Below, piece after piece: positions 1 through 64,000 of a DNA stretch of 64,000 nucleotides (the stretch's first letter is position 1; the number at the start of each line of letters is the position of its first letter). The position numbers were made by a program, and so were the translations under genes. The stretch is from Oscillospiraceae bacterium (GTDB taxonomy: Bacteria > Bacillota > Clostridia > Oscillospirales > Oscillospiraceae). The stretch covers positions 1 through 64,000 of the forward strand of contig SVLR01000005.1 in NCBI GenBank assembly GCA_015067785.1, given 5' to 3'. Below the pieces are notes generated by a model. That model ran no database searches. It had not been told where the DNA came from and saw nothing but the letters and a program-made list of their open reading frames with translations.

Positions 1-93
1 CACGAAACCTACGAAACAGTAGAAAAAGACGGAAGACCCGGCCTTCTTCTCTATCTCCCCAGCCGCACAGCGATCGTATTGGAAAAAGTGTAA
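1..93 (+). CDS. C-terminal end of an upstream ORF, possibly an alpha-amylase/branching-enzyme-like glycosidase
   Basis: Open frame from window edge ...HETYETVEKDGRPGLLLYLPSRTAIVLEKV* ; the L-LPSRTAIVL ending resembles GH13 C-termini; partial. Confidence 0.35.
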   Translation, partial: HETYETVEKDGRPGLLLYLPSRTAIVLEKV

Positions 94-98
94 AATTT

Positions 99-126
99 AC
101 CCCCGGACGAAAGTCCGGGGGTATTT
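99..126. terminator. Rho-independent terminator hairpin
   Basis: CCCCCGGAC-GAAA-GTCCGGGGG followed by T-rich stretch. Confidence 0.7.
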
Positions 127-130
127 ACGA

Positions 131-1087
131 TTATTTCAGCTCCTTCATTTTTGGAGCAGTAACCTTTTTGGCGGCCTGCGTAATGAAGAACACCACGCCG
201 ATGGCGGCAAACAGCAAGCCTTGACCAAAGCTGATAAGAAGAGATACAACAAACTCCTGATCCGCCAGGAGTGCAGAGAAAAAGAACGGAATATCTGCGT
301 AAGTAAAGCCGGGAAGATTCCCCTGCATCATTTCCCCAATGATCGCAAAGACTACGGAAAGCACTGTACCTATCGCAACACCGAGGACAACGGAGACAAT
401 AAGGGTCACGATCTTACCCTTACCCTGACGACCCTTCAAAAGGTCGTAGCCCTTATCCGCAAGGAAGGCGATCAGAAGTCCAATGATAGACATCACATAA
501 CCGGCGCTGAGAACCAGCGCCCAAACCACAGCGCCCAGTAGCGCGCCGATAGCAGCGCCCACAACACCGTTTGCATAAGTACCGGTATCTGCCTGCTCTC
601 TGGCTTCATTTTCTGCGTTTAGCTCCCGGGAAAGCTTTTCTGCGCAAGCAGTATGATAGAAACCGGCAACGCCGGAAACCATCCGCCATACACCGTTTCC
701 GTCGATCACCTCGCCGCATTCCGGGCAAATGTGCGCGCCGTAGGCCTCAGCTTCTGTCAGCAGAGGGAAGAACCAGTCGGTAAAGGCTTCGATTTTTGCC
801 ATCGTACCGGGATTATCCAAGAAAACGATCGCCACGCCGTCGGTGGCAAAGGAGAGCTGCTGAACACGGTAATCCTTTTGCAGGTTTACGCTGTTGAGCT
901 TTCCTTGCAGAGCGTTGAGCTTTTCTACATCGGGGAATTTTGTCTTCACGACGATCTGCTTATAGCCGGAGCCTTCGGAAAGGGTTGCCTGAAAACCGCG
1001 AAGAACACCGTAGCCGATGCCGCCGTCCACAGAAAGACCGTTTGCCTGTGCGAATTTTTTGAGACCGGAACCGATCATAAAAAACAC
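131..1087 (-). CDS. membrane protein with CxxC zinc-ribbon-like motif, unknown function
   Basis: 318 aa ORF; CPECGEVIDGNG...HTAC motif followed by several hydrophobic segments. Confidence 0.7.
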   Translation of the reverse strand: MFFMIGSGLKKFAQANGLSVDGGIGYGVLRGFQATLSEGSGYKQIVVKTKFPDVEKLNALQGKLNSVNLQKDYRVQQLSFATDGVAIVFLDNPGTMAKIEAFTDWFFPLLTEAEAYGAHICPECGEVIDGNGVWRMVSGVAGFYHTACAEKLSRELNAENEAREQADTGTYANGVVGAAIGALLGAVVWALVLSAGYVMSIIGLLIAFLADKGYDLLKGRQGKGKIVTLIVSVVLGVAIGTVLSVVFAIIGEMMQGNLPGFTYADIPFFFSALLADQEFVVSLLISFGQGLLFAAIGVVFFITQAAKKVTAPKMKELK

Positions 1088-1235
1088 CTCTTTCTCTCTT
1101 TATGTATGCACCTTTGCGCACATATATATTTTATCACACGCAGAAGCATATAGCAAGAAAAATTCTATATGGGTGTTTGACAGCGGTGGCGGTTTCTGCT
1201 ACTATAAAATAAAATGATGCCTATCTGGAGGCTGT

Positions 1236-1649
1236 ATGGAAAATTATTTTGAAATGCATATGACGCTCTCGCAGGTGAAGGAGATCTCCAGCCTTGGGCT
1301 TGCCCATATGGGCGACGGTGTCTATGAGCTGCTGTGCCGTGCATATCTGTGCGAAAAAGGCGGGAAAAAGGTCAATAACCTCCATAAAAACGCCATTAAA
1401 TTGGTCAATGCCGCCAATCAGGCAAGGATGGCGGACAAGCTCCTTCCCATTCTTTCTGAGGAGGAGCAGGACTTTTACCGCCGGGGCAAGAACGCCCACA
1501 CCCACGCTGCACCCAAATCTGCCACACCTCAGGAGTATGCAAAGGCAACAGGCTTGGAGGCACTTTTTGGTGCGCTGTACCTGATGGGCAAAACCGAGCG
1601 CTTAAACGAGCTGTTCTGCTTGGGAATGGAGGCGCAAAATGGCATTTGA
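1236..1649 (+). CDS. mrnC: Mini-ribonuclease III
   Basis: 137 aa, LAHMGDGVYELLCRAYL...VNAANQA...RRGKNAHTHAAPKSATPQEYAKATGLEALFGALYL typical of Mini-III. Confidence 0.93.
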   Translation: MENYFEMHMTLSQVKEISSLGLAHMGDGVYELLCRAYLCEKGGKKVNNLHKNAIKLVNAANQARMADKLLPILSEEEQDFYRRGKNAHTHAAPKSATPQEYAKATGLEALFGALYLMGKTERLNELFCLGMEAQNGI

Positions 1650-3390
1650 CGCGTTTTTTCTCCGGGCAGTTTTAGGAGAAGTGCAGGCGGCTGTGGGCGG
1701 TCGGATCGAAAAGATCCACCAGCCCACCCGGGATACGGTGGTGCTGCTGCTGAAAACCCCCACCGGGCGGCAAAAGCTGCTCTTTGTGATCTCTCCCACG
1801 GCGCCCCGGCTCCATTTTACGGAGCAGACTTTCGAAAATCCTGCCCAGCCGCCTATGTTCTGTATGCTGCTTAGAAAGCACCTGTCCGGCGGCAGACTGA
1901 CGAAGATCGAACAGCTGCCTATGGAGCGGTGGGCGAAATTTACCTTTGACTGTATTGATGAGATGGGCGACCCCACGGAAAAGTCTCTCATTGCAGAGCT
2001 GATGGGTCGTACCTGCAACTTATATCTTATAGATAAAGAGGGCAGGATCTTGGATTGCCTCCGCCGTGTGGGCTTGGACACCGCCTCCGGGCGGGCAGCG
2101 CTGCCGGGACTTTACTATCAGCATCCCGCATCTATGGATAAGGAAGACCCTGCGTCACTCACAGAAGGGGATTATCTGCGGATATTACAGCAGCCCGGCG
2201 CAGACCGGCTGTGTGACCGGTTGATGGATACCGTAGGCGGTCTTTCGCCCCTTGTCTGCCGGGAGGCGGCCATCTATGCCTTGGGCGAAACCGATGCCCG
2301 ACTGGAAAATGCAGACCTTGCAGCCACAGCCAAAAAGCTCTATGCATTTTTCGGGAAGTATATTGCAAACCCTGTTCCTTGTGTCTATGAAGCGCCGGAC
2401 GGCACACCCAAGCAGTACGCCTTTTGCCCGGTGACCCAATATGGCGCATACCGGGAAAAGGAGAGCTTTTGCGCCCTTTTAGACGGTTTTTACAGCCAAA
2501 AAGACAAAAAAGAGGCCATAGCGCAGAAAAGTCAGGCGGTCCGCAAGCTGGTGCAGAATCTCATCCAGCGACTGCAAAGAAAGCTTGCCATTCAAGAAAA
2601 AGAGCTGCAGGAGACTTACGACCGGGAGCGGCTGCGCCAGCTGGGCGACATCCTTACCGCCAATATCCACAAAATGCAAAAGGGTATGACGAAGGTTTTG
2701 GTGGAGGATTTTTACGATGAAAATATGCCCACCATCGAGGTTGCCATCTCTCCGCTGCTGTCCCCCCAGCAGAATGCGGCAAAATATTATAAGGATTACA
2801 GCAAACGGAAAAACGCGGAAAAAGAGCTGACGAAGCAAATTGAATTAGGCGAAACCGAGCTTAGTTATCTCCAAAGCGTTCTTCACGAATTAAACCGTGC
2901 GGAATCTGAGCGGGAATTGGAGGAGATCCGTCAGGAGCTGCAGGATGGCGGTTATCTCCGCTCTGACGGTGGTAAAAAGCAGATAAAAAAAGGAAAATTG
3001 CCGCCTCTCAGGTTTGAATCCACCGATGGCTATCCCATTTATGTAGGTCGGAACAACCAGCAAAACGAGGAGCTGACCTTCCGCTTTGCCCGCAAAGACG
3101 ATCTGTGGCTCCACGCCCAAAAGGTACACGGCAGCCATGTGATCATATCCTGCGGCGGCAGAACGCCCCCGGACGATACGGTGACCCAAGCTGCCCAGCT
3201 TGCCGCCCATTACGCGGAAACTGCCGGTGGTCAGAATATCCCGGTGGATGTGAATCCCGTGGGCAAGATCAAGCGCATTCCCGGCGGAAAACCCGGTATG
3301 GTCATCTACCACAGCCACCGCACCGTTATCGTAAACCCCTATCCCGACATCGTGGTCGATGCGCTGAACGCAGAGAAGAAAGATTCATAA
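1639..3390 (+). CDS. rqcH: NFACT family protein, ribosome quality control factor RqcH
   Basis: MAFDAFFLRAVLGE...GRIEKIHQP...; C-terminal NFACT-R domain GRNNQQNEELTFRFARKDDLWLHAQKVHGSHVII. Confidence 0.93.
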   Translation: MAFDAFFLRAVLGEVQAAVGGRIEKIHQPTRDTVVLLLKTPTGRQKLLFVISPTAPRLHFTEQTFENPAQPPMFCMLLRKHLSGGRLTKIEQLPMERWAKFTFDCIDEMGDPTEKSLIAELMGRTCNLYLIDKEGRILDCLRRVGLDTASGRAALPGLYYQHPASMDKEDPASLTEGDYLRILQQPGADRLCDRLMDTVGGLSPLVCREAAIYALGETDARLENADLAATAKKLYAFFGKYIANPVPCVYEAPDGTPKQYAFCPVTQYGAYREKESFCALLDGFYSQKDKKEAIAQKSQAVRKLVQNLIQRLQRKLAIQEKELQETYDRERLRQLGDILTANIHKMQKGMTKVLVEDFYDENMPTIEVAISPLLSPQQNAAKYYKDYSKRKNAEKELTKQIELGETELSYLQSVLHELNRAESERELEEIRQELQDGGYLRSDGGKKQIKKGKLPPLRFESTDGYPIYVGRNNQQNEELTFRFARKDDLWLHAQKVHGSHVIISCGGRTPPDDTVTQAAQLAAHYAETAGGQNIPVDVNPVGKIKRIPGGKPGMVIYHSHRTVIVNPYPDIVVDALNAEKKDS

Positions 3391-3426
3391 ACCGTAGGGG
3401 ACGGGTTTCCCGTCCCACTCGCAAGC

Positions 3427-3906
3427 TTGAATTTGCATCTGAATGGAGTTGATTATTTGAAGCCGCTATGTAAAAAGGAATATGCTTTAAATATATTCAA
3501 TATCGTTGCACTACTAATTGAAATACCACTTTACATAACATTCGTTTTGAATATGGTCAATGATATCATATGGTTTATTTTTATCTTATTGTTCACAGCA
3601 TTAATTATATGCCAAGCAACCTATATTGTTTATTGGGTTAGTCAACCGAATGTTTTGATTTACCAATATGACCAGGGAATTGTAATTAACAGAAATATTG
3701 AGATCGAATACAAATCAATTGAAAGAATTTATCGTAAAAACTATCTACTGAAAGAACCGAAGGGTAATTATTACAGATCCCCGTATATTGGGACAATTTA
3801 TATAAAACTGAAATCGGGGAAAATATACAAAATAAGAAATGCGTATTATCCTATAGATGCGGTGGATGTTTTATCGAGAATTAAACAACAAAAGAAGTAT
3901 AAATAG
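3427..3906 (+). CDS. hypothetical small membrane protein (AT-rich)
   Basis: 159 aa ORF, two hydrophobic helices then a basic soluble tail; start codon uncertain. Confidence 0.55.
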   Translation: MNLHLNGVDYLKPLCKKEYALNIFNIVALLIEIPLYITFVLNMVNDIIWFIFILLFTALIICQATYIVYWVSQPNVLIYQYDQGIVINRNIEIEYKSIERIYRKNYLLKEPKGNYYRSPYIGTIYIKLKSGKIYKIRNAYYPIDAVDVLSRIKQQKKYK

Positions 3907-3947
3907 CACACTGTCGCAAACGAAAAAAAGGAATTTGACGGACAATT

Positions 3948-3983
3948 AACCGCAGCACCGCTAAGTTGGTGCTGCGGTTGTTT
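3948..3983. terminator. Rho-independent terminator hairpin
   Basis: AACCGCAGCACC...GGTGCTGCGGTT then T-rich. Confidence 0.65.
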
Positions 3984-4078
3984 GCTGAGGGTGACGGCGG
4001 GAGCAAGCCCCCGCCCTACGATTTTATCGTTTATGGATGAAAAGCCAAAAAATTCATATATTATTCAAAAAAGAACTA

Positions 4079-4107
4079 TTGACATTTTTAGCACTCTATT
4101 GTATAGT
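4079..4107 (+). promoter_or_regulatory. Sigma-A type promoter for hrcA operon
   Basis: TTGACA (4079-4084), 17-bp spacer, TATAGT (4102-4107). Confidence 0.8.
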
Positions 4108-4111
4108 GTGC

Positions 4112-4138
4112 TTAGCACTCAGAGGAAAAGAGTGCTAA
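4112..4138 (+). promoter_or_regulatory. CIRCE element (HrcA operator)
   Basis: TTAGCACTC-N9-GAGTGCTAA exact CIRCE consensus, directly upstream of hrcA. Confidence 0.97.
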
Positions 4139-4157
4139 TACGGAAGGGGGAATCCAA

Positions 4158-5222
4158 ATGGAGATGACCGAACGGCAAAAAAAGGTGCTGCGCTGTATCG
4201 TAGACCTTTATATCCGTACCGCTGAGCCGGTAGGCTCCAAGGCCATTGCGGCGCTGCCGGATATGCAGTATTCCTCCGCCACCATCCGCAATGAGATGGC
4301 TGAACTGACCGCTATGGGATATCTTGATCAGCCCCACACCAGCGCAGGCCGTGTGCCCTCCGCTGCCGGTTACCGGATCTATGTGGATGAGCTGATGCAG
4401 GATTACCGCTTGTCACTCGATGAGACCCAGTCCATTAACGAGGCATTGGAAGAAAAGATGCAGCGGGTGGATAAACTGATGGAAATGGTGGCAAAGCTTG
4501 TGTCGCAAGCTACCGATCTTCCAGCGATCTCTGCCGCATCCCGGCAGGGCGGCATAAAGGTCCGTCGGTTTGATCTGATCTTGGCGGGTGAGGGCAGCTT
4601 CATTTTGGTGGTAATGCTCTCTAACGATGAAGTGGTCAATAAGCTTATTAAGCTGCCGCTGAGTATTACAGAAAGTGACTTACAGCTGCTTTCGGCGCTG
4701 CTCAATGCAACAATGACCGACTTGACCCGGGAAGAATTTACCCAAGGGCTTCTGGAAAAGGTAATGCGCTCTGCGGGCTCGGCTTCCAGCTTGGTGCCGG
4801 TGATCGTGGAATTTACCGCAGATACTCTTCGTCGGCAGACAGATACCAATATGGTCGTCACCGGACATATGAAGCTTCTGACCCAACCGGAATACCGGGA
4901 TGTGGATAAGGCACAGCGACTGATGACAAGTCTTGACGAGGAAGCCCTTTCGAATTTGCCGGCTGTGATGCAGAATGCCAACGGCACTCAGGTTTTGGTC
5001 GGTCCTGAGAATGTGGCAAAAGAGCTGAAGGACACCAGCGTGGTTATGACAAAATTTGATATCGGTGACGGTATGCAGGGTATGATCGGTGTGGTCGGCC
5101 CTACCCGAATGGATTACGCAAAGGTCACCGCCCGGCTGAGCTACTTTGCAGAGAGTCTGTCCCGGATGTTTGCCAAACCGGAACAGCCCCAGCTGACGGG
5201 CAAAACGGATGAGGAGGCCTAA
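4158..5222 (+). CDS. hrcA: Heat-inducible transcription repressor HrcA
   Basis: MTERQKKVLRCIVDLYIRTAEPVGSKAIA...SSATIRNEMAELTAMGYLDQPHTSAGRVPS. Confidence 0.97.
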   Translation: MEMTERQKKVLRCIVDLYIRTAEPVGSKAIAALPDMQYSSATIRNEMAELTAMGYLDQPHTSAGRVPSAAGYRIYVDELMQDYRLSLDETQSINEALEEKMQRVDKLMEMVAKLVSQATDLPAISAASRQGGIKVRRFDLILAGEGSFILVVMLSNDEVVNKLIKLPLSITESDLQLLSALLNATMTDLTREEFTQGLLEKVMRSAGSASSLVPVIVEFTADTLRRQTDTNMVVTGHMKLLTQPEYRDVDKAQRLMTSLDEEALSNLPAVMQNANGTQVLVGPENVAKELKDTSVVMTKFDIGDGMQGMIGVVGPTRMDYAKVTARLSYFAESLSRMFAKPEQPQLTGKTDEEA

Positions 5223-5225
5223 ATC

Positions 5226-5750
5226 GTGGCAAAAAAGAAAAAAGACGAAGAAGTGAAAGTAACGCCTGCCGAGGAAACGGTGGAAGAGATTGCAGAAGAA
5301 ACCCCGGAAACTCCGGTGGTCAATGAATGGGAGGAAAAGTATAACGCAGAGCGAGATGCCCACTTGCGTCTGGCTGCGGAGTATGACAACTTCCGTAAGC
5401 GTAACACCAAGGAAAAGGAGCTGCTCTACACCCTCGGCAAGGCCGAGGCGGTGGAAAAGCTTCTGCCGGTGTATGATAACTTAGAGCGTGCGCTGAATCA
5501 GCCCACCGCTGACGAGGCCTACAAAAAGGGTGTGGAGCTGACGCTGACAGAGCTTGTTAAGATTTTCGGCACTTTGGGTGTGGAAATTTACGGCGCGCCC
5601 GGTGACCTGTTTGATCCCAATCTCCACAATGCAGTGATGCATATTGACGACGAAGCCTTTGGCGAAAACACCATCGCGCAGGTATTCCAAAAGGGCTTCA
5701 AGGTAGGCGAAAAGATCGTAAGATTTGCGATGGTTCAAGTTGCAAACTAA
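5226..5750 (+). CDS. grpE: Nucleotide exchange factor GrpE
   Basis: RLAAEYDNFRKRNTKEKELLY...VYDNLERAL...LFDPNLHNAVMHI; GTG start. Confidence 0.95.
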   Translation: MAKKKKDEEVKVTPAEETVEEIAEETPETPVVNEWEEKYNAERDAHLRLAAEYDNFRKRNTKEKELLYTLGKAEAVEKLLPVYDNLERALNQPTADEAYKKGVELTLTELVKIFGTLGVEIYGAPGDLFDPNLHNAVMHIDDEAFGENTIAQVFQKGFKVGEKIVRFAMVQVAN

Positions 5751-5854
5751 AAGCCTCCCTTGTGTAAAGGGAGGTGGCTCGCAGAGCCGGAGGGATTGAC
5801 AATCCCCCAGTCACAGCAAAGCTGTGACAGCCCCCTTTGCACAAGGGGGCCTTC
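5751..5854. repeat. Dispersed intergenic hairpin repeat, family A copy 1
   Basis: AAGCCTCCCTTGTGTAAAGGGAGG ... CCCCCTTTGCACAAGGGGGCCTT; related copies at 25051, 28199, 30583, 47249, 60871. Confidence 0.8.
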
Positions 5855-5894
5855 AGATGGTAAATAATTTAAGTTTCTATAGGAGGAAATTATT

Positions 5895-7694
5895 ATGAGT
5901 AAGATTATTGGTATTGACTTGGGTACAACCAACTCTTGTGTGGCTGTTTTGGAAGGCGGCGAGCCTGTTGTGATCGCCAACGCTGAGGGCGGCAGAACCA
6001 CTCCCTCTGTTGTGGCATTTGCAAAGACCGGCGAGCGTATGGTCGGTCAGGTGGCAAAGCGTCAGGCTGTCACCAATGCAGACCGCACCATCGCTTCCAT
6101 CAAGCGTCATATGGGTGAGGATTATCATGTAACTGTGGACGGAAAGGGCTATACTCCTCAGGAGATCAGCGCTATGGTGCTGCAGAAGCTGAAGGCGGAC
6201 GCAGAGGCTTATTTGGGTCAGACCGTTACCGAGGCGGTTATCACCGTTCCTGCTTACTTCTCCGACGCACAGCGTCAGGCTACCAAGGACGCAGGCAAGA
6301 TCGCCGGTCTGGAAGTGAAGCGTATCATCAATGAGCCTACCGCAGCGGCACTGGCTTACGGCCTTGACAAGGAAAACGAGCAGAAGATCATGGTCTATGA
6401 CCTTGGCGGCGGCACCTTCGATGTTTCCATTCTGGAGATTGGCGACGGTATCGTAGAGGTTCTGGCAACTGCCGGTGACACCCGTCTTGGCGGTGATGAC
6501 TTCGACCAGAGAATTATGGATTATCTCGTTTCCGAGTTCAAGAAGGCAGAGGGCGTGGATCTGAAGAACGACAAGATGGCAATGCAGCGTCTCCGTGAGG
6601 CAGCTGAGAAGGCAAAGATCGAGCTTTCCGGTATGACCTCCACCACTGTAAACCTGCCTTATATCACCGCAGATATTTCCGGTCCTAAGCATATGGACAT
6701 CACCATCTCCCGGGCAAAGTTCAACGAGCTGACTGCAGACCTCGTTGAGCGCACATTGAAGCCCGTCCGTCAGGCAATGAGCGATGCCGGTCTTTCCGCA
6801 TCTGACCTTAATAAGGTTTTGCTGGTTGGCGGCTCTACCCGTATTCCCGCTGTGCAGGAGGCTGTCAAGAACCTGACCGGCAAGGAAGGCTTCAAGGGTA
6901 TCAACCCCGACGAGTGTGTGGCTCTGGGTGCTGCCATTCAGGGCGGTGTGCTGACCGGTGATGTAAAGGACATCGTTCTTTTGGATGTTACCCCCCTGTC
7001 CCTCGGTATCGAGACTATGGGCGGTGTATTCACCCGTCTCATCGACCGCAATACTACCATCCCCACCCGCAAGAGCCAGATTTTCTCCACCGCTGCTGAC
7101 GGTCAGACCGCGGTAGATGTCCATGTTCTGCAGGGTGAGCGCGAGATGGCTGCCTACAATAAGACCTTGGGCAACTTCCAGCTCACCGGCATTGCCCCCG
7201 CACCCCGTGGTGTACCCCAGATCGAGGTTACCTTTGATATCGACGCCAACGGCATCGTAAAGGTTTCCGCTAAGGATTTGGGCACCGGCAAGGAGCAGCA
7301 GATCTCCATTACCGCTTCCACCAACCTCTCTCAGGAGGATATCGACAAGGCTGTCCGTGAGGCGGAGCAGTTTGCCGCCGAGGATAAGGCCCGCCGTGAG
7401 GAAGTGGATACCCACAATATGGCAGACCAGACGGTCTACCAGACCGAAAAGACCCTCTCCGAGCTGGGTGATAAGATCTCCGAGGAGGAGAAGCAGACCA
7501 TTCAGACAGCGATTGACAAGCTGAAGGAAGTCAACAAGGGCACCGATGTGGCGGCTATCAAGGAAGCTACCGAGGAAGTGCAGAAGGCTTTCTACGCTGT
7601 CAGCGAAAAGCTCTACAAGAATGCCGCGCCCCAGGGCGAAGGTCAGCCTGCTGACGATGGCGTTGTAGACGCTGACTACGAGACGGTTGACTGA
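5895..7694 (+). CDS. dnaK: Molecular chaperone DnaK (Hsp70)
   Basis: [42 protein letters not shown]... Confidence 0.99.
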
Positions 7695-7749
7695 TAAAAA
7701 CCCCAAAGGGGCGGTGACAGCCGCCCCTTATTGGTGTATAAAGCCGTAA

Positions 7750-7817
7750 ATGTAGGGAACGGATTTATCCGTTCCGTTCATTGCGGGGCGTGGAATGGAT
7801 AAATCCATTCCCTACGA
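7750..7817. repeat. Palindromic intergenic repeat, family B (GTAGGG...CCCTAC)
   Basis: TGTAGGGAACGGATTTATCCGTTCC ... GGAATGGATAAATCCATTCCCTACG. Confidence 0.75.
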
Positions 7818-7843
7818 TGTTTTTCGTACATTGAGGTGAAAAA

Positions 7844-8983
7844 ATGGCAGAAAATAAGCGGGATTATTATGAGGTGCTGGGGATTCAGAAAAATGCCAGC
7901 ACCGAGGAAATAAAGCGGGCATACCGGCGTCTGGCAGGTAAATACCATCCTGACAGAAATCCCGGTGATAAGTCCGCAGAGGAAAAATTCAAGGAGATCG
8001 GCGAGGCCTACGAGGTGCTGTCCGACAGCGATAAGCGGGCAAGATATGACCAGTTTGGCTTCCAGGGCGTTGACCCCAACTTTGGCGGCGGTCAGGGCTT
8101 TGATGGCTTCGGCGGTTTTGGTGGATTTGGAGATTTCGGAGATATTTTCAGCGATTTCTTCGGCGGCGGACGGAGAAGCACCACAAGAAACGGCCCTTCC
8201 CGGGGCGAAAATGTGGCGATCCGTGTGGAAGTGACCTTTGAGGAAGCGGCATTCGGCGTGGAAAAAGAGGTCTCTGTGCCCAGAATTGAAAATTGCTCTG
8301 CTTGCAGCGGGACCGGCTCTGCTGATGGCGCGGTGGAAACCTGCTCCTACTGCCGTGGCACCGGTCAGGTGCGGACTACCCAGAATATTATGGGTATGGC
8401 AATCCAGTCTACCGCTACCTGTCCCCAGTGCAGCGGCCGCGGTAAGGTCATCAAGAATCCCTGCCAGACCTGCAAGGGTAAGGGCAAGGTGCGTCGTACA
8501 CAGAAGGTCAAGGTAAACATCCCTGCCGGCATCGACCACGGACAGAGTGCCCGTGTCCGGGGCGAGGGCTGTGTCGGCAATAACGGCGGGCCTTCCGGTG
8601 ATCTGCTGGTAGAAGTCGCCATCAAGCGCCATCCTATTTTCAAGCGAGACGGTACGGAGGTCTACTGCGAGATCCCTATCACCTTTACCCAAGCTGCTTT
8701 GGGTGCAGAGATCGAGATCCCTACCTTGGACGGCAAGGTAAAATACGAGATTCCCGAGGGTACCCAGACCGGTAAGGAGTTCGTGCTCTCAGGAAAGGGC
8801 GTTCCCCGTGTAAACGATCCTCGTCGCCGTGGCAATCACCATTTCTTTGTGGTGGTGGAGACCCCTACCAAGCTGACAAAGGAGCAAAAAGAGCTGCTTC
8901 GCAAATTAGACGGCACGATGGACAATAAGTCCACCCCGAAAATGAAGAAATTTTTTGATACGATCAAGGATATTTTTGATTAA
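7844..8983 (+). CDS. dnaJ: Molecular chaperone DnaJ
   Basis: J-domain with [10 protein letters not shown] region, four CxxCxGxG repeats. Confidence 0.98.
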
Positions 8984-9072
8984 TAGAAGAAAAAAGGCGA
9001 TGAGGGGTTGCTCTTGTCGCCTTTTTTGTGTTATGATAGGTTACAGAATTTTTAAGGCTTGGAGGTCACCCT

Positions 9073-9564
9073 ATGAAGCGGACAGGTTATATCAGCTGGG
9101 ACGAATATTTTATGGGCATTGCGATGCTGGCGGCAAAGCGCAGTAAGGACCCCGGCACACAGGTAGGTGCTTGCATCGTTTCTCAGGAGAATATTATCAT
9201 TTCTACCGGTTATAACGGTATGCCCAAGGGCTGCTCTGACGATGAGTTTCCTTGGGAAAGAACCGGTGAGGATACCAAGTATCCCTATGTGGTTCACGCA
9301 GAGCTGAATGCAATTTTGAACGCAAACGGCCGCGATCTGCGGGGCAGTAAGCTGTATGTTGCCCTGTTCCCCTGCAATGAGTGCGCGAAAGCCATTATCC
9401 AGAGCGGTGTTCGGGAGGTTTTCTATCTTTCGGATAAATACGCGGATACCCCTGCTACCATTGCCTCCAAGCGGATGTTCAACGCTGCCGGCGTGAAATA
9501 TACCCAGCTTCGCACCAATGTAAAGACGATCACTTTGGATTTTACACCGGAAGAAGAAAAATAA
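9073..9564 (+). CDS. dCMP/cytidine deaminase family protein (ComEB-like)
   Basis: HAELNAIL ... PCNECAKAIIQSG zinc motifs. Confidence 0.92.
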   Translation: MKRTGYISWDEYFMGIAMLAAKRSKDPGTQVGACIVSQENIIISTGYNGMPKGCSDDEFPWERTGEDTKYPYVVHAELNAILNANGRDLRGSKLYVALFPCNECAKAIIQSGVREVFYLSDKYADTPATIASKRMFNAAGVKYTQLRTNVKTITLDFTPEEEK

Positions 9565-9604
9565 AGCATGGGAGGGGCGACCCTCCCTTTTTTGTGAGGA
9601 TATT

Positions 9605-10462
9605 ATGGATTACAAAAACTGTACCCTTTGCCCCAGAATGTGCGGTGTAGACAGAACGGCGGGAGAGAAGGGCTTTTGCGGCTGCGGCGATATGGCGCTG
9701 GTGGCAAAAACGATGCTCCATAAGTGGGAGGAACCGGTACTGGCAGGAAGTGGCGGCAGCGGTGCCATCTTCTTCGGCGGCTGTACGCTTGGCTGTAAAT
9801 ACTGTCAAAACCGTGCCATTAGTCAGAAGCCTACGGGAACACCTATGGACAGCAAGACCTTGCGGCAAGAGATGGAAACGCTGATCGATCAAGGTGCGGA
9901 GAATATCGACCTTGTGACGCCGACCCAGTATTTGCCTACGATCATTCCTGCCCTTTCTCCTAAGCTGTCTGTGCCGGTGGTTTATAACTGCGGTGGTTAT
10001 GAACGAGTAGAGACCATCCGCGCCCTTTCGGGGTTGGTGGATATCTACCTTCCGGATATGAAATATGCGGATAATTCCTTGGCTTTACAGCTTTCCGGCG
10101 CTGCCGACTACGCAGAAACCGCACTTTCTGCCATCCGGGAAATGGTAAATCAAGTAGGACCGGTGACATTTTGCGGGGAAAAGATGGAGCGCGGTGTGAT
10201 CGTCCGCCATTTGATTTTGCCCGGCCAGGTGGAAAATTCCTTAAGAGTATTGGATTTATTGGGCGAAAAGTTCGCACCCGGGGAGATCCTTGTCAGCCTG
10301 ATGCGGCAGTATACCCCTATGGGCGGCTTGCCTGCGCCTTATGACCGGCAGATTACGCAGGAGGAATACGATGCAGTCCTTAGCTGGATGTATCTCAATG
10401 ATCTCAGAGGCTTTACCCAAGAGGCATCTTCTGCCACGAAAGCTTTTATACCGGATTTTTAA
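9605..10462 (+). CDS. Radical SAM protein, PflA/PflX-like (COG1313-type)
   Basis: N-terminal CTLCPRMCGVDR...GFCGCG and GGCTLGCKYCQNRAIS radical SAM motif. Confidence 0.85.
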   Translation: MDYKNCTLCPRMCGVDRTAGEKGFCGCGDMALVAKTMLHKWEEPVLAGSGGSGAIFFGGCTLGCKYCQNRAISQKPTGTPMDSKTLRQEMETLIDQGAENIDLVTPTQYLPTIIPALSPKLSVPVVYNCGGYERVETIRALSGLVDIYLPDMKYADNSLALQLSGAADYAETALSAIREMVNQVGPVTFCGEKMERGVIVRHLILPGQVENSLRVLDLLGEKFAPGEILVSLMRQYTPMGGLPAPYDRQITQEEYDAVLSWMYLNDLRGFTQEASSATKAFIPDF

Positions 10463-10520
10463 CATACTGGGAAGGATTCTCTCATAATCTGTGGTAGAAA
10501 GACCGCAGGAGGGGATCACT

Positions 10521-11669
10521 ATGAAAAAATTAAGTGTAATTTTGGCGGTGCTTTTGTTTGTGGGGATGCTGCCCACAAATGTAAGTGCCGCCACAAATTT
10601 ACAGGTGAAGGCAAAAAGTGCGCTGCTGATGGATGTGGAGACCGGAACGGTGCTCTATGCGCAAAACGCGCATGAAGCGCTCCATCCGGCAAGCGTTACG
10701 AAGATTATGACTATGCTGCTGATTATGGAGGCCATCGACAGCGGCAGGATCGGATGGAATGATATGGTCACCGCCTCGGAGGCGGCAGCTGCCAAGGGCG
10801 GCAGTCAGGTTTATTTAAAGGTGGGGGAGCAGATGTCGGTCTCCGATATGCTCAAATCCATTGCGGTGTCCTCTGCCAATGACTGTGCCTGCGCCATGGC
10901 AGAGCATTTGTACGGCAGCGAAAGCGCCTTTGTGGACAAAATGAACGCCCGGGCGGCAGAGCTGGGAATGAAGGACACCCATTTTGTCAACTGTACCGGT
11001 CTCGACGATGCCCAGGAGGCGGAAAGCCACAAAACCTCTGCCCACGATATTGCCCTTATGAGCCGGGAGCTGATGAAAAATCATCCGGATATCAAGAAAT
11101 TTACCACCATTTGGATGGACACCGTGCGCGGCGGTGCTTTTGGACTTTCCAATACCAACAAAATGGTGCGGTTTTATAATGGCTGCACGGGGCTGAAAAC
11201 CGGTTTTACCGCTAAGGCAGGATACTGCCTTTCTTCCACAGCAGAGCGGGACGGAATGGAGCTGATTGCCGTAGTAATGGGCGCGGAAAGCTCGCAGGAC
11301 CGGTTTGCCGGCTGCAAGCAGCTGCTGGATTACGGCTTTTCCAATTACGCATTGATCCGTCCGGAAGTACCGAATTGCTTAGTGCCGGTACGGTTGGGCA
11401 GGGATAACGAGGTGCGGGCAATTCCTACGCAGGAGGGGGCTCTGCTCATCGATAAGAGCCAAAAGAATATGGTAAGTACCCAAATCGAGCTTATGGAAAT
11501 CGCAGATGCTCCGGTGGGAAAGGGACAGCGATTGGGCACACTCACGCTAAAGGCAGGGGAACAGGTCTTGTCTCAGATTCCGCTGGTGGCGGAAAAGGGT
11601 GTGGAGCGCTTGACCTGGGGCGAGATATTTTGGACGATACTGCAAAATATCGCGTTCAAAATAGGGTAG
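10521..11669 (+). CDS. D-alanyl-D-alanine carboxypeptidase (DacF-like, peptidase S11)
   Basis: signal peptide; HPASVTKIMTMLL (SxxK), SANDCA (SxN), KTGFT (KTG). Confidence 0.93.
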   Translation: MKKLSVILAVLLFVGMLPTNVSAATNLQVKAKSALLMDVETGTVLYAQNAHEALHPASVTKIMTMLLIMEAIDSGRIGWNDMVTASEAAAAKGGSQVYLKVGEQMSVSDMLKSIAVSSANDCACAMAEHLYGSESAFVDKMNARAAELGMKDTHFVNCTGLDDAQEAESHKTSAHDIALMSRELMKNHPDIKKFTTIWMDTVRGGAFGLSNTNKMVRFYNGCTGLKTGFTAKAGYCLSSTAERDGMELIAVVMGAESSQDRFAGCKQLLDYGFSNYALIRPEVPNCLVPVRLGRDNEVRAIPTQEGALLIDKSQKNMVSTQIELMEIADAPVGKGQRLGTLTLKAGEQVLSQIPLVAEKGVERLTWGEIFWTILQNIAFKIG

Positions 11670-11704
11670 AAAAATACTCTGCGGAAGAACTCCGCAGAGT
11701 ATTC

Positions 11705-12202
11705 TTATGCATTTAACCGGGCAGTGTGGGGCTTTAGGGCAAAGTACAGCACGCTGCCTAAGGTCAGCAGGACTGCCGCCTCACCGATGGCAACATAAAG
11801 CGCGTTGATCCAAAAACCACCGCCGATATATAAATCTAATTCCCAACCTACGAGAAACGCGTTAAACAGCGCCGGCATCAGCAGAGAGAGAAGGGGCAGC
11901 CCTTTCAGTTTTATATTGCGAAGCAGATACATACTGCCGGTGGCGAGAGCGGTGGCGAAGGTGCCTACGATCGGGTCTAAGGGCAGTGCCATGGTGTAGC
12001 TCAAGTTATAGAGTAGGCAGCCAACGGACAGACCGGGGATGGCAGCAGGGAAGAAAAGCGCTAATACACAAAGGGCTTCCGATGCCCGGAACTGGATGGC
12101 AAAGGAGGTAGAGTTGGGAAAGATGAAATTTTGCAGGTAGGTTAGTGCCACATAAGCGGCTGCAAGCAGCGCGCTGCGGGTTAAGTTTTTTGTTTTTTGC
12201 AT
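11705..12202 (-). CDS. queT: QueT family queuosine precursor (ECF-S) transporter
   Basis: MQKTKNLTRSALLAAAYVALTYLQNFIFPNSTSFAIQFRASEALCVLALF...; start refined downstream of riboswitch from track ORF 11705..12382. Confidence 0.9.
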   Translation of the reverse strand: MQKTKNLTRSALLAAAYVALTYLQNFIFPNSTSFAIQFRASEALCVLALFFPAAIPGLSVGCLLYNLSYTMALPLDPIVGTFATALATGSMYLLRNIKLKGLPLLSLLMPALFNAFLVGWELDLYIGGGFWINALYVAIGEAAVLLTLGSVLYFALKPHTARLNA

Positions 12203-12206
12203 AATC

Positions 12207-12234
12207 AAATAAAAATGGGCGCAAAACGCCCATC
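12207..12234 (-). terminator. Riboswitch-associated Rho-independent terminator
   Basis: On - strand GATGGGCG-TTTT-GCGCCCAT-TTTTATTT between aptamer and queT start. Confidence 0.8.
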
Positions 12235-12240
12235 CAAGCT

Positions 12241-12281
12241 CCTTAGTTTTGTTTACCGACAGGATGGTTGCGAACTGTCCT
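12241..12281 (-). ncRNA. preQ1-I riboswitch aptamer
   Basis: On - strand AGGACAGTTCGCAACCATCCTGTCGGTAAACAAAACTAAGG: stem-loop with TTCGCAnCCAtC loop and A-rich AAACTAAGG tail; queT downstream. Confidence 0.85.
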
Positions 12282-12295
12282 ATAAAGTTAGTGCG

Positions 12296-12324
12296 ATTAT
12301 ATCGGATAAACGCAAAAATGTCAA
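12296..12324 (-). promoter_or_regulatory. Sigma-A promoter for queT leader
   Basis: - strand TTGACA-17-TATAAT. Confidence 0.85.
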
Positions 12325-12411
12325 GGCTGGAAAAGCATTGACAAGGTTGTCGAAATAAGGTAAAATAAATTTGCAAACGCACAAATTCATTTATGTAAAG
12401 GAGAAAAGAAT

Positions 12412-13356
12412 ATGTGGCTTATCATTATTTTGGTTATCCTATTGGTGATCGCGATCTCTTCTATCCGGGTCGTACCCCATACGGAGAGCTATGTTATTGA
12501 GCGACTCGGCAAGTTCCACGCAATTTGGGAAGCAGGTCTTCACTTCCTTCTTCCTTTTGGAATCGATCGGGTAGTTGCCCGGGCAACCACAAAGGAGAAG
12601 GTGCTTGATACACCGCCTCAGTCTGTTATCACCAGCGATAATGTACCGCTGACCATTGATGCGGTGGTTTATCATAAGACCTTTGATCCCAAGCTCTACG
12701 CTTACGGCGCAGCCAATCCCGTGGAGGCACTGGCAAACCTGACTACCACCACACTTCGTAACATCGTCGGTGAGCTTACCCTGGATGAGTCCCTTACCTC
12801 CCGTGATTCCATCAACGCCAAGATGACGGAAAATCTGGACAGAGCTACCGACGAGTGGGGCATTCGTGTCACCCGTGTGGAGATCCGAAATATTACACCC
12901 TCTGCAGATATCCGGGAATCTATGGAAAAGCAGATGAAGGCAGAGCGGGCAAGACGCGAGACCCTTTTGGAAGCGGAAGGCCACAAGCAGGCAGTGATCA
13001 CCCGGGCAGAGGGTGACAAGCAGGCAATGGTTTTGGCTGCAGAGGGTGAAAGAGATGCCCGCATTGCCCGGGCGGAAGGTGAAGCAAAGGCAGTTCTGCT
13101 GCAGAAGCAGGCAGAGGCAGACGGCCTGCGCGCCATTATGGCAGCCTGCCCCACCCCTGAGGTCATTGAGCTGAAGCGCTACGAGGCCCTGGTGGAGATG
13201 GCAAACGGCACAGCCTCCAAGCTGATCATTCCTACCGATACGGTGGAAATGGTGAAGAAAAACACCATCTTTACAGAGACCACCGGCCTTGGCGACGATA
13301 CCCCTGAAGCCCCCAAGGCGGAAAAGCCTGCCAAGAAGGACCCCTGCTGCGACTAA
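12412..13356 (+). CDS. SPFH/Band 7/stomatin-like protein
   Basis: N-terminal TM, VPHTESYVIERLGKFHAIWEAGLHFLLPF, DERV-like SPFH domain, A/E/R-rich coiled coil. Confidence 0.93.
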   Translation: MWLIIILVILLVIAISSIRVVPHTESYVIERLGKFHAIWEAGLHFLLPFGIDRVVARATTKEKVLDTPPQSVITSDNVPLTIDAVVYHKTFDPKLYAYGAANPVEALANLTTTTLRNIVGELTLDESLTSRDSINAKMTENLDRATDEWGIRVTRVEIRNITPSADIRESMEKQMKAERARRETLLEAEGHKQAVITRAEGDKQAMVLAAEGERDARIARAEGEAKAVLLQKQAEADGLRAIMAACPTPEVIELKRYEALVEMANGTASKLIIPTDTVEMVKKNTIFTETTGLGDDTPEAPKAEKPAKKDPCCD

Positions 13357-13371
13357 ATACATAAGTAAAAG

Positions 13372-13398
13372 CCCAGCCGAAAGGCTGGGCTTTTGACG
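13372..13398. terminator. Bidirectional terminator hairpin
   Basis: AAAAGCCCAGCC-GAAA-GGCTGGGCTTTT between convergent genes. Confidence 0.8.
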
Positions 13399-13400
13399 AT

Positions 13401-14258
13401 TTAGCGAACGTACTCGATGACGACCCGGCGGTTGGGCTCAGTACCGACAGAGTAGGTGGTAATCCGGTCCATATCCTGCAGGGCTGCGTGGATCAGGTGA
13501 CGCTCGTAAGCGTTCATAGGCTCCAGAGTGGTGCGGCGGTGCGCCTTCAGAACCTGCTGCGCCTTCTTTTGGGCGTAGCGGCGGAGGGATTCCTCCCGCT
13601 TCTGACGGTACTCCTCAGCATCCACATTGATGCGGATATGACCGCTGATGCCGCGGTTGATGGAGTAGTTGGCAAGATGCTGGATGGCGTCCAGAGTATC
13701 GCCCCGGCGACCGATCAGGAAGCCAAGATCCTCACCTACCAGATCTACATTGTAGGTGTCGTTATCAGCCTTCTGTGCGTGGGGGACAGCATTAGAGCCC
13801 ATGTGCTCCAAGAGACCCTTAATGAAGGTTTCAATCTTCTCCTCGGTGCTGCCGGCCTCGGCAGGGGTGTAGACCTTAGGCACCGTGGGAGCTTCCTGCT
13901 TAGGCGCAGGCTTTTCTACCTTAGGGGCTTCCTTCTTGGGAGCGGGCTTCTCGGCCTTAGGTGCTTCTGCCTTAGGGGCAGTGGGCTTGGGTTCTTCCTT
14001 CTTAGGAGCAACATAGGTGGGCTTGGGTTTACTCCGGGAGGCGGAGGTCAGCGCACTTTTGGGTGCTTCGGGAACGGGGTCTGGTGCCTCGTAGCTGACC
14101 TGCACCCGGGCAGGGGTGGCGCCGAAGCCTAAAAAGCCGGGCTTTGCCTGAGACAGGACCTGAACGGAAACGCTGTCTCTGTCCAGACCCAGCTGCTGCA
14201 AAGCGGCTTCAATGGCAAGATCAATGGTCTTGCCGGTGGTAACGATTGTCTTTTCCAT
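13401..14258 (-). CDS. jag: Jag/KhpB RNA-binding protein (SpoIIIJ-associated)
   Basis: Jag-N domain, long K/P/A/E linker, KH (GRRGDTLDAIQHLANYSIN) and R3H (RRTTLEPMNAYERHLIH) domains. Confidence 0.95.
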   Translation of the reverse strand: MEKTIVTTGKTIDLAIEAALQQLGLDRDSVSVQVLSQAKPGFLGFGATPARVQVSYEAPDPVPEAPKSALTSASRSKPKPTYVAPKKEEPKPTAPKAEAPKAEKPAPKKEAPKVEKPAPKQEAPTVPKVYTPAEAGSTEEKIETFIKGLLEHMGSNAVPHAQKADNDTYNVDLVGEDLGFLIGRRGDTLDAIQHLANYSINRGISGHIRINVDAEEYRQKREESLRRYAQKKAQQVLKAHRRTTLEPMNAYERHLIHAALQDMDRITTYSVGTEPNRRVVIEYVR

Positions 14259-15509
14259 TTATTCCTCCGTGTGATTCACACTGTATCGGTTGGGATCGTA
14301 TGCCCGTCCCTTGCAGAAGGGACGGTCGGGAATACCGGAGAGGGTCTTGGGTGCAGAGGGCTCGTCCTCCTCTACATATTCCCCCTTACGGATGGCATAT
14401 TCCCGGGCGGCAGCAGCCTTGGCAGCTTCTTTTTCCTTTTGTGCCTTCTGCTGCATTTTCTTTTTGCTGGTATTTTCGGTGATGCCGTCAGGATTTGCGG
14501 CGCGGCGTTCTGCGCGGACGCGCTCCTTTTCTGCTTCCTCAGCCTCTTCCTGTAAAGCCTTCAAACGGCGGGCGTGGTCCTCTTCGTCATAGCTCTTACG
14601 ATAGATCTTGGTGAGGATGACATCAATTACGGTAGAAACAATACCCTGAATGAACCAATAAACGCTGATGGCAGCGGGCATAGAGAAGCCAAAAATAAGC
14701 GTCATAATGGGCATCATATAGAGCATATACTTGCCGGTCTGTGCGGCATCGGAGTTTTTCGCGGTCTCGGTGTCCTGCAGACCTTTGTCGTTGGTGATAA
14801 CGGAGTTGTTCATCTTCTGGGAGAGCCAGCTGGTAAACATCTGGCTGCCGGCAGACAGAACGGGCAGCAGGAATGCGCCGATATTTGCCCAAGTAAATGC
14901 CTTCCACGCAAAGATGTTGAAGTCAGGGATCCGGGCAAGATCGATACCAAGAAAGTCGAATTTTACACCGCCAAGGGTCTGCGCACTGAGATTCAGGCCT
15001 GCAAGCGCATCCTTGTACTGGGGGATCAGCGCCGCAGCGGTCATCTGATCATAATAGGAGTTGCCTGCAGTAAAGGTTCCCTCGGGGGCAGCGGCTTTGA
15101 TGGCTTCGATGATTTGGTTTGTGACCTCTTTGCTTTCACCCAAGATATAGGTGATAGGCTCACGGACAATGGTGTACAGAGGGATCAGGATCAGCAGGGG
15201 AATGAAGCTCCAAAGACAGCCGCAGCCGCCGGATACGCCTTCCTCCTTGTATAATGCCTGAATGGCCTCGTTTTGTTTTTGGGGGTCATTTTCATATTTT
15301 TTCCGCAAGGCCTGTACATAGGGGGTCATGCGGGACATTTGCATCGAACTCTTTTTGCCTTTTGCGGTCAGGGGAATCAGGATAACCTTTACCAAAACGG
15401 TAAAGAGGATCAGCGCCAAGCCGTAGTTATTTACCAGCTGGTACAGAAAACGCAGAAGGTAACTGAAGGGCACGATAACAATGTCGGAAAGTTGAAATGC
15501 AAGAAACAT
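14259..15509 (-). CDS. yidC: Membrane protein insertase YidC/OxaA/SpoIIIJ
   Basis: NNYGLALILFTVLVKVILIPLTAKGKKSSMQMSRMTPYVQALRKKYENDPQKQNEAIQALYKEEGVSGGCGCLWSFIPLLILIPLY. Confidence 0.96.
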   Translation of the reverse strand: MFLAFQLSDIVIVPFSYLLRFLYQLVNNYGLALILFTVLVKVILIPLTAKGKKSSMQMSRMTPYVQALRKKYENDPQKQNEAIQALYKEEGVSGGCGCLWSFIPLLILIPLYTIVREPITYILGESKEVTNQIIEAIKAAAPEGTFTAGNSYYDQMTAAALIPQYKDALAGLNLSAQTLGGVKFDFLGIDLARIPDFNIFAWKAFTWANIGAFLLPVLSAGSQMFTSWLSQKMNNSVITNDKGLQDTETAKNSDAAQTGKYMLYMMPIMTLIFGFSMPAAISVYWFIQGIVSTVIDVILTKIYRKSYDEEDHARRLKALQEEAEEAEKERVRAERRAANPDGITENTSKKKMQQKAQKEKEAAKAAAAREYAIRKGEYVEEDEPSAPKTLSGIPDRPFCKGRAYDPNRYSVNHTEE

Positions 15510-15521
15510 TTATTTTCCTCC

Positions 15522-15734
15522 TCAGGGGACGGGATCGTAATGGTCGGCCTTACTGAAGGGGTGGCAGCGAAGCAGTCGCTTTAGCGCCAAAAATCCGCCT
15601 TTTAAGGCCCCATATTTGTTGATTGCCTCGTATGCGTATTGAGAACAGGTGGGTGTGAACCGACAGCTGGGAGGGGTATAGGGAGAGATATGCTTCCGAT
15701 AAAACCGAATCAGGGCGAGCATCAGTCTTTTCAT
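15522..15734 (-). CDS. yidD: Membrane protein insertion efficiency factor YidD
   Basis: [52 protein letters not shown]. Confidence 0.97.
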
Positions 15735-16078
15735 TGCTGCGCCTCCGTGCGAAGGATCCCTGCTTTTTCCGCGGCTGTCAGATATGCGGTGCGAAGCTCT
15801 TCAAAGGATGCTTCTACCGCCCGGGAACGGGCAACCACCACGATGTCATAGCCGGGTAAAAAACGCTCCTCGTTCAATCGATAAACTTCCCGCAGACGAC
15901 GGCGAACCTGATTGCGCACCACAGCACCGCCAAGCTTCTTGCTGACGGTGATACCGACACGGTTTTGCTCCAGCCGATTTTTCTTAGCATAGAGGGCCAG
16001 AAAACGGTTGGATGTTCCGGGTGTGCCGTAGAGGCGGCGAAAAATATGATTCAGTTTCAGTGCGCTGGAGAATTTCAT
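15731..16078 (-). CDS. rnpA: Ribonuclease P protein component
   Basis: [31 protein letters not shown]. Confidence 0.96.
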
Positions 16079-16190
16079 AGGCTTATCTCCCGTAAAAAAG
16101 GGGCGGGGCGAATACCGGTTCGCCCCGCACAGACTCCCATTTTCGCAATGAGCGATTATTTTTGCTGTGGTTCAGTCACAGAGCCCAAAC

Positions 16191-16325
16191 TCAGGCAGAC
16201 AGGACTTTACGGCCCTTTGCACGACGGCGGGCAAGAACCTTGCGGCCATTGGAAGTAGCCATTCTCTGCCGGAAACCGTGAACCTTGGAACGGTGGCGGC
16301 GGCTGGGCTGATAGGTACGCTTCAT
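16191..16325 (-). CDS. rpmH: 50S ribosomal protein L34
   Basis: 44 aa [44 protein letters not shown]; below ORF-track size cutoff. Confidence 0.97.
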
Positions 16326-16495
16326 TCGGATACACCTCCTAATAATCACATATGCTCAACAGTCAAAAGACCACAGCAACGCATAATAATCGACGATACA
16401 ATCGTCAGCCTACACATTATAACCAAAAAATGCTTATAAGTCAACAACTTTTTCCGGGGTGTGTAATGTAAAGTCAGGAAATTGCCGATTTTCGT

Positions 16496-16616
16496 TGTCA
16501 TTGCGAGACCCGAAGGGTCGTGGCAATCTCCCGGTACAATCTGCCAATGCGCTCCTATGGGCGACCATTGGTCGTCCGCTATAACGCAAAAAGGAGAGCC
16601 GCAGCTCTCCTTTTTA
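16496..16616. repeat. Intergenic repeat remnants followed by terminator-like hairpin
   Basis: GTCATTGCGAGACCCGAAGGGTCGTGGCAATCTCC plus GGGCGACCATTGGTCGTCCGC and AAAAAGGAGAGCCGCAGCTCTCCTTTTT. Confidence 0.55.
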
Positions 16617-16628
16617 GTTGGTGGATAT

Positions 16629-18098
16629 TTACTCATAGGTAATAGTGCCATCCTTGGCAATCTGTCCATCTGTGCAGTAGATAGTGTAATTTCCGATAGG
16701 TTGGCCATCCCAAGCGGAATCTTTAGAGATTGCCTGCCACTGTGTAATCGTTCCTTCGAAATGAATATTGGCAAGGCTTGTGCAGACTTCAAATACACGA
16801 GAACCAATGCTCGTCACACTATTAGGAATCGTGATGCTTTGAAGACTGCCACATCTTTCAAATGCATACCAGCCAATACCTGTTACGCTACTTGGGATAG
16901 TGATGCTGGTGAGGCTATTGCAATAGGCAAATGCAGATTGACTGATGTATGTCACACTGTCAGGGATGGTGATGTTGGTAAGACTGCCGCAGCTTTCGAA
17001 TGCCCAAGCGTCAATGCTCACCACACCGTTTGGGATGGTAATACTGGTAAGACTGCTACAATTTTTAAATGCAGACTGGCCGATGTATGTCACGCTGTCT
17101 GGAATGGCAATGCTGATAAGGCTTGTACAGTTTTTGAACGCATTCCAGTCAATACTTGTAACGCTATTTGGGATAGTGATGATAGCGAGGTTGGGACAAT
17201 CTTCGAACATAGCCATACCAATGCGGGGGACGCCATTGGAGATGCTGACACGAGTCAATTTGTCACAGCTATAGAATGCATAACCCTCGATACTTGTTGC
17301 GCTACCTGGGATGGTGATGCTGGTAAGACTGTCGCAGTTACGAAACGCATACTCGCCAATACTGGTCACACTATCAGGAATAGTGATGTTGGTAAGGTTC
17401 GTACATCCATCAAATGCATACCAGCCAATATTGGTTACATCATCGCCGATAGACACATCGGTAAGGCTAGTGCAGCCAGTGAATGCAGAATCGCCAATAC
17501 TGGTAACACTATTAGGAATCGTGATACTGGAAAGGCTGGAACAACCATAGAATGTATTAACACCAATATTTGTCACACCATCTGGGATGGTAATGCCAGT
17601 TAGGCTGGAGCAACCCCCGAATGCAGAATTACCAATGGTAGTCACACTGTTGGGAATGATGATACTGGCAAGTTTGGAACAGCCTTCGAATGCACTAACG
17701 CCAATACTTAAAACGTTGTTCCCAAGAGTTACATTGGCAAGATTATTGCAGTACCCAAATGCATCTTTACCGATACTTATTATACTATTTGGAATGGAAA
17801 CACTAACAATGTCAGTGTAATTTTTAAACGCAGAAGCGCCAATGTCGGTCAAGGGAAAACCGTTATATTCCGCAGGGAGGACGATGTGCTCATCCTTGCA
17901 GGTGCCAATTCCTGTTACGGAGTAGCTTTTTTCGTTAGCATTAAGTGTAAATTCCAAACCTTCGGAATATACCGCTGGCTCCGTAGGCGGTTCAGTAGCA
18001 GGCTCAGTGGTAGGTTCTTGATTTGTGCTCTGATCGTTGCAAGCAGCGAAAATGAATACTATACCGATCACAAGAACGATTACTAAAAAGTGCTTCAT
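16629..18098 (-). CDS. LRR_5 (BspA-like) leucine-rich repeat lipoprotein
   Basis: lipobox FIFAAC, PTTEPATEPPTEP linker, many ~23-aa LTSITIPNSVTSIGxxAF repeats. Confidence 0.93.
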   Translation of the reverse strand: MKHFLVIVLVIGIVFIFAACNDQSTNQEPTTEPATEPPTEPAVYSEGLEFTLNANEKSYSVTGIGTCKDEHIVLPAEYNGFPLTDIGASAFKNYTDIVSVSIPNSIISIGKDAFGYCNNLANVTLGNNVLSIGVSAFEGCSKLASIIIPNSVTTIGNSAFGGCSSLTGITIPDGVTNIGVNTFYGCSSLSSITIPNSVTSIGDSAFTGCTSLTDVSIGDDVTNIGWYAFDGCTNLTNITIPDSVTSIGEYAFRNCDSLTSITIPGSATSIEGYAFYSCDKLTRVSISNGVPRIGMAMFEDCPNLAIITIPNSVTSIDWNAFKNCTSLISIAIPDSVTYIGQSAFKNCSSLTSITIPNGVVSIDAWAFESCGSLTNITIPDSVTYISQSAFAYCNSLTSITIPSSVTGIGWYAFERCGSLQSITIPNSVTSIGSRVFEVCTSLANIHFEGTITQWQAISKDSAWDGQPIGNYTIYCTDGQIAKDGTITYE

Positions 18099-18170
18099 AA
18101 TGCTTCCTCTTTTCTTTGTTAATTGCTATTGTGAACAAGTGCTCTGAAAAAATAGAACATCCGCTGTTAG

Positions 18171-18191
18171 TTTAGCGAATTTTTCGCTAAA
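18171..18191. promoter_or_regulatory. Candidate operator palindrome between LRR lipoprotein and XRE gene
   Basis: TTTAGCGAA-TTT-TTCGCTAAA. Confidence 0.55.
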
Positions 18192-18252
18192 AGTCAATAA
18201 GGAAAAGATATACCGATATAATAAATGCAATAAACAATAAGAGGGAGCAGGT

Positions 18253-18471
18253 ATGCCGCTATATCAAAGGATACGCAATTTGCGGGAAGATAAGGATTTG
18301 ACCCAAACGCAGATGGGCGAGATTTTGTCTTGTAGTCAGCGCGTATACAGCAATTATGAGTGTGGCGATATTGATATTCCTACTACGATTCTCACAAAAA
18401 TTGCAGATTTTCACGGTGTCTCCGTAGACTATCTTCTGAACAGAACAGATAACCCAAATATGAATAAATAA
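18253..18471 (+). CDS. XRE-family HTH transcriptional regulator
   Basis: 72 aa; IRNLREDKDLTQTQMGEILSCSQRVYSNYECGDIDIP. Confidence 0.93.
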   Translation: MPLYQRIRNLREDKDLTQTQMGEILSCSQRVYSNYECGDIDIPTTILTKIADFHGVSVDYLLNRTDNPNMNK

Positions 18472-18506
18472 GAGCAGACCATTATGTGGGTCTGCTCTTG
18501 CTGTTT

Positions 18507-20336
18507 TTATTCCTGATTTCTCTTTTTCATCAGCTGGCGCATACGCACGGCGTGGTCAAGCTCCCGCTTGCGGATACGAAGAGACTTGGGCGTACACTCC
18601 AAAAGCTCATCGTCTGCCAAAAATTCCAAGCACTGCTCCAAGGAGAAGATCTTGGGGCTTGTCAGGCGCAGCGCCTCGTCAGAGCCGGAAGCACGCATAT
18701 TGGTCAACTGCTTTTTCTTGCAGACATTGACGGTCATATCCTCGTTACGGCTGCAAATACCGACAACCATACCGGCATAGACCGGTGTGCCGGCGCCAAT
18801 GAACAGCGCGCCACGCTCCTGGGCATTAAACAGACCGTAGGAGCAAGCCTCGCCGGTCTCGAAAGCGATGAGAGAGCCGGTAAGTCTGCGTTCAATTTCG
18901 CCCTTCATAGGTGTGTAGGTCTCCAGGACACTACTCATAATGCCTTCGCCCCGGGTATCGGTCAAAAATTCGTTCCGATAGCCAAAAAGTCCGCGGGAGG
19001 GAACTAAAAACTCCAGGCGGTAGCGGTTGCCCATAGGCGTCATACTGAGCAGATCACCCTTGCGGCGACCCATTTTTTCAATGACCGCGCCCATACATTC
19101 CTCGGGCACATCCGCAACCATTCTTTCCACAGGCTCGCAGAGCTTGCCGTCAATTTCCTTGGTAAGCACACGGGGTGTGGAGACGGAGAACTCGAAGCCC
19201 TCCCGGCGCATAGTCTCCATCAGGATAGAGAGGTGCATTTCGCCGCGGCCTGCCACATTGAAGGAATCGCTGCCCTGCTCGGTGACCCGGAGGGAGACAT
19301 CCTTCAGAAGCTCCTTTTCCAGTCGGTCACGGAGCTGACGGGAGGTGACGAACTTGCCTTCTTTGCCGGCAAAGGGAGAGTCGTTGACCGCAAAGGTCAT
19401 TTCGATGGTTGGCTCGGAAATTTTTACGAAAGGCAGGGGCTCGATGCAGTCCGGGGCACAGAGGGTGCGACCGATGGTGATATCTGCCATACCGGACAAC
19501 GCCACGATCTCACCGGCGGAGGCTTCCTGAATTGCAGCTTTTTCCAGTCCGCTGTACTCATAAAGCGCGACTACCTTGCCCTTTTGCTTTAAGGTGCTGT
19601 CGTGGTAGTCGGCAATCACAACTTCCTGACCGACTTTGATCGTGCCGCGCTCCACGCGACCTACGGCGATTCTGCCCACATAGTCGTTATAATCGATGGA
19701 GGAGACCAGCAGCTGCAAGGGTGCGTTCTTATCACCCTCGGGGGCGGGTACATAATTGACGATGGTCTCAAAGAGAGGTACGAGATCGACACCGGTATCA
19801 TCCGGTCCGTAAGCGGCAGTGCCCTGTCTGCCGGAGCAGAAAACGGTGGGAGAGTTAAACTGCTCATCGGTGGCGTTCAGATCCAAAAGTAGCTCCAAAA
19901 CCTCGTCCATTACCTCGTGGATCCGGGCATCGGGCTTGTCGATCTTGTTGACCACAACAATAACCTTGTGACCCAGCTCCAATGCCTTTTGCAGCACGAA
20001 ACGGGTCTGGGGCATCGGGCCTTCGGCGGCATCCACTAAGAGCAGAACGCCGTTAACCATCTTGAGAATGCGCTCCACCTCACCGCCAAAGTCGGCGTGA
20101 CCGGGGGTGTCCACAATATTGATTTTGGTATCCTTATAATAAACGGAGGTGTTCTTCGCGAGAATCGTGATGCCGCGCTCCCGCTCCAAGTCGCCGGAGT
20201 CCATAACCCGGGTAACGGTGGCTTGATTTTCCCGATAAATACCGCCCTGCTTCAACATTTCGTCCACCAAGGTGGTCTTACCGTGGTCAACATGGGCGAT
20301 GATGGCAATATTACGAATGTTTTCCTGAGATGCCAT
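18507..20336 (-). CDS. typA: Translational GTPase TypA/BipA
   Basis: [32 protein letters not shown]...[13 protein letters not shown]...; start refined from track ORF. Confidence 0.97.
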
Positions 20337-20452
20337 ATCCTGCTTCTCTCCTTTAATAGCATTTAACCTAAAAAATATAGCATATATTATGCGTAAATGC
20401 AATATTTTTATAAGCAAAACTGCAAAAAAGCAGGGCATTTGCCCTGCTTTTA

Positions 20453-21625
20453 TTATATCAGTTCTGCAAAGAGGGGAAGGCTTTCGGTGATCTGGCGGTA
20501 GCTTACGCAGTAGCACAGCCGGAAATAGCCGGGACAGCCGAAATCGTCACCGGGAACGATCAAAAGATCTTTTTCCTTTGCTTTTTCGGAAAATGCCTTG
20601 GCATCACCGCCGGGTGCTTCTACGAAAAGATAAAATGCGCCGTCGGGCTTTGCTACCCGGTAGCCGGCTTTTACCAAGCCTTCGTAGAGAGTGCGACGGT
20701 TGATGTCGTAGCTTTCAAGGTCGGGACGCAGATGGGTGCAGCGGGCGATCAGCTTCTGCCACATGGAGGGGGCACAGACATGTCCCATACTCCGGGCAGC
20801 ACCGGCAACCGCAGGGAGCAGCGCCTTTGCGTCATCGGCTTGCTGGGGCACATAGACATAGCCGATCCGCTCACCGGGGAGCGACAGGGACTTGGAATAG
20901 GAATAGCAAACGATGGTGTTCTTGTAAATGGTGGGGATAAAGGGGACTTCTGTGCCGTCGTAGGCAAGTTCCCGATAAGGCTCATCGGAGATGATATAGA
21001 TGGGATGACCAAATTCCTTGCTCTTTTCCGTCAGCAATGCGCCCAAAGCGGTCAGGGTCTGACGGCTGTAGACCGTGCCGGCGGGGTTGTTGGGAGAGTT
21101 TACAATGATGGCTTGGGTACGCTCGGTGATGGCTTCTGCTAAAGCATCCAAACGAATCTGGAAGTCCGGTACATCGGGGGCAACGGCTTTGAAAGTAAGA
21201 CCTGCGCTTTCCACAAAGGGACGGTACTCGGGGAAGTAGGGGGCAATGGCGAGAATTTCCCCATTGGGAACTGCCAGCGCACCGAAAACAGCGCAAAGAC
21301 CGGGCGCCGCACCGCAGGTGATGAACAGATCGGCGGCATTTACACCGGCATCGTAGCGGGCATTTAAGTCGTCTGCAATGGCCTGCCGGGTGGCAAGATC
21401 ACCTACTGCAGAGGTGTAGCCGTGAAGGGAGAGAGAATCGGTGTCCTGCAAAAGGGCGGCAATGGTCTCACCCACCTCTGCCGGGGCGGGAATGCTGGGA
21501 TTGCCTAAGCTGTAATCATAGACCTTGTCCGCGCCTACAACGGCGGCGCGCATTCTGCCGTATTCAAAAAGCTCTCGGATGCAGGACCGCTTTGTGCCGA
21601 GGGCGTATGCTTGTTCGTTTACCAT
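20453..21625 (-). CDS. PLP-dependent aminotransferase class I/II
   Basis: YDYSLGNPSIPAP...VNSPNNPAGTVYS...SYSKSLSLPGERIGY. Confidence 0.93.
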   Translation of the reverse strand: MVNEQAYALGTKRSCIRELFEYGRMRAAVVGADKVYDYSLGNPSIPAPAEVGETIAALLQDTDSLSLHGYTSAVGDLATRQAIADDLNARYDAGVNAADLFITCGAAPGLCAVFGALAVPNGEILAIAPYFPEYRPFVESAGLTFKAVAPDVPDFQIRLDALAEAITERTQAIIVNSPNNPAGTVYSRQTLTALGALLTEKSKEFGHPIYIISDEPYRELAYDGTEVPFIPTIYKNTIVCYSYSKSLSLPGERIGYVYVPQQADDAKALLPAVAGAARSMGHVCAPSMWQKLIARCTHLRPDLESYDINRRTLYEGLVKAGYRVAKPDGAFYLFVEAPGGDAKAFSEKAKEKDLLIVPGDDFGCPGYFRLCYCVSYRQITESLPLFAELI

Positions 21626-22320
21626 ATTGCCTCCTGATGTTCATAAAGTGGTGTTCTCGCGGGGGTGGGTTGGGGTTTATAGGTCACAGAGCCGATGGGC
21701 TTACTGCCAAGACCGTATGTAGGATGATAGCCAAAGAGGTTAACATAACGAAAAAGATCCGGCTTTTCCTTATCCATCTCCTTCATAACCTCCAAGGTGG
21801 CCAGCACATCATCCACCGCCCGGTGGGAGTTGACGACTTTTCCGGAAAGACCGTAGGCTTCGATGGCACTGCACAGCTTATGGGGATATTCCCGACGGTC
21901 TTTATAGACAGTGAGTAGGTCTAATTTGTCCTTGCCCTTTAGGATAGCGGGGTCACCGCTGCGCAGCAGCAAGTAAAAAAGAAAACTCAAGTCAAAATGT
22001 GCATTGTAAGCAAGGAGCAGTGTCCTGCCGGACACCATTCGCGCAATGTCGCTGCAAAGCTGTGCTTTTGGAATACCTCTTGCCTGCACATCCTCGTTGG
22101 TAATACCGGTCAGCTGCTGGATTTTGGGCGGAATGGTATTTCCGGGGGTCAGGGAGATCAGCTCGTCGTACTCCTCGGTGACGGTGGGGACACCGTCCTT
22201 TAATTCTACTACAATCGCGGCAAATTCGATGATCTCATCCCGCATAAAGTCCAGACCGGTGGTCTCTGTATCAAAGAGAAACAGCCGGTCGTACCTTTCA
22301 AAAAACGCATTTATTGCCAT
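21619..22320 (-). CDS. 3'-5' exonuclease (DnaQ/PolC-epsilon-like)
   Basis: FLFDTETTGLDFMRDEIIEFAAI...AYNAHFDLSFL...HRAVDDVLATLEV. Confidence 0.9.
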   Translation of the reverse strand: MAINAFFERYDRLFLFDTETTGLDFMRDEIIEFAAIVVELKDGVPTVTEEYDELISLTPGNTIPPKIQQLTGITNEDVQARGIPKAQLCSDIARMVSGRTLLLAYNAHFDLSFLFYLLLRSGDPAILKGKDKLDLLTVYKDRREYPHKLCSAIEAYGLSGKVVNSHRAVDDVLATLEVMKEMDKEKPDLFRYVNLFGYHPTYGLGSKPIGSVTYKPQPTPARTPLYEHQEAIW

Positions 22321-22904
22321 TTTTCGTCTCCTTTCGCCAAATCAAGCGCCCGGCGGAATTTGCTTTTCGGTTCTTCCTGCAAGGAAAATTTCTGCGCCAG
22401 CAGTGCGGCATAGAGATCTGCGTCCTGTTCTTTTCCGGAAAGCAGCTCTACCTCAACTTCAAAAAGCGGCAGCTCTTTTTCACCGCCTATTAAAATGCCT
22501 GCATCCAGCGCGACCTCCAAAAGGCTGTCTCCGAAGGGAATTTTTCGCGCCGTCCGGGTAAATTTTGCACCGCATACCGGGATGATACCTTCTGTGGTCA
22601 GGGACAGCAATTCCACCCAATTGCTAAGTTTACATAAAACGGGGATGGCGTCGTGGATGCTGTCACATTCTGTTTGGAATTCCCCTCGGGCAGTTGTGCC
22701 AGTAGGGGTCTTTAACGTGCAGACAGAGTGGCCGTTTTCCAAACGGCGGCGGAGGGTGATCTTCCGCTTGGATAACGCACTGTTAGGGGTATCGTAATAA
22801 GTGGTCTCCATCTGCAAAAGGTAGGGTTTTTCTTTCAGGGAAGCGTGGATATTCTTAAGGGTTTCTTCATCTGCGCGGAACTTCTTTTCATATTCCAGAC
22901 CCAT
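22311..22904 (-). CDS. CYTH domain-containing protein
   Basis: MGLEYEKKFRADEETLKNI...YYDTPNSALSKRKITLRRR; start refined. Confidence 0.85.
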   Translation of the reverse strand: MGLEYEKKFRADEETLKNIHASLKEKPYLLQMETTYYDTPNSALSKRKITLRRRLENGHSVCTLKTPTGTTARGEFQTECDSIHDAIPVLCKLSNWVELLSLTTEGIIPVCGAKFTRTARKIPFGDSLLEVALDAGILIGGEKELPLFEVEVELLSGKEQDADLYAALLAQKFSLQEEPKSKFRRALDLAKGDEKWQ

Positions 22905-23040
22905 ACTGTCGCCTCCTTTTTTGGCTATTATACACCCGATCGCCACGATATGCAAGAATCTTTCTGTGCTGCGTCCAAACGACAAAAAATTTCTCTCTTT
23001 GGTGGTAGGATGAAAAGGAAAAAGAAAGGTCGTGTTACAT

Positions 23041-24942
23041 ATGGATGCATTTTTAGGGCAGGGAAGGCATTTTTTGCGTCGGCTTTCCGCCCAACCGCAG
23101 ATTTATTCGTTGCTTCGCGGTGGCGGCTATTTTTTGGCAGGCTTTTGCCTGAGCGCAGCCAGCTTAAACCAGCATTTTTTGCCACTTACGGTGGGGCTCA
23201 TTTGCGGCTGTACCGGTATGTCGTCATTAATTGCAGCATTGGGCGGTATTTTAGGGTATTTGGTATTCTGGAATGCGCTGCAGCCGGTGGCTTGGTGCGC
23301 CGTTGCACTGCTGCTTTCCGCGATTTTGGGAGATCGTCGCATTTGTCGGACAGCACCCTTGCTGATGCCTATGGCGGCAGCCTTTTCGGTGGCGATCCTG
23401 GGGGTGGTGTTCCAGCTTGCCGGTAATGAAGCGCCGCCGGTCATTATTTATTTCTTGCGGATATTGCTTGCGGGGGTAGCCAGCGGTCTGTTTGCCCGGG
23501 TGACCCGGGAGCGCAATCCCCTTTATGACTGGTTTGCCTGTGGCTTTGGGGTACTGGCATTGGCGCAGATATTGCCGGTGCCCTATTTGGGTCTGGGTTA
23601 CTTAGCTGCCGGGGCGCTTTTGGTCCGGGGCGCCTTTCCTGCGGCAGCGCTGGCTGGACTTGCGCTGGATCTGGCGGGCATTACACCACTGCCGATGACG
23701 GCAATTTTGTGCCTTTCTTACTTGATTCGCTTTTTGCCAAAGCAGCCCCTCTGGTTGGGTGGCGCAACGGTGGTGTGCGTTTGCGGGATCGTAATGTATA
23801 TTTGCGGCATTTGGGACATTACACCCCTTCCGGGACTGTTCTTCGGCGCGATGGGCGGCGTATACCTGCCCAAGCAAGCGCCACTGAGCCACCGCCGGGG
23901 CGCCATCGGACTTGCCCAAGTACGGCTGGAGCTGGCAGCCGGGGTGATGGCGCAGACGAAGCAGATTCTTGCGGAAATTCCGGAAACGCCTGTGGATGAG
24001 GACCTGCTGGTACAAAGGGCGGCGGAGACCGCCTGCAATGGCTGCAGCTATCGAAAAAACTGCAAGGATCACCGCCATATCGCCCAGCTTCCCGGCGCTC
24101 TGCTTCACAAACCCCTCCAAAGCAGCGAGGAGCTGCCCATCGTCTGCAAAAAGAGCGGACGGTTTCTTGCCCAGCTGCACCGCAGTCAGGAGCAGCTTCG
24201 CTCTATTTTGGCAGACCGGGAACGGCAGAGAGATTACCGTTCAGCAGTTTTGCAGCAATACGGCTTTCTTTCCGGGTACTTACAGCAGCTATCCGACACC
24301 TTGACCCAAAAGGCGGACAGCATCCGGGACTATTATCGGGCAGAGGTGCGGGTGTATGGCAATCGCCCGGCACCCGGCAGCGGTGACCGATGCCTGCGGT
24401 TTTTGGGCACCGGTGGGAAATACTATGTGCTCCTGTGCGATGGTATGGGCACCGGCGTTGAGGCGGCAATGGAAGCCAAAACAGGAGGCGAGCTGCTGCG
24501 AAAGCTGCTGCTGGCCGGCTACCCGGCGGAGCATGCCCTTGGAAGCCTCAACAGCATATGCGCCTTGCGAGACAGAGCCGGGATCCTCACGGTGGATATG
24601 GCGGAGCTGCACTTAGGCACCGGCGCAGTAAGTCTTTATAAATGGGGCGCAGCGCCCTCCTATCTGATTGCAGACGGAAAGACTGACAAAATAGGCACAG
24701 CCACACCCCCGCCCGGTCTTGCCGCCTCCGGCTGGCAGCCACCGGTGAAACGGGTGAGCCTGCGAAACGGAGAGCGGCTCATGATGGTTAGCGACGGCGT
24801 AGGAGAGGAAAGCGCCTTTCGCATCTGCCGGGAGAAGGCAGGCGCCCCGGACGAGATCTTAGCCCGCTGCTTGCTGGATTGCGGCACCTACCAAGGGGAC
24901 GATGATGCCACCGTAGTCTGCATCCGCCTGAAAGAGGGATAA
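23041..24942 (+). CDS. spoIIE: SpoIIE-like PP2C-family serine phosphatase with N-terminal polytopic membrane domain
   Basis: multi-TM N-terminus; C-terminal KYYVLLCDGMGTGVEAAMEAKTGGELLRKLLLAGYPAEHALGSLNSICALRD...MVSDGVGEE...DDATVVCIRL. Confidence 0.85.
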   Translation: MDAFLGQGRHFLRRLSAQPQIYSLLRGGGYFLAGFCLSAASLNQHFLPLTVGLICGCTGMSSLIAALGGILGYLVFWNALQPVAWCAVALLLSAILGDRRICRTAPLLMPMAAAFSVAILGVVFQLAGNEAPPVIIYFLRILLAGVASGLFARVTRERNPLYDWFACGFGVLALAQILPVPYLGLGYLAAGALLVRGAFPAAALAGLALDLAGITPLPMTAILCLSYLIRFLPKQPLWLGGATVVCVCGIVMYICGIWDITPLPGLFFGAMGGVYLPKQAPLSHRRGAIGLAQVRLELAAGVMAQTKQILAEIPETPVDEDLLVQRAAETACNGCSYRKNCKDHRHIAQLPGALLHKPLQSSEELPIVCKKSGRFLAQLHRSQEQLRSILADRERQRDYRSAVLQQYGFLSGYLQQLSDTLTQKADSIRDYYRAEVRVYGNRPAPGSGDRCLRFLGTGGKYYVLLCDGMGTGVEAAMEAKTGGELLRKLLLAGYPAEHALGSLNSICALRDRAGILTVDMAELHLGTGAVSLYKWGAAPSYLIADGKTDKIGTATPPPGLAASGWQPPVKRVSLRNGERLMMVSDGVGEESAFRICREKAGAPDEILARCLLDCGTYQGDDDATVVCIRLKEG

Positions 24943-24945
24943 AAA

Positions 24946-24980
24946 ATCGGCACCCGATTGTGGGTGCCGATTCTTTTTGC
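24946..24980. terminator. Terminator hairpin after spoIIE-like gene
   Basis: AAAAATCGGCACCC-GATTGT-GGGTGCCGATTCTTTTT. Confidence 0.8.
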
Positions 24981-24982
24981 TT

Positions 24983-25306
24983 ATAGAAAACCACCAGCAC
25001 GGCTGGTGGTTCCAAAAAGCTTTAGCTATGCCCAGTCCCGCCACAGCGGCAAGCCTCCCCTGTGTAAGGGGAGGTGCCCAGTGCGCACACTGGGCGGAGG
25101 GGTTGTTCTCATAGTGTCAATCCCTCAGTCAGCCTGTTCGGCTGACAGCTCCCTTTACACAAGAGAGCCTTCGGTGCGCTAATTACCGCATTTGCGGTGG
25201 TGGGGCAAAACACGCAAGCGAAAGAGAATTCGATGAGCCTATAGGCTCGGCAGGTTGTAGGCCCTAAGGGGGCCTGTGCATACCACCGGCACGGCCGGTG
25301 GTTATG
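24983..25306. mobile_element. Composite non-coding element bounded by two related hairpins, possible IS200/IS605-type remnant with a nested family-A repeat
   Basis: AACCACCAGCACGGCTGGTGGTT (left) and ACCACCGGCACGGCCGGTGGTT (right); family A repeat at 25051-25172 inside; no intact transposase. Confidence 0.4.
25051..25172. repeat. Dispersed hairpin repeat, family A copy 2
   Basis: AAGCCTCCCCTGTGTAAGGGGAGG ... GACAGCTCCCTTTACACAAGAGAGCCTT. Confidence 0.75.
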
Positions 25307-25307
25307 A

Positions 25308-25475
25308 TTATTCATCTTTTCTAAAATAGCCCCGCAGGCAGAGGAGCAAGCCGATCACCAAACCTGCAAAAAAGGTAACTGCGCCTACGCCCACGCCGTT
25401 TATCCACGCGATGTAGCCAAAGGAGGCGAGGATCAGGACAGCAATGCCCAGCAGCATCGTTTTGACAGATTTCAT
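25308..25475 (-). CDS. small hydrophobic protein, unknown function
   Basis: MKSVKTMLLGIAVLILASFGYIAWINGVGVGAVTFFAGLVIGLLLCLRGYFRKDE, two predicted TM helices. Confidence 0.6.
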   Translation of the reverse strand: MKSVKTMLLGIAVLILASFGYIAWINGVGVGAVTFFAGLVIGLLLCLRGYFRKDE

Positions 25476-25497
25476 AGTAGTTTCTCCTGTAAATGAT

Positions 25498-25881
25498 TTA
25501 TATATTTCTCTCAAAGCCTAAGTATCGGGTGCCTTGGAAGGTGAGCTTGCCTTGGTCACCTTCCACGAGCATACCAAATTCGCTGCCGGTCATATGCAGC
25601 TCCATCCGGTCACCGCTGTCCACCTGAAAGGTTACATAGTAGGTGGTGGAGCGGGTAGTGTGATGGGTGTTTGCGTGATGGTGGTGGGAAACGTTGGTGC
25701 GCTTTGCCACCACCGTTGCCGGTACGGTCAACTTGGGGGAGTGATTATTCTTGTTCCATTGGAGAATGCCTTTTACGGCAATTGCGATAAACATACCGAC
25801 CACAAGAACAAAAACCAAAGAGAACATAATTTCAAAGAGTACAATTCTGCCGCCGAAGCCGGAAAAACCAAAATTGAACAT
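25498..25881 (-). CDS. DUF2500-like membrane protein
   Basis: N-terminal TM; VPATVVAKRTNVSHHHHANTHHTTRSTTYYVTFQVDSGDRMELHMTGSEFGMLVEGDQGKLTFQGTRYLGFER. Confidence 0.8.
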   Translation of the reverse strand: MFNFGFSGFGGRIVLFEIMFSLVFVLVVGMFIAIAVKGILQWNKNNHSPKLTVPATVVAKRTNVSHHHHANTHHTTRSTTYYVTFQVDSGDRMELHMTGSEFGMLVEGDQGKLTFQGTRYLGFERNI

Positions 25882-25907
25882 TACAGTCCTCCGTGTTTTC
25901 TATGTTT

Positions 25908-27251
<1,344 letters not shown>

Positions 27252-27427
27252 TTACCTCCTGATTAAAAATCTTCCTCTATTTTAGCAAAATGGAAAAACG
27301 ATTGCAACAGTTTTTTTGGAGAAAACCTGCCAAAGTGTGCTTTTCCCACAAGGACAAATGTGTATATTTTGACGACAGAGGCATATTTTCGGCTGGAAGG
27401 CCATAGATTGTCCCGAGGAGGGATAGT

Positions 27428-28198
27428 ATGAAAAGGAAGAAATGGACACTGATCGCCATCGGTGTATTTTGTCTTTTCGGCATTGCGGCCGGCATTTTCG
27501 GGGAGTCCGTTCCCACGGGCAGCTGGGGGCTTCGTTTCCACACAGAGGGGGAGGCACCGGAGGGTACTGCTGATGTTGGACAGTTACAGAAATACGACAG
27601 CGCATTCTTGGGCGATACCAGCGAGAAAACGGTCTATTTGACCTTCGATGCGGGCTATGAAAACGGCTGTACGGAGAAGATACTCGATACATTAAAAAAA
27701 CATAATATAAAAGCTGCCTTTTTCCTTGTGGGCAATTATATGGAGCGAAACCCGGATCTGGTGCGGCGGATGGTGGATGAGGGACATATCGTGGGCAATC
27801 ACACGATGCACCATTATAATATGGAGAAGATCGCCGACCCGGCAGCCTTTGCGGAGGAGCTGCAGGAGCTGGAAAAGCTGTTTTTTGACATCACCGGTCA
27901 GGAGCTTCCCAAATACTACCGCCCACCGCAGGGGGTCTATAGCTTGGAAAATCTGAAAAACGCCAAGGAATTGGGATATAAGACGGTCTTTTGGAGTCTT
28001 GCCTATGTAGATTGGAACAACGATGCCCAACCCACACGGGAGGAGGCCTTCTCTAAGCTCCTGCCCCGCATCCACAACGGCGCGGTGGTGCTTTTGCACT
28101 CCACCTCCAAAACCAATGCAGAGATCTTAGACGAGCTCCTGACAAAATGGAAAGAAATGGGCTATTCCTTTGCCTCGGTGGATAGACTGTTTTCATAA
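27428..28198 (+). CDS. Polysaccharide deacetylase (PdaA-like)
   Basis: KTVYLTFDAGYENGCTEKILDTLKKHNIKAAFFLVGNYMERNPDLVRRMVDEGHIVGNHTMHH...YYRPPQGVYS. Confidence 0.92.
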   Translation: MKRKKWTLIAIGVFCLFGIAAGIFGESVPTGSWGLRFHTEGEAPEGTADVGQLQKYDSAFLGDTSEKTVYLTFDAGYENGCTEKILDTLKKHNIKAAFFLVGNYMERNPDLVRRMVDEGHIVGNHTMHHYNMEKIADPAAFAEELQELEKLFFDITGQELPKYYRPPQGVYSLENLKNAKELGYKTVFWSLAYVDWNNDAQPTREEAFSKLLPRIHNGAVVLLHSTSKTNAEILDELLTKWKEMGYSFASVDRLFS

Positions 28199-28227
28199 AA
28201 GGCTCCCTTTACACAAGGGAGGCTTTG
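28199..28227. repeat. Short copy of family A hairpin, possibly serving as terminator
   Basis: AAGGCTCCCTTTACACAAGGGAGGCTT. Confidence 0.6.
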
Positions 28228-28286
28228 GGTATAGTACAAAAAACCGGGAGACCAATTTGGTCTCCCGGAAATTTATTGGGTTCTAA

Positions 28287-29213
28287 TTACTTAGCACCGG
28301 CGATCTGAGCAGCAACTTCAGCAGCGAAGTTCTCTTCCTTCTTCTCGATGCCCTCGCCCTTCACATAGTGAATGGCGTTGACGAACTTGACGGAACCACC
28401 CAGCTTCTTGCCAGCGTCGGCAATGTAGCCAGCCACATCACCCTGGAAGATGTCGGAGCGGACGAAATCCTGCTGCAGCAGGCAGATATCCTTAAAGAAG
28501 GCGTTGATCTTACCGGCAGCGATCTTCTCCTTGACCTGAGCGGGCTTGGAAGCCATCTTGGGATCGTTCTCCATCAGAGCCAGCTGTACGGACAGCTCCT
28601 TGTCGATCTCGGCCTGAGGTACCAGAGACTTATCCCAGTACTTAGCGTTCATAGCAGCAATCTGCATAGCAACGTTCTTGCCGATCTCGGTAGCGTCAAT
28701 GTCACCCTCGACTTCCAGATTGACCAGAACACCGTGGGTGCCGCCCATGTGGACATAAGCAACGGAGGTGCCGGTAGCGAAGCGGTCGAAGCGGCGGATC
28801 TGCATATTCTCGCCGATGGACATAACCTTCTCCTGCATGATCTCAGTAACGGTCAAAGTGGAGTTAGGATAGGTGCAAGCCTTCAGAGCTTCCACATCAG
28901 CGGGGTTCTGCTGTGCAACAACCACAGCCAGATTCTTGACCAGATCCATGAAGGAATCGGTCTTAGCAGCAAAGTCAGTCTCGGAGTTGACCTCGATGAC
29001 AACGCCTACGCCGTCAACGACAGTTGCGTAAGCAACGCCTTCCGCAGCGATGCGGTCAGCCTTCTTGGTAGCCTTAGCCAGACCCTTCTCACGGAGCCAG
29101 TCAACAGCCTTATCCATATCGCCGTCGGTAGCAGCAAGGGCAGCCTTGCAGTCCATCATACCGACATTGGTCATTTCACGGAGCTTCTTAACATCAAGTG
29201 CAGTAAATGCCAT
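28287..29213 (-). CDS. tsf: Elongation factor Ts
   Basis: MAFTALDVKKLREMTNVGMMDCKAALAATDGDMDKAVDWLREKGLAKATKKADRIAAEG. Confidence 0.98.
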   Translation of the reverse strand: MAFTALDVKKLREMTNVGMMDCKAALAATDGDMDKAVDWLREKGLAKATKKADRIAAEGVAYATVVDGVGVVIEVNSETDFAAKTDSFMDLVKNLAVVVAQQNPADVEALKACTYPNSTLTVTEIMQEKVMSIGENMQIRRFDRFATGTSVAYVHMGGTHGVLVNLEVEGDIDATEIGKNVAMQIAAMNAKYWDKSLVPQAEIDKELSVQLALMENDPKMASKPAQVKEKIAAGKINAFFKDICLLQQDFVRSDIFQGDVAGYIADAGKKLGGSVKFVNAIHYVKGEGIEKKEENFAAEVAAQIAGAK

Positions 29214-29233
29214 TTTTATATCCTCCTGTGTAA

Positions 29234-29971
29234 TTACTCAGCGACGGTCTCTTCTACAGCCTCGGTAGCCTCAGCAGCAGTAGCGTCCTCACCCTGACGG
29301 CCTTCAATCACACCGCTTGCCATAGCAGCAGCGATCAGACGGATGGCGCGGATAGCGTCATCATTGCCGGGGATCACATAATCGATCTCTTCGGGATCGC
29401 AGTTGGTGTCAACGATCGCAACGATCGGAATGCCCAGCTTCTTAGCCTCAGCGATGGCGTTGCGCTCCTTGCGGGGGTCAACGATAAAGAGAGCTGCAGG
29501 CAGCTTCTTCATTTCCTTAACGCCGCCCAGGTACTTCTCCAGCTTCTCGATCTCGCCCTGGTGCTTGATAACTTCCTTCTTGGGCAGCATAGCGAAGGTG
29601 CCGTCAGCTTCCATCTTGCGCAGCTGTGCCAGACGGTCAATACGGGTACGCATGGTGCGGAAGTTGGTCAGCATACCGCCCAGCCAGCGGGCGTTGACAT
29701 AGTAGCCACCGCAGCGGATTGCTTCTTCCTTGATTGCGTCCTGTGCCTGCTTCTTGGTGCCGACGAACAGGAGGCTACCGCCCTCAGCGGACATGTCACG
29801 AACGAAGTTGTAGGCTTCCTCTAACTTCTTAACGGTCTTCTGCAGGTCGATGATGTAGATACCGTTACGCTCGGTGTAGATGTAGGGAGCCATTTTGGGG
29901 TTCCAGCGGCGGGTCTGGTGACCGAAGTGTACGCCGGCCTCCAACAGTTGTTTCATAGATACGACAGCCAT
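29234..29971 (-). CDS. rpsB: 30S ribosomal protein S2
   Basis: [48 protein letters not shown]; start refined. Confidence 0.98.
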
Positions 29972-30188
29972 TTTTTGTTTTCTCCTTTTGTTTGTTCCTC
30001 CACCCCGTTCATTCCGGCCGCCCGTCCTTTTTGCGGACACGGGAGCGACAGGTCCCCGGGTGTGTGGTGTAATAATACTACGGAAAATTTCCGTGCCGAG
30101 TTATTATAATGCAAGGCTTTTCAATTTGCAAGTGTTTTTTTAATATTTTCAAGGTTTTTTCTGCTTTTTCTTATAAAAAACAGAGGGT

Positions 30189-30467
30189 TTAGCATAGAAA
30201 TCCCAGCCTAGGGCGGGGGATACGGCACTGATCCGGCTTTATGTCTACCAAAATAATATCCGGGCCGATCTTTTTGACGCAGTCCCAGGGAATGAGATAC
30301 TCATCCCGATGCCCGATTTGGGGGAAACGGATGGGGGCGGGGACAACAATGGATAGCACCCGCCCCTCCGGCAGCTCGATCACCACATCGGAAACGAACC
30401 CCAGTCGCCGTCCGTCATAAATACAGATGACTTCCTTGCAGTGCAGCTCGGTAAATTTACAAGCCAT
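30189..30467 (-). CDS. YlmC/YmxH-type PRC-barrel sporulation protein
   Basis: FTELHCKEVICIYDGRRLGFVSDVVIELPEGRVLSIVVP...EYLIPWDCVKKIGPDIILVD. Confidence 0.88.
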   Translation of the reverse strand: MACKFTELHCKEVICIYDGRRLGFVSDVVIELPEGRVLSIVVPAPIRFPQIGHRDEYLIPWDCVKKIGPDIILVDIKPDQCRIPRPRLGFLC

Positions 30468-30582
30468 AGGAATACCTCCCTGATGATACTATCGGATTAT
30501 ATGCCCCCGGAAAAAGCGGTATGCATTTGTAGGAAAGCACCGACGAAAAAGTATGTCATTCTGAGCGAGCGAAGCGCGTCAA

Positions 30583-30712
30583 AGCCTTGCCTCCCTCACA
30601 GAGGGAGGTGGCCGAGCGAACGCGAGGTCGGAGGGAGTGTGGTTCTTAAGATAGGACACTCCCCCAGTCAGAAATCTTTGATTTCTGACAGCCCCCTCAT
30701 GGAGGGGGCCGA
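30583..30712. repeat. Dispersed hairpin repeat, family A copy (variant with CTCACAGAG loop)
   Basis: GCCTCCCTCACAGAGGGAGGTGGCC ... GACAGCCCCCTCATGGAGGGGGCC. Confidence 0.75.
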
Positions 30713-30779
30713 GATTACGCATTGTCGTTTTTGCTGTGCAGGTATTTGGTGCGAAGATCCTTTTGTAACTATTAATTGT

Positions 30780-31559
30780 TTAGCTGGGTAAGACCTGCCG
30801 ACGCATAGCGCTGATGGCGCCCTTTTCCAGTCGGGACACCTGTGCCTGAGAAATGCCTACCAAATTTGCTACCTCCATCTGGGTCTTGCCGTCAAAGAAG
30901 CGCAGAGAGAGAATTTGTTTTTCACGCTGCCCCAAGGCCTGAAAAGCATCCCGAAGGGCGATGCGCTCCAGCCAGTTTTCGTCGGTATTTTTGGTGTCCC
31001 GGACTTGATCCATTACCGTCAGGGGATCACCGCCATCGGCATAGACCGGGTCGTGGAGGCTGACCGGCGCGCAGACGGCATCCAGCGCTTCGCTGACGAT
31101 ATTTTCCGGCAGCTCCAATTCCTTGGAGATCTCCTCCAGCGTGGGATCTCTGCCCAATTTTAAGATAAGAGCTTCTTTGCACTGAAGTACCCGGTATGCC
31201 ACATCCCGGATAGACCGGGAGACCCGGATGGCGGCATTGTCCCGAAGATACCGGCGCACCTCCCCGGCGATCATGGGCACACCGTAGGTGGAGAATTTTA
31301 CCTGCTTGGTTGGATCGAAGTTATTGATGGCCTTCATAAGCCCGATGCAGCCTACCTGAAACAGATCATCGGGGCTTTCTCCCCGTTTTTCAAAACGCTG
31401 GATCACGCTGAGCACCAGCCGCAGATTGCCTTCGATCAGCTGCTGCCGTGCATATTCGCTGCCATCCTTTGCCTCAAGGAGAAGGGTGTCCATTTCCTCT
31501 GTGGATAAAACCTTCAGTCGGGCGGTGTTCACACCGCAGATCTCTACTTTTCCCTGCAT
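30780..31559 (-). CDS. sigG: RNA polymerase sporulation sigma factor SigG
   Basis: KVEICGVNTARLKVLSTEEMDTLL...QLIEGNLRLVLSVIQRF...DDLFQVGCIGLMKAINNFD...VGISQAQVSRLEKGAI. Confidence 0.95.
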   Translation of the reverse strand: MQGKVEICGVNTARLKVLSTEEMDTLLLEAKDGSEYARQQLIEGNLRLVLSVIQRFEKRGESPDDLFQVGCIGLMKAINNFDPTKQVKFSTYGVPMIAGEVRRYLRDNAAIRVSRSIRDVAYRVLQCKEALILKLGRDPTLEEISKELELPENIVSEALDAVCAPVSLHDPVYADGGDPLTVMDQVRDTKNTDENWLERIALRDAFQALGQREKQILSLRFFDGKTQMEVANLVGISQAQVSRLEKGAISAMRRQVLPS

Positions 31560-31830
31560 CGTGTTCCTCCGTTATTTTTATCTGTGGGTAAAAGGAAACC
31601 GCTATCGGCTATTATACCCGGCTGAGGCAAAATCATACTGCGCCGCAATTTTGTGGAATTTTCACAAAAATTTACGGCATAAAACCAAATGCGCCCTTCC
31701 TCTTTCGGGGCAAATCCCGAAAAACCGAACTTTTCGAAGGAATTTCCTCAGGAAACAAGGTAAATACCGTGGCGACATAATTTTGTAAATGCAGGTAAAT
31801 ATAAGCTTTATTCACTGACCGTACATAGGG

Positions 31831-32107
31831 TTTTCCACAGAGGTGAAAAGGCGATGCAAATGGTTTTGATGTGGAAACAGTGGACTTTTCCACATTTTCC
31901 ACAGGCTTTTCCACAGGTTATTTGGGGAAAACTCTTGTATAATCCATATGCATTTTGGTTTACATAAATTAATTCGACAAATTCCAACATTTTTCGTTTT
32001 TTAATTTTGCCGAAAAAACGAAAAGGCGGAAGTGCCCACGCAAAAAAATAGTACTTGACAAGGAAAAATACCGAAAAATCCCACTTCCTGCACCGGGCTG
32101 TGGAAAA
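31831..32107. promoter_or_regulatory. Cluster of DnaA-box-like TTTTCCACA sites (candidate oriC or DnaA regulatory region)
   Basis: TTTTCCACA at 31831, 31886, 31895, 31907 (+) and 32099-32107 (-); GTTTCCACA at 31870-31878 (-); A/T-rich tract 31950-32030. Confidence 0.5.
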
Positions 32108-32144
32108 ACAAAATAGAAAAATCATAAAAAAATTGAAAAAACTA

Positions 32145-32173
32145 TTGATTTTCTCTGAAAAGGGAGGTATAAT
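32145..32173 (+). promoter_or_regulatory. Sigma-A promoter for rpsT
   Basis: TTGATT-17-TATAAT upstream of rpsT. Confidence 0.75.
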
Positions 32174-32215
32174 TGGACAGCGCATGTACCGAGTATACGA
32201 ACAGGAGGTGTAACA

Positions 32216-32479
32216 ATGCCCAATATCAAGTCCGCAAAGAAGCGCGTGGAACTGTCTAAGGTTGCATACGAGAAGAACAAGGCTGATAAGACTCATCTCA
32301 AGACGGTCATCAAGAAGTTTGAGGCCGCTCTGGTGAGCGGTGACCGTGCCGCAGCAGAAGCAGCATACAAGGATGCTGTTGTCGCTGTTGACAAGGCTGA
32401 GCAGAAGGGTCTTCTGCACAAGAACAACGCTGCCCGTAAGAAGAGCAGCATGGCTCTTAAGATGAACAAGTTGGCCTGA
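32216..32479 (+). CDS. rpsT: 30S ribosomal protein S20
   Basis: MPNIKSAKKRVELSKVAYEKNKADKTHLKTVIKKFEAAL...KGLLHKNNAARKKSSMALKMNKLA. Confidence 0.97.
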   Translation: MPNIKSAKKRVELSKVAYEKNKADKTHLKTVIKKFEAALVSGDRAAAEAAYKDAVVAVDKAEQKGLLHKNNAARKKSSMALKMNKLA

Positions 32480-32548
32480 TTTCTCTGAAAATATCGCCTT
32501 CCGTCTTATTTCGGAAGGCGTTTTTTCATTATATAGCAATGGTTGTTT

Positions 32549-32661
32549 TAATTGACAGTTGATAGTTGACAATTGATAATTGTGGTATCGCTCCGCGATT
32601 ATTTTGATTTGTCCGTTTGCGGACACCTTAATTGTCAATTGTCCATTGTCAACTGTCAATT
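32549..32661. repeat. MITE-like palindromic element with ~33-bp imperfect terminal inverted repeats
   Basis: Left TAATTGACAGTTGATAGTTGACAATTGATAATT, right is reverse complement with few mismatches. Confidence 0.7.
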
Positions 32662-32701
32662 ATTTATGTTATAATGTATAAACAAAAGGAGGTGAGGTCT
32701 T

Positions 32702-34750
32702 GTGGCATATCTTTCTGACCCTGTTACTATATTAAAAGGTGTCGGCTCCACAAAAGCAAAGCAGCTTGCAGCCCTGAATATCTATACATTGGAGGACCTC
32801 ATCTGCCATTTTCCCCGGGGGTACGAGGACCGCACCAGGATCGTACCGATCTCTGATTTGGAGGTAGACAAACCTGCCTGCTTTAAGGCGGTAGTAATGA
32901 ATACGCCCCGTACCCATCATATAAGGAAGGGTCTCGACATTACCAAGGTGCAGGTGGCGGACCATTCTGGGCGGCTGAAGCTGACCTTTTTTAACCAGAA
33001 ATTCACTGCCGAGCAGCTAAGCTACGGCGAAGAGTATATTTTCTATGGCACGCTCACCGGGGATTATGCCGGCTATCAGGTGACGAGCCCCGTCTTTGAA
33101 CGGCTGGACAGCGCCCCGGTCGTCACCCGCCGAGTGCTGCCGATCTATCCGCTGACTGCCGGTCTTTCCAATGCCACGATGCTAAAGACCATCCGGCAGG
33201 CAATGGCCGTTTGCGATCCGCCGGCAGAGATCATCCCGGAGGCGATCCGCCGGCAGTACGGTATTTTGCCGGCAGACCGGGCATATCAGGCGATCCATAT
33301 GCCGTCTTCTATGGAGGAGGCAGAGCTTGCCAAAAGAAGACTGATCTTTGAAGAATTTTTCGTCTTCTCCGCAGGCCTTAGTTTAATGCGCGCTACCCGT
33401 CAGCAAAAGTGCGTAAAACCCTACGATAAAGGGGATTTATCCGCCTTTATTGGTGCATTACCCTTTGTATTAACCGGAGCCCAAACCCGCGCCATTGAAG
33501 AAATCCGGCGAGATCTTTGCAGCGGCAAGCCCATGAACCGCCTGCTTCAGGGCGATGTGGGCAGCGGTAAGACTATGGTGGCGGCAGCGGCAGCCTATTT
33601 GGCTGTGCAAAACGGTCAGCAGGCAGCCCTGATGGCACCTACCGAAATTTTGGCGGAGCAGCATTATCAGGGGCTAAATAAGCTCCTTTCGCCCTTGGGC
33701 GTGCGCTTACAGCTGCTCACCGGCGGTATGACCGTGAAACAGAAAAAAGAGGGCAGAGAAGCTATGCAGGCCGGTACGGCAGATCTGGTCGTCGGCACCC
33801 ACGCCCTGATCTCGGAGAGCTCCGCTTTTCGGAATTTGGGTCTTGTGATCGCAGACGAGCAGCACCGCTTCGGCGTTGCCCAGCGGCAAGCCCTTGCCTC
33901 GAAAGGCAATGCGCCGCACCTGCTTGTGATGTCGGCTACCCCCATTCCCCGGACGCTGGCGCTGATTATGTATGGCGATCTGGATGTATCAGTATTAGAT
34001 GAGTTGCCTCCCGGACGACAGACGGTAGACACTTTCTTAGTAGGAGAGAATATGCGCACCCGGGTCAATGCCTTCATCCGCAAACAGGCGCAGGAGGGAC
34101 ACCAAAGCTTCGTGGTCTGTCCGGCAGTGGAGGAAGCGGAGGAGCTGAATATAAAGGCCGCTTCCGTTTGGGCAGAGACCCTGCAAAAGACGGTATTCCC
34201 GGATCTGCGGGTATTGCTCATCCACGGACAGATGAAAAGTACCCAGAAAGAGGAAGTAATGGCAGCCTTTGCTGCAGGGCAGGCGGATATTTTGGTTGCC
34301 ACTACAGTCATTGAGGTGGGCGTGGATGTGCCAAACGCAACCTTAATGGTCATTGAGGATGCCGACCGGTTCGGCCTTTCTCAGCTCCATCAGCTCAGAG
34401 GCAGAGTGGGGCGGGGCAAGGCAAAGAGCTACTGCATACTCACTTCTCATAATAAAAATCCTGAGACCCTTTCCCGCTTAAAGGCCCTTTGCGGTACAAA
34501 CGACGGCTTCCGCATCGCAGAGGAGGACCTGCGGCTCCGTGGTCCCGGTGATTTCTTTGGCTCCCGGCAGTCCGGACTTCCGGTGTTCCGGGTTGCAAAT
34601 TTAGCCTGCGATCTGAAGACCTTAAAGGACGCGCAGGCAGCCTCTGCCCGGTGGATCGAGGAGATGGGCACACAAAACACCCCGGAAGGGGAGACGCTTC
34701 GCCGCCGGATCGGCGAGCTGTTCCGGCGAAGTGCAGGTACGATGAATTGA
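32702..34750 (+). CDS. recG: ATP-dependent DNA helicase RecG
   Basis: LLQGDVGSGKTMVAAAAAYLAVQNGQQAALMAPTEILAEQHY...ADEQHRFGVAQR...LRGRVGRGKAKSYC. Confidence 0.97.
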   Translation: MAYLSDPVTILKGVGSTKAKQLAALNIYTLEDLICHFPRGYEDRTRIVPISDLEVDKPACFKAVVMNTPRTHHIRKGLDITKVQVADHSGRLKLTFFNQKFTAEQLSYGEEYIFYGTLTGDYAGYQVTSPVFERLDSAPVVTRRVLPIYPLTAGLSNATMLKTIRQAMAVCDPPAEIIPEAIRRQYGILPADRAYQAIHMPSSMEEAELAKRRLIFEEFFVFSAGLSLMRATRQQKCVKPYDKGDLSAFIGALPFVLTGAQTRAIEEIRRDLCSGKPMNRLLQGDVGSGKTMVAAAAAYLAVQNGQQAALMAPTEILAEQHYQGLNKLLSPLGVRLQLLTGGMTVKQKKEGREAMQAGTADLVVGTHALISESSAFRNLGLVIADEQHRFGVAQRQALASKGNAPHLLVMSATPIPRTLALIMYGDLDVSVLDELPPGRQTVDTFLVGENMRTRVNAFIRKQAQEGHQSFVVCPAVEEAEELNIKAASVWAETLQKTVFPDLRVLLIHGQMKSTQKEEVMAAFAAGQADILVATTVIEVGVDVPNATLMVIEDADRFGLSQLHQLRGRVGRGKAKSYCILTSHNKNPETLSRLKALCGTNDGFRIAEEDLRLRGPGDFFGSRQSGLPVFRVANLACDLKTLKDAQAASARWIEEMGTQNTPEGETLRRRIGELFRRSAGTMN

Positions 34751-34960
34751 GAAATATGCCCGGATGGTCCGCGGGGTCTTTCAGTGAAATTTCTGAGTGT
34801 CATCCTTTCTCCCCGGTGAGAAAGGATGCAAAGACCCGCCGGGAACCTTTCGTATGGTTCCCGGACTCTCCAGACGACCAAAGGGGTTGGCAATGAGGGC
34901 ATTCTTAACGAAAGGTTACATTGCCTGCCCCCTTTGGAAACCCCGGTGAGGCATAATCGC
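34751..34960 (+). ncRNA. Candidate ~200-nt multi-helix structured RNA (raiA-type to be tested first)
   Basis: Nested complementary segments: TATGCC/GGCATA (34755/34950), GCGGGGTCTTT/AAAGACCCGC, CATCCTTTCTC/GAGAAAGGATG, CCGGGAACC/GGTTCCCGG, CCAAAGGGG/CCCCTTTGG, GGCAATG/CATTGCC; no plausible ORF; strong terminator follows. Confidence 0.75.
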
Positions 34961-34996
34961 ATCGGAATCTGTATGATTTACGGTGTCTGCTTATAA

Positions 34997-35045
34997 CCCC
35001 TCCCGGCACTTTAGCCAACTAAAGTGCCGGGAGGGGTGTATTCTT
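34997..35045 (+). terminator. Strong Rho-independent terminator
   Basis: CCCCTCCCGGCACTTTAG-CCAA-CTAAAGTGCCGGGAGGGG then TGTATTCTTTT. Confidence 0.85.
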
Positions 35046-35087
35046 TTGTACAATCCTCCAAAGTTGCCTAAAATGCAAAAATAGTAC

Positions 35088-35116
35088 TTTACAACTTTAG
35101 TGTACTAAAGTATAAT
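35088..35116 (+). promoter_or_regulatory. Sigma-A promoter of amino-acid ABC operon with operator palindrome filling the spacer
   Basis: TTTACA (35088-35093)-17-TATAAT (35111-35116); ACTTTAGT-GT-ACTAAAGT at 35094-35111. Confidence 0.8.
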
Positions 35117-35160
35117 GAAGACATCAAAGGGAATTCCTCCCACAGAAAGGAAAGGTAATT

Positions 35161-35943
35161 ATGAAAAAGTTATTTGCACTGGTTATGGTTTTGGTTCTGA
35201 CACTTACTTGCTTCGCTGCCTGTGGCGGCAACACCGGAACCGATCTGGAGAACATTCAGAAAAAGGGCAAGATCGTCATCGGCATTACGGAATATGCGCC
35301 GATGGATTATAAGGACGCAAACGGTAACTGGACCGGCTTCGATGCGGAATTTGCCCAGTTGTTTGCCAAGGAACTGGGCGTCACCTGCGAATTTTATGTC
35401 ATTACCGACTGGACCAAGAAGTTCATCGAGCTGGACACCAAGCAGATCGATGCGGTCTGGAACGGTATGACCATCACCGAAGAAGCGCTGCTCAGCGCCA
35501 GCGTGTCCGATCCCTATATCGTCAACGCCCAGGTAGTGGTTATGAAGTCCGATAAGCTGGAAAGCTACCCGGATGCCGCCAGTATGAAGAATTTGTCCTT
35601 CGCAGTGGAAAACGGTTCGGCCGGTCAGAAGGCTGCCGAAAACGTCATCGGTGCTACGAACATTGTGCCCGTACAGGATCAGGCTGCTGCACTAATGGAA
35701 GTAGCCGCCGGTACCTCTGACGCCTGTGTGATCGACATTACTATGGCAAATGCAACGACCGGCGAAGGCACCAGCTACGCAGAGTTGGGCTATAAGGTAA
35801 GTCTTACCTCTGAAGAATACGGCGTGGCCTTCCGGAAAAACTCTGATCTTACCGAAAAGCTCAATGCCTTTATGGACAAATTGCTCGCTGACGGTACGCT
35901 GCAGAAGCTGGCGGAGAAGTATGAGCAGACCCTTGTTGACTGA
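35161..35943 (+). CDS. Amino acid ABC transporter substrate-binding lipoprotein (SBP family 3)
   Basis: lipobox FAACGG; GKIVIGITEYAPMDYKDANGNWTGFDAEFAQLFAKELGV. Confidence 0.95.
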   Translation: MKKLFALVMVLVLTLTCFAACGGNTGTDLENIQKKGKIVIGITEYAPMDYKDANGNWTGFDAEFAQLFAKELGVTCEFYVITDWTKKFIELDTKQIDAVWNGMTITEEALLSASVSDPYIVNAQVVVMKSDKLESYPDAASMKNLSFAVENGSAGQKAAENVIGATNIVPVQDQAAALMEVAAGTSDACVIDITMANATTGEGTSYAELGYKVSLTSEEYGVAFRKNSDLTEKLNAFMDKLLADGTLQKLAEKYEQTLVD

Positions 35944-36031
35944 GGATTGACTTTAATAAATTAATTTGGTAAAGTATAAAAAGGGGGAGGGCACCTGCCT
36001 TCCCTCTTTTTCACAGAATTGAGGTAACCTT

Positions 36032-36673
36032 ATGTTCATGCCTGTAACCTTACAGCTTTTGGAAGGCTTTTGGGAAACCCTGAAGGTATTTGCGCTTACC
36101 CTTGCTTTTTCTATCCCGCTGGGACTTGTGGTCTGCTTTGGCTCTATGAGCGCCTTTAAGCCCCTTCGTGCCCTCACCCGGGGCTTTGTTTGGGTCATCC
36201 GGGGAACGCCCTTGATGCTGCAGCTAATTATCATCTTCTACGGTCCGGGACTTCTGTTTGACCTTCCGGCAATGCCCCGGCTTACTGCTACGATCGTTGC
36301 CTTTGCTATTAACTATGCCTGCTATTTCTCTGAGATCTACCGGGGCGGTATCGAATCCATCCCTGTGGGGCAGTATGAGGCGGGGCAGGTGCTGGGTATG
36401 ACCCGGCAGCAGATCTTTTTTAAGGTGGTGCTGCTGCAGGTGATCAAGCGGATCATGGCGCCTATGAGCAATGAAATCATTACGCTGGTGAAGGACACCG
36501 CATTAGCGCGGATGATCGGTATTTACGAGATCATTTGGGCAGGCGAGTCCTTTATTAAAAAAGGTATGATCTGGCCGCTTTTCTATACGGGTGTTTTCTA
36601 TTTGGTATTTAACGGCGGACTGACCGTACTCTTTGCCAAGCTGGAAAAGAAACTGAACTATTTCCGGGGGTAA
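36032..36673 (+). CDS. Amino acid ABC transporter permease (HisM-like)
   Basis: FWETLKVFALTLAFSIPLGLVVCFG...RGTPLMLQLIIIFYG...EIYRGGIESIPVGQYEAGQVLGM. Confidence 0.95.
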   Translation: MFMPVTLQLLEGFWETLKVFALTLAFSIPLGLVVCFGSMSAFKPLRALTRGFVWVIRGTPLMLQLIIIFYGPGLLFDLPAMPRLTATIVAFAINYACYFSEIYRGGIESIPVGQYEAGQVLGMTRQQIFFKVVLLQVIKRIMAPMSNEIITLVKDTALARMIGIYEIIWAGESFIKKGMIWPLFYTGVFYLVFNGGLTVLFAKLEKKLNYFRG

Positions 36674-36676
36674 GCT

Positions 36677-37423
36677 ATGAATATTTTGGAAGTCAAAAAT
36701 ATCAAAAAGAAATTTGGCAGCACCGATGTATTAAAGGGCGTCAGCTTTTCCCTGGAGCAGGGACAGGTGCTGGCCATCATCGGCTCCTCCGGCAGCGGTA
36801 AGACCACGCTTCTGCGGTGTCTTAACTTTTTGGAAACGCCCGACGAGGGAGAGATTCTTGTAAATGGAAAGCTGCTGACGGGCAAAAACCTTTCCGAGGA
36901 GCAGATCCGCCAAAACCGACTGCATTTCGGCTTGGTATTTCAAAATTTTAACCTGTTTCCCCAATATACCGTGCTGGAAAATATAACCCTTGCGCCCAGC
37001 CTTATGAAGCAGGCCTCTCCTGTAGAAATCAGAGAAAAGGCGCTGAAGCTGCTGGATCAGGTGGGATTGACGGAGAAGAAGGATGCTTACCCTTATCAGC
37101 TTTCCGGTGGTCAGCAGCAGCGAGTGGCAATCGCCCGGGCGCTGGCGCTGAGCCCGCAGGTACTGTGCTTTGACGAGCCTACAAGCGCGTTAGATCCGGA
37201 GCTCACCGGCGAGGTGCTGCGGGTCATCCGGGGGCTGAAAAGTAAGGAAAACACGATGATCGTGGTGACCCACGAAATGGAATTTGCCCGGAGCGTTGCA
37301 GATGTGGTGATCTATATGGCAGACGGTGTGATCGAGGAAATGGGTACACCGGAGGAAGTATTTGAAAATCCCAAGAGTGAAAAGACCCGCGCATTTATCT
37401 CAGGTACTCAAGGGGCGTATTAA
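36677..37423 (+). CDS. Amino acid ABC transporter ATP-binding protein
   Basis: GSSGSGKTTLLRCLN (Walker A), LSGGQQQRVAIARAL, VLCFDEPTSALDPEL. Confidence 0.97.
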   Translation: MNILEVKNIKKKFGSTDVLKGVSFSLEQGQVLAIIGSSGSGKTTLLRCLNFLETPDEGEILVNGKLLTGKNLSEEQIRQNRLHFGLVFQNFNLFPQYTVLENITLAPSLMKQASPVEIREKALKLLDQVGLTEKKDAYPYQLSGGQQQRVAIARALALSPQVLCFDEPTSALDPELTGEVLRVIRGLKSKENTMIVVTHEMEFARSVADVVIYMADGVIEEMGTPEEVFENPKSEKTRAFISGTQGAY

Positions 37424-37435
37424 GGGAGGAGAGCT

Positions 37436-37711
37436 ATGGAACAGAATCAAAATTCCAAAATCGAAGCGCTGTATCTTTTGATCGCGAAAACCACCGACCC
37501 GGAGGATGTTCGGGCGCTCTTTGATGACCTTTGCACTCGTAAGGAAGTGGAAAATATGGCAGAGCGTGTTTTTGCGGCAAAGCTCCTGTTGGATGGCAAG
37601 ACCTACAATCAGGTGATCGCGGAGGCGAACATCTCTTCTGCTACCTTAAGCCGTGTTTCCCAATGCGTGCAGTACGGAAAAGGCTATAGTAAGCTGCTGA
37701 AAAACAAGTAA
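37436..37711 (+). CDS. YerC/YecD family TrpR-related regulator
   Basis: LFDDLCTRKEVENMAERVFAAKLLLDGKTYNQVIAEANISSATLSRVSQCVQYGKGY. Confidence 0.93.
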   Translation: MEQNQNSKIEALYLLIAKTTDPEDVRALFDDLCTRKEVENMAERVFAAKLLLDGKTYNQVIAEANISSATLSRVSQCVQYGKGYSKLLKNK

Positions 37712-37733
37712 AATACTTTATTTTTTGTATAAT

Positions 37734-37772
37734 TCCCCCTTCAAAGGTGTATTTTGAAGGGGGAATTTTGCT
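37734..37772. terminator. Terminator hairpin
   Basis: AATTCCCCCTTCAAA-GGTGTA-TTTTGAAGGGGGAATTTTG. Confidence 0.75.
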
Positions 37773-37885
37773 TAGCTGGCTAAATTTAGAAATCAGCAGT
37801 TGCAAAATTGATTAAAATGTTGTAAAATAATACAACTGAAAGTATGCACATTATATTTTACATATAATATTGGAGGAATCCCTTT

Positions 37886-39448
37886 ATGGAAAAACCGATC
37901 GTATTAGTGATTATGGATGGCGTCGGCAAGGGTGACGGCGGCAAAGGCGATGCCGTAGCCGTTGCAAAGACCCCTACGCTTGATCATTTACTGGCAACCT
38001 GTCCCCACACCTACCTGAAGGCGCACGGTACTGCCGTTGGCCTGCCCTCCGATGAGGATATGGGCAACTCCGAGGTGGGTCACAACGCTCTGGGCTGCGG
38101 TCAGGTCTACTCGCAGGGCGCAAAGTTAGTTGGCGAGTCGATTGAAAATGGCGTACTGTTTGCGTCTGACACCTGGAAGGACTTGGTTGCCAATGCCAAA
38201 GATGGCAAAGCAATGCATTTCCTTGGCCTTTTGTCCGATGGTAATGTCCACTCAAATATCGCGCACCTGATGGCACTGCTGCGGCAGGCCAAGGCAGAGG
38301 GTGTTAAGAAAGCCTACTGCCACATCCTGCTGGACGGTCGTGATGTACCTGCTACCTCTGCACTTACCTATGTGGAGCAGCTGGAAAATCTTCTTGACGA
38401 GCTCCGTGAGGATGGCTTTGATTATGCCATTGCTTCCGGCGGTGGCCGTATGCAGGTGACTATGGACCGCTACGAAGCAAACTGGGCAATGGTAGAAAAG
38501 GGCTGGCGCACCCATGTGCAGGGCATTGGCCGTCAGTTTGCATCCGCTGCAGAAGCCATTGAAACCTATCGGGCAGAGACCGGCTGCATCGATCAGGATC
38601 TACCTGCCTTCGTAGTGGCAAGGGACGGTGCGCCCGTTGCGAAAATTGAAAATGGCGACAGCGTCATTCTCTTTAATTTCCGCGGTGACCGCGCACAGGA
38701 AATTTCTCTTGCCTTCGACCGCAAGGAATTTGACAAATTCGACCGGGGCGACTACACCGGCGTGAAGTTTGCCGGTATGCTCCAGTATGACGGTGACCTG
38801 AACATCCCTGAAAATTATCTTGTCCAGCCTCCTGTGATCACCAACACCCTGACCGAGGTCCTCTGTGCTGCCGGTATTTCCGAGTATGCAGTATCCGAGA
38901 CCCAGAAATACGGTCACGTGACCTACTTCTGGAATGGCAACCGCTCCGGCAAGGTCTGTGAGGCGCTGGAGACTTATGAGGAGGTTCCCTCCGATGTGAT
39001 CCCCTTTGAGCAGGCGCCTGCCATGAAGTCCAAGGAGATCACCGAGAAAATGCTTTCCGCTATGGCATCCGGCAAGTATCAGTTCCTGCGCTGCAACTTC
39101 CCCAACGGCGATATGGTGGGTCACACCGGCGTAATGGACGCAGTTGTCTATGCAATGGAATGTGTGGACAGCAGTCTGAAGGCCATTATGGAGGCCGCCG
39201 ACAAGTACGGCTATACCCTGCTCATCACCGCGGACCACGGCAATGCGGACCAGATGGTGGAAGTGAGCAAGGGTAAGGAAGCAGTCCGCACTGCCCACTC
39301 CTTAAATCCCGTACCTTTTATTATTTATGACAAAGAAAAGACCTTCTCTGTAAAGGACGGCGCATTCGGTCTTGCCAATGTAGCACCCACTGTGGTTAAG
39401 CTCTTCGGCATCACGGCACCGGCCTGCTGGGAAGAAAGTATGATCTGA
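37886..39448 (+). CDS. gpmI: 2,3-bisphosphoglycerate-independent phosphoglycerate mutase
   Basis: PIVLVIMDGVGKGDGG...EDMGNSEVGHNALGCGQVYSQGAKLV...ADHGNADQM. Confidence 0.96.
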   Translation: MEKPIVLVIMDGVGKGDGGKGDAVAVAKTPTLDHLLATCPHTYLKAHGTAVGLPSDEDMGNSEVGHNALGCGQVYSQGAKLVGESIENGVLFASDTWKDLVANAKDGKAMHFLGLLSDGNVHSNIAHLMALLRQAKAEGVKKAYCHILLDGRDVPATSALTYVEQLENLLDELREDGFDYAIASGGGRMQVTMDRYEANWAMVEKGWRTHVQGIGRQFASAAEAIETYRAETGCIDQDLPAFVVARDGAPVAKIENGDSVILFNFRGDRAQEISLAFDRKEFDKFDRGDYTGVKFAGMLQYDGDLNIPENYLVQPPVITNTLTEVLCAAGISEYAVSETQKYGHVTYFWNGNRSGKVCEALETYEEVPSDVIPFEQAPAMKSKEITEKMLSAMASGKYQFLRCNFPNGDMVGHTGVMDAVVYAMECVDSSLKAIMEAADKYGYTLLITADHGNADQMVEVSKGKEAVRTAHSLNPVPFIIYDKEKTFSVKDGAFGLANVAPTVVKLFGITAPACWEESMI

Positions 39449-39482
39449 ATCCCCCGCGAAAACAAAATTTGGAGGAATCACA

Positions 39483-39836
39483 ATGGTGAATCAAAACAAT
39501 GAAAACGGCAAGATCAGCGTCAGCACCAGCGTATATACCGATATTGCCGGTACTGCAGCATCTAACTGCTTTGGCGTAAAGGGAATGGTCGCCCGCTCTG
39601 TCAGCGACGGTTTTTACCACTTGCTCCGCAAGGAGTCTATGAGCAAGGGTGTTCGCGTGGAGTTCCACGAGGATGAAACTATCTCCATCGACCTGCATAT
39701 TATGGTGGACTCTGGTGTCAATCTGTCTGCCGTAGGTGCATCCATCATATCCGAAGTCCGTTATGTAGTGGAGAAGTGCACCGGCACCAAGGTCCGCGCA
39801 GTCAATGTCTACATCGACTCTATGATGGAAGGTTAA
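39483..39836 (+). CDS. Asp23/Gls24 family envelope stress protein
   Basis: ISVSTSVYTDIAGTAASNCFGVKGMV...VNVYIDSMMEG; precedes DAK2-domain gene. Confidence 0.9.
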   Translation: MVNQNNENGKISVSTSVYTDIAGTAASNCFGVKGMVARSVSDGFYHLLRKESMSKGVRVEFHEDETISIDLHIMVDSGVNLSAVGASIISEVRYVVEKCTGTKVRAVNVYIDSMMEG

Positions 39837-39855
39837 CAGTACGGAGGTAGAATCA

Positions 39856-41484
39856 GTGAGACAGACAATTAACGGCTCCGATCTGCGCAGACTGATCATT
39901 AGCGCGGCGGCATCTATTGAGATCAACAAGCAGAAGCTCAATGAGCTGAATGTATTCCCGGTTCCCGATGGCGACACCGGCACCAATATGTCTATGACCA
40001 TCAATGCGGCGGCCAGTGACCTGAGAAAGGCAGACGATCCCTCTTTGGAAAAGGCGGCAGCAATGGCGGCATCTGCTATGCTCCGTGGCGCAAGAGGTAA
40101 TTCCGGTGTTATTTTGTCCCTGCTGTTCCGCGGCATTTCCAAAAAGCTCAAGGGCGCAACGGTTTGTGACGGTGTTCTGTGGGCAAATGCCTTGCAGGAG
40201 GGTGTAGATGCGGCCTACAAGGCAGTTATGAAGCCTGCGGAGGGTACCATTCTGACCGTTGCCCGCTTGGCAGCCGCCAAGGCCCGTCAGGCAGCTGAAG
40301 AGAATAACCATATCGAATTTGTCCACGAGGCAGCCATTGAGGAAGCCAAGGTGGCGCTAGCAAATACCGTCAATCAAAACCCTGTGCTGAAAAAGGCGGG
40401 CGTTGTGGATGCCGGCGGTAAGGGCTGGCTGCTGGTATTGGAAGCAATGGCAGCCGCGCTTCGTGGCGAGGACATCATTGTACCTGAGGGCGGTGTAAGC
40501 GATACCAAGGAGCAGGCGGATTTTGCGGATTTTGACACCGAGGACATTACCTTTACCTACTGCACCGAGTTTATCATCTCCCGGGAAAACGATATGGACC
40601 CCGAAAAGCTCCGGGATTTCCTGAGCAGTCTGGGTGACAGTCTGGTGTTGGTGGATGATGAGGAGATCATCAAGGTCCATGTGCATACCAACGATCCCGG
40701 TAAGGCTCTCCATGAGGCAATAGATTACGGCAGCTTTGTTACCGTTAAGATTGAGAATATGCGCCTGCAGCATACCGAAAAGGTGCTTAGCGAGCAGGAG
40801 CTGGCGCCTAAGATTGCAGAGCCGGAAAAGCCCATCGGTGTGGTTACTGTCTGCGCCGGTGACGGACTTAAGGAAGTCTTCTCCAATCTGGGTGTGGACG
40901 GTGTTATTTCCGGCGGTCAGACCATGAACCCCAGCACCCAGGATATTTTAGAGGTGGTCAACACCGTTCCTGCGGAGACTGTCTTCGTTCTGCCGAACAA
41001 CAAGAACATCATTATGGCAGCAGAGCAGGTAAACGCCCTGACCCCCAAGAATGTCATTGTCGTGCCCAGTAAGACCGTTCCTCAGGGCGTGACCGCAATG
41101 CTCTCCTTTAACCCTGACGGCTCTGTGGAGGAAAACACCGAGGCAATGACCGAGGTGCTGGGTACTGTAGATACTATGCAGATCACCTATGCTGCCCGGA
41201 ACTCCGATTTTGACGGCTATGATATCCACGAAGGCGACTATCTTGCTATTTACGGCAGCGCGCTATTTGGTACCAGCAAGGACATTAAGGTGCTGTTGCG
41301 GGCATTGGCAGAAAAGGTCCGTGATGAGGGCAAGGAATTTATCACCATCTACTACGGTCAGGATATTCAGGAGAAGCACGCCAAAAAGGCAGCGGACCTG
41401 TTTACCCAGATCTGCCCCGATGCGGATGTAAATCTCATCTGTGGCGGTCAGCCGGTGTACTATTACCTGATCTCTGCGGAATAA
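39856..41484 (+). CDS. DAK2 domain/DegV-like fatty acid kinase family protein (FakA/YloV)
   Basis: ELNVFPVPDGDTGTNMSMTI...GARGNSGVILSLLFRGISK; GTG start. Confidence 0.94.
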   Translation: MRQTINGSDLRRLIISAAASIEINKQKLNELNVFPVPDGDTGTNMSMTINAAASDLRKADDPSLEKAAAMAASAMLRGARGNSGVILSLLFRGISKKLKGATVCDGVLWANALQEGVDAAYKAVMKPAEGTILTVARLAAAKARQAAEENNHIEFVHEAAIEEAKVALANTVNQNPVLKKAGVVDAGGKGWLLVLEAMAAALRGEDIIVPEGGVSDTKEQADFADFDTEDITFTYCTEFIISRENDMDPEKLRDFLSSLGDSLVLVDDEEIIKVHVHTNDPGKALHEAIDYGSFVTVKIENMRLQHTEKVLSEQELAPKIAEPEKPIGVVTVCAGDGLKEVFSNLGVDGVISGGQTMNPSTQDILEVVNTVPAETVFVLPNNKNIIMAAEQVNALTPKNVIVVPSKTVPQGVTAMLSFNPDGSVEENTEAMTEVLGTVDTMQITYAARNSDFDGYDIHEGDYLAIYGSALFGTSKDIKVLLRALAEKVRDEGKEFITIYYGQDIQEKHAKKAADLFTQICPDADVNLICGGQPVYYYLISAE

Positions 41485-41497
41485 ACTAAATAGAAGA

Positions 41498-41536
41498 GAC
41501 CGACCGATAGAGAGTGCTCTGTCGGTCGGTTTTTTT
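41498..41536. terminator. Terminator hairpin
   Basis: GACCGACCGATAGAGAGTGCTCTGTCGGTCGGTTTTTTT. Confidence 0.75.
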
Positions 41537-41573
41537 GCAACAAAAGGGGAATGCTGATAGGAGGGGGTGCAAG

Positions 41574-42374
41574 ATGAAATATATAAGAAAGCTTTATGTG
41601 GCAGTTAGATATATTCTAAAGCTGCATATCCCGATCTATGCCTCCTATGCCGGATATTTCCTGATTTTATCTGCCTTTCCCTCGCTGATCCTGCTGCTGA
41701 GCCTTTTGCGGTATGCCGGACTTGAGGTGGAGGTGCTCACCGGTGCGCTGCGGGAGGTCGTGCCGGAGGCGTTGTTTCCGGCGGCAAAACGGCTGATCGT
41801 CCTTGCCTATCAGGGCACAACAGGCGGTATCCTGTCCTTTTCTGCCATTACGGCGCTGTGGTCTGCCAGCCGAGGCGTTTACGGACTTTTGACGGGACTT
41901 AATACCATTTACGGTGTCCGGGAAAACCGGGGATACCTATGCACCCGGACCATCAGCCTCGTCTATACCTTTTTGCTGCTTTTGGTGCTGGTGGCGACCA
42001 TGGCGCTACACGTATTCGGTACGGAGATCTTGTTTTTGCTGCCGGTGCTGGAGGTGCTGGACGGCTTTTTTGACCTGCGGTTTTTCCTGCTGCTGTTTTT
42101 GCAGACGGCGGTATTTACCGGGATCTTTATGGTGCTGCCCAATCGGCGCAACAGCTTTATGGATAGCCTTCCCGGGGCGCTCCTTGCCGCCTCCGGCTGG
42201 CTGGTGTTTTCGGATATTTACTCCGCTTATGTTGCCCATTTTTCTGTCTATACCAGCATTTACGGCTCGGTTTACGGTGTTGCGCTTAGTATGCTGTGGC
42301 TTTACTGCTGTATCAGCATCGTCTTTTACGGCGGTGCCCTCAACGCCTACCTTATTAAGCAGAAAAAAGAATAA
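41574..42374 (+). CDS. YihY/BrkB-family inner membrane protein
   Basis: SYAGYFLILSAFPSLILLLSLLRY...SASRGVYGLLTGLNTIYGVRE. Confidence 0.9.
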   Translation: MKYIRKLYVAVRYILKLHIPIYASYAGYFLILSAFPSLILLLSLLRYAGLEVEVLTGALREVVPEALFPAAKRLIVLAYQGTTGGILSFSAITALWSASRGVYGLLTGLNTIYGVRENRGYLCTRTISLVYTFLLLLVLVATMALHVFGTEILFLLPVLEVLDGFFDLRFFLLLFLQTAVFTGIFMVLPNRRNSFMDSLPGALLAASGWLVFSDIYSAYVAHFSVYTSIYGSVYGVALSMLWLYCCISIVFYGGALNAYLIKQKKE

Positions 42375-42438
42375 AAGTTTACCCCTTGTTCACAAAGCTA
42401 TGTTATGATATAGTAAAAACCGGAAAAGGGGTGACGGT

Positions 42439-43272
42439 ATGTTCGGCTTTGTAATGGCAGATATCAAGGAGCTGACCCGGGAACAGGAACAGCGGTATAG
42501 CAGCGTCTATTGCGGTATTTGCCGCCGTATGCGGTTGCGCGCCGGCGGGGTTGCCCGGCTGGGGCTGAGCTATGATATTACCTTTTTGTCTATGCTTTTG
42601 ATGAGCCTTTATGAGCCGGAGGAGGAAGCCGGAAATCGCGCCTGCCATTTCCATCCCATCCGTCCGAGAGCTTGGGTGGATAACGAATATATCACCTACG
42701 GCGCGGATATGAATATCGCCCTTGCCTACTATAATGCGCTGGACGATCTGGAGGACGAGGGGAAGTATTCTGCAAAGATAGCAAGCAATATTTTCGGCAA
42801 GGAAATGGAGACGATCCGCGCCCTTTATCCGGAAAAATGCAAATGCATCGAGGGAAATCTGGCGCAGCTTCGTGCCTTGGAAAAAGAAAACTGCCCGGAC
42901 CCGGATAAGATGGCGGCTTGCTTTGGCGGGCTGTTGGGAGAATTGTTTGTATATAAAGAGGATATGTGGGCAGACCGGCTTCGAGGCTTAGGCGATGCTA
43001 TGGGCAGATTTATCTACCTTGCCGACGCGGCAATAGATTACCGAAAAGACGGGGAAAAAGAGCAATATAACCCCTTTATTGCCGCAAAAATAGCGCATAA
43101 CTGGGATGTGTTCGAAAGCATCCTTGTGTCTCTGATGGCCCGCTGCACGAGCTATTTTGAGCAGCTGCCTCTGGTGCAGGATAAGGAGATCTTAGATAAT
43201 ATTTTATACGGTGGGATCTGGCTGCAATACCGGCAGAAGCAACGCCAGCGATCCCGGGGAGGAAAAAGATGA
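42439..43272 (+). CDS. DUF5685-like protein
   Basis: [61 protein letters not shown]. Confidence 0.82.
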
Positions 43273-43883
43273 CCGATCCCTATAAAGTATTGGGGGTAAG
43301 CCCCAACGCCTCCGATGAGGAGATCAAAAAAGCATACCGCCGTTTGGCAAAGCAGTACCACCCGGACAGAAATCCGGGGGATGCGGAGGCGGCAAAGAAG
43401 ATGCAGGAAGTAAATGCCGCCTATGAGCAGATCAAAAACCCGGAGAAGGCACAGCAAAACCAAGGTGGTTATAACCCCTATGGCAGTTATGATCCCTACG
43501 GCACACAGGGAAGGGCATCCTATTCTCAGATACTGGGGATGGCATATGAATATATCCGCTATCACCAATTCTATCAGGCTTTGCAGATCCTCCAGTCCAC
43601 GGCGGAGCGGACTGCCCGTTGGTATTACTTATCTGCGCTGGCAAACAGAGGCCTTGGCAATCAGGTCACCGCTCTGGAGCATATCCGCCGGGCGGTGTCT
43701 ATGGAGCCGGATAACCGGGAATATTTGCAGACCTTAAAAATGATGGAAAGCGGCGGCGAGGAATATCGCCAGCAGGCAGGCAATTATCGTGGCTTTACCT
43801 TCCATGGTAGTCCCTTTATGTCTCTGTGCCTTTGCTATCTGTGCCAATGCTTCTGCTGCCGCGGCAGATTTTTCTGGTGTTAA
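43269..43883 (+). CDS. J-domain protein with Cys-rich C-terminus
   Basis: [38 protein letters not shown]; tail [18 protein letters not shown]. Confidence 0.92.
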
Positions 43884-43900
43884 TAGCGTAAAGCCGGTGC

Positions 43901-45199
43901 TCAAAGCACCGGCTTTATTTCTTGTTCATAGGCATCCGCGCAGGCGGTACGCCATTTTTTGTCATAAAGATTATGGATCTCCTCTGCGGCGAGGGTCCAT
44001 TTGATCAGCGCGCGTTCTTTATCGTCGGGGAAGAACATATAATAGTCGTTGTTGTGGTAAAATTCCAAAAAGCCCTTTGTGGAAAAGGTGAGAGAATACA
44101 GGGCGATGGCGGGGAAATCAAAATCGGCGCTTTGTCCGTCAAGGGTGCCGGAGAAGGAAAGCCCCCGATTGGTGAGCCGCGCCTCTCCAACGGATAAAAG
44201 GATTCTGTTTTTGGGCGGTTTTTCCAATTTATCAAACCGCAATGTGCAAAGACTGCCGGTCAGTGCCATAGAAAAACCTTCTTCGAGCACTTCCTTTGCC
44301 ACACAGCTGCGCTGCCATTTGTACCACCGGTCGATATCGGCAGGACAGCCCTTTCCCTGAACCGGGACTAAATCATAATATTCATTTATCTGCACCTGAA
44401 AACCGCAATGACTGCATACGACTGCGTCATCTTCCACACGCAGGGTGTGCTCTTTTTCACAGTCGGGACATTTATAAAGAATTTTATCGATGCCGTATGC
44501 GTTTGGCTTTTTGCCAATGTATTTATGACGGGCGGTCTTATTAAAGGCAAAATCGTTATAGCGGATCTTTTTGAGCAGCTGACGGTAGATCTGCTCCTCC
44601 GTAAGCTCCTCTAACATTTCGGGGGTGAAAAGAAGGCTGTAGTGGACGCCGATGTATCCCTTTTTGCGGTCAGAGGAATACCGGTTGGTGGCCAAATACG
44701 CGCCCTTGGTGGTGCACACCACGATATTTGCCTTACTGCGCTTAATAAAGGCGGTGGTGGCGGGGTTAATGGGGTGGGTGCTGCCGCTGGTGGACTGGAT
44801 GCCCTCGGGGAAGAGACCGATGGCACCGCCCCGCTTTAGCACCTTCAGCATATTCTTTACGCACATAAAATCGGGCTGGTATAAGTATTTGGAGATGACA
44901 CCAAGGGCAATACAGATGGGATAAAGACCCTTTTGTAAGATGTTCTGAAAGCCGCAGACAATATTGATATCTTTTCGTTTGAAGCCGTAGATCGTATAGA
45001 TAAATTCCAGTCTTGCGGCGTGGGAGGAAAGGAGGATGGTGGGCTGATCCTTGATGGCTTTGGGATCGTAATCGTAGCTGAAGTCCACCTTATACAGCTT
45101 GTTCAAAATGCCCAGCACCCACATAACGACTGTCATAAGAACGGGATTGGGCTTTCTGATCTTCCGGTTTATGAGCTTTGCTTTTAAGTCTTTTTCCAT
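43901..45199 (-). CDS. PlsC-like 1-acyl-glycerol-3-phosphate acyltransferase with zinc-ribbon and C-terminal domain
   Basis: LLSSHAARLEFIYTIYGF...GLFPEGIQSTSGSTHPINPATTAFIKRSKANIV; CPDCEKEHTLRVEDDAVVCSHC. Confidence 0.82.
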   Translation of the reverse strand: MEKDLKAKLINRKIRKPNPVLMTVVMWVLGILNKLYKVDFSYDYDPKAIKDQPTILLSSHAARLEFIYTIYGFKRKDINIVCGFQNILQKGLYPICIALGVISKYLYQPDFMCVKNMLKVLKRGGAIGLFPEGIQSTSGSTHPINPATTAFIKRSKANIVVCTTKGAYLATNRYSSDRKKGYIGVHYSLLFTPEMLEELTEEQIYRQLLKKIRYNDFAFNKTARHKYIGKKPNAYGIDKILYKCPDCEKEHTLRVEDDAVVCSHCGFQVQINEYYDLVPVQGKGCPADIDRWYKWQRSCVAKEVLEEGFSMALTGSLCTLRFDKLEKPPKNRILLSVGEARLTNRGLSFSGTLDGQSADFDFPAIALYSLTFSTKGFLEFYHNNDYYMFFPDDKERALIKWTLAAEEIHNLYDKKWRTACADAYEQEIKPVL

Positions 45200-45442
45200 T
45201 ACACATAATTCCTTTAAGGGAAGATATGGGGAAGCGCGTATTTTTATTATACTGCAAAAATCAGGAAAATCCAGATGTTTTTTGCGGGAAGCAAAATGGT
45301 AGGCTGTAGGGAACGGATTCTTGGACGTGACTTGCCAACCGGTGCTTTTGCAGCCTGTTACGACGGCTGTGAGCTTCCTTCTTGTTGACGAATATCCCTT
45401 TTTCGGTTATAATAAAGAAAAAATTCAAAGGAGAACACTTTT

Positions 45443-45874
45443 ATGCATATTCACGAGGATCATTGTGGCAACCACAGCCACGATCACGAGCATAGCCATA
45501 CCCACGAGCATACCCACGACGGTGTTGCCCATACCCACGAGCATTGCCACGGTCATTCCCACGATCATAGCCATCCCCACGACCACGACCATCTCCACGA
45601 GGATGGCGCCCACCACGACCACAGTCACGATTGCAGCTGCGGCTGTGAGAGCTGCGGCGGAAAGTGCGAGCATACGCCTATGGAGGAGCTTTTGGCGCTG
45701 ATGACCTATATGGCAAATCACAACACCGCCCACGCAAACGAACTGGCAAATCTTGCAAAGCAGCTGCAGGAGCTGGGCAGCTATGCCGCCTATGAGCAGG
45801 TGCTGGCGGCTGTCAGCGACTACGAAAAGGGGAATCTGCGTTTGCGCGCCGTACTGGCGAGCCTGCAGAAGTAA
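45443..45874 (+). CDS. His-rich metal-binding protein
   Basis: ~27 His in first ~62 residues (MHIHEDHCGNHSHDHEHSHTHEHTHD...) then Cys cluster DCSCGCESCGGKC and helical C-terminus. Confidence 0.85.
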   Translation: MHIHEDHCGNHSHDHEHSHTHEHTHDGVAHTHEHCHGHSHDHSHPHDHDHLHEDGAHHDHSHDCSCGCESCGGKCEHTPMEELLALMTYMANHNTAHANELANLAKQLQELGSYAAYEQVLAAVSDYEKGNLRLRAVLASLQK

Positions 45875-45884
45875 GGAGAAAATT

Positions 45885-46076
45885 ATGTGTCTTTCTACGG
45901 TTTATAAAAATAACACCGCCCCCGAGAGCATCCTTATGAAAAATGTGATGCGAATCGAATGTAAGGACGGCACTGTGGTGCTGACGGACCTGATGGATCG
46001 CACCGTTGCCATTGAGGGAATGTTGGAATATGCCAACTTGGTCGAGGGCGTGGTGCTGGTAAAGGAAACTGCCTGA
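45885..46076 (+). CDS. CooT-family (nickel-binding) small protein
   Basis: 63 aa MCLSTVYKNNTAPESILMKNVMRIECKDGTVVLTDLMDRTVAIEGMLEYANLVEGVVLVKETA; own SD (GTAAGGAG); hidden in the track inside ORF 45753..46076. Confidence 0.85.
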   Translation: MCLSTVYKNNTAPESILMKNVMRIECKDGTVVLTDLMDRTVAIEGMLEYANLVEGVVLVKETA

Positions 46077-46540
46077 TGACAAAGTATTTGCTCGTCATTT
46101 TTATTTCGATGCTGCCGATCATTGAGCTGCGTGGCGCTGTGCCCATCGCCATCGGCTATGGCATCGATCCGCTGACTGCACTTATTGTGTGTACGCTCTC
46201 GAATATGGTGCCGGTGCCCATCATCTATTTCTTTGCCCGGAAATTTTTGTTATGGGGCAGTAAACAGCGGTTAATCGGCGGTATATGTACCTTTTTTTTG
46301 GAAAAAGGAGAGCGTGCCGGACAGAAGCTGGTAGCCAAAACCGGCAGAGGCGGGCTGTTTATGGCGCTGCTGCTATTTGTGGGGATTCCGATACCCGGCA
46401 CCGGCGCGTGGACAGGTACGCTGGCAGCCAGCTTCCTCAATATGGGCTTTAAGTCTACGGTGATATCCGTTTCCTTAGGTGTCCTGTTGGCGGGCATCAT
46501 TATGGGAACAGCAAGCCTTGCGGTATTCGGTATTTTTTAA
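46076..46540 (+). CDS. COG2426-type small multidrug export membrane protein
   Basis: LPIIELRGAVPIAIGYGIDPLTALIVCTLSNMVPVPIIYFFARK...FVGIPIPGTGAWTGTLAASFL; ATGA overlap with CooT-like gene. Confidence 0.88.
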   Translation: MTKYLLVIFISMLPIIELRGAVPIAIGYGIDPLTALIVCTLSNMVPVPIIYFFARKFLLWGSKQRLIGGICTFFLEKGERAGQKLVAKTGRGGLFMALLLFVGIPIPGTGAWTGTLAASFLNMGFKSTVISVSLGVLLAGIIMGTASLAVFGIF

Positions 46541-46552
46541 GGAGAAAAAGCT

Positions 46553-46888
46553 ATGTGTATTTTTTGTAAGATCATCGCGGGAGAGATCCCTTCTACAAAG
46601 GTCTACGAGGACGAGACTGTTTTCGCCTTCCGGGACATCAATCCCCAGGCGCCTACCCATATTTTGGTAATTCCCAAGACCCATATTGGGTCTGTTGCGG
46701 AGCTGACGGCAGAAAACAGCGCCGTGGTTGCCCACATTTTCGAGGTGATCCCCCAAATTGCCAAGGCGGAAGGTCTTGCAAACGGCTACCGGGTGGTCTC
46801 CAATTGCGGCCCGGATGCCCGGCAGAGCGTCCAGCATCTCCATTTCCATATCTTAGGCGGTCGGGAATTAACCGAGCAAATGGCATAA
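46553..46888 (+). CDS. HIT family protein
   Basis: CIFCKIIAGEIPSTKVYEDETVFAFRDINPQAPTHILVIPKTH...QSVQHLHFHILGGR. Confidence 0.97.
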   Translation: MCIFCKIIAGEIPSTKVYEDETVFAFRDINPQAPTHILVIPKTHIGSVAELTAENSAVVAHIFEVIPQIAKAEGLANGYRVVSNCGPDARQSVQHLHFHILGGRELTEQMA

Positions 46889-46893
46889 ATTTT

Positions 46894-46943
46894 GTAGGGG
46901 CGACCATCGGTCGTCCGCGGACGGACAATGCCCGCCCCTACAA
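46894..46943. repeat. Family B palindromic repeat (GTAGGGGCGACC...GCCCCTACAA)
   Basis: GTAGGGGCGACCATCGGTCGTCCGCGGACGGACAATGCCCGCCCCTACAA. Confidence 0.75.
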
Positions 46944-46965
46944 CCGTACGATTGTGAATTGGTAG

Positions 46966-46993
46966 TTGACAATTACGGAAATTCGACTATAAT
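46966..46993 (+). promoter_or_regulatory. Sigma-A promoter for TPP-riboswitch/thiT leader
   Basis: TTGACA-16-TATAAT. Confidence 0.75.
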
Positions 46994-47015
46994 TATCTTA
47001 GATCGCAGAACAAAT

Positions 47016-47112
47016 AGTCTTCGGGGGGCCGGATGCATCCGGCTGAGATTTGGCTTGGTAGCCACGACCCGTGAACCTGATACGGTTAGTACCGTCGGAG
47101 GGAAAGATGCAC
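47016..47112 (+). ncRNA. TPP riboswitch (THI element)
   Basis: GGGGGGCC...GGCTGAGATT...GACCCGTGAACCTGATACGGTTAGTACCGTCGGAGGGAAA. Confidence 0.97.
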
Positions 47113-47128
47113 ATATGAGATGCCTTGG

Positions 47129-47175
47129 TATCGCATTGCACCCAGACGGTTTGCAATGCGATAATTTTTTGTGCG
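47129..47175 (+). terminator. Riboswitch expression-platform terminator
   Basis: ATCGCATTGCACCCAGACGGTTTGCAATGCGATAATTTTTT. Confidence 0.8.
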
Positions 47176-47248
47176 TAGCACAAAAAATCCCAAGAGACCG
47201 CGATATAATGTACTGCAATGTCTGATGTGACCTTTTGCTATGAGGACA

Positions 47249-47360
47249 AAGGCTCCCTTGTGTAAAGGGAGCTGGCAAAAATCTTTGATTTTTGACTGAG
47301 GGATTGACAACCCCTCCGGGTCGCTGTTCGCGACCCACCTCCCCTTACACAGGGGAGGCT
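47249..47360. repeat. Dispersed hairpin repeat, family A copy inside thiT leader (opposite orientation)
   Basis: AAGGCTCCCTTGTGTAAAGGGAGCTGGC ... CACCTCCCCTTACACAGGGGAGGCT. Confidence 0.8.
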
Positions 47361-47465
47361 GTGGCTTGGCGTTGGCTCTCGGATATTACAAAATAAAAGC
47401 GGAAAATATGTCTTGGGGTTTGCGCGCACGCACCGCGGCAAAGACCGCAGAAAGGAAGGCATTCT

Positions 47466-48047
47466 ATGCAAAACAATGTAAACAAAAGTCACCTTCGAAT
47501 TCAGTCGCTGTGCGAAGGCGCGATTCTGGTAGCCCTGGCGCAGATCCTCGGCTACATCAAGCTGTTTCCGCCCACTTGGCCAAACGGCGGCTCTATCACG
47601 CTGGCGGCGTTCCCTATTGCCCTTTTTGCTGTGCGCTGGGGCGTGGGACGGGGTCTGCTGGCTGGCTTTGTATTCGGTATCTTGCAGCTGCTGATGGACG
47701 AAGCCTATGCTTGGGGCTGGCAGTCTATGCTGCTGGATTATTTGGTGGCATTTACCCCCTTGGGACTTGCGGGACTGTTTAAGGGCAAGAAATGGGGCAT
47801 TTTCCCCGGTATTGTGCTGGGAAATGCGGGAAGATTCCTCGTCCATTACATCAGCGGCGTGACCATCTACCGCATTTATGAGCCCACCAACATCCCCGGT
47901 ATCGGCACTTTTGACGGTGCGGAGCTCTATTCCCTCGTCTATAACGGCTCCTATATGCTGCCGTGTATGCTCCTTGCCTTGGCGGTAGCCGCCCTTTTGT
48001 ATGTACCGATGAAGAAATACTTTGCGGGATATGACCTGAACAAGTAG
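47466..48047 (+). CDS. thiT: Energy-coupled thiamine transporter ThiT (ECF-S component)
   Basis: TPP riboswitch upstream; LGYIKLFPPTWPNGGSITLAAFPIALFAVRWGVGRGLLAGFVFGILQLLMDEAYAWGWQSMLLDYLVAF. Confidence 0.95.
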   Translation: MQNNVNKSHLRIQSLCEGAILVALAQILGYIKLFPPTWPNGGSITLAAFPIALFAVRWGVGRGLLAGFVFGILQLLMDEAYAWGWQSMLLDYLVAFTPLGLAGLFKGKKWGIFPGIVLGNAGRFLVHYISGVTIYRIYEPTNIPGIGTFDGAELYSLVYNGSYMLPCMLLALAVAALLYVPMKKYFAGYDLNK

Positions 48048-48120
48048 GGGCGAGCATCGCTCGTCCGCAAAGCCCCCTATAAGGGAAGCCTGCACGGACG
48101 GCCAATGGCCACCCCTACAA
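48044..48120. repeat. Family B palindromic repeat overlapping thiT stop codon
   Basis: GTAGGGGCGAGCATCGCTCGTCCGC ... ACGGACGGCCAATGGCCACCCCTACAA. Confidence 0.7.
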
Positions 48121-48155
48121 TAAGACCCGGTAGATTTTGATCTACCGGGTCAATT

Positions 48156-49355
48156 TTAGCGAAATACGGCGGTGCCGGCGGAGAGGGCGGCCAAGTGGCT
48201 GGCCTCGTAAAGGATCTGGGAGACATCGCTGCGCGTCAGCGTGCCGGTTGCGCTGACAAAAATGCCGTTATCCTCCAAAACCGAGAGGGAGACCGCTGCC
48301 CAAGCGGGCACAACATCCTCCGATGCGGTGGATTTGGCGGTCAAGGCGTCCTTGGAGATGGCAAGATCCAATGCGTTTTGCAGCATCACGGCAGCTTCTG
48401 CGCCCGTAATGGCCTCGTTAAGGTTATTGGTATCCGGCCAGCCGGCAGTCAGACCGGAGCGGAGCGCTGCGGCAAGATAGGGGCGCATCCACTGGGGTGT
48501 GTCAGCGGGCAGAGAAAGGGTAGCGGTATCCTCTAAGGGAATTTCCAGCGCCTTTACCAGCATGGAAAGGAACTCCCCGCGGCTGACTGTCTCGTTTGGA
48601 CGGAAGACAAGCTCGCCGTTAATGCTGTCACCGGTAAAGAGACCGGTGTGGCGCATCCACTCCGCGGTAAAGCGGCAGGCGGTATCCTGGGTGTCGGCGT
48701 ACTGCCTGCTGTCGGTGGGTTTTAAGATCTGCACTGTCACCGTCGCCACCCGGGACACATTCCCGGCGGGGTCAGCGGCGCAGTAGGTGAAGGAGTCTAC
48801 GCCTACTTTGTTCTTCTTAGGGGTATAGACAAAGGTGCCGTCTACAGAAATTTCCACCGCGCCCCGCTTGGGACCGCGCACCAGAGTGTAGGTCAGCTCC
48901 TGCCCCTCCGGCTCGGAGACCTTCAGTGTTCCGTCAACGGCTAAGTTCTTATAGGTCTCCAGAGAAAAGTCCTGTGCCACCGGGGGGTGGTCGGCTTTGC
49001 CGCGGATGGAAATGGTGACGGTGGCGGCATTTTCCACCCGATTTTCATAGACGGGCAGATAAGAAATTTCCGCAACGGTGTCGTTTTGGGTCAGCAGTGG
49101 GGTAAAGGTCAGCTGGGAAAGCTGCTCGGTGGTGAGAATATCGCCTTCCTGAAGAACGCGTTTGCCCAAAAAGACGGTGCCGGCCTCCGGCTCAGGCAGT
49201 GCGGTGATGCACACGCCCATCAGTGCCTGCTTTTCCGAGCTTTCGAAATCGGTGGAAGTAAAACAGTAGATGGCATCACAGTCAACCTCGGCTGCCTGAA
49301 CAGACACGGAAAACAGCAGCGCCAGCGCAAGGATCAGAGTAAATTTGCGACACAT
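48156..49355 (-). CDS. SLH-domain surface protein with cadherin-like/Ig-like repeat
   Basis: signal peptide; DGTFVYTPKKNKVGVDSFTYCAADPAGNVS; PNETVSRGEFLSMLVKALEIP SLH motif. Confidence 0.88.
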   Translation of the reverse strand: MCRKFTLILALALLFSVSVQAAEVDCDAIYCFTSTDFESSEKQALMGVCITALPEPEAGTVFLGKRVLQEGDILTTEQLSQLTFTPLLTQNDTVAEISYLPVYENRVENAATVTISIRGKADHPPVAQDFSLETYKNLAVDGTLKVSEPEGQELTYTLVRGPKRGAVEISVDGTFVYTPKKNKVGVDSFTYCAADPAGNVSRVATVTVQILKPTDSRQYADTQDTACRFTAEWMRHTGLFTGDSINGELVFRPNETVSRGEFLSMLVKALEIPLEDTATLSLPADTPQWMRPYLAAALRSGLTAGWPDTNNLNEAITGAEAAVMLQNALDLAISKDALTAKSTASEDVVPAWAAVSLSVLEDNGIFVSATGTLTRSDVSQILYEASHLAALSAGTAVFR

Positions 49356-49410
49356 AGAAATAACCTCCTAAATTTGTGTTCGGAGGTATTGTTTGCCCCT
49401 TGTGGGAAAA

Positions 49411-50346
49411 TTATGCAGGAACGGGGTAATTTCCTGACGCCGCAATATTCAGGATCGGCAGATTATCCCGGTAGATCTCTTCAAACTGGGAAAGGGGCAG
49501 AGGATTTACTCCACGACCTGCCTCAATGGTATAGCCCGGCCGGCGGAACTGCTGAATAAACCAGTCCTTATAGCCGGCAAAAGCGGAATTATAGGGCACA
49601 TCCGCTAAGCGGTAGCCGCTGGCCGCTGCCATAGCCTCGCCCAACTCTCTTGCGCCGGGGACTTCAATGTTGGAAAAGGTCCAGTAGATCTCCTGTCCCT
49701 GGGTATGAAATGCCAGCACCAATTCCGGGTCTACCACCTCGGTATAGCCCGACAGCGCCTGGGTCTCCAGCTGATTAAAGGGCGCCCGACCCACATAATC
49801 CCGGGGTCCCGGCAGGGTATAGCCTTGGGAAAATTTGATCTCCCGGGCCTGCAGCCACCCGGCGGGGTAGTTGAGATTTAAGTCTGTGCCTAAAAGATTT
49901 GCTTTCCAGCCGTCGGGGAAAGCGATCTCTGGGTAATTTTCCGAAAGCCGCCGGGCAACCTCATACTGCACATCCCCGGGACGGATCGCGCCGGTCACGA
50001 GATCTACCCCATCCGGGTCTACCATCGGCACCATAAAAACGGTGACGGCCTCGTTAAGCGCGGCGGCATCTACATCTCCAACCTGCCCACCTGACTGGAT
50101 GGCTTGCGCAAATTCCTCTGCCCAGCGCAGCAGAATATAGGCGGTGATCCACTCGTTTGCGTGATGGGCAGCGGTGAACAACACCTTTCGCGGTCCACTA
50201 CCGATCACCAAGGTGCGGATTGGACGCTGAAAGGCGGTGGTGGCAAGAAGCTCTGTGCGGCAAAAGGGGTAAGTGCGGACGATCTCCAAAATGGTTTGGT
50301 CGCAGATCTCTGATGTAATGGGAATTGTGGTATCCACAATAGACAT
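49411..50346 (-). CDS. M14 family zinc carboxypeptidase (gamma-D-glutamyl-meso-diaminopimelate peptidase-like)
   Basis: FTAAHHANEWITAYILLRW...MVPMVDPDGVDLVTGAI...DLNLNYPAGW...YTIEAGRG. Confidence 0.88.
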   Translation of the reverse strand: MSIVDTTIPITSEICDQTILEIVRTYPFCRTELLATTAFQRPIRTLVIGSGPRKVLFTAAHHANEWITAYILLRWAEEFAQAIQSGGQVGDVDAAALNEAVTVFMVPMVDPDGVDLVTGAIRPGDVQYEVARRLSENYPEIAFPDGWKANLLGTDLNLNYPAGWLQAREIKFSQGYTLPGPRDYVGRAPFNQLETQALSGYTEVVDPELVLAFHTQGQEIYWTFSNIEVPGARELGEAMAAASGYRLADVPYNSAFAGYKDWFIQQFRRPGYTIEAGRGVNPLPLSQFEEIYRDNLPILNIAASGNYPVPA

Positions 50347-50398
50347 AAAAATCGCCTCCGACTATTCTATGTGTCGGAGGCGATCTGTGTGTATGAAA

Positions 50399-51601
50399 TT
50401 ATTCTGCCTGTGCCTTAGGGGTCTTCTTGGTCAGCACGGCGTTCAGAACACCGTTGCCAACAATCAGAACGAGACCGGTCACACCGTAGATAATGGCGAA
50501 GGTCACGAAGGTAGAAGCAAGGGCGGCAATAAGAGGTGTTGCCAAAGAGAGGACGCTTGCAGGTAGGGAAGCCAGCAGCTCCAGGAAGAAGGGTGCCTGC
50601 AGCACATAGCCCAAAGCGCCTACAAATACAGCGCTGATAAGCCCGTTCACACCCATCCAGCGCAGACCGTTGATGGTGGGCAGGCGGAGCAGGAACAGCA
50701 GAGCCAGCAGTGCGGCAACCGCTACGATGGCGATGGTCTGCATATTGCCGCTGCGGATCATCTTCAGGGCGTCCAAAATCATGGTCAGCTCCTCAGGCAT
50801 ACTCTGCACGATGGTCTGTGCCACATCCTTTGCGGGAGGCAGCGTCTCCACGATGGTGGGCAGAGCGGAGCTTGTGACCTTTTCCACGGCGTTTATCAGC
50901 TTTTCCTTGTCAATCTCTACTTCCTCAGGAAGATTCTTTTCCACGATGGTGACGATCTCTTCCATATGAGGATTCAGAATTTCCAAAACGGACTCGGTGG
51001 TCAGCTTGGGTGCCTCACCGCTGCCGGTGGCAGCATTGATGATGTCCTCAGCATAGGTAGAGACCAGCGCCTGCACCGCAGAGCTTTGGGTCAGCTCCTG
51101 GACCATCTGATCGGTGTTCACCACAGCATCCTCAGGAATCTCTAACTCCGTCATCAGCTCTTCCACATCGATGACACCGCTTTCAACCAAATCAGCAACT
51201 GCGCCGAACAGCTCTTCCATATCCACGCCCTCGGGCAGCTCAAGCTCGGGGAGATTGTCGATCACATTGTCCGGAATCTCGCTGGGCAGTGTTGCGCCTT
51301 CGGGCAGCGCGTCAATATTGATCTCCGGAGGAAGGGTGCCCTCAATCAGATCTTCAATAGTTGCACCGTCGGGCAACTCGCCGATCACATAGTCACCGGA
51401 CAGAAGGATGGGACGGTAGTTTGCAGCGGGCTGACCCAGCTCGTTAAGAAGACCGGATTCAAATACTGCCTTTACCAGCTTGCTGGGGTCGGCATTTTCT
51501 GTCAGGAAAGAAACCACGGGCAAAGCAATCAGGGAAACAACCAGTACGATACTCAGAAGGATCGCCAGAAATGCGCTGAGAATTTTCCAAAGTACTTTCA
51601 T
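50399..51601 (-). CDS. membrane protein with long extracytoplasmic region, paralog of C-terminal part of 51679..53535
   Basis: N-terminal TM, ENADPSKLVKAVFESGLLNELG..., three C-terminal TM segments. Confidence 0.75.
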   Translation of the reverse strand: MKVLWKILSAFLAILLSIVLVVSLIALPVVSFLTENADPSKLVKAVFESGLLNELGQPAANYRPILLSGDYVIGELPDGATIEDLIEGTLPPEINIDALPEGATLPSEIPDNVIDNLPELELPEGVDMEELFGAVADLVESGVIDVEELMTELEIPEDAVVNTDQMVQELTQSSAVQALVSTYAEDIINAATGSGEAPKLTTESVLEILNPHMEEIVTIVEKNLPEEVEIDKEKLINAVEKVTSSALPTIVETLPPAKDVAQTIVQSMPEELTMILDALKMIRSGNMQTIAIVAVAALLALLFLLRLPTINGLRWMGVNGLISAVFVGALGYVLQAPFFLELLASLPASVLSLATPLIAALASTFVTFAIIYGVTGLVLIVGNGVLNAVLTKKTPKAQAE

Positions 51602-51678
51602 AATATGTTCCTTTTCTTTTCTTATTTAACTCCCTGCCCAAAAAGGGCAGGGAGTCTATTTATTATGTAGTGCGTAGC

Positions 51679-53535
51679 TTAATCGTCAGAGAAGAGTCTG
51701 CCGAAGATTGCAGAGAAGAAGCCTCTTAGAACGGTGGTACCCAGCACCAGGGCCAGACCGATCACAGCGTAGACCACTGCGCAGACGATGTATGCCTCAT
51801 GCAGGCCGGTGGTCAAGGGTGTGAGCAGCTTCATAAGGAGATCACCTACAAAGGCAAACTGCTCAGGCAGAAGGGTGATCAGTGCAGGAAGTTTATCTAC
51901 GGCCATTGTGATACCGTAGCACATAGTACCGGCTACAATACCGCAAACACCAACTGTTCTTGCACCGCGCAGACCGGGCAGACGGACCAAGCTGATGAGT
52001 ACGCACAGCGCCAAAACCACCAGCAGTACAGCAGCGCGGAGCGCACCGGTACGGATGAAGCGCAGGGACTTGGTGGCGGCAACGACGATCTCGTTGTCGG
52101 ATTCCAGCAGCGCATTTGCGGCAGAAGACAGATCCGGGAGACCTGCCACCAGATCGGGCAGCGCCTGCTCCAAAGCCTGCTGCATGACCTCCTCTAAGTG
52201 AGCGCGATCCAGTTTAACACCCTCGGGAAGACTTGCCTGCACAATGTCGGCCAGCTCACCCATATGGGGTGCGATGATGGTCATTGCTGTATCCGGGGTC
52301 AGGTGGGTTTCGCCCTCGACACCCATTGCGGCATTCATAACATCCTTCATATAGGCGCTTACCAGCGCTTTGGAAGCACCGCTGTTCGCCAGTCCGGCAC
52401 CAAGCTTTTCCACATCCACATTGACATCTGCGGGGAGTTCCAAGTACTCATTGAGGTGCTCAGTGTCGATGATGTCTGTGCCGGTAAGACCGCCCATAAT
52501 GCCCAAAAGGGCATCCACGGCATCACTGGTTTCACCTGCATGATCAGGCTCGGTAGCTTCCGGCTCGGTGGGCGTGGGTTCCGTTGATTCCGGCTCTGTT
52601 ACTTCCGGCTCCGTTGCATCAGGCTCCGTTACTTCCGGCTCGGTAGCATCAGATTCGTCGATGGTTGCGGGGGCATTTGCGGGATCTGTGGTTTCCGGCT
52701 CAGTAGTTCCTGGCTCAGTAGTTTCCGGTTCGGTGGTCTCAGGCTCCGTTACGCCCGGCTCGGTAGTCTCAGGCTCTGTGACACCCGGCTCGGTGGCATT
52801 GGGGTCCTCCGTGGTCGCTTCCGTAGCACTCTCATCCTGGAACACATCGGAATCGAACAGCATATTTACCAGCGCTTCCGGGTCGGCCATATTGGTGACG
52901 AAGGTGGCGATGGGAGTCAGCAGCAGTGCAATGACCAGCAGGACGCTTAACAATCCGTTGACGGTCTTGCCGATCAGATTGTCATAAAGGCTGCCGATCC
53001 AGCCGCCGACTTTTCTGACTGCCCGGAAGGGCTTTCTTCTGCGGCGACGCTTAGTTTGTTTCTTCTTTACTCTCCGGACTCTCTTTTTTTTTTCGTCCGT
53101 CTCGCATTCCATGACCTTGCGGATCCGGCGCTGGTGACGGGGCTCTCCGGAGAAGGGCGTCTCCAGCCACACCTTGACGATTTCATATGCCAGCTCGGTG
53201 CTTACCACAGCGGCACCCATGGCCATCACGTTGGTATCGTTGTGCAATCTGGTCATTTCTGCACATTCTACATCGGAAAGAAGGGCGCAGCGGATGCCGC
53301 GAACCTTGTTGGCAGCAATGGAAACACCGATACCGGTGGTACACAGCACGATGCCACGGTCACATTTACCTTTGGCAACGGCCTTTGCTGCGGGAATCGC
53401 GAAATCGGAGTAGTCACAGCTTTCGTAGCTGTTGGTGCCGAAGTCTTCCACGCTGTGTCCCAGCTTGCGCAGATAGGGAATCAGCTCTTCCTTCAGCCGT
53501 AGCGCGCCGTGATCGCAGGCGATCGCAATTTTCAT
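51679..53535 (-). CDS. rpiB: In-frame fusion: ribose-5-phosphate isomerase B domain + basic linker + TEP-repeat membrane protein
   Basis: N-term MKIAIACDHGALRLKEELIPYLRKLGHSVEDFG...CTTGIGVSIAANKVRGIRCALLSD...RHQRRIRK; then KKKRVRRVKKKQTKRRRRRK and TM/TEP repeats; A10 run at 53084-53093; start refined. Confidence 0.8.
   Translation of the reverse strand: MKIAIACDHGALRLKEELIPYLRKLGHSVEDFGTNSYESCDYSDFAIPAAKAVAKGKCDRGIVLCTTGIGVSIAANKVRGIRCALLSDVECAEMTRLHNDTNVMAMGAAVVSTELAYEIVKVWLETPFSGEPRHQRRIRKVMECETDEKKKRVRRVKKKQTKRRRRRKPFRAVRKVGGWIGSLYDNLIGKTVNGLLSVLLVIALLLTPIATFVTNMADPEALVNMLFDSDVFQDESATEATTEDPNATEPGVTEPETTEPGVTEPETTEPETTEPGTTEPETTDPANAPATIDESDATEPEVTEPDATEPEVTEPESTEPTPTEPEATEPDHAGETSDAVDALLGIMGGLTGTDIIDTEHLNEYLELPADVNVDVEKLGAGLANSGASKALVSAYMKDVMNAAMGVEGETHLTPDTAMTIIAPHMGELADIVQASLPEGVKLDRAHLEEVMQQALEQALPDLVAGLPDLSSAANALLESDNEIVVAATKSLRFIRTGALRAAVLLVVLALCVLISLVRLPGLRGARTVGVCGIVAGTMCYGITMAVDKLPALITLLPEQFAFVGDLLMKLLTPLTTGLHEAYIVCAVVYAVIGLALVLGTTVLRGFFSAIFGRLFSDD
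52555..52815 (-). repeat. Low-complexity TEP/ATEPEVTEP coding repeats
   Basis: Degenerate 12-24 bp units translating to TEPETTEPGVTEP. Confidence 0.85.
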
Positions 53536-53602
53536 ATGTATAACCTCCTTGCGCCAGGGAGCAGGGGATGCCCTCCCGGTCATCTTTTGCTATATGATAA
53601 TG

Positions 53603-54301
53603 TTATATGATAAATCCGCCGTTGACGCCTAAGATCTGACCGGTCACAAACGGTGCCTCTGCCAGATATAAGGCTGCTTGGGCGATATCTTCCACAGTTC
53701 CGTTTCTTCCTACGGGTGTCTCCTCGCACAGGGCGTCCAGGGTTTCGCCCTCGTAGCCGGCACACATATCCGTCAGGATCACACCGGGTGAGATGGCATT
53801 GACCCGGATCCCGCTGGGACCCAGCTCTTTTGCAAGTGCTTTGGTCAGGGCAATGACAGCACCCTTGGTAGCGGAATAGGCACTTTCATAAGAAGCACCA
53901 ACCTGACCCCACATGGAAGAAATGTTGATAATGCAGCCCTGATGGGTCTGCAAAAAGGCGGGCATCGCAGCTTTTACGCAGTGGTAAATGCCCTTTACAT
54001 TTACATCAAACAGCCTGTCCCAGTCCTCGGGCGGCATTTGGTGGATCAGACCGCCCCGCCAGATACCGGCGTTGCAGACCAAAATATCTATATGTCCAAT
54101 GGACTGAAAGGCTGCTTCTACCGCCTTTCCGTCTGCTACGTCGCAGCAGATCGCGGTGGCACCGGTCTCTGCACTGACTTGCCTTGCGGCTTCGTGCTCT
54201 TTTTCATAGAGGAAAAAGACACGGTCACCCCGTTTGGCAAAGGCCTTTACAATGGCAGCACCGATTCCCCGGGAACCGCCGGTCACAATACAGGTTGCCA
54301 T
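53603..54301 (-). CDS. SDR-family oxidoreductase (FabG-like)
   Basis: CIVTGGSRGIGAAIVKAFAKRG...VCNAGIWRGG...YSATKGAVIALTKALAKELGPSGIRVNAISPGVI. Confidence 0.93.
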   Translation of the reverse strand: MATCIVTGGSRGIGAAIVKAFAKRGDRVFFLYEKEHEAARQVSAETGATAICCDVADGKAVEAAFQSIGHIDILVCNAGIWRGGLIHQMPPEDWDRLFDVNVKGIYHCVKAAMPAFLQTHQGCIINISSMWGQVGASYESAYSATKGAVIALTKALAKELGPSGIRVNAISPGVILTDMCAGYEGETLDALCEETPVGRNGTVEDIAQAALYLAEAPFVTGQILGVNGGFII

Positions 54302-54306
54302 GGCGC

Positions 54307-54741
54307 TTACCTTCTGCGGCTCCGGGTGCGATGATCGGAGTACTGCCGGATGGAAGAAATTTTGGAGTCCGACTCGCTCATAAACTGCTTGAGCTTCTCT
54401 TCAAACAGCTGATCTGCAGTCTTGGGTGCCGGGGGAGGCATAGGTGTGCGCTGGGGTCGGGAGGCGGCATCCTCCCGACGGGGAGCAGACTTTCCTTCCC
54501 GTTGGGGTCTGGCTTCCAAACGCTTAATGGATAGATTGACCTTTCCACCGTCCGTGCCGATCACGATCACCTTTACTTCCTGATTTTCGGTCAGGTGCTG
54601 CCGGATGTCACTTACATAGGTGTTTGCAACCTCCGAGATATGTACAAGACCGGTCTTGTTCTCAGGGAGAGCGATGAATGCGCCGAAATTGGTGATGGAC
54701 TTTACCTTGCCATCCAGGATCGTACCGACGGTCAATTCCAT
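54307..54741 (-). CDS. S1 RNA-binding domain protein (YabR-like)
   Basis: VGTILDGKVKSITNFGAFIALPENKTGLVHISEVANTYVSDI. Confidence 0.92.
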   Translation of the reverse strand: MELTVGTILDGKVKSITNFGAFIALPENKTGLVHISEVANTYVSDIRQHLTENQEVKVIVIGTDGGKVNLSIKRLEARPQREGKSAPRREDAASRPQRTPMPPPAPKTADQLFEEKLKQFMSESDSKISSIRQYSDHRTRSRRR

Positions 54742-54765
54742 ATAAATACTGTTTCCTCCAAAAAA

Positions 54766-55080
54766 TTAAGGATGTGTTGCGCTGGGAGTAAAGAAGCTTG
54801 CGCCGCCTTCCACAAGGTCAAGCATTTGGGAGGCGATGCGCTTAATGCCTTGCACGGTGCCGATCTCGGCAATGTTTTTTGCAAGGTCGTGGTTTTCCCG
54901 CTCTAACCGGGCAGCCTGCTGACGGAGCAGCTCAGTCTCTGCCTCAGTGCGGGTAATGGCATTATGAAGCGTCAAAAGAGAGACGGTGCATACCACCAGC
55001 GTCAGGATCAGAGCGATCTTCAGCAGAGGTGAGCCGTGGCGAAACTGCAAGCGGATCTTTGGTTTTTGTTTGCGAGCCAT
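54766..55080 (-). CDS. divIC: Septum formation initiator family protein (DivIC/FtsB-like)
   Basis: single TM followed by coiled coil RTEAETELLRQQAARLERENHDLAKNI; in yabP-yabQ-divIC-yabR order. Confidence 0.85.
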   Translation of the reverse strand: MARKQKPKIRLQFRHGSPLLKIALILTLVVCTVSLLTLHNAITRTEAETELLRQQAARLERENHDLAKNIAEIGTVQGIKRIASQMLDLVEGGASFFTPSATHP

Positions 55081-55143
55081 GGAATATGCCTCCTCTCTCA
55101 GGCTACTTTGATGCCATTATGGTCATTGTACTCCTATTGTACT

Positions 55144-55530
55144 CTATTTTTTTACGAATGCAAATATTTTTTTGCAAAAAACGGAAATATTTTTCGTCAT
55201 TTTCTTACAAATGCCCCAAATACTGGTAAAAACATCGCGGATCCATCGTGCGGTCCGGAAAATAAGCGGTCGCAGCAGCCGTCCAAGTGTGCCGCGCCAC
55301 AGCAAAAATCCTGCAAACAGCCCTGCACTGTACGCGGGCCGCAGATCCCCCTCGCAGACCCCAAAGCCCAATTGGATACCAAAGGCAAAGAGGGCGATAA
55401 GAAAGATCCCGTCGGAAAAATGGCGCAAAGAGCGTGGAAAAACGCTGAGAAAATCGTAGAGAAGACCCAGTATAGCCCCCATAAGGCAGGCAATGAGAAA
55501 GCGGGAAAATAAAAGTGCGGGCGGTGTCAT
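55144..55530 (-). CDS. yabQ: Spore cortex biosynthesis protein YabQ
   Basis: multi-TM small protein following yabP; FLIACLMGAILGLLYDFLSVF. Confidence 0.85.
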   Translation of the reverse strand: MTPPALLFSRFLIACLMGAILGLLYDFLSVFPRSLRHFSDGIFLIALFAFGIQLGFGVCEGDLRPAYSAGLFAGFLLWRGTLGRLLRPLIFRTARWIRDVFTSIWGICKKMTKNISVFCKKIFAFVKK

Positions 55531-55799
55531 CGAAACAGCCTTTGAAAAATGCCTGCCGGGTTTTTGGGTTCCTCGTAAATGAGAGCGCAGATCTGTCCGT
55601 CAAGGGCGACCTGCCCGCTTTCCGGGGACAGGGTCTTTAAGTGAAGCTGCTGACCTTGCACCGTCAGAATGCCGAGACCGGTTTTCAGGACAATGGTATT
55701 TTCATCAAAGCGCAGTACCTCTGCAGTGCCGGTGAGCGTCAGGCTCTTTCGGTCATTTAATGTTAGCTTATGGGGCTGGGGAATGCGTTCTTCTGCCAT
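55527..55799 (-). CDS. yabP: Sporulation protein YabP
   Basis: PHKLTLNDRKSLTLTGTAEVLRFDENTIVLKTGLGILTVQGQQLHLKTLSPESGQVALDGQICALIYEE. Confidence 0.92.
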   Translation of the reverse strand: MAEERIPQPHKLTLNDRKSLTLTGTAEVLRFDENTIVLKTGLGILTVQGQQLHLKTLSPESGQVALDGQICALIYEEPKNPAGIFQRLFR

Positions 55800-55887
55800 A
55801 GAGATCCCTCCTTACAGGAAAAGTCTATGCAAACGCTGCCATTGACAGACCCCGAAAATCGAATTATACTGGATCAATAGGAAAGGG

Positions 55888-56394
55888 GTGTGGTGCGCAT
55901 TGTTGAAGATAGCAGGTGTAAAAATCCAAATCGGCAACGGCCATACGGAAGCATATGCACTTTTGCGTACCCTTTGGAGGGAGACGACCGACAGACTGTT
56001 TCCACAAATCGCCTACACAGAACGGGGAAAGCCCTACTTCCCGGAGGAAAAACTGTATTTTTCCGTGACCCACACCAAAAATTATGCCTTTTGCGCGCTG
56101 TCCGACCGCCCCGTGGGCATCGATGCCGAGGAGCTTACAAGGAAAATAAACCCTGCCATAGCAGAAAAAATTCTGTCACCGGGGGAATTCCGGCAATATG
56201 AGGCCACCGCGGATAAGAATAAGGCGCTTCTTACTTTTTGGGTACTGAAGGAGGCGGAAGCCAAATGCACCGGAGAGGGCATCCGTATCCACCCGACCCA
56301 CACGGATTTTTCTTTGACAGACACCCGGGTATATGAAATGAAGGGCTGCCTTGTGGCGGTCATTGAAGAACAGGAGAAGGAATATGCTTTTTGA
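55888..56394 (+). CDS. 4'-phosphopantetheinyl transferase superfamily protein
   Basis: ERGKPYFPEEKLYFSVTHTKNYAFCALSDRPVGIDAEELTRK...FWVLKEAEAKCTGEGI. Confidence 0.88.
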   Translation: MWCALLKIAGVKIQIGNGHTEAYALLRTLWRETTDRLFPQIAYTERGKPYFPEEKLYFSVTHTKNYAFCALSDRPVGIDAEELTRKINPAIAEKILSPGEFRQYEATADKNKALLTFWVLKEAEAKCTGEGIRIHPTHTDFSLTDTRVYEMKGCLVAVIEEQEKEYAF

Positions 56395-57142
56395 TACCCA
56401 CGCCCACTTAAATGACCCGGCCTTTGATAAAGACCGGGAGGAACTGATCAGCAGTCTTCCGGAAAAGGGTATAGAATATGTAATGAATGTTGGCTGCTGC
56501 CTGGATTCCTCCAAGGACTGCATTGCTATGGCGGAAAAATACCCCTTTGTTTACGCCTCCGTAGGCTCTCACCCGGATTCTGCAGGGGAGGTCTGCGAGG
56601 AATTGATGGAAACCTATTTGCAAATGGCAAAGCACCCCAAAGTAAAGGCTATCGGTGAGATCGGACTGGACTATTACTATGAGGGCTTTGATAAGCAAAC
56701 ACAGATACGCGCTTTCAAAATGCAGATGGAGCTGGCGCGACAAGCGGAGCTTCCGGTCATCATCCACGAACGGGACGCCCACGGAGATGGGATGGAGGTG
56801 GTCCGGGAATTTCCGGATGTGACCGGCGTGTTCCATTGCTATTCCGGCGCGGCGGAGATGGCGCGGCAGCTGGTAAATAGGGGCTGGTATATTGGCTTTA
56901 CCGGGGTGCTTACCTTCAAAAATGCCAGAAAAGCGGTGGAAACTGCAGCTTCTATTCCTTTGGAGCGAATCGTTTTGGAAACAGACTGCCCCTATATGTC
57001 CCCGGAGCCTTACCGCGGCAAACGGAACGACCCCGGCAGACTGATCCATATGGCGGAAAAATTAGCACAGATCCGCGGGCTGCCTGTAGAAGAAGTTATT
57101 GAAATCACAACAGAAAATGCAAAACGGCTGTATCGCATCTGA
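56384..57142 (+). CDS. tatD: TatD family metal-dependent hydrolase/DNase
   Basis: MLFDTHAHLNDPAFDKDREELI...GEIGLDYYYEG...ETDCPYMSPEPYRGKRNDP; start refined. Confidence 0.95.
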   Translation: MLFDTHAHLNDPAFDKDREELISSLPEKGIEYVMNVGCCLDSSKDCIAMAEKYPFVYASVGSHPDSAGEVCEELMETYLQMAKHPKVKAIGEIGLDYYYEGFDKQTQIRAFKMQMELARQAELPVIIHERDAHGDGMEVVREFPDVTGVFHCYSGAAEMARQLVNRGWYIGFTGVLTFKNARKAVETAASIPLERIVLETDCPYMSPEPYRGKRNDPGRLIHMAEKLAQIRGLPVEEVIEITTENAKRLYRI

Positions 57143-57156
57143 TACAGCCGTTTTTA

Positions 57157-57319
57157 TCCCTTCCCCCGGGGGGAAGGTGCCCCGAAGGGGCGGATGAGGA
57201 ATGCGGGCGGAAAATGATAAAATGGCAGAATGCATAGACATATTCTTGTGTTCGTCATTTCGCTGTTCCTCACCCGGTTTTCGCTTCGCAAAAACCACCC
57301 TCTCCCCGGGAGAGGGGTT
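57157..57319. repeat. Intergenic inverted-repeat element (family D)
   Basis: CCCTTCCCCCGGGGGGAAGGTGCCCCGAAGGGGCGGATGAGG ... CCTCACCCGGTTTTCGCTTCGCAAAAACCACCCTCTCCCCGGGAGAGGG. Confidence 0.6.
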
Positions 57320-57329
57320 TTGGTGGTCA

Positions 57330-57466
57330 CTGCCCGCTTCTCAGCCTTTTCACAAGGGATTCTACAAAGCCCCAGATTGGGGGCTCTAACCATTTGTCGT
57401 AGAGAATGCACATATAAAATGCCTGATGCCAGTTTTCAATGGGACGGAAGACAACACCGGGACGGT
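57330..57466 (-). pseudogene. Orphan duplicated 3' end of the LysR-family gene at 60909..61784
   Basis: ~137 bp roughly 90% identical by eye to 60912..61047; encodes ...ENWHQAFYMCILYDKWLEP..WGFVESLVKRL. Confidence 0.88.
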
Positions 57467-57544
57467 GCTCCGCATAGCGAATCAAAATCTAAATGATTGC
57501 CGATGGCAATCATACCTTGATTAAATCGACGACCCGAAATAAAA

Positions 57545-57583
57545 CAAAAGAGCATTGGATGGTTTACCATCCAATGCTCTTTA
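57545..57583. terminator. Terminator hairpin
   Basis: AAAAGAGCATTGGATGG-TTTA-CCATCCAATGCTCTTT. Confidence 0.75.
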
Positions 57584-57913
57584 CAAATATTTGTCCATAG
57601 AGAGTTTTGTTGCTTTTACCACATCGGCAATTACCTTTGCCTCTTGCGGGGTGCAACTATCGATAATGGTAAGAATTTCTTCCAATGCTCTTCCGGTAGG
57701 CGCAATGGGACTATCATACAGCAGATCGTCCACTCGTACATTCAGCACGCTTGCAAGATCTACTAAAACAGGCAAGCTTAGCTTAGTGCTTCCGGTTTCG
57801 ATGTGGCTCATGTGCGTGGTGGAAATGTTGATGCGCTCCGCCAATTCCTCTTGTGAAAGCCCATGCGCCTTGCGGATCTTGCGAATTCTTTGCCCGATTT
57901 CATAATAGTTCAA
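57581..57913 (-). CDS. XRE-family HTH transcriptional regulator
   Basis: IGQRIRKIRKAHGLSQEELAERINISTTHMSHIETGSTKLSLPVLVDLASVL. Confidence 0.95.
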   Translation of the reverse strand: MNYYEIGQRIRKIRKAHGLSQEELAERINISTTHMSHIETGSTKLSLPVLVDLASVLNVRVDDLLYDSPIAPTGRALEEILTIIDSCTPQEAKVIADVVKATKLSMDKYL

Positions 57914-57922
57914 AAAATCACC

Positions 57923-58005
57923 GCCTATAGAATAAATACATACTTGAATTATATAGGCGATCTTGCTATAATTACATAAACCATATAGGCTATTATATGC
58001 CTATA
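57923..58005. promoter_or_regulatory. Candidate XRE operator region, four TATAGGC/GCCTATA half-sites around promoter
   Basis: GCCTATA 57923, TATAGGC 57952, TATAGGC 57984, GCCTATA 57999; promoter TTGAAT 57944-17-TATAAT 57967. Confidence 0.7.
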
Positions 58006-58048
58006 TAGTTAAAATTAGCAAAGGGACTTTGATAAGGAGGAAAAACAA

Positions 58049-60814
58049 ATGAAAAAAATCAGTATACTAATGATCGTGTTTGCTTTTGTTGCTGTTTGTC
58101 TTTTTCTGCTCCCGGCAGAGGTGCAGGCAGTTACCGGCACTTGCGGTGAAAATGTCACTTGGGCACTGGACGATGAGGGTACATTGACCATTTCCGGCAC
58201 CGGTGCGATGAGGGATTTTGCAAATTTGGGGATTCCGTGGTATTATATTAGAGATTCTATCAAAACCGTCATTATCGAAGATGGTGTCACCGCCATTGGC
58301 GAATCTGCGTTCTATGGCTGCTTTGGCCTGACTAGTGTAACCATCCCTAACAGCGTTACTACCATTGGCAAATCTGCGTTCTCTAATTGTATCAGCCTGA
58401 CCGGTGTGACCATTCCTGATGGTGTTACCACCATTGGTGCTTCTGCGTTCTCTGATTGTACCAGCCTGACCGGTGTGACAATTCCTGATAGTGTCACCAC
58501 TATTGGCAATGGTGCGTTCTATGGCTGCACCGGCCTGACCGGTGTGACCATCGGTGACAGTGTCACCACCATTGGTGATCGGGCATTCCGTAACTGCACC
58601 AATCTGTCTAATGTGACCATTCCTGATAGTGTTACCACCATTGGTGCTTCTGCGTTCTCTGATTGTACCAGCCTGACCGGTGTGACCATCCCCGACAGCG
58701 TCACCGCCATTGGCGATTCTGCGTTCTCTAATTGTATCAGCCTGACCGGTGTGACCATTCCTGATGGTGTTACCACCATTGGTGCTTCTACGTTCTCTGA
58801 TTGTACCAGCCTGACCGGTGTGACAATTCCTGATAGTGTCACCACTATTGGCAATGGTGCGTTCTATGGCTGCACCGGCCTGACCGGTGTGACCATCGGT
58901 GACAGTGTCACCACCATTGGTGATCGGGCATTCCGTAACTGCACCAATCTGTCTAATGTGACCATTCCTGATAGTGTTACCACCATTGGCGAATCTGCGT
59001 TCTCTGATTGTACCAGCCTGACCGGTGTGACCATCCCCGACAGCGTCACCGCCATTGGCGATTCTGCGTTCCATAACTGCTCTGGCCTGACCGGTGTGAC
59101 AATCCCTGATAGCGTTACTAGCATTGGAGAAGACGCATTCTATTACTGCGGTAAGCTAACGGATGTGTATATTACAGACATTGCCGCTTGGTGCAACATA
59201 GCTTTTGGCAATTCTAATGCAAACCCTATGAATTATGCCAAAAATCTATATATTAATGGTGTACTCCCCAGAGGAGAATTGTTGATCCCTGAGGGCGTGA
59301 CACAGATACCTTATAGAGCCTTTTATAATTGTGATGGCATTACCTCTATTGTAATTCCGGATAGCGTTACTGCTATTGGCGATGCTGCGTTCTATGACTG
59401 CAATAGGCTTACTGATGTAACCGTCGGCGACAGCGTTACCGCCATTGGCAATTCTGCGTTCAGCCACTGCAACAGACTTTCTGGCGTGATCATACCTGAT
59501 AGCGTTACCACTATTGGCGGTAGTGCGTTTGCTCACTGCTATAAACTAACCAGCGTGACCATCCCGGACGGTGTTACTACCATTGGCTATTCTACATTCT
59601 CTGACTGCACCGGTCTTACCAGCGTAACCATCCCCGACAGCGTCACCACCATTGACAATAGTGCGTTCGGTAACTGCGACAGCTTGGTGGATGTATATAT
59701 TACTGACCTTGCTGCTTGGTGTAGGATTAGCTTCAGTGATGGTTCTGCACATCCGATGTATTATGCCCAAAATCTGTACATTAATGGTGTATTAGCAACG
59801 GATATTGTGATTCCTGATGGAATTACTGCTATTTTGCCTATGACCTTCTACAGCTGCGAAAGCATTAAACGCGTTACAATTCATGATGGAATAACCACCA
59901 TAGGTCATTTTGCATTTTATGACAGCTCCAACCTGACAGAGATCGTTTTACCTAAGAGCTTGGAGACCGTTTCGGAAGCAGCCTTCGATAGGTGTCGTAA
60001 TCTATCTGTTTATTACAAGGGTAGTCAGTCTGATTGGGATTGGATCGTCATTGGAAGAAGAAATGATAATCTGAAAAATGCCAATATTATCCACAATTAC
60101 ACCGGCTGTGACCATGTATGGGGGGATGGCATAACGGAAGTAGAGGCAACCTGTAGCCAGACGGGTAAGATCAATTATGTTTGTACACTTTGCGAATATG
60201 TGCGGACAGATATTATTGCAAAAAAAGCCCATAACTGGAATGATGGCGAGATCGTAAAAGAAGCTACTTGCTTAGATGAGGGTAAAAAGACCTATACCTG
60301 CACCGCTTGCGGCTCCAAGAAGTCGGAAGTGCTGCCTCTCAGCAATATCCACAGCTATGAAAACGCAGAAATCCTCAAGGAAGCTACCTGCGCAGAAGCC
60401 GGACAGAGGTGCTTCTACTGTAATGTTTGCGGAGAGGATATTGTTGAGGTGATTCCTAAGCTCACCACCCATAGCTATGAGAACTATGTTTGCACGGTTT
60501 GCGGCGAACAGGATCCTAATACACCGGAGGAAGAAAAACCCAAGGGCGGTTGTTATATTGCAACCTGTGTCTATGGCTCCTACGACTGCTCCGAGGTTTG
60601 GACACTGAGAAGATTCCGGGACGATACCCTTGCCTCGACTTGGTTGGGCCGCGGCTTTATTCGCACATATTATGCGGTCAGTCCCACATTGGTTGAGTGG
60701 TTTGGTGAAACGGATTGGTTCCAGACCTTGTGGAGAGGCGCTTTGGATATCTTAGTAAATATCCTTAATGGTTTAGGTGTTGAGGATACGGCTTACGAGG
60801 ACAAAGCTTGGTAA
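58049..60814 (+). CDS. Secreted LRR_5 (BspA-like) protein with CFI-box-like C-terminus
   Basis: signal peptide; ~23-aa LTGVTIPDSVTTIGxxAF repeats; Cys-rich HNWxDGEIVKEATC modules; C-term CYIATCVYGSYDCSEVWTLRRFRDDTLASTWLGRGFIRTYYAVSPTLVEWFG. Confidence 0.93.
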   Translation: MKKISILMIVFAFVAVCLFLLPAEVQAVTGTCGENVTWALDDEGTLTISGTGAMRDFANLGIPWYYIRDSIKTVIIEDGVTAIGESAFYGCFGLTSVTIPNSVTTIGKSAFSNCISLTGVTIPDGVTTIGASAFSDCTSLTGVTIPDSVTTIGNGAFYGCTGLTGVTIGDSVTTIGDRAFRNCTNLSNVTIPDSVTTIGASAFSDCTSLTGVTIPDSVTAIGDSAFSNCISLTGVTIPDGVTTIGASTFSDCTSLTGVTIPDSVTTIGNGAFYGCTGLTGVTIGDSVTTIGDRAFRNCTNLSNVTIPDSVTTIGESAFSDCTSLTGVTIPDSVTAIGDSAFHNCSGLTGVTIPDSVTSIGEDAFYYCGKLTDVYITDIAAWCNIAFGNSNANPMNYAKNLYINGVLPRGELLIPEGVTQIPYRAFYNCDGITSIVIPDSVTAIGDAAFYDCNRLTDVTVGDSVTAIGNSAFSHCNRLSGVIIPDSVTTIGGSAFAHCYKLTSVTIPDGVTTIGYSTFSDCTGLTSVTIPDSVTTIDNSAFGNCDSLVDVYITDLAAWCRISFSDGSAHPMYYAQNLYINGVLATDIVIPDGITAILPMTFYSCESIKRVTIHDGITTIGHFAFYDSSNLTEIVLPKSLETVSEAAFDRCRNLSVYYKGSQSDWDWIVIGRRNDNLKNANIIHNYTGCDHVWGDGITEVEATCSQTGKINYVCTLCEYVRTDIIAKKAHNWNDGEIVKEATCLDEGKKTYTCTACGSKKSEVLPLSNIHSYENAEILKEATCAEAGQRCFYCNVCGEDIVEVIPKLTTHSYENYVCTVCGEQDPNTPEEEKPKGGCYIATCVYGSYDCSEVWTLRRFRDDTLASTWLGRGFIRTYYAVSPTLVEWFGETDWFQTLWRGALDILVNILNGLGVEDTAYEDKAW
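58376..59065 (+). repeat. Near-identical tandem duplication of 345 bp (five LRR units)
   Basis: 58376-58720 and 58721-59065 align with only a few differences. Confidence 0.9.
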
Positions 60815-60870
60815 TTGGACCCGTTTTATGAAATAATGAACTGCGTCACTGTTAACCGTGATGCGAATAT

Positions 60871-60905
60871 AAAAGACTCCCTTGTGTAAAGGGAGTCTTT
60901 TATAT
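60871..60905. terminator. Terminator hairpin with family-A-like core
   Basis: AAAAGACTCCCTTGTGTAAAGGGAGTCTTTT. Confidence 0.75.
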
Positions 60906-60908
60906 GTG

Positions 60909-61784
60909 CTACTGCGCATTTCTCAGCCTTTTCACAAGGGATTCTACAAAGCCCCATACCGGCGGCTCCAGCCATTTGTCGTAGAGAATGCACATATAAA
61001 ATGCCTGATGCCAGTTTTCGATGGGACGGAAGACAACACCGGGGCGGGGCAGAGCACATTTTTCGGACATCACGCAGATGCCGACCCCTTCCGCCACAAG
61101 AGAACGGGCAGCGCCGGCGGTGTTGACGGTGCAGACGATCTGTTCTTCCACGGGAGCGCCGCTTGCCCACTGTCCAAAGCTGTTTTCGATATCGTAGTTA
61201 AAGACGATCTGGGGCTCCCGGGCAATCTGCTGTGGGGTGAGGACGGCAAATTGACATAGAGGATGTGCCTCTGGCAGGGCAACACAGAAATTTGCCTGCC
61301 CCAAACGGCGGAAATGGAGACTGCGGTCCCGGTTGGTGGTGTCCACGATTGCCATATCCAGCTTCTCTTCCCGCACCAAGTCCATCAGCTCCTCTGCAGA
61401 GCTTTCCGTCAAGCGGAAACGAATACGGCTGTTTTGCCGGATGTGAGATAGAATTTCCTTTGCGACCGTACTGTCCAAGGTGCCGGAGACCACACCGAGC
61501 CGAATGATCACCGGCGCGCTGGTACGGCTGTCCCGAAGGGTGATGGAGGCTTCGTTCAGCTCCTTCAGGGCGGCATCTACTTTTTCCTGATAATAACGGC
61601 CCTCCTCCGTCAGGCGGATATTTCTGCCCACCTTTTCAAATAGCCGCACATCGCCCAATTCTTCTTCCAATTGGTGGATGGCGCTGCTGAGGGAGGGTTG
61701 GGAAATGCCAAGCCGCGCAGCTGCCAAAGTATAATGCTCCAGCTGCGCCAAAACAGAAAAATAACGCAGATAGTTATAGTTCAT
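60909..61784 (-). CDS. LysR-family transcriptional regulator
   Basis: MNYNYLRYFSVLAQLEHYTLAAARLGISQPSLSSAIHQLEEELGDVRLFEKVGRNIRLTEEG. Confidence 0.95.
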   Translation of the reverse strand: MNYNYLRYFSVLAQLEHYTLAAARLGISQPSLSSAIHQLEEELGDVRLFEKVGRNIRLTEEGRYYQEKVDAALKELNEASITLRDSRTSAPVIIRLGVVSGTLDSTVAKEILSHIRQNSRIRFRLTESSAEELMDLVREEKLDMAIVDTTNRDRSLHFRRLGQANFCVALPEAHPLCQFAVLTPQQIAREPQIVFNYDIENSFGQWASGAPVEEQIVCTVNTAGAARSLVAEGVGICVMSEKCALPRPGVVFRPIENWHQAFYMCILYDKWLEPPVWGFVESLVKRLRNAQ

Positions 61785-61994
61785 ACGCGTACCTCTGAAT
61801 CTATAGATAGAAACTATAAATAAAATATCATAACTATATTGTTTTTACAAGAGAAATTTGTATAATGAGAGCGTTGCGTGAAAAATTCACGGAAAATGCT
61901 CCCTTTCGAAGAAAAGAAAGATTGCAAAGGGCTAAAAGGTGTGTTACTATAACAGATGGAAAACTTGTTTTTGACATACCAAAGGAGAACAAAA

Positions 61995-62939
61995 ATGGCA
62001 TTTACTTACCTTGGCCTGAAGGCCAATTATCAGAGACATATGGTAACCGAATCCGAGGTGGACCGCCACATTGAGCGATTGCAGCAGCAGTACCCCCGGA
62101 TCGCTGTGGTTACAGACCGCCCCACCGAAAACGGCGATGAGATCGTGCTGGATTACGCAGGCTTCTGCGAGGGTGTTCAGTTTGCCGGCGGCACTGCCGA
62201 GATGCAGACCTTGGTGCTGGGCAGCGGCATGTTTATCCCCGGCTTTGAGGAGCAGCTGCTTGACAAGGTTCCTGGTGAGGAAGTGACGGTAAAGGTAACC
62301 TTCCCGGAGCAGTATCACTCCGAGGAGCTTGCCGGCAAGGCAGCAGAATTCAAGTGTAAGATCCACGAGATCCGCGTAAAGACCCCTTACGAGCTGGACG
62401 ATGTGTTCGCCAAGGAGGTCGGTGACTGCGATACCTTCCCGGAAATGAAGGAGAAGCTGAGAGAAAGTCTGCAAAGCTATACCGACGGGCGGGGTGAAAT
62501 GGATCTGCAGGACCGTCTGCTGCGTGCTGCAGCGGAGACCCTTGACTATACACCCACCGAGGGGGAAATTGAAGAAGCGGTGCAGGAGCAGATGAATAAC
62601 CTCCGGGCGCAGCTTTCTCAGCAGGGCCTTACCTTAGATATGTATATGCAGTTTATGAACACCACCGAGGCTGCCCTCCGTGAGGAGGCAGAGCCTACTG
62701 CCATTGCAGCGCTGCGGACCGAAGCCGCCATTGACCGGATCGTGGAGCTGGAGGGCCTGACAGCCACACAGGAAGAGATCGCGGATATGCTGGCCATTGT
62801 CTGCCAGCAAAACGATATGACGATGGAGCAGATCCAAGAATATTACGATGCCGAATTGGAAGCGGCGATTAGGAGAAGTGTACTAACCGGGAAGGCGATG
62901 GGTCTCATTCGGGACGCAGCTGTCATCACGGAAGTATAA
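61995..62939 (+). CDS. Trigger-factor-like protein (FKBP PPIase domain + SurA-like C-domain), short N-terminus
   Basis: [79 protein letters not shown]; no canonical ribosome-binding N-domain. Confidence 0.85.
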
Positions 62940-62991
62940 TAAATTTATAATTAATGTGTCGAAGGACACCGAAAACAAGGAGGAACATACT

Positions 62992-64000
62992 ATGGCAATC
63001 GTTTTTGACGAAAATGGCAAGTACGTGGACGAGAAGGGTTTTGTAAAGCTGGACCCCACTAAGTTCGCTGACTGGCAGATCGCAGAGGAAGCAGAAAAGA
63101 CTCTGCCTCCCGTTGACTACTTCCGTGAGAAGCTGGGCCTGCTACCTGAGGAGATCATCCCCTACGGCAAGACCCCTAAGATCGACTTCATCAAGGTTAT
63201 GAACCGTCTGAAGGACAAGCCCGACGGCAAGTTCATCGAGGTCACCGCTGTTACACCCACCCCCTTCGGTGAAGGTAAGTCCACCGTTTCTCTGGGCCTG
63301 ATCGAGGGTCTGGGCTACATCGGCAAGAATGCAGGCGGCGCTCTGCGTCAGCCCTCCGGCGGCCCCACTATGAACGTTAAGGGTACTGCAGCCGGCGGCG
63401 GTAACGCCCTGCTGATGCCCATGACCGAGTTCTCTCTGGGTCTGACCGGTGACATCAACGATATTATGAACGCCCACAACCTGGCAATGGTTGCTCTGAC
63501 TGCCCGTATGCAGCACGAGCGCAACAACACTGACGAGTGGCTCGCCAAGAAGGGCCTGAAGCGTCTGGACATCGACCCCAAGCGTGTCGAAATGGGCTGG
63601 ATCATCGACTTCTGCGCACAGTCTCTTCGTAATATCATCATCGGTATCGGCGGCCGTCTTGACGGCTTCATGATGGAGAGTAAGTTCGGTATCGCTGTTG
63701 GCTCCGAGCTGATGGCTATTTTGGCAGTTGCCAAGGACCTGAAGGATCTGCGCGAGCGTATCGGCAAGATCGTCGTTGCTTACTCCAAGACCGGCGAGCC
63801 TGTCACCTGTGAGGATCTGGATGTTGCCGGCGCTATGGCTGCCTGGATGCGTAATGCCATCAACCCCACCATGTGCTACTCTGTTGAGCATCAGCCCGTG
63901 CTGATCCACGCCGGTCCTTTTGCCAACATCGCTATCGGTCAGTCCTCTGTTATCGCGGACCGTCTGGCTCTGAAGCTGTTCGATTACCATGTCACCGAGT
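62992..64000 (+). CDS. fhs: Formate--tetrahydrofolate ligase (3' end beyond window)
   Basis: [77 protein letters not shown] track only lists an antisense ORF here. Confidence 0.97.

Follow-up and report, generated by a model that had tools for sequence, protein, structure and literature searches.

Folded segment downstream of recG

The window analyzed here, a 64,000-nucleotide stretch of an Oscillospiraceae bacterium (contig SVLR01000005.1, assembly GCA_015067785.1), carries a highly folded segment directly after the stop codon of recG, which raises the question of whether this segment is an RNA gene, as a first-pass annotation had proposed, or something else. The inverted segments listed in that annotation are present, and their folding is far beyond chance, with z-scores of -4.4 for positions 34745 to 34965, -5.0 for positions 34755 to 34955, and -5.2 for the repeat unit at positions 34800 to 34945 (0 of 200 shuffled sequences folded as well in each case). 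The fold is not fully nested as had been stated, since GACCA (34876 to 34880), the proposed partner of TGGTC at 34765, overlaps the start of CCAAAGGGG (34878 to 34886) in hairpin H3, and base 34839 is used twice, by AAAGACCCGC (34830 to 34839) and by CCGGGAACC. The TGGTC/GACCA pairing is also missing from the minimum-energy fold. A terminator does lie 3' of the fold, with a perfect stem of 19 bp rather than the 18 bp reported, followed by a T-rich tail. No open reading frame accounts for the fold, as had been noted; the sense frame at 34651 to 34896 (81 amino acids) starts within recG and shows no gene-like sign. Inspection of the window sequence 5' of the folded segment revealed no promoter-like site. 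The features of the locus, all on the forward strand, are as follows.

32702 to 34750 (+): recG, with the Pfam domains RecG_wedge, DEAD, and RecG_dom3_C; host gene 5' of the insertion
34751 to 34995 (+): inserted block of 245 bp (repeat unit plus private flanks, including TATGCC of P1), absent at the counterpart site of sister species G017 in a pairwise locus alignment; edges within about 5 bp either way
34771 to 34781 (+): private 5' arm GCGGGGTCTTT, able to pair with 34830 to 34839; a similar arm lies 5' of the two C26 copies only
34800 to 34945 (+): conserved repeat unit of ~146 bp, long three-hairpin form (R1 match, 120.4 bits), with six other copies in the same genome, many in congeners, and unrelated flanks
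34801 to 34828 (+): H1 stem-loop, CATCCTTTCTC (34801 to 34811) with GAGAAAGGATG (34818 to 34828) and loop CCCGGT (34812 to 34817); pairing invariant, both sides changing together (A-U to C-G in the window copy)
34814 to 34838 (+): pseudoknot S2, 34814 to 34817 with 34835 to 34838 across the linker CAAAGA (34829 to 34834); covaries among copies and phyla
34839 to 34864 (+): H2, CCGGGAACC (34839 to 34847) with GGTTCCCGG (34856 to 34864), including one pair changed on both sides (G-C/A-U) in 14 copies
34865 to 34877 (+): conserved linker ACTCTCCAGACGA, invariant or nearly so among the copies of this genome
34878 to 34937 (+): H3, CCAAAGGGG with CCCCTTTGG plus the inner GGCAATG/CATTGCC; compensatory switch from CCAAAGG to CTTAAGG; long and short forms
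34938 to 34945 (+): right end AAACCCCG, with the motif GGAAWCCCC common to the copies
34996 to 35037 (+): intrinsic terminator of recG, host sequence outside the repeat, kept in G017 with compensatory stem changes

Copies, distribution, and empty sites

When the window copy was used to search its own assembly, seven copies were found at six loci, one of which (C26) holds a tandem pair, and flanks and neighboring genes were unrelated at every copy. A covariance model built from these seven copies was then applied to 136 congeneric species genomes, of which 38 were positive, and the motif pattern likewise gave 38. Congeneric genomes carried up to about 15 strong covariance-model copies each, mostly of the ~146-nucleotide form. 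The family found by the covariance model was missed by blastn against 40 relatives. When GTDB species genomes were scanned for exact occurrences of the H1 motif, only Oscillospiraceae metagenome-assembled genomes were returned, and those with a stated source came from ruminant gut. Searches of phage and plasmid DNA with the window copy gave no matches. The element is very probably a dispersed, mobile, noncoding repeat.

Presence and absence could be compared at two of the loci, recG and C26, as intergenic turnover relative to G017 was too high at the remainder. The RecG proteins of the window and of G017 are 93% identical; in G017 the stop codon of recG runs directly into the same terminator, and positions 34751 to 34995 have no counterpart. 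This was read as an empty site, and by this alignment the insertion at recG is recent, postdating the split of the window lineage from its sister species. At the C26 site the tandem pair is likewise absent from G017, which has a GTAG-type palindrome there instead. At a third locus, C49, the left, tRNA-side flank is inverted in G017 (L254, G017:C17, against L002), which suggests a rearrangement at the repeat.

Anatomy of the repeat unit and covariation of its fold

Conservation among the copies is confined to the hairpins H1, H2, and H3 and the linkers joining them; GCGGGGTCTTT and TATGCC (34755 to 34760) lie outside the common region. The order is constant: H1 (CATACTTTCTC/GAGAAAGTATG), CAAAGA, H2 (CCGGGAACC/GGTTCCCGG), the linker GACYCTCCAGACG, H3 (CCAAAGGGG/CCCCTTTGG), and GAAWCCCC. 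Full-length H3 (~146-bp unit) is found in the window and C49 copies, while the remaining copies of this genome have a shortened H3 (~104-bp unit), in which the otherwise variable tip is deleted. Weak matches in further congeners correspond to a two-hairpin form of ~87 nucleotides, with H1, linker, and right end as in the window unit. Other palindromic elements were seen nested in the H2 loop or before H3 at L060 (G098:C32), L072, and L073, enlarging these copies to 256 to 420 bp.

A contact missed by the first-pass annotation is an H-type pseudoknot, in which the H1 loop pairs with bases 3' of the A-rich CAAAGA linker. The window copy keeps three of the four S2 pairs, the outer one being lost (T opposite C at 34817/34835), and may be drifting. 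From its sequence, the private arm GCGGGGTCTTT can pair with AAAGACCCGC in competition with this pseudoknot and can displace it.

In an alignment of 42 copies, of which 38 are distinct, standard pairs made up 98.5% of the paired cells, a value matched by 0 of 500 shuffles, and two-sided changes affected 6 of the 20 pairs (33 cells). Sliding the partners lowered pairing to 35 to 54%. Compensatory changes were seen in H1, H2, H3, and S2, and the signal was retained by H2 and S2 alone; the S2 loop/tail variants were CGGC/GCCG, CGGT/ACCG, CGGA/TCCG, and CGAC/GTCG. Across 69 different combinations of loop and tail, drawn from three phyla (genus copies, two-hairpin relatives, and plasmid copies), mean loop:tail complementarity was 3.80 bp against 2.78 ± 0.09 bp with tails shuffled, and for the 41 distinct loops it was 3.61 against 2.61 ± 0.12 (0 of 5,000 shuffles as high). 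One Ilyobacter copy pairs the loop CTTGAT with the tail ATCAAG, and its siblings have CTTGCC and GGCA. Judged from these substitutions, a single-stranded nucleic acid fold is under selection. The structured fold described in the first-pass annotation is one conserved through compensatory changes, and two of the signs on which that annotation had made its proposal depend, conservation in relatives (38 of 136 congeners) and helix covariation (33 two-sided changes), were both found.

Comparison with known families

The first-pass annotation had named the raiA motif RNA, whose size range is similar to that of the folded segment, as a candidate; cmscan against Rfam gives no raiA match even at E values up to 10. 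The raiA RNAs form a class located next to particular genes and are not a dispersed repeat. Nothing in the window feature reached a gathering threshold, and matches at E values up to 10 were limited to chance-level eukaryotic microRNA and snoRNA models and a few bacterial sRNA and cis-element models. Elsewhere in the window, the Rfam scan located a TPP riboswitch at 47012 to 47120 (+; 72.9 bits).

GTAG REPs and REPINs, which are mobilized by RAYTs, are likewise small, intergenic, palindromic, noncoding mobile repeats occurring singly or as inverted pairs. The window unit differs from them in being much larger, with three hairpins and a pseudoknot, no GTAG tag, and no adjoining RAYT. A test for GTAG/CGTC-tagged palindromes of 20 to 40 bp found no GTAG before H1; GACG precedes H3, although the stem there differs in size and arrangement. 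In ten carrier genomes, the Y1/RAYT genes that were located had no unit nearby. True GTAG REPs flank RAYT-like genes in the same genus (congeners L128 to L131 and L133 to L135) and form a separate, coexisting system. GTAGGG-tagged palindromes also occur in the window, at 46894 to 46941, 7752 to 7815, 48044, and 3394, two of them as REPIN-like inverted pairs. Another dispersed repeat type, the palindrome CATTGCGAG...GGCAATCTCC, is present at 16499 to 16535 and also adjoins copies C26 and C53.

Like bcr1, RUP, NEMIS, and ERIC-type MITEs (70 to 300 bp), the repeat is intergenic, structured, and nonautonomous; unlike them, the 146-bp unit has neither terminal inverted repeats nor a target site duplication. 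It shares with MITEs a noncoding, dispersed, multicopy nature and the occurrence of filled and empty sites between relatives (recG and C26, compared with G017). Inverted repeats do occur as ~115-bp ends in the Burkholderiaceae composites described below. Target site duplications showed no excess over shuffled flanks, and no sharp target motif was seen. The TIRtrons and TIR repeats of tyrosine transposases are described as repeat families that serve as inverted termini of elements carrying a transposase, some of them self-complementary (PMC3733652); no tyrosine transposase flanked by the window motif was found, the comparison being one of description rather than sequence. The intergenic R178 repeats of Pseudomonas fluorescens, which measure 101 bp and contain 11-bp inverted repeats, are also alike by description only (PMC2718517). 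With IS200/IS605-derived elements such as PATE, which move as single-stranded DNA (ssDNA) by a Y1 HUH transposase, the orientation bias of the unit toward the G-rich strand is compatible. Neither the motif string nor a description of the repeat was found in the open-licence PMC literature on bacterial repeats; as this search was confined to open-licence papers, without figures, novelty is provisional, and in behavior the element resembles REP- and MITE-type repeats.

Relatives beyond the genus

A likeness to proteobacterial repeats was tested by searching with a 44-nucleotide consensus, which matched megaplasmids of Caballeronia, Burkholderia, Ralstonia, and Paraburkholderia as well as Ilyobacter (Fusobacteriota). 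Up to 40 pieces were found per record, nearly all with no annotated gene beneath them (several records carry little or no annotation), and loop and tail also pair in the Burkholderiaceae and Ilyobacter matches. In Burkholderiaceae megaplasmids the motif forms the ~115-bp inverted ends of ~650-bp elements, with as many as roughly 28 sites on a single megaplasmid. Of 18 units inspected in Burkholderia sp. THE68 and Caballeronia sp. NK8, 17 are inverted pairs spaced 451 to 481 bp apart, with a CCCC-GGGG hairpin and the pseudoknot inside the long inverted repeats. Matches in Lak phages were rejected as relatives; they have the linker string in common but no H1 hairpin. In G306, of the same class but another family, 89 exact copies of a ACTTTCTTTTTCTATCGTAAAAAGAAAGTAACAAAGA-type motif were noted in a 1.5-Mb genome.

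The ACTTTCTT pseudoknot superfamily is defined here by H1 with CTTTCT/AGAAAG, the CAAAGA linker, and loop:tail pairing; the window copy has H1, CAAAGA, and, as noted, most of S2. We tentatively suggest, while regarding it as rather doubtful, that mobile elements of Bacillota, Pseudomonadota, and Fusobacteriota form one superfamily defined by a single H-type pseudoknot that covaries and has an A-rich linker, recognized by some mobilization enzyme and overlooked as the copies of each genome differ in all but the knot. Overall, it appears to be a type of small mobile DNA that is widespread and little charted. A tertiary contact under selection, present in intergenic repeats from three phyla, makes it a testable question what recognizes the knot, and whether it does so as ssDNA or as RNA.

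RF02421 (Bp1_684), a Burkholderia sRNA family, has no covariance-model match in the window. In a Caballeronia relative (L148), it gives subthreshold matches at both ends of a superfamily element (1428 to 1512 and 2073 to 2177; 42.8 and 41.3 bits against a cutoff of 44), overlapping one H1 arm at one end, with the pseudoknot outside the match. According to its founding paper, the family occurs in phyla far apart, next to genes unrelated to one another (PMC3521395), a distribution that would be as expected of a mobile repeat. A pseudoknot model could be used to reannotate intergenic sRNA candidates, RF02421 among them.

Strand preference and proposed mode of movement

Of 52 units, 37 lie on the strand that is locally richer in G (P = 0.003, although the copies are related and the test is not fully independent), including all seven in this genome; for the coding strand there is no preference (27 of 52). 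A similar G-rich-strand bias was found for GTAG REPs (53 of 84; P = 0.02). The explanation we consider probable as a whole is a pseudoknot repeat that inserted at recG after the species split, with a fold selected as ssDNA or RNA and mobilization most likely in trans as ssDNA. A nonautonomous, noncoding repeat would have inserted between the recG stop codon and terminator; a transposase supplied in trans would recognize its folded H1 end in ssDNA form, much as RAYT and IS200-type enzymes act on REP hairpins, and insertion would be favored on one replication strand. If transcribed, the copy at recG would lie within the 3' UTR of recG, its transcription being presumably passive. The ssDNA, HUH-like step is favored for the selected single-strand fold, the lack of target duplication, and the preference for the G-rich strand with none for the coding strand, and taken alone has a somewhat less than even chance of being correct.

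Alternative explanations

The fold might instead act as RNA in mRNA 3' UTRs, (de)stabilizing transcripts or binding protein as proposed for BOX, NEMIS, and bcr1-type repeats. The A-rich linker is typical of RNA H-type pseudoknots, the window unit sits between the recG stop codon and its terminator, and the sRNA family RF02421, whose founder was tested by RT-PCR (PMC3521395), touches related repeats. Mismatches across copies, however, comprise 7 G-U and 17 A-C, which gives no RNA-strand signature and does not separate folded RNA from folded ssDNA, and orientation tracks GC skew rather than the coding strand; a role at the RNA level is considered unlikely. Far less credible is the stand-alone, trans-acting RNA gene originally proposed: its strong fold and downstream terminator are real, but the seven copies are dispersed among differing neighbors, no promoter-like site was found upstream, Rfam gives no match, and the terminator belongs to recG, being present in G017 where the insert is absent. 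Strong intergenic folds can be mobile repeats, and the combination of folding energy and a terminator does not amount to evidence for an RNA gene.

That the sequence is ancestral and was lost from G017, rather than gained in the window lineage, is improbable; a single close sister was compared and its genome is 84% complete, but neither the covariance model nor the motif pattern found a copy anywhere in G017, and no unit was seen behind recG in other congeners with a readable recG end. It is also highly improbable that the repeat is an attC-like site, folded as a single strand and recombined by an integrase, instead of the end of a transposon. Its hairpins are structure selected and sequence tolerant, and copies stand in tandem at C26; against this, neither an integrase nor a cassette array was seen, no evident gene lies between the two C26 copies, and elsewhere units are single and lie between housekeeping genes.

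Candidate mobilizing enzymes and paired units

For a mobile repeat moved in trans, RAYT/Y1 proteins were considered as the mobilizer and rejected, as their genes occur in some carriers but adjoin GTAG REPs rather than the window-type unit; in 4 of 10 carrier genomes, which are incomplete metagenome assemblies, no Y1 transposase match was obtained. The GTAG REPs flanking RAYT-like genes nevertheless show, going by gene content, that enzymes of a hairpin-recognizing type are present in hosts of the same genus. An autonomous element bounded by inverted units was likewise rejected, since only ordinary genes, and no transposase, were found between paired units. In one such composite (L028 1 to 1200; G145:C39), two inverted units enclose a 179-amino-acid open reading frame resembling an FMN reductase, a function guessed from its sequence, which is probably passenger cargo.
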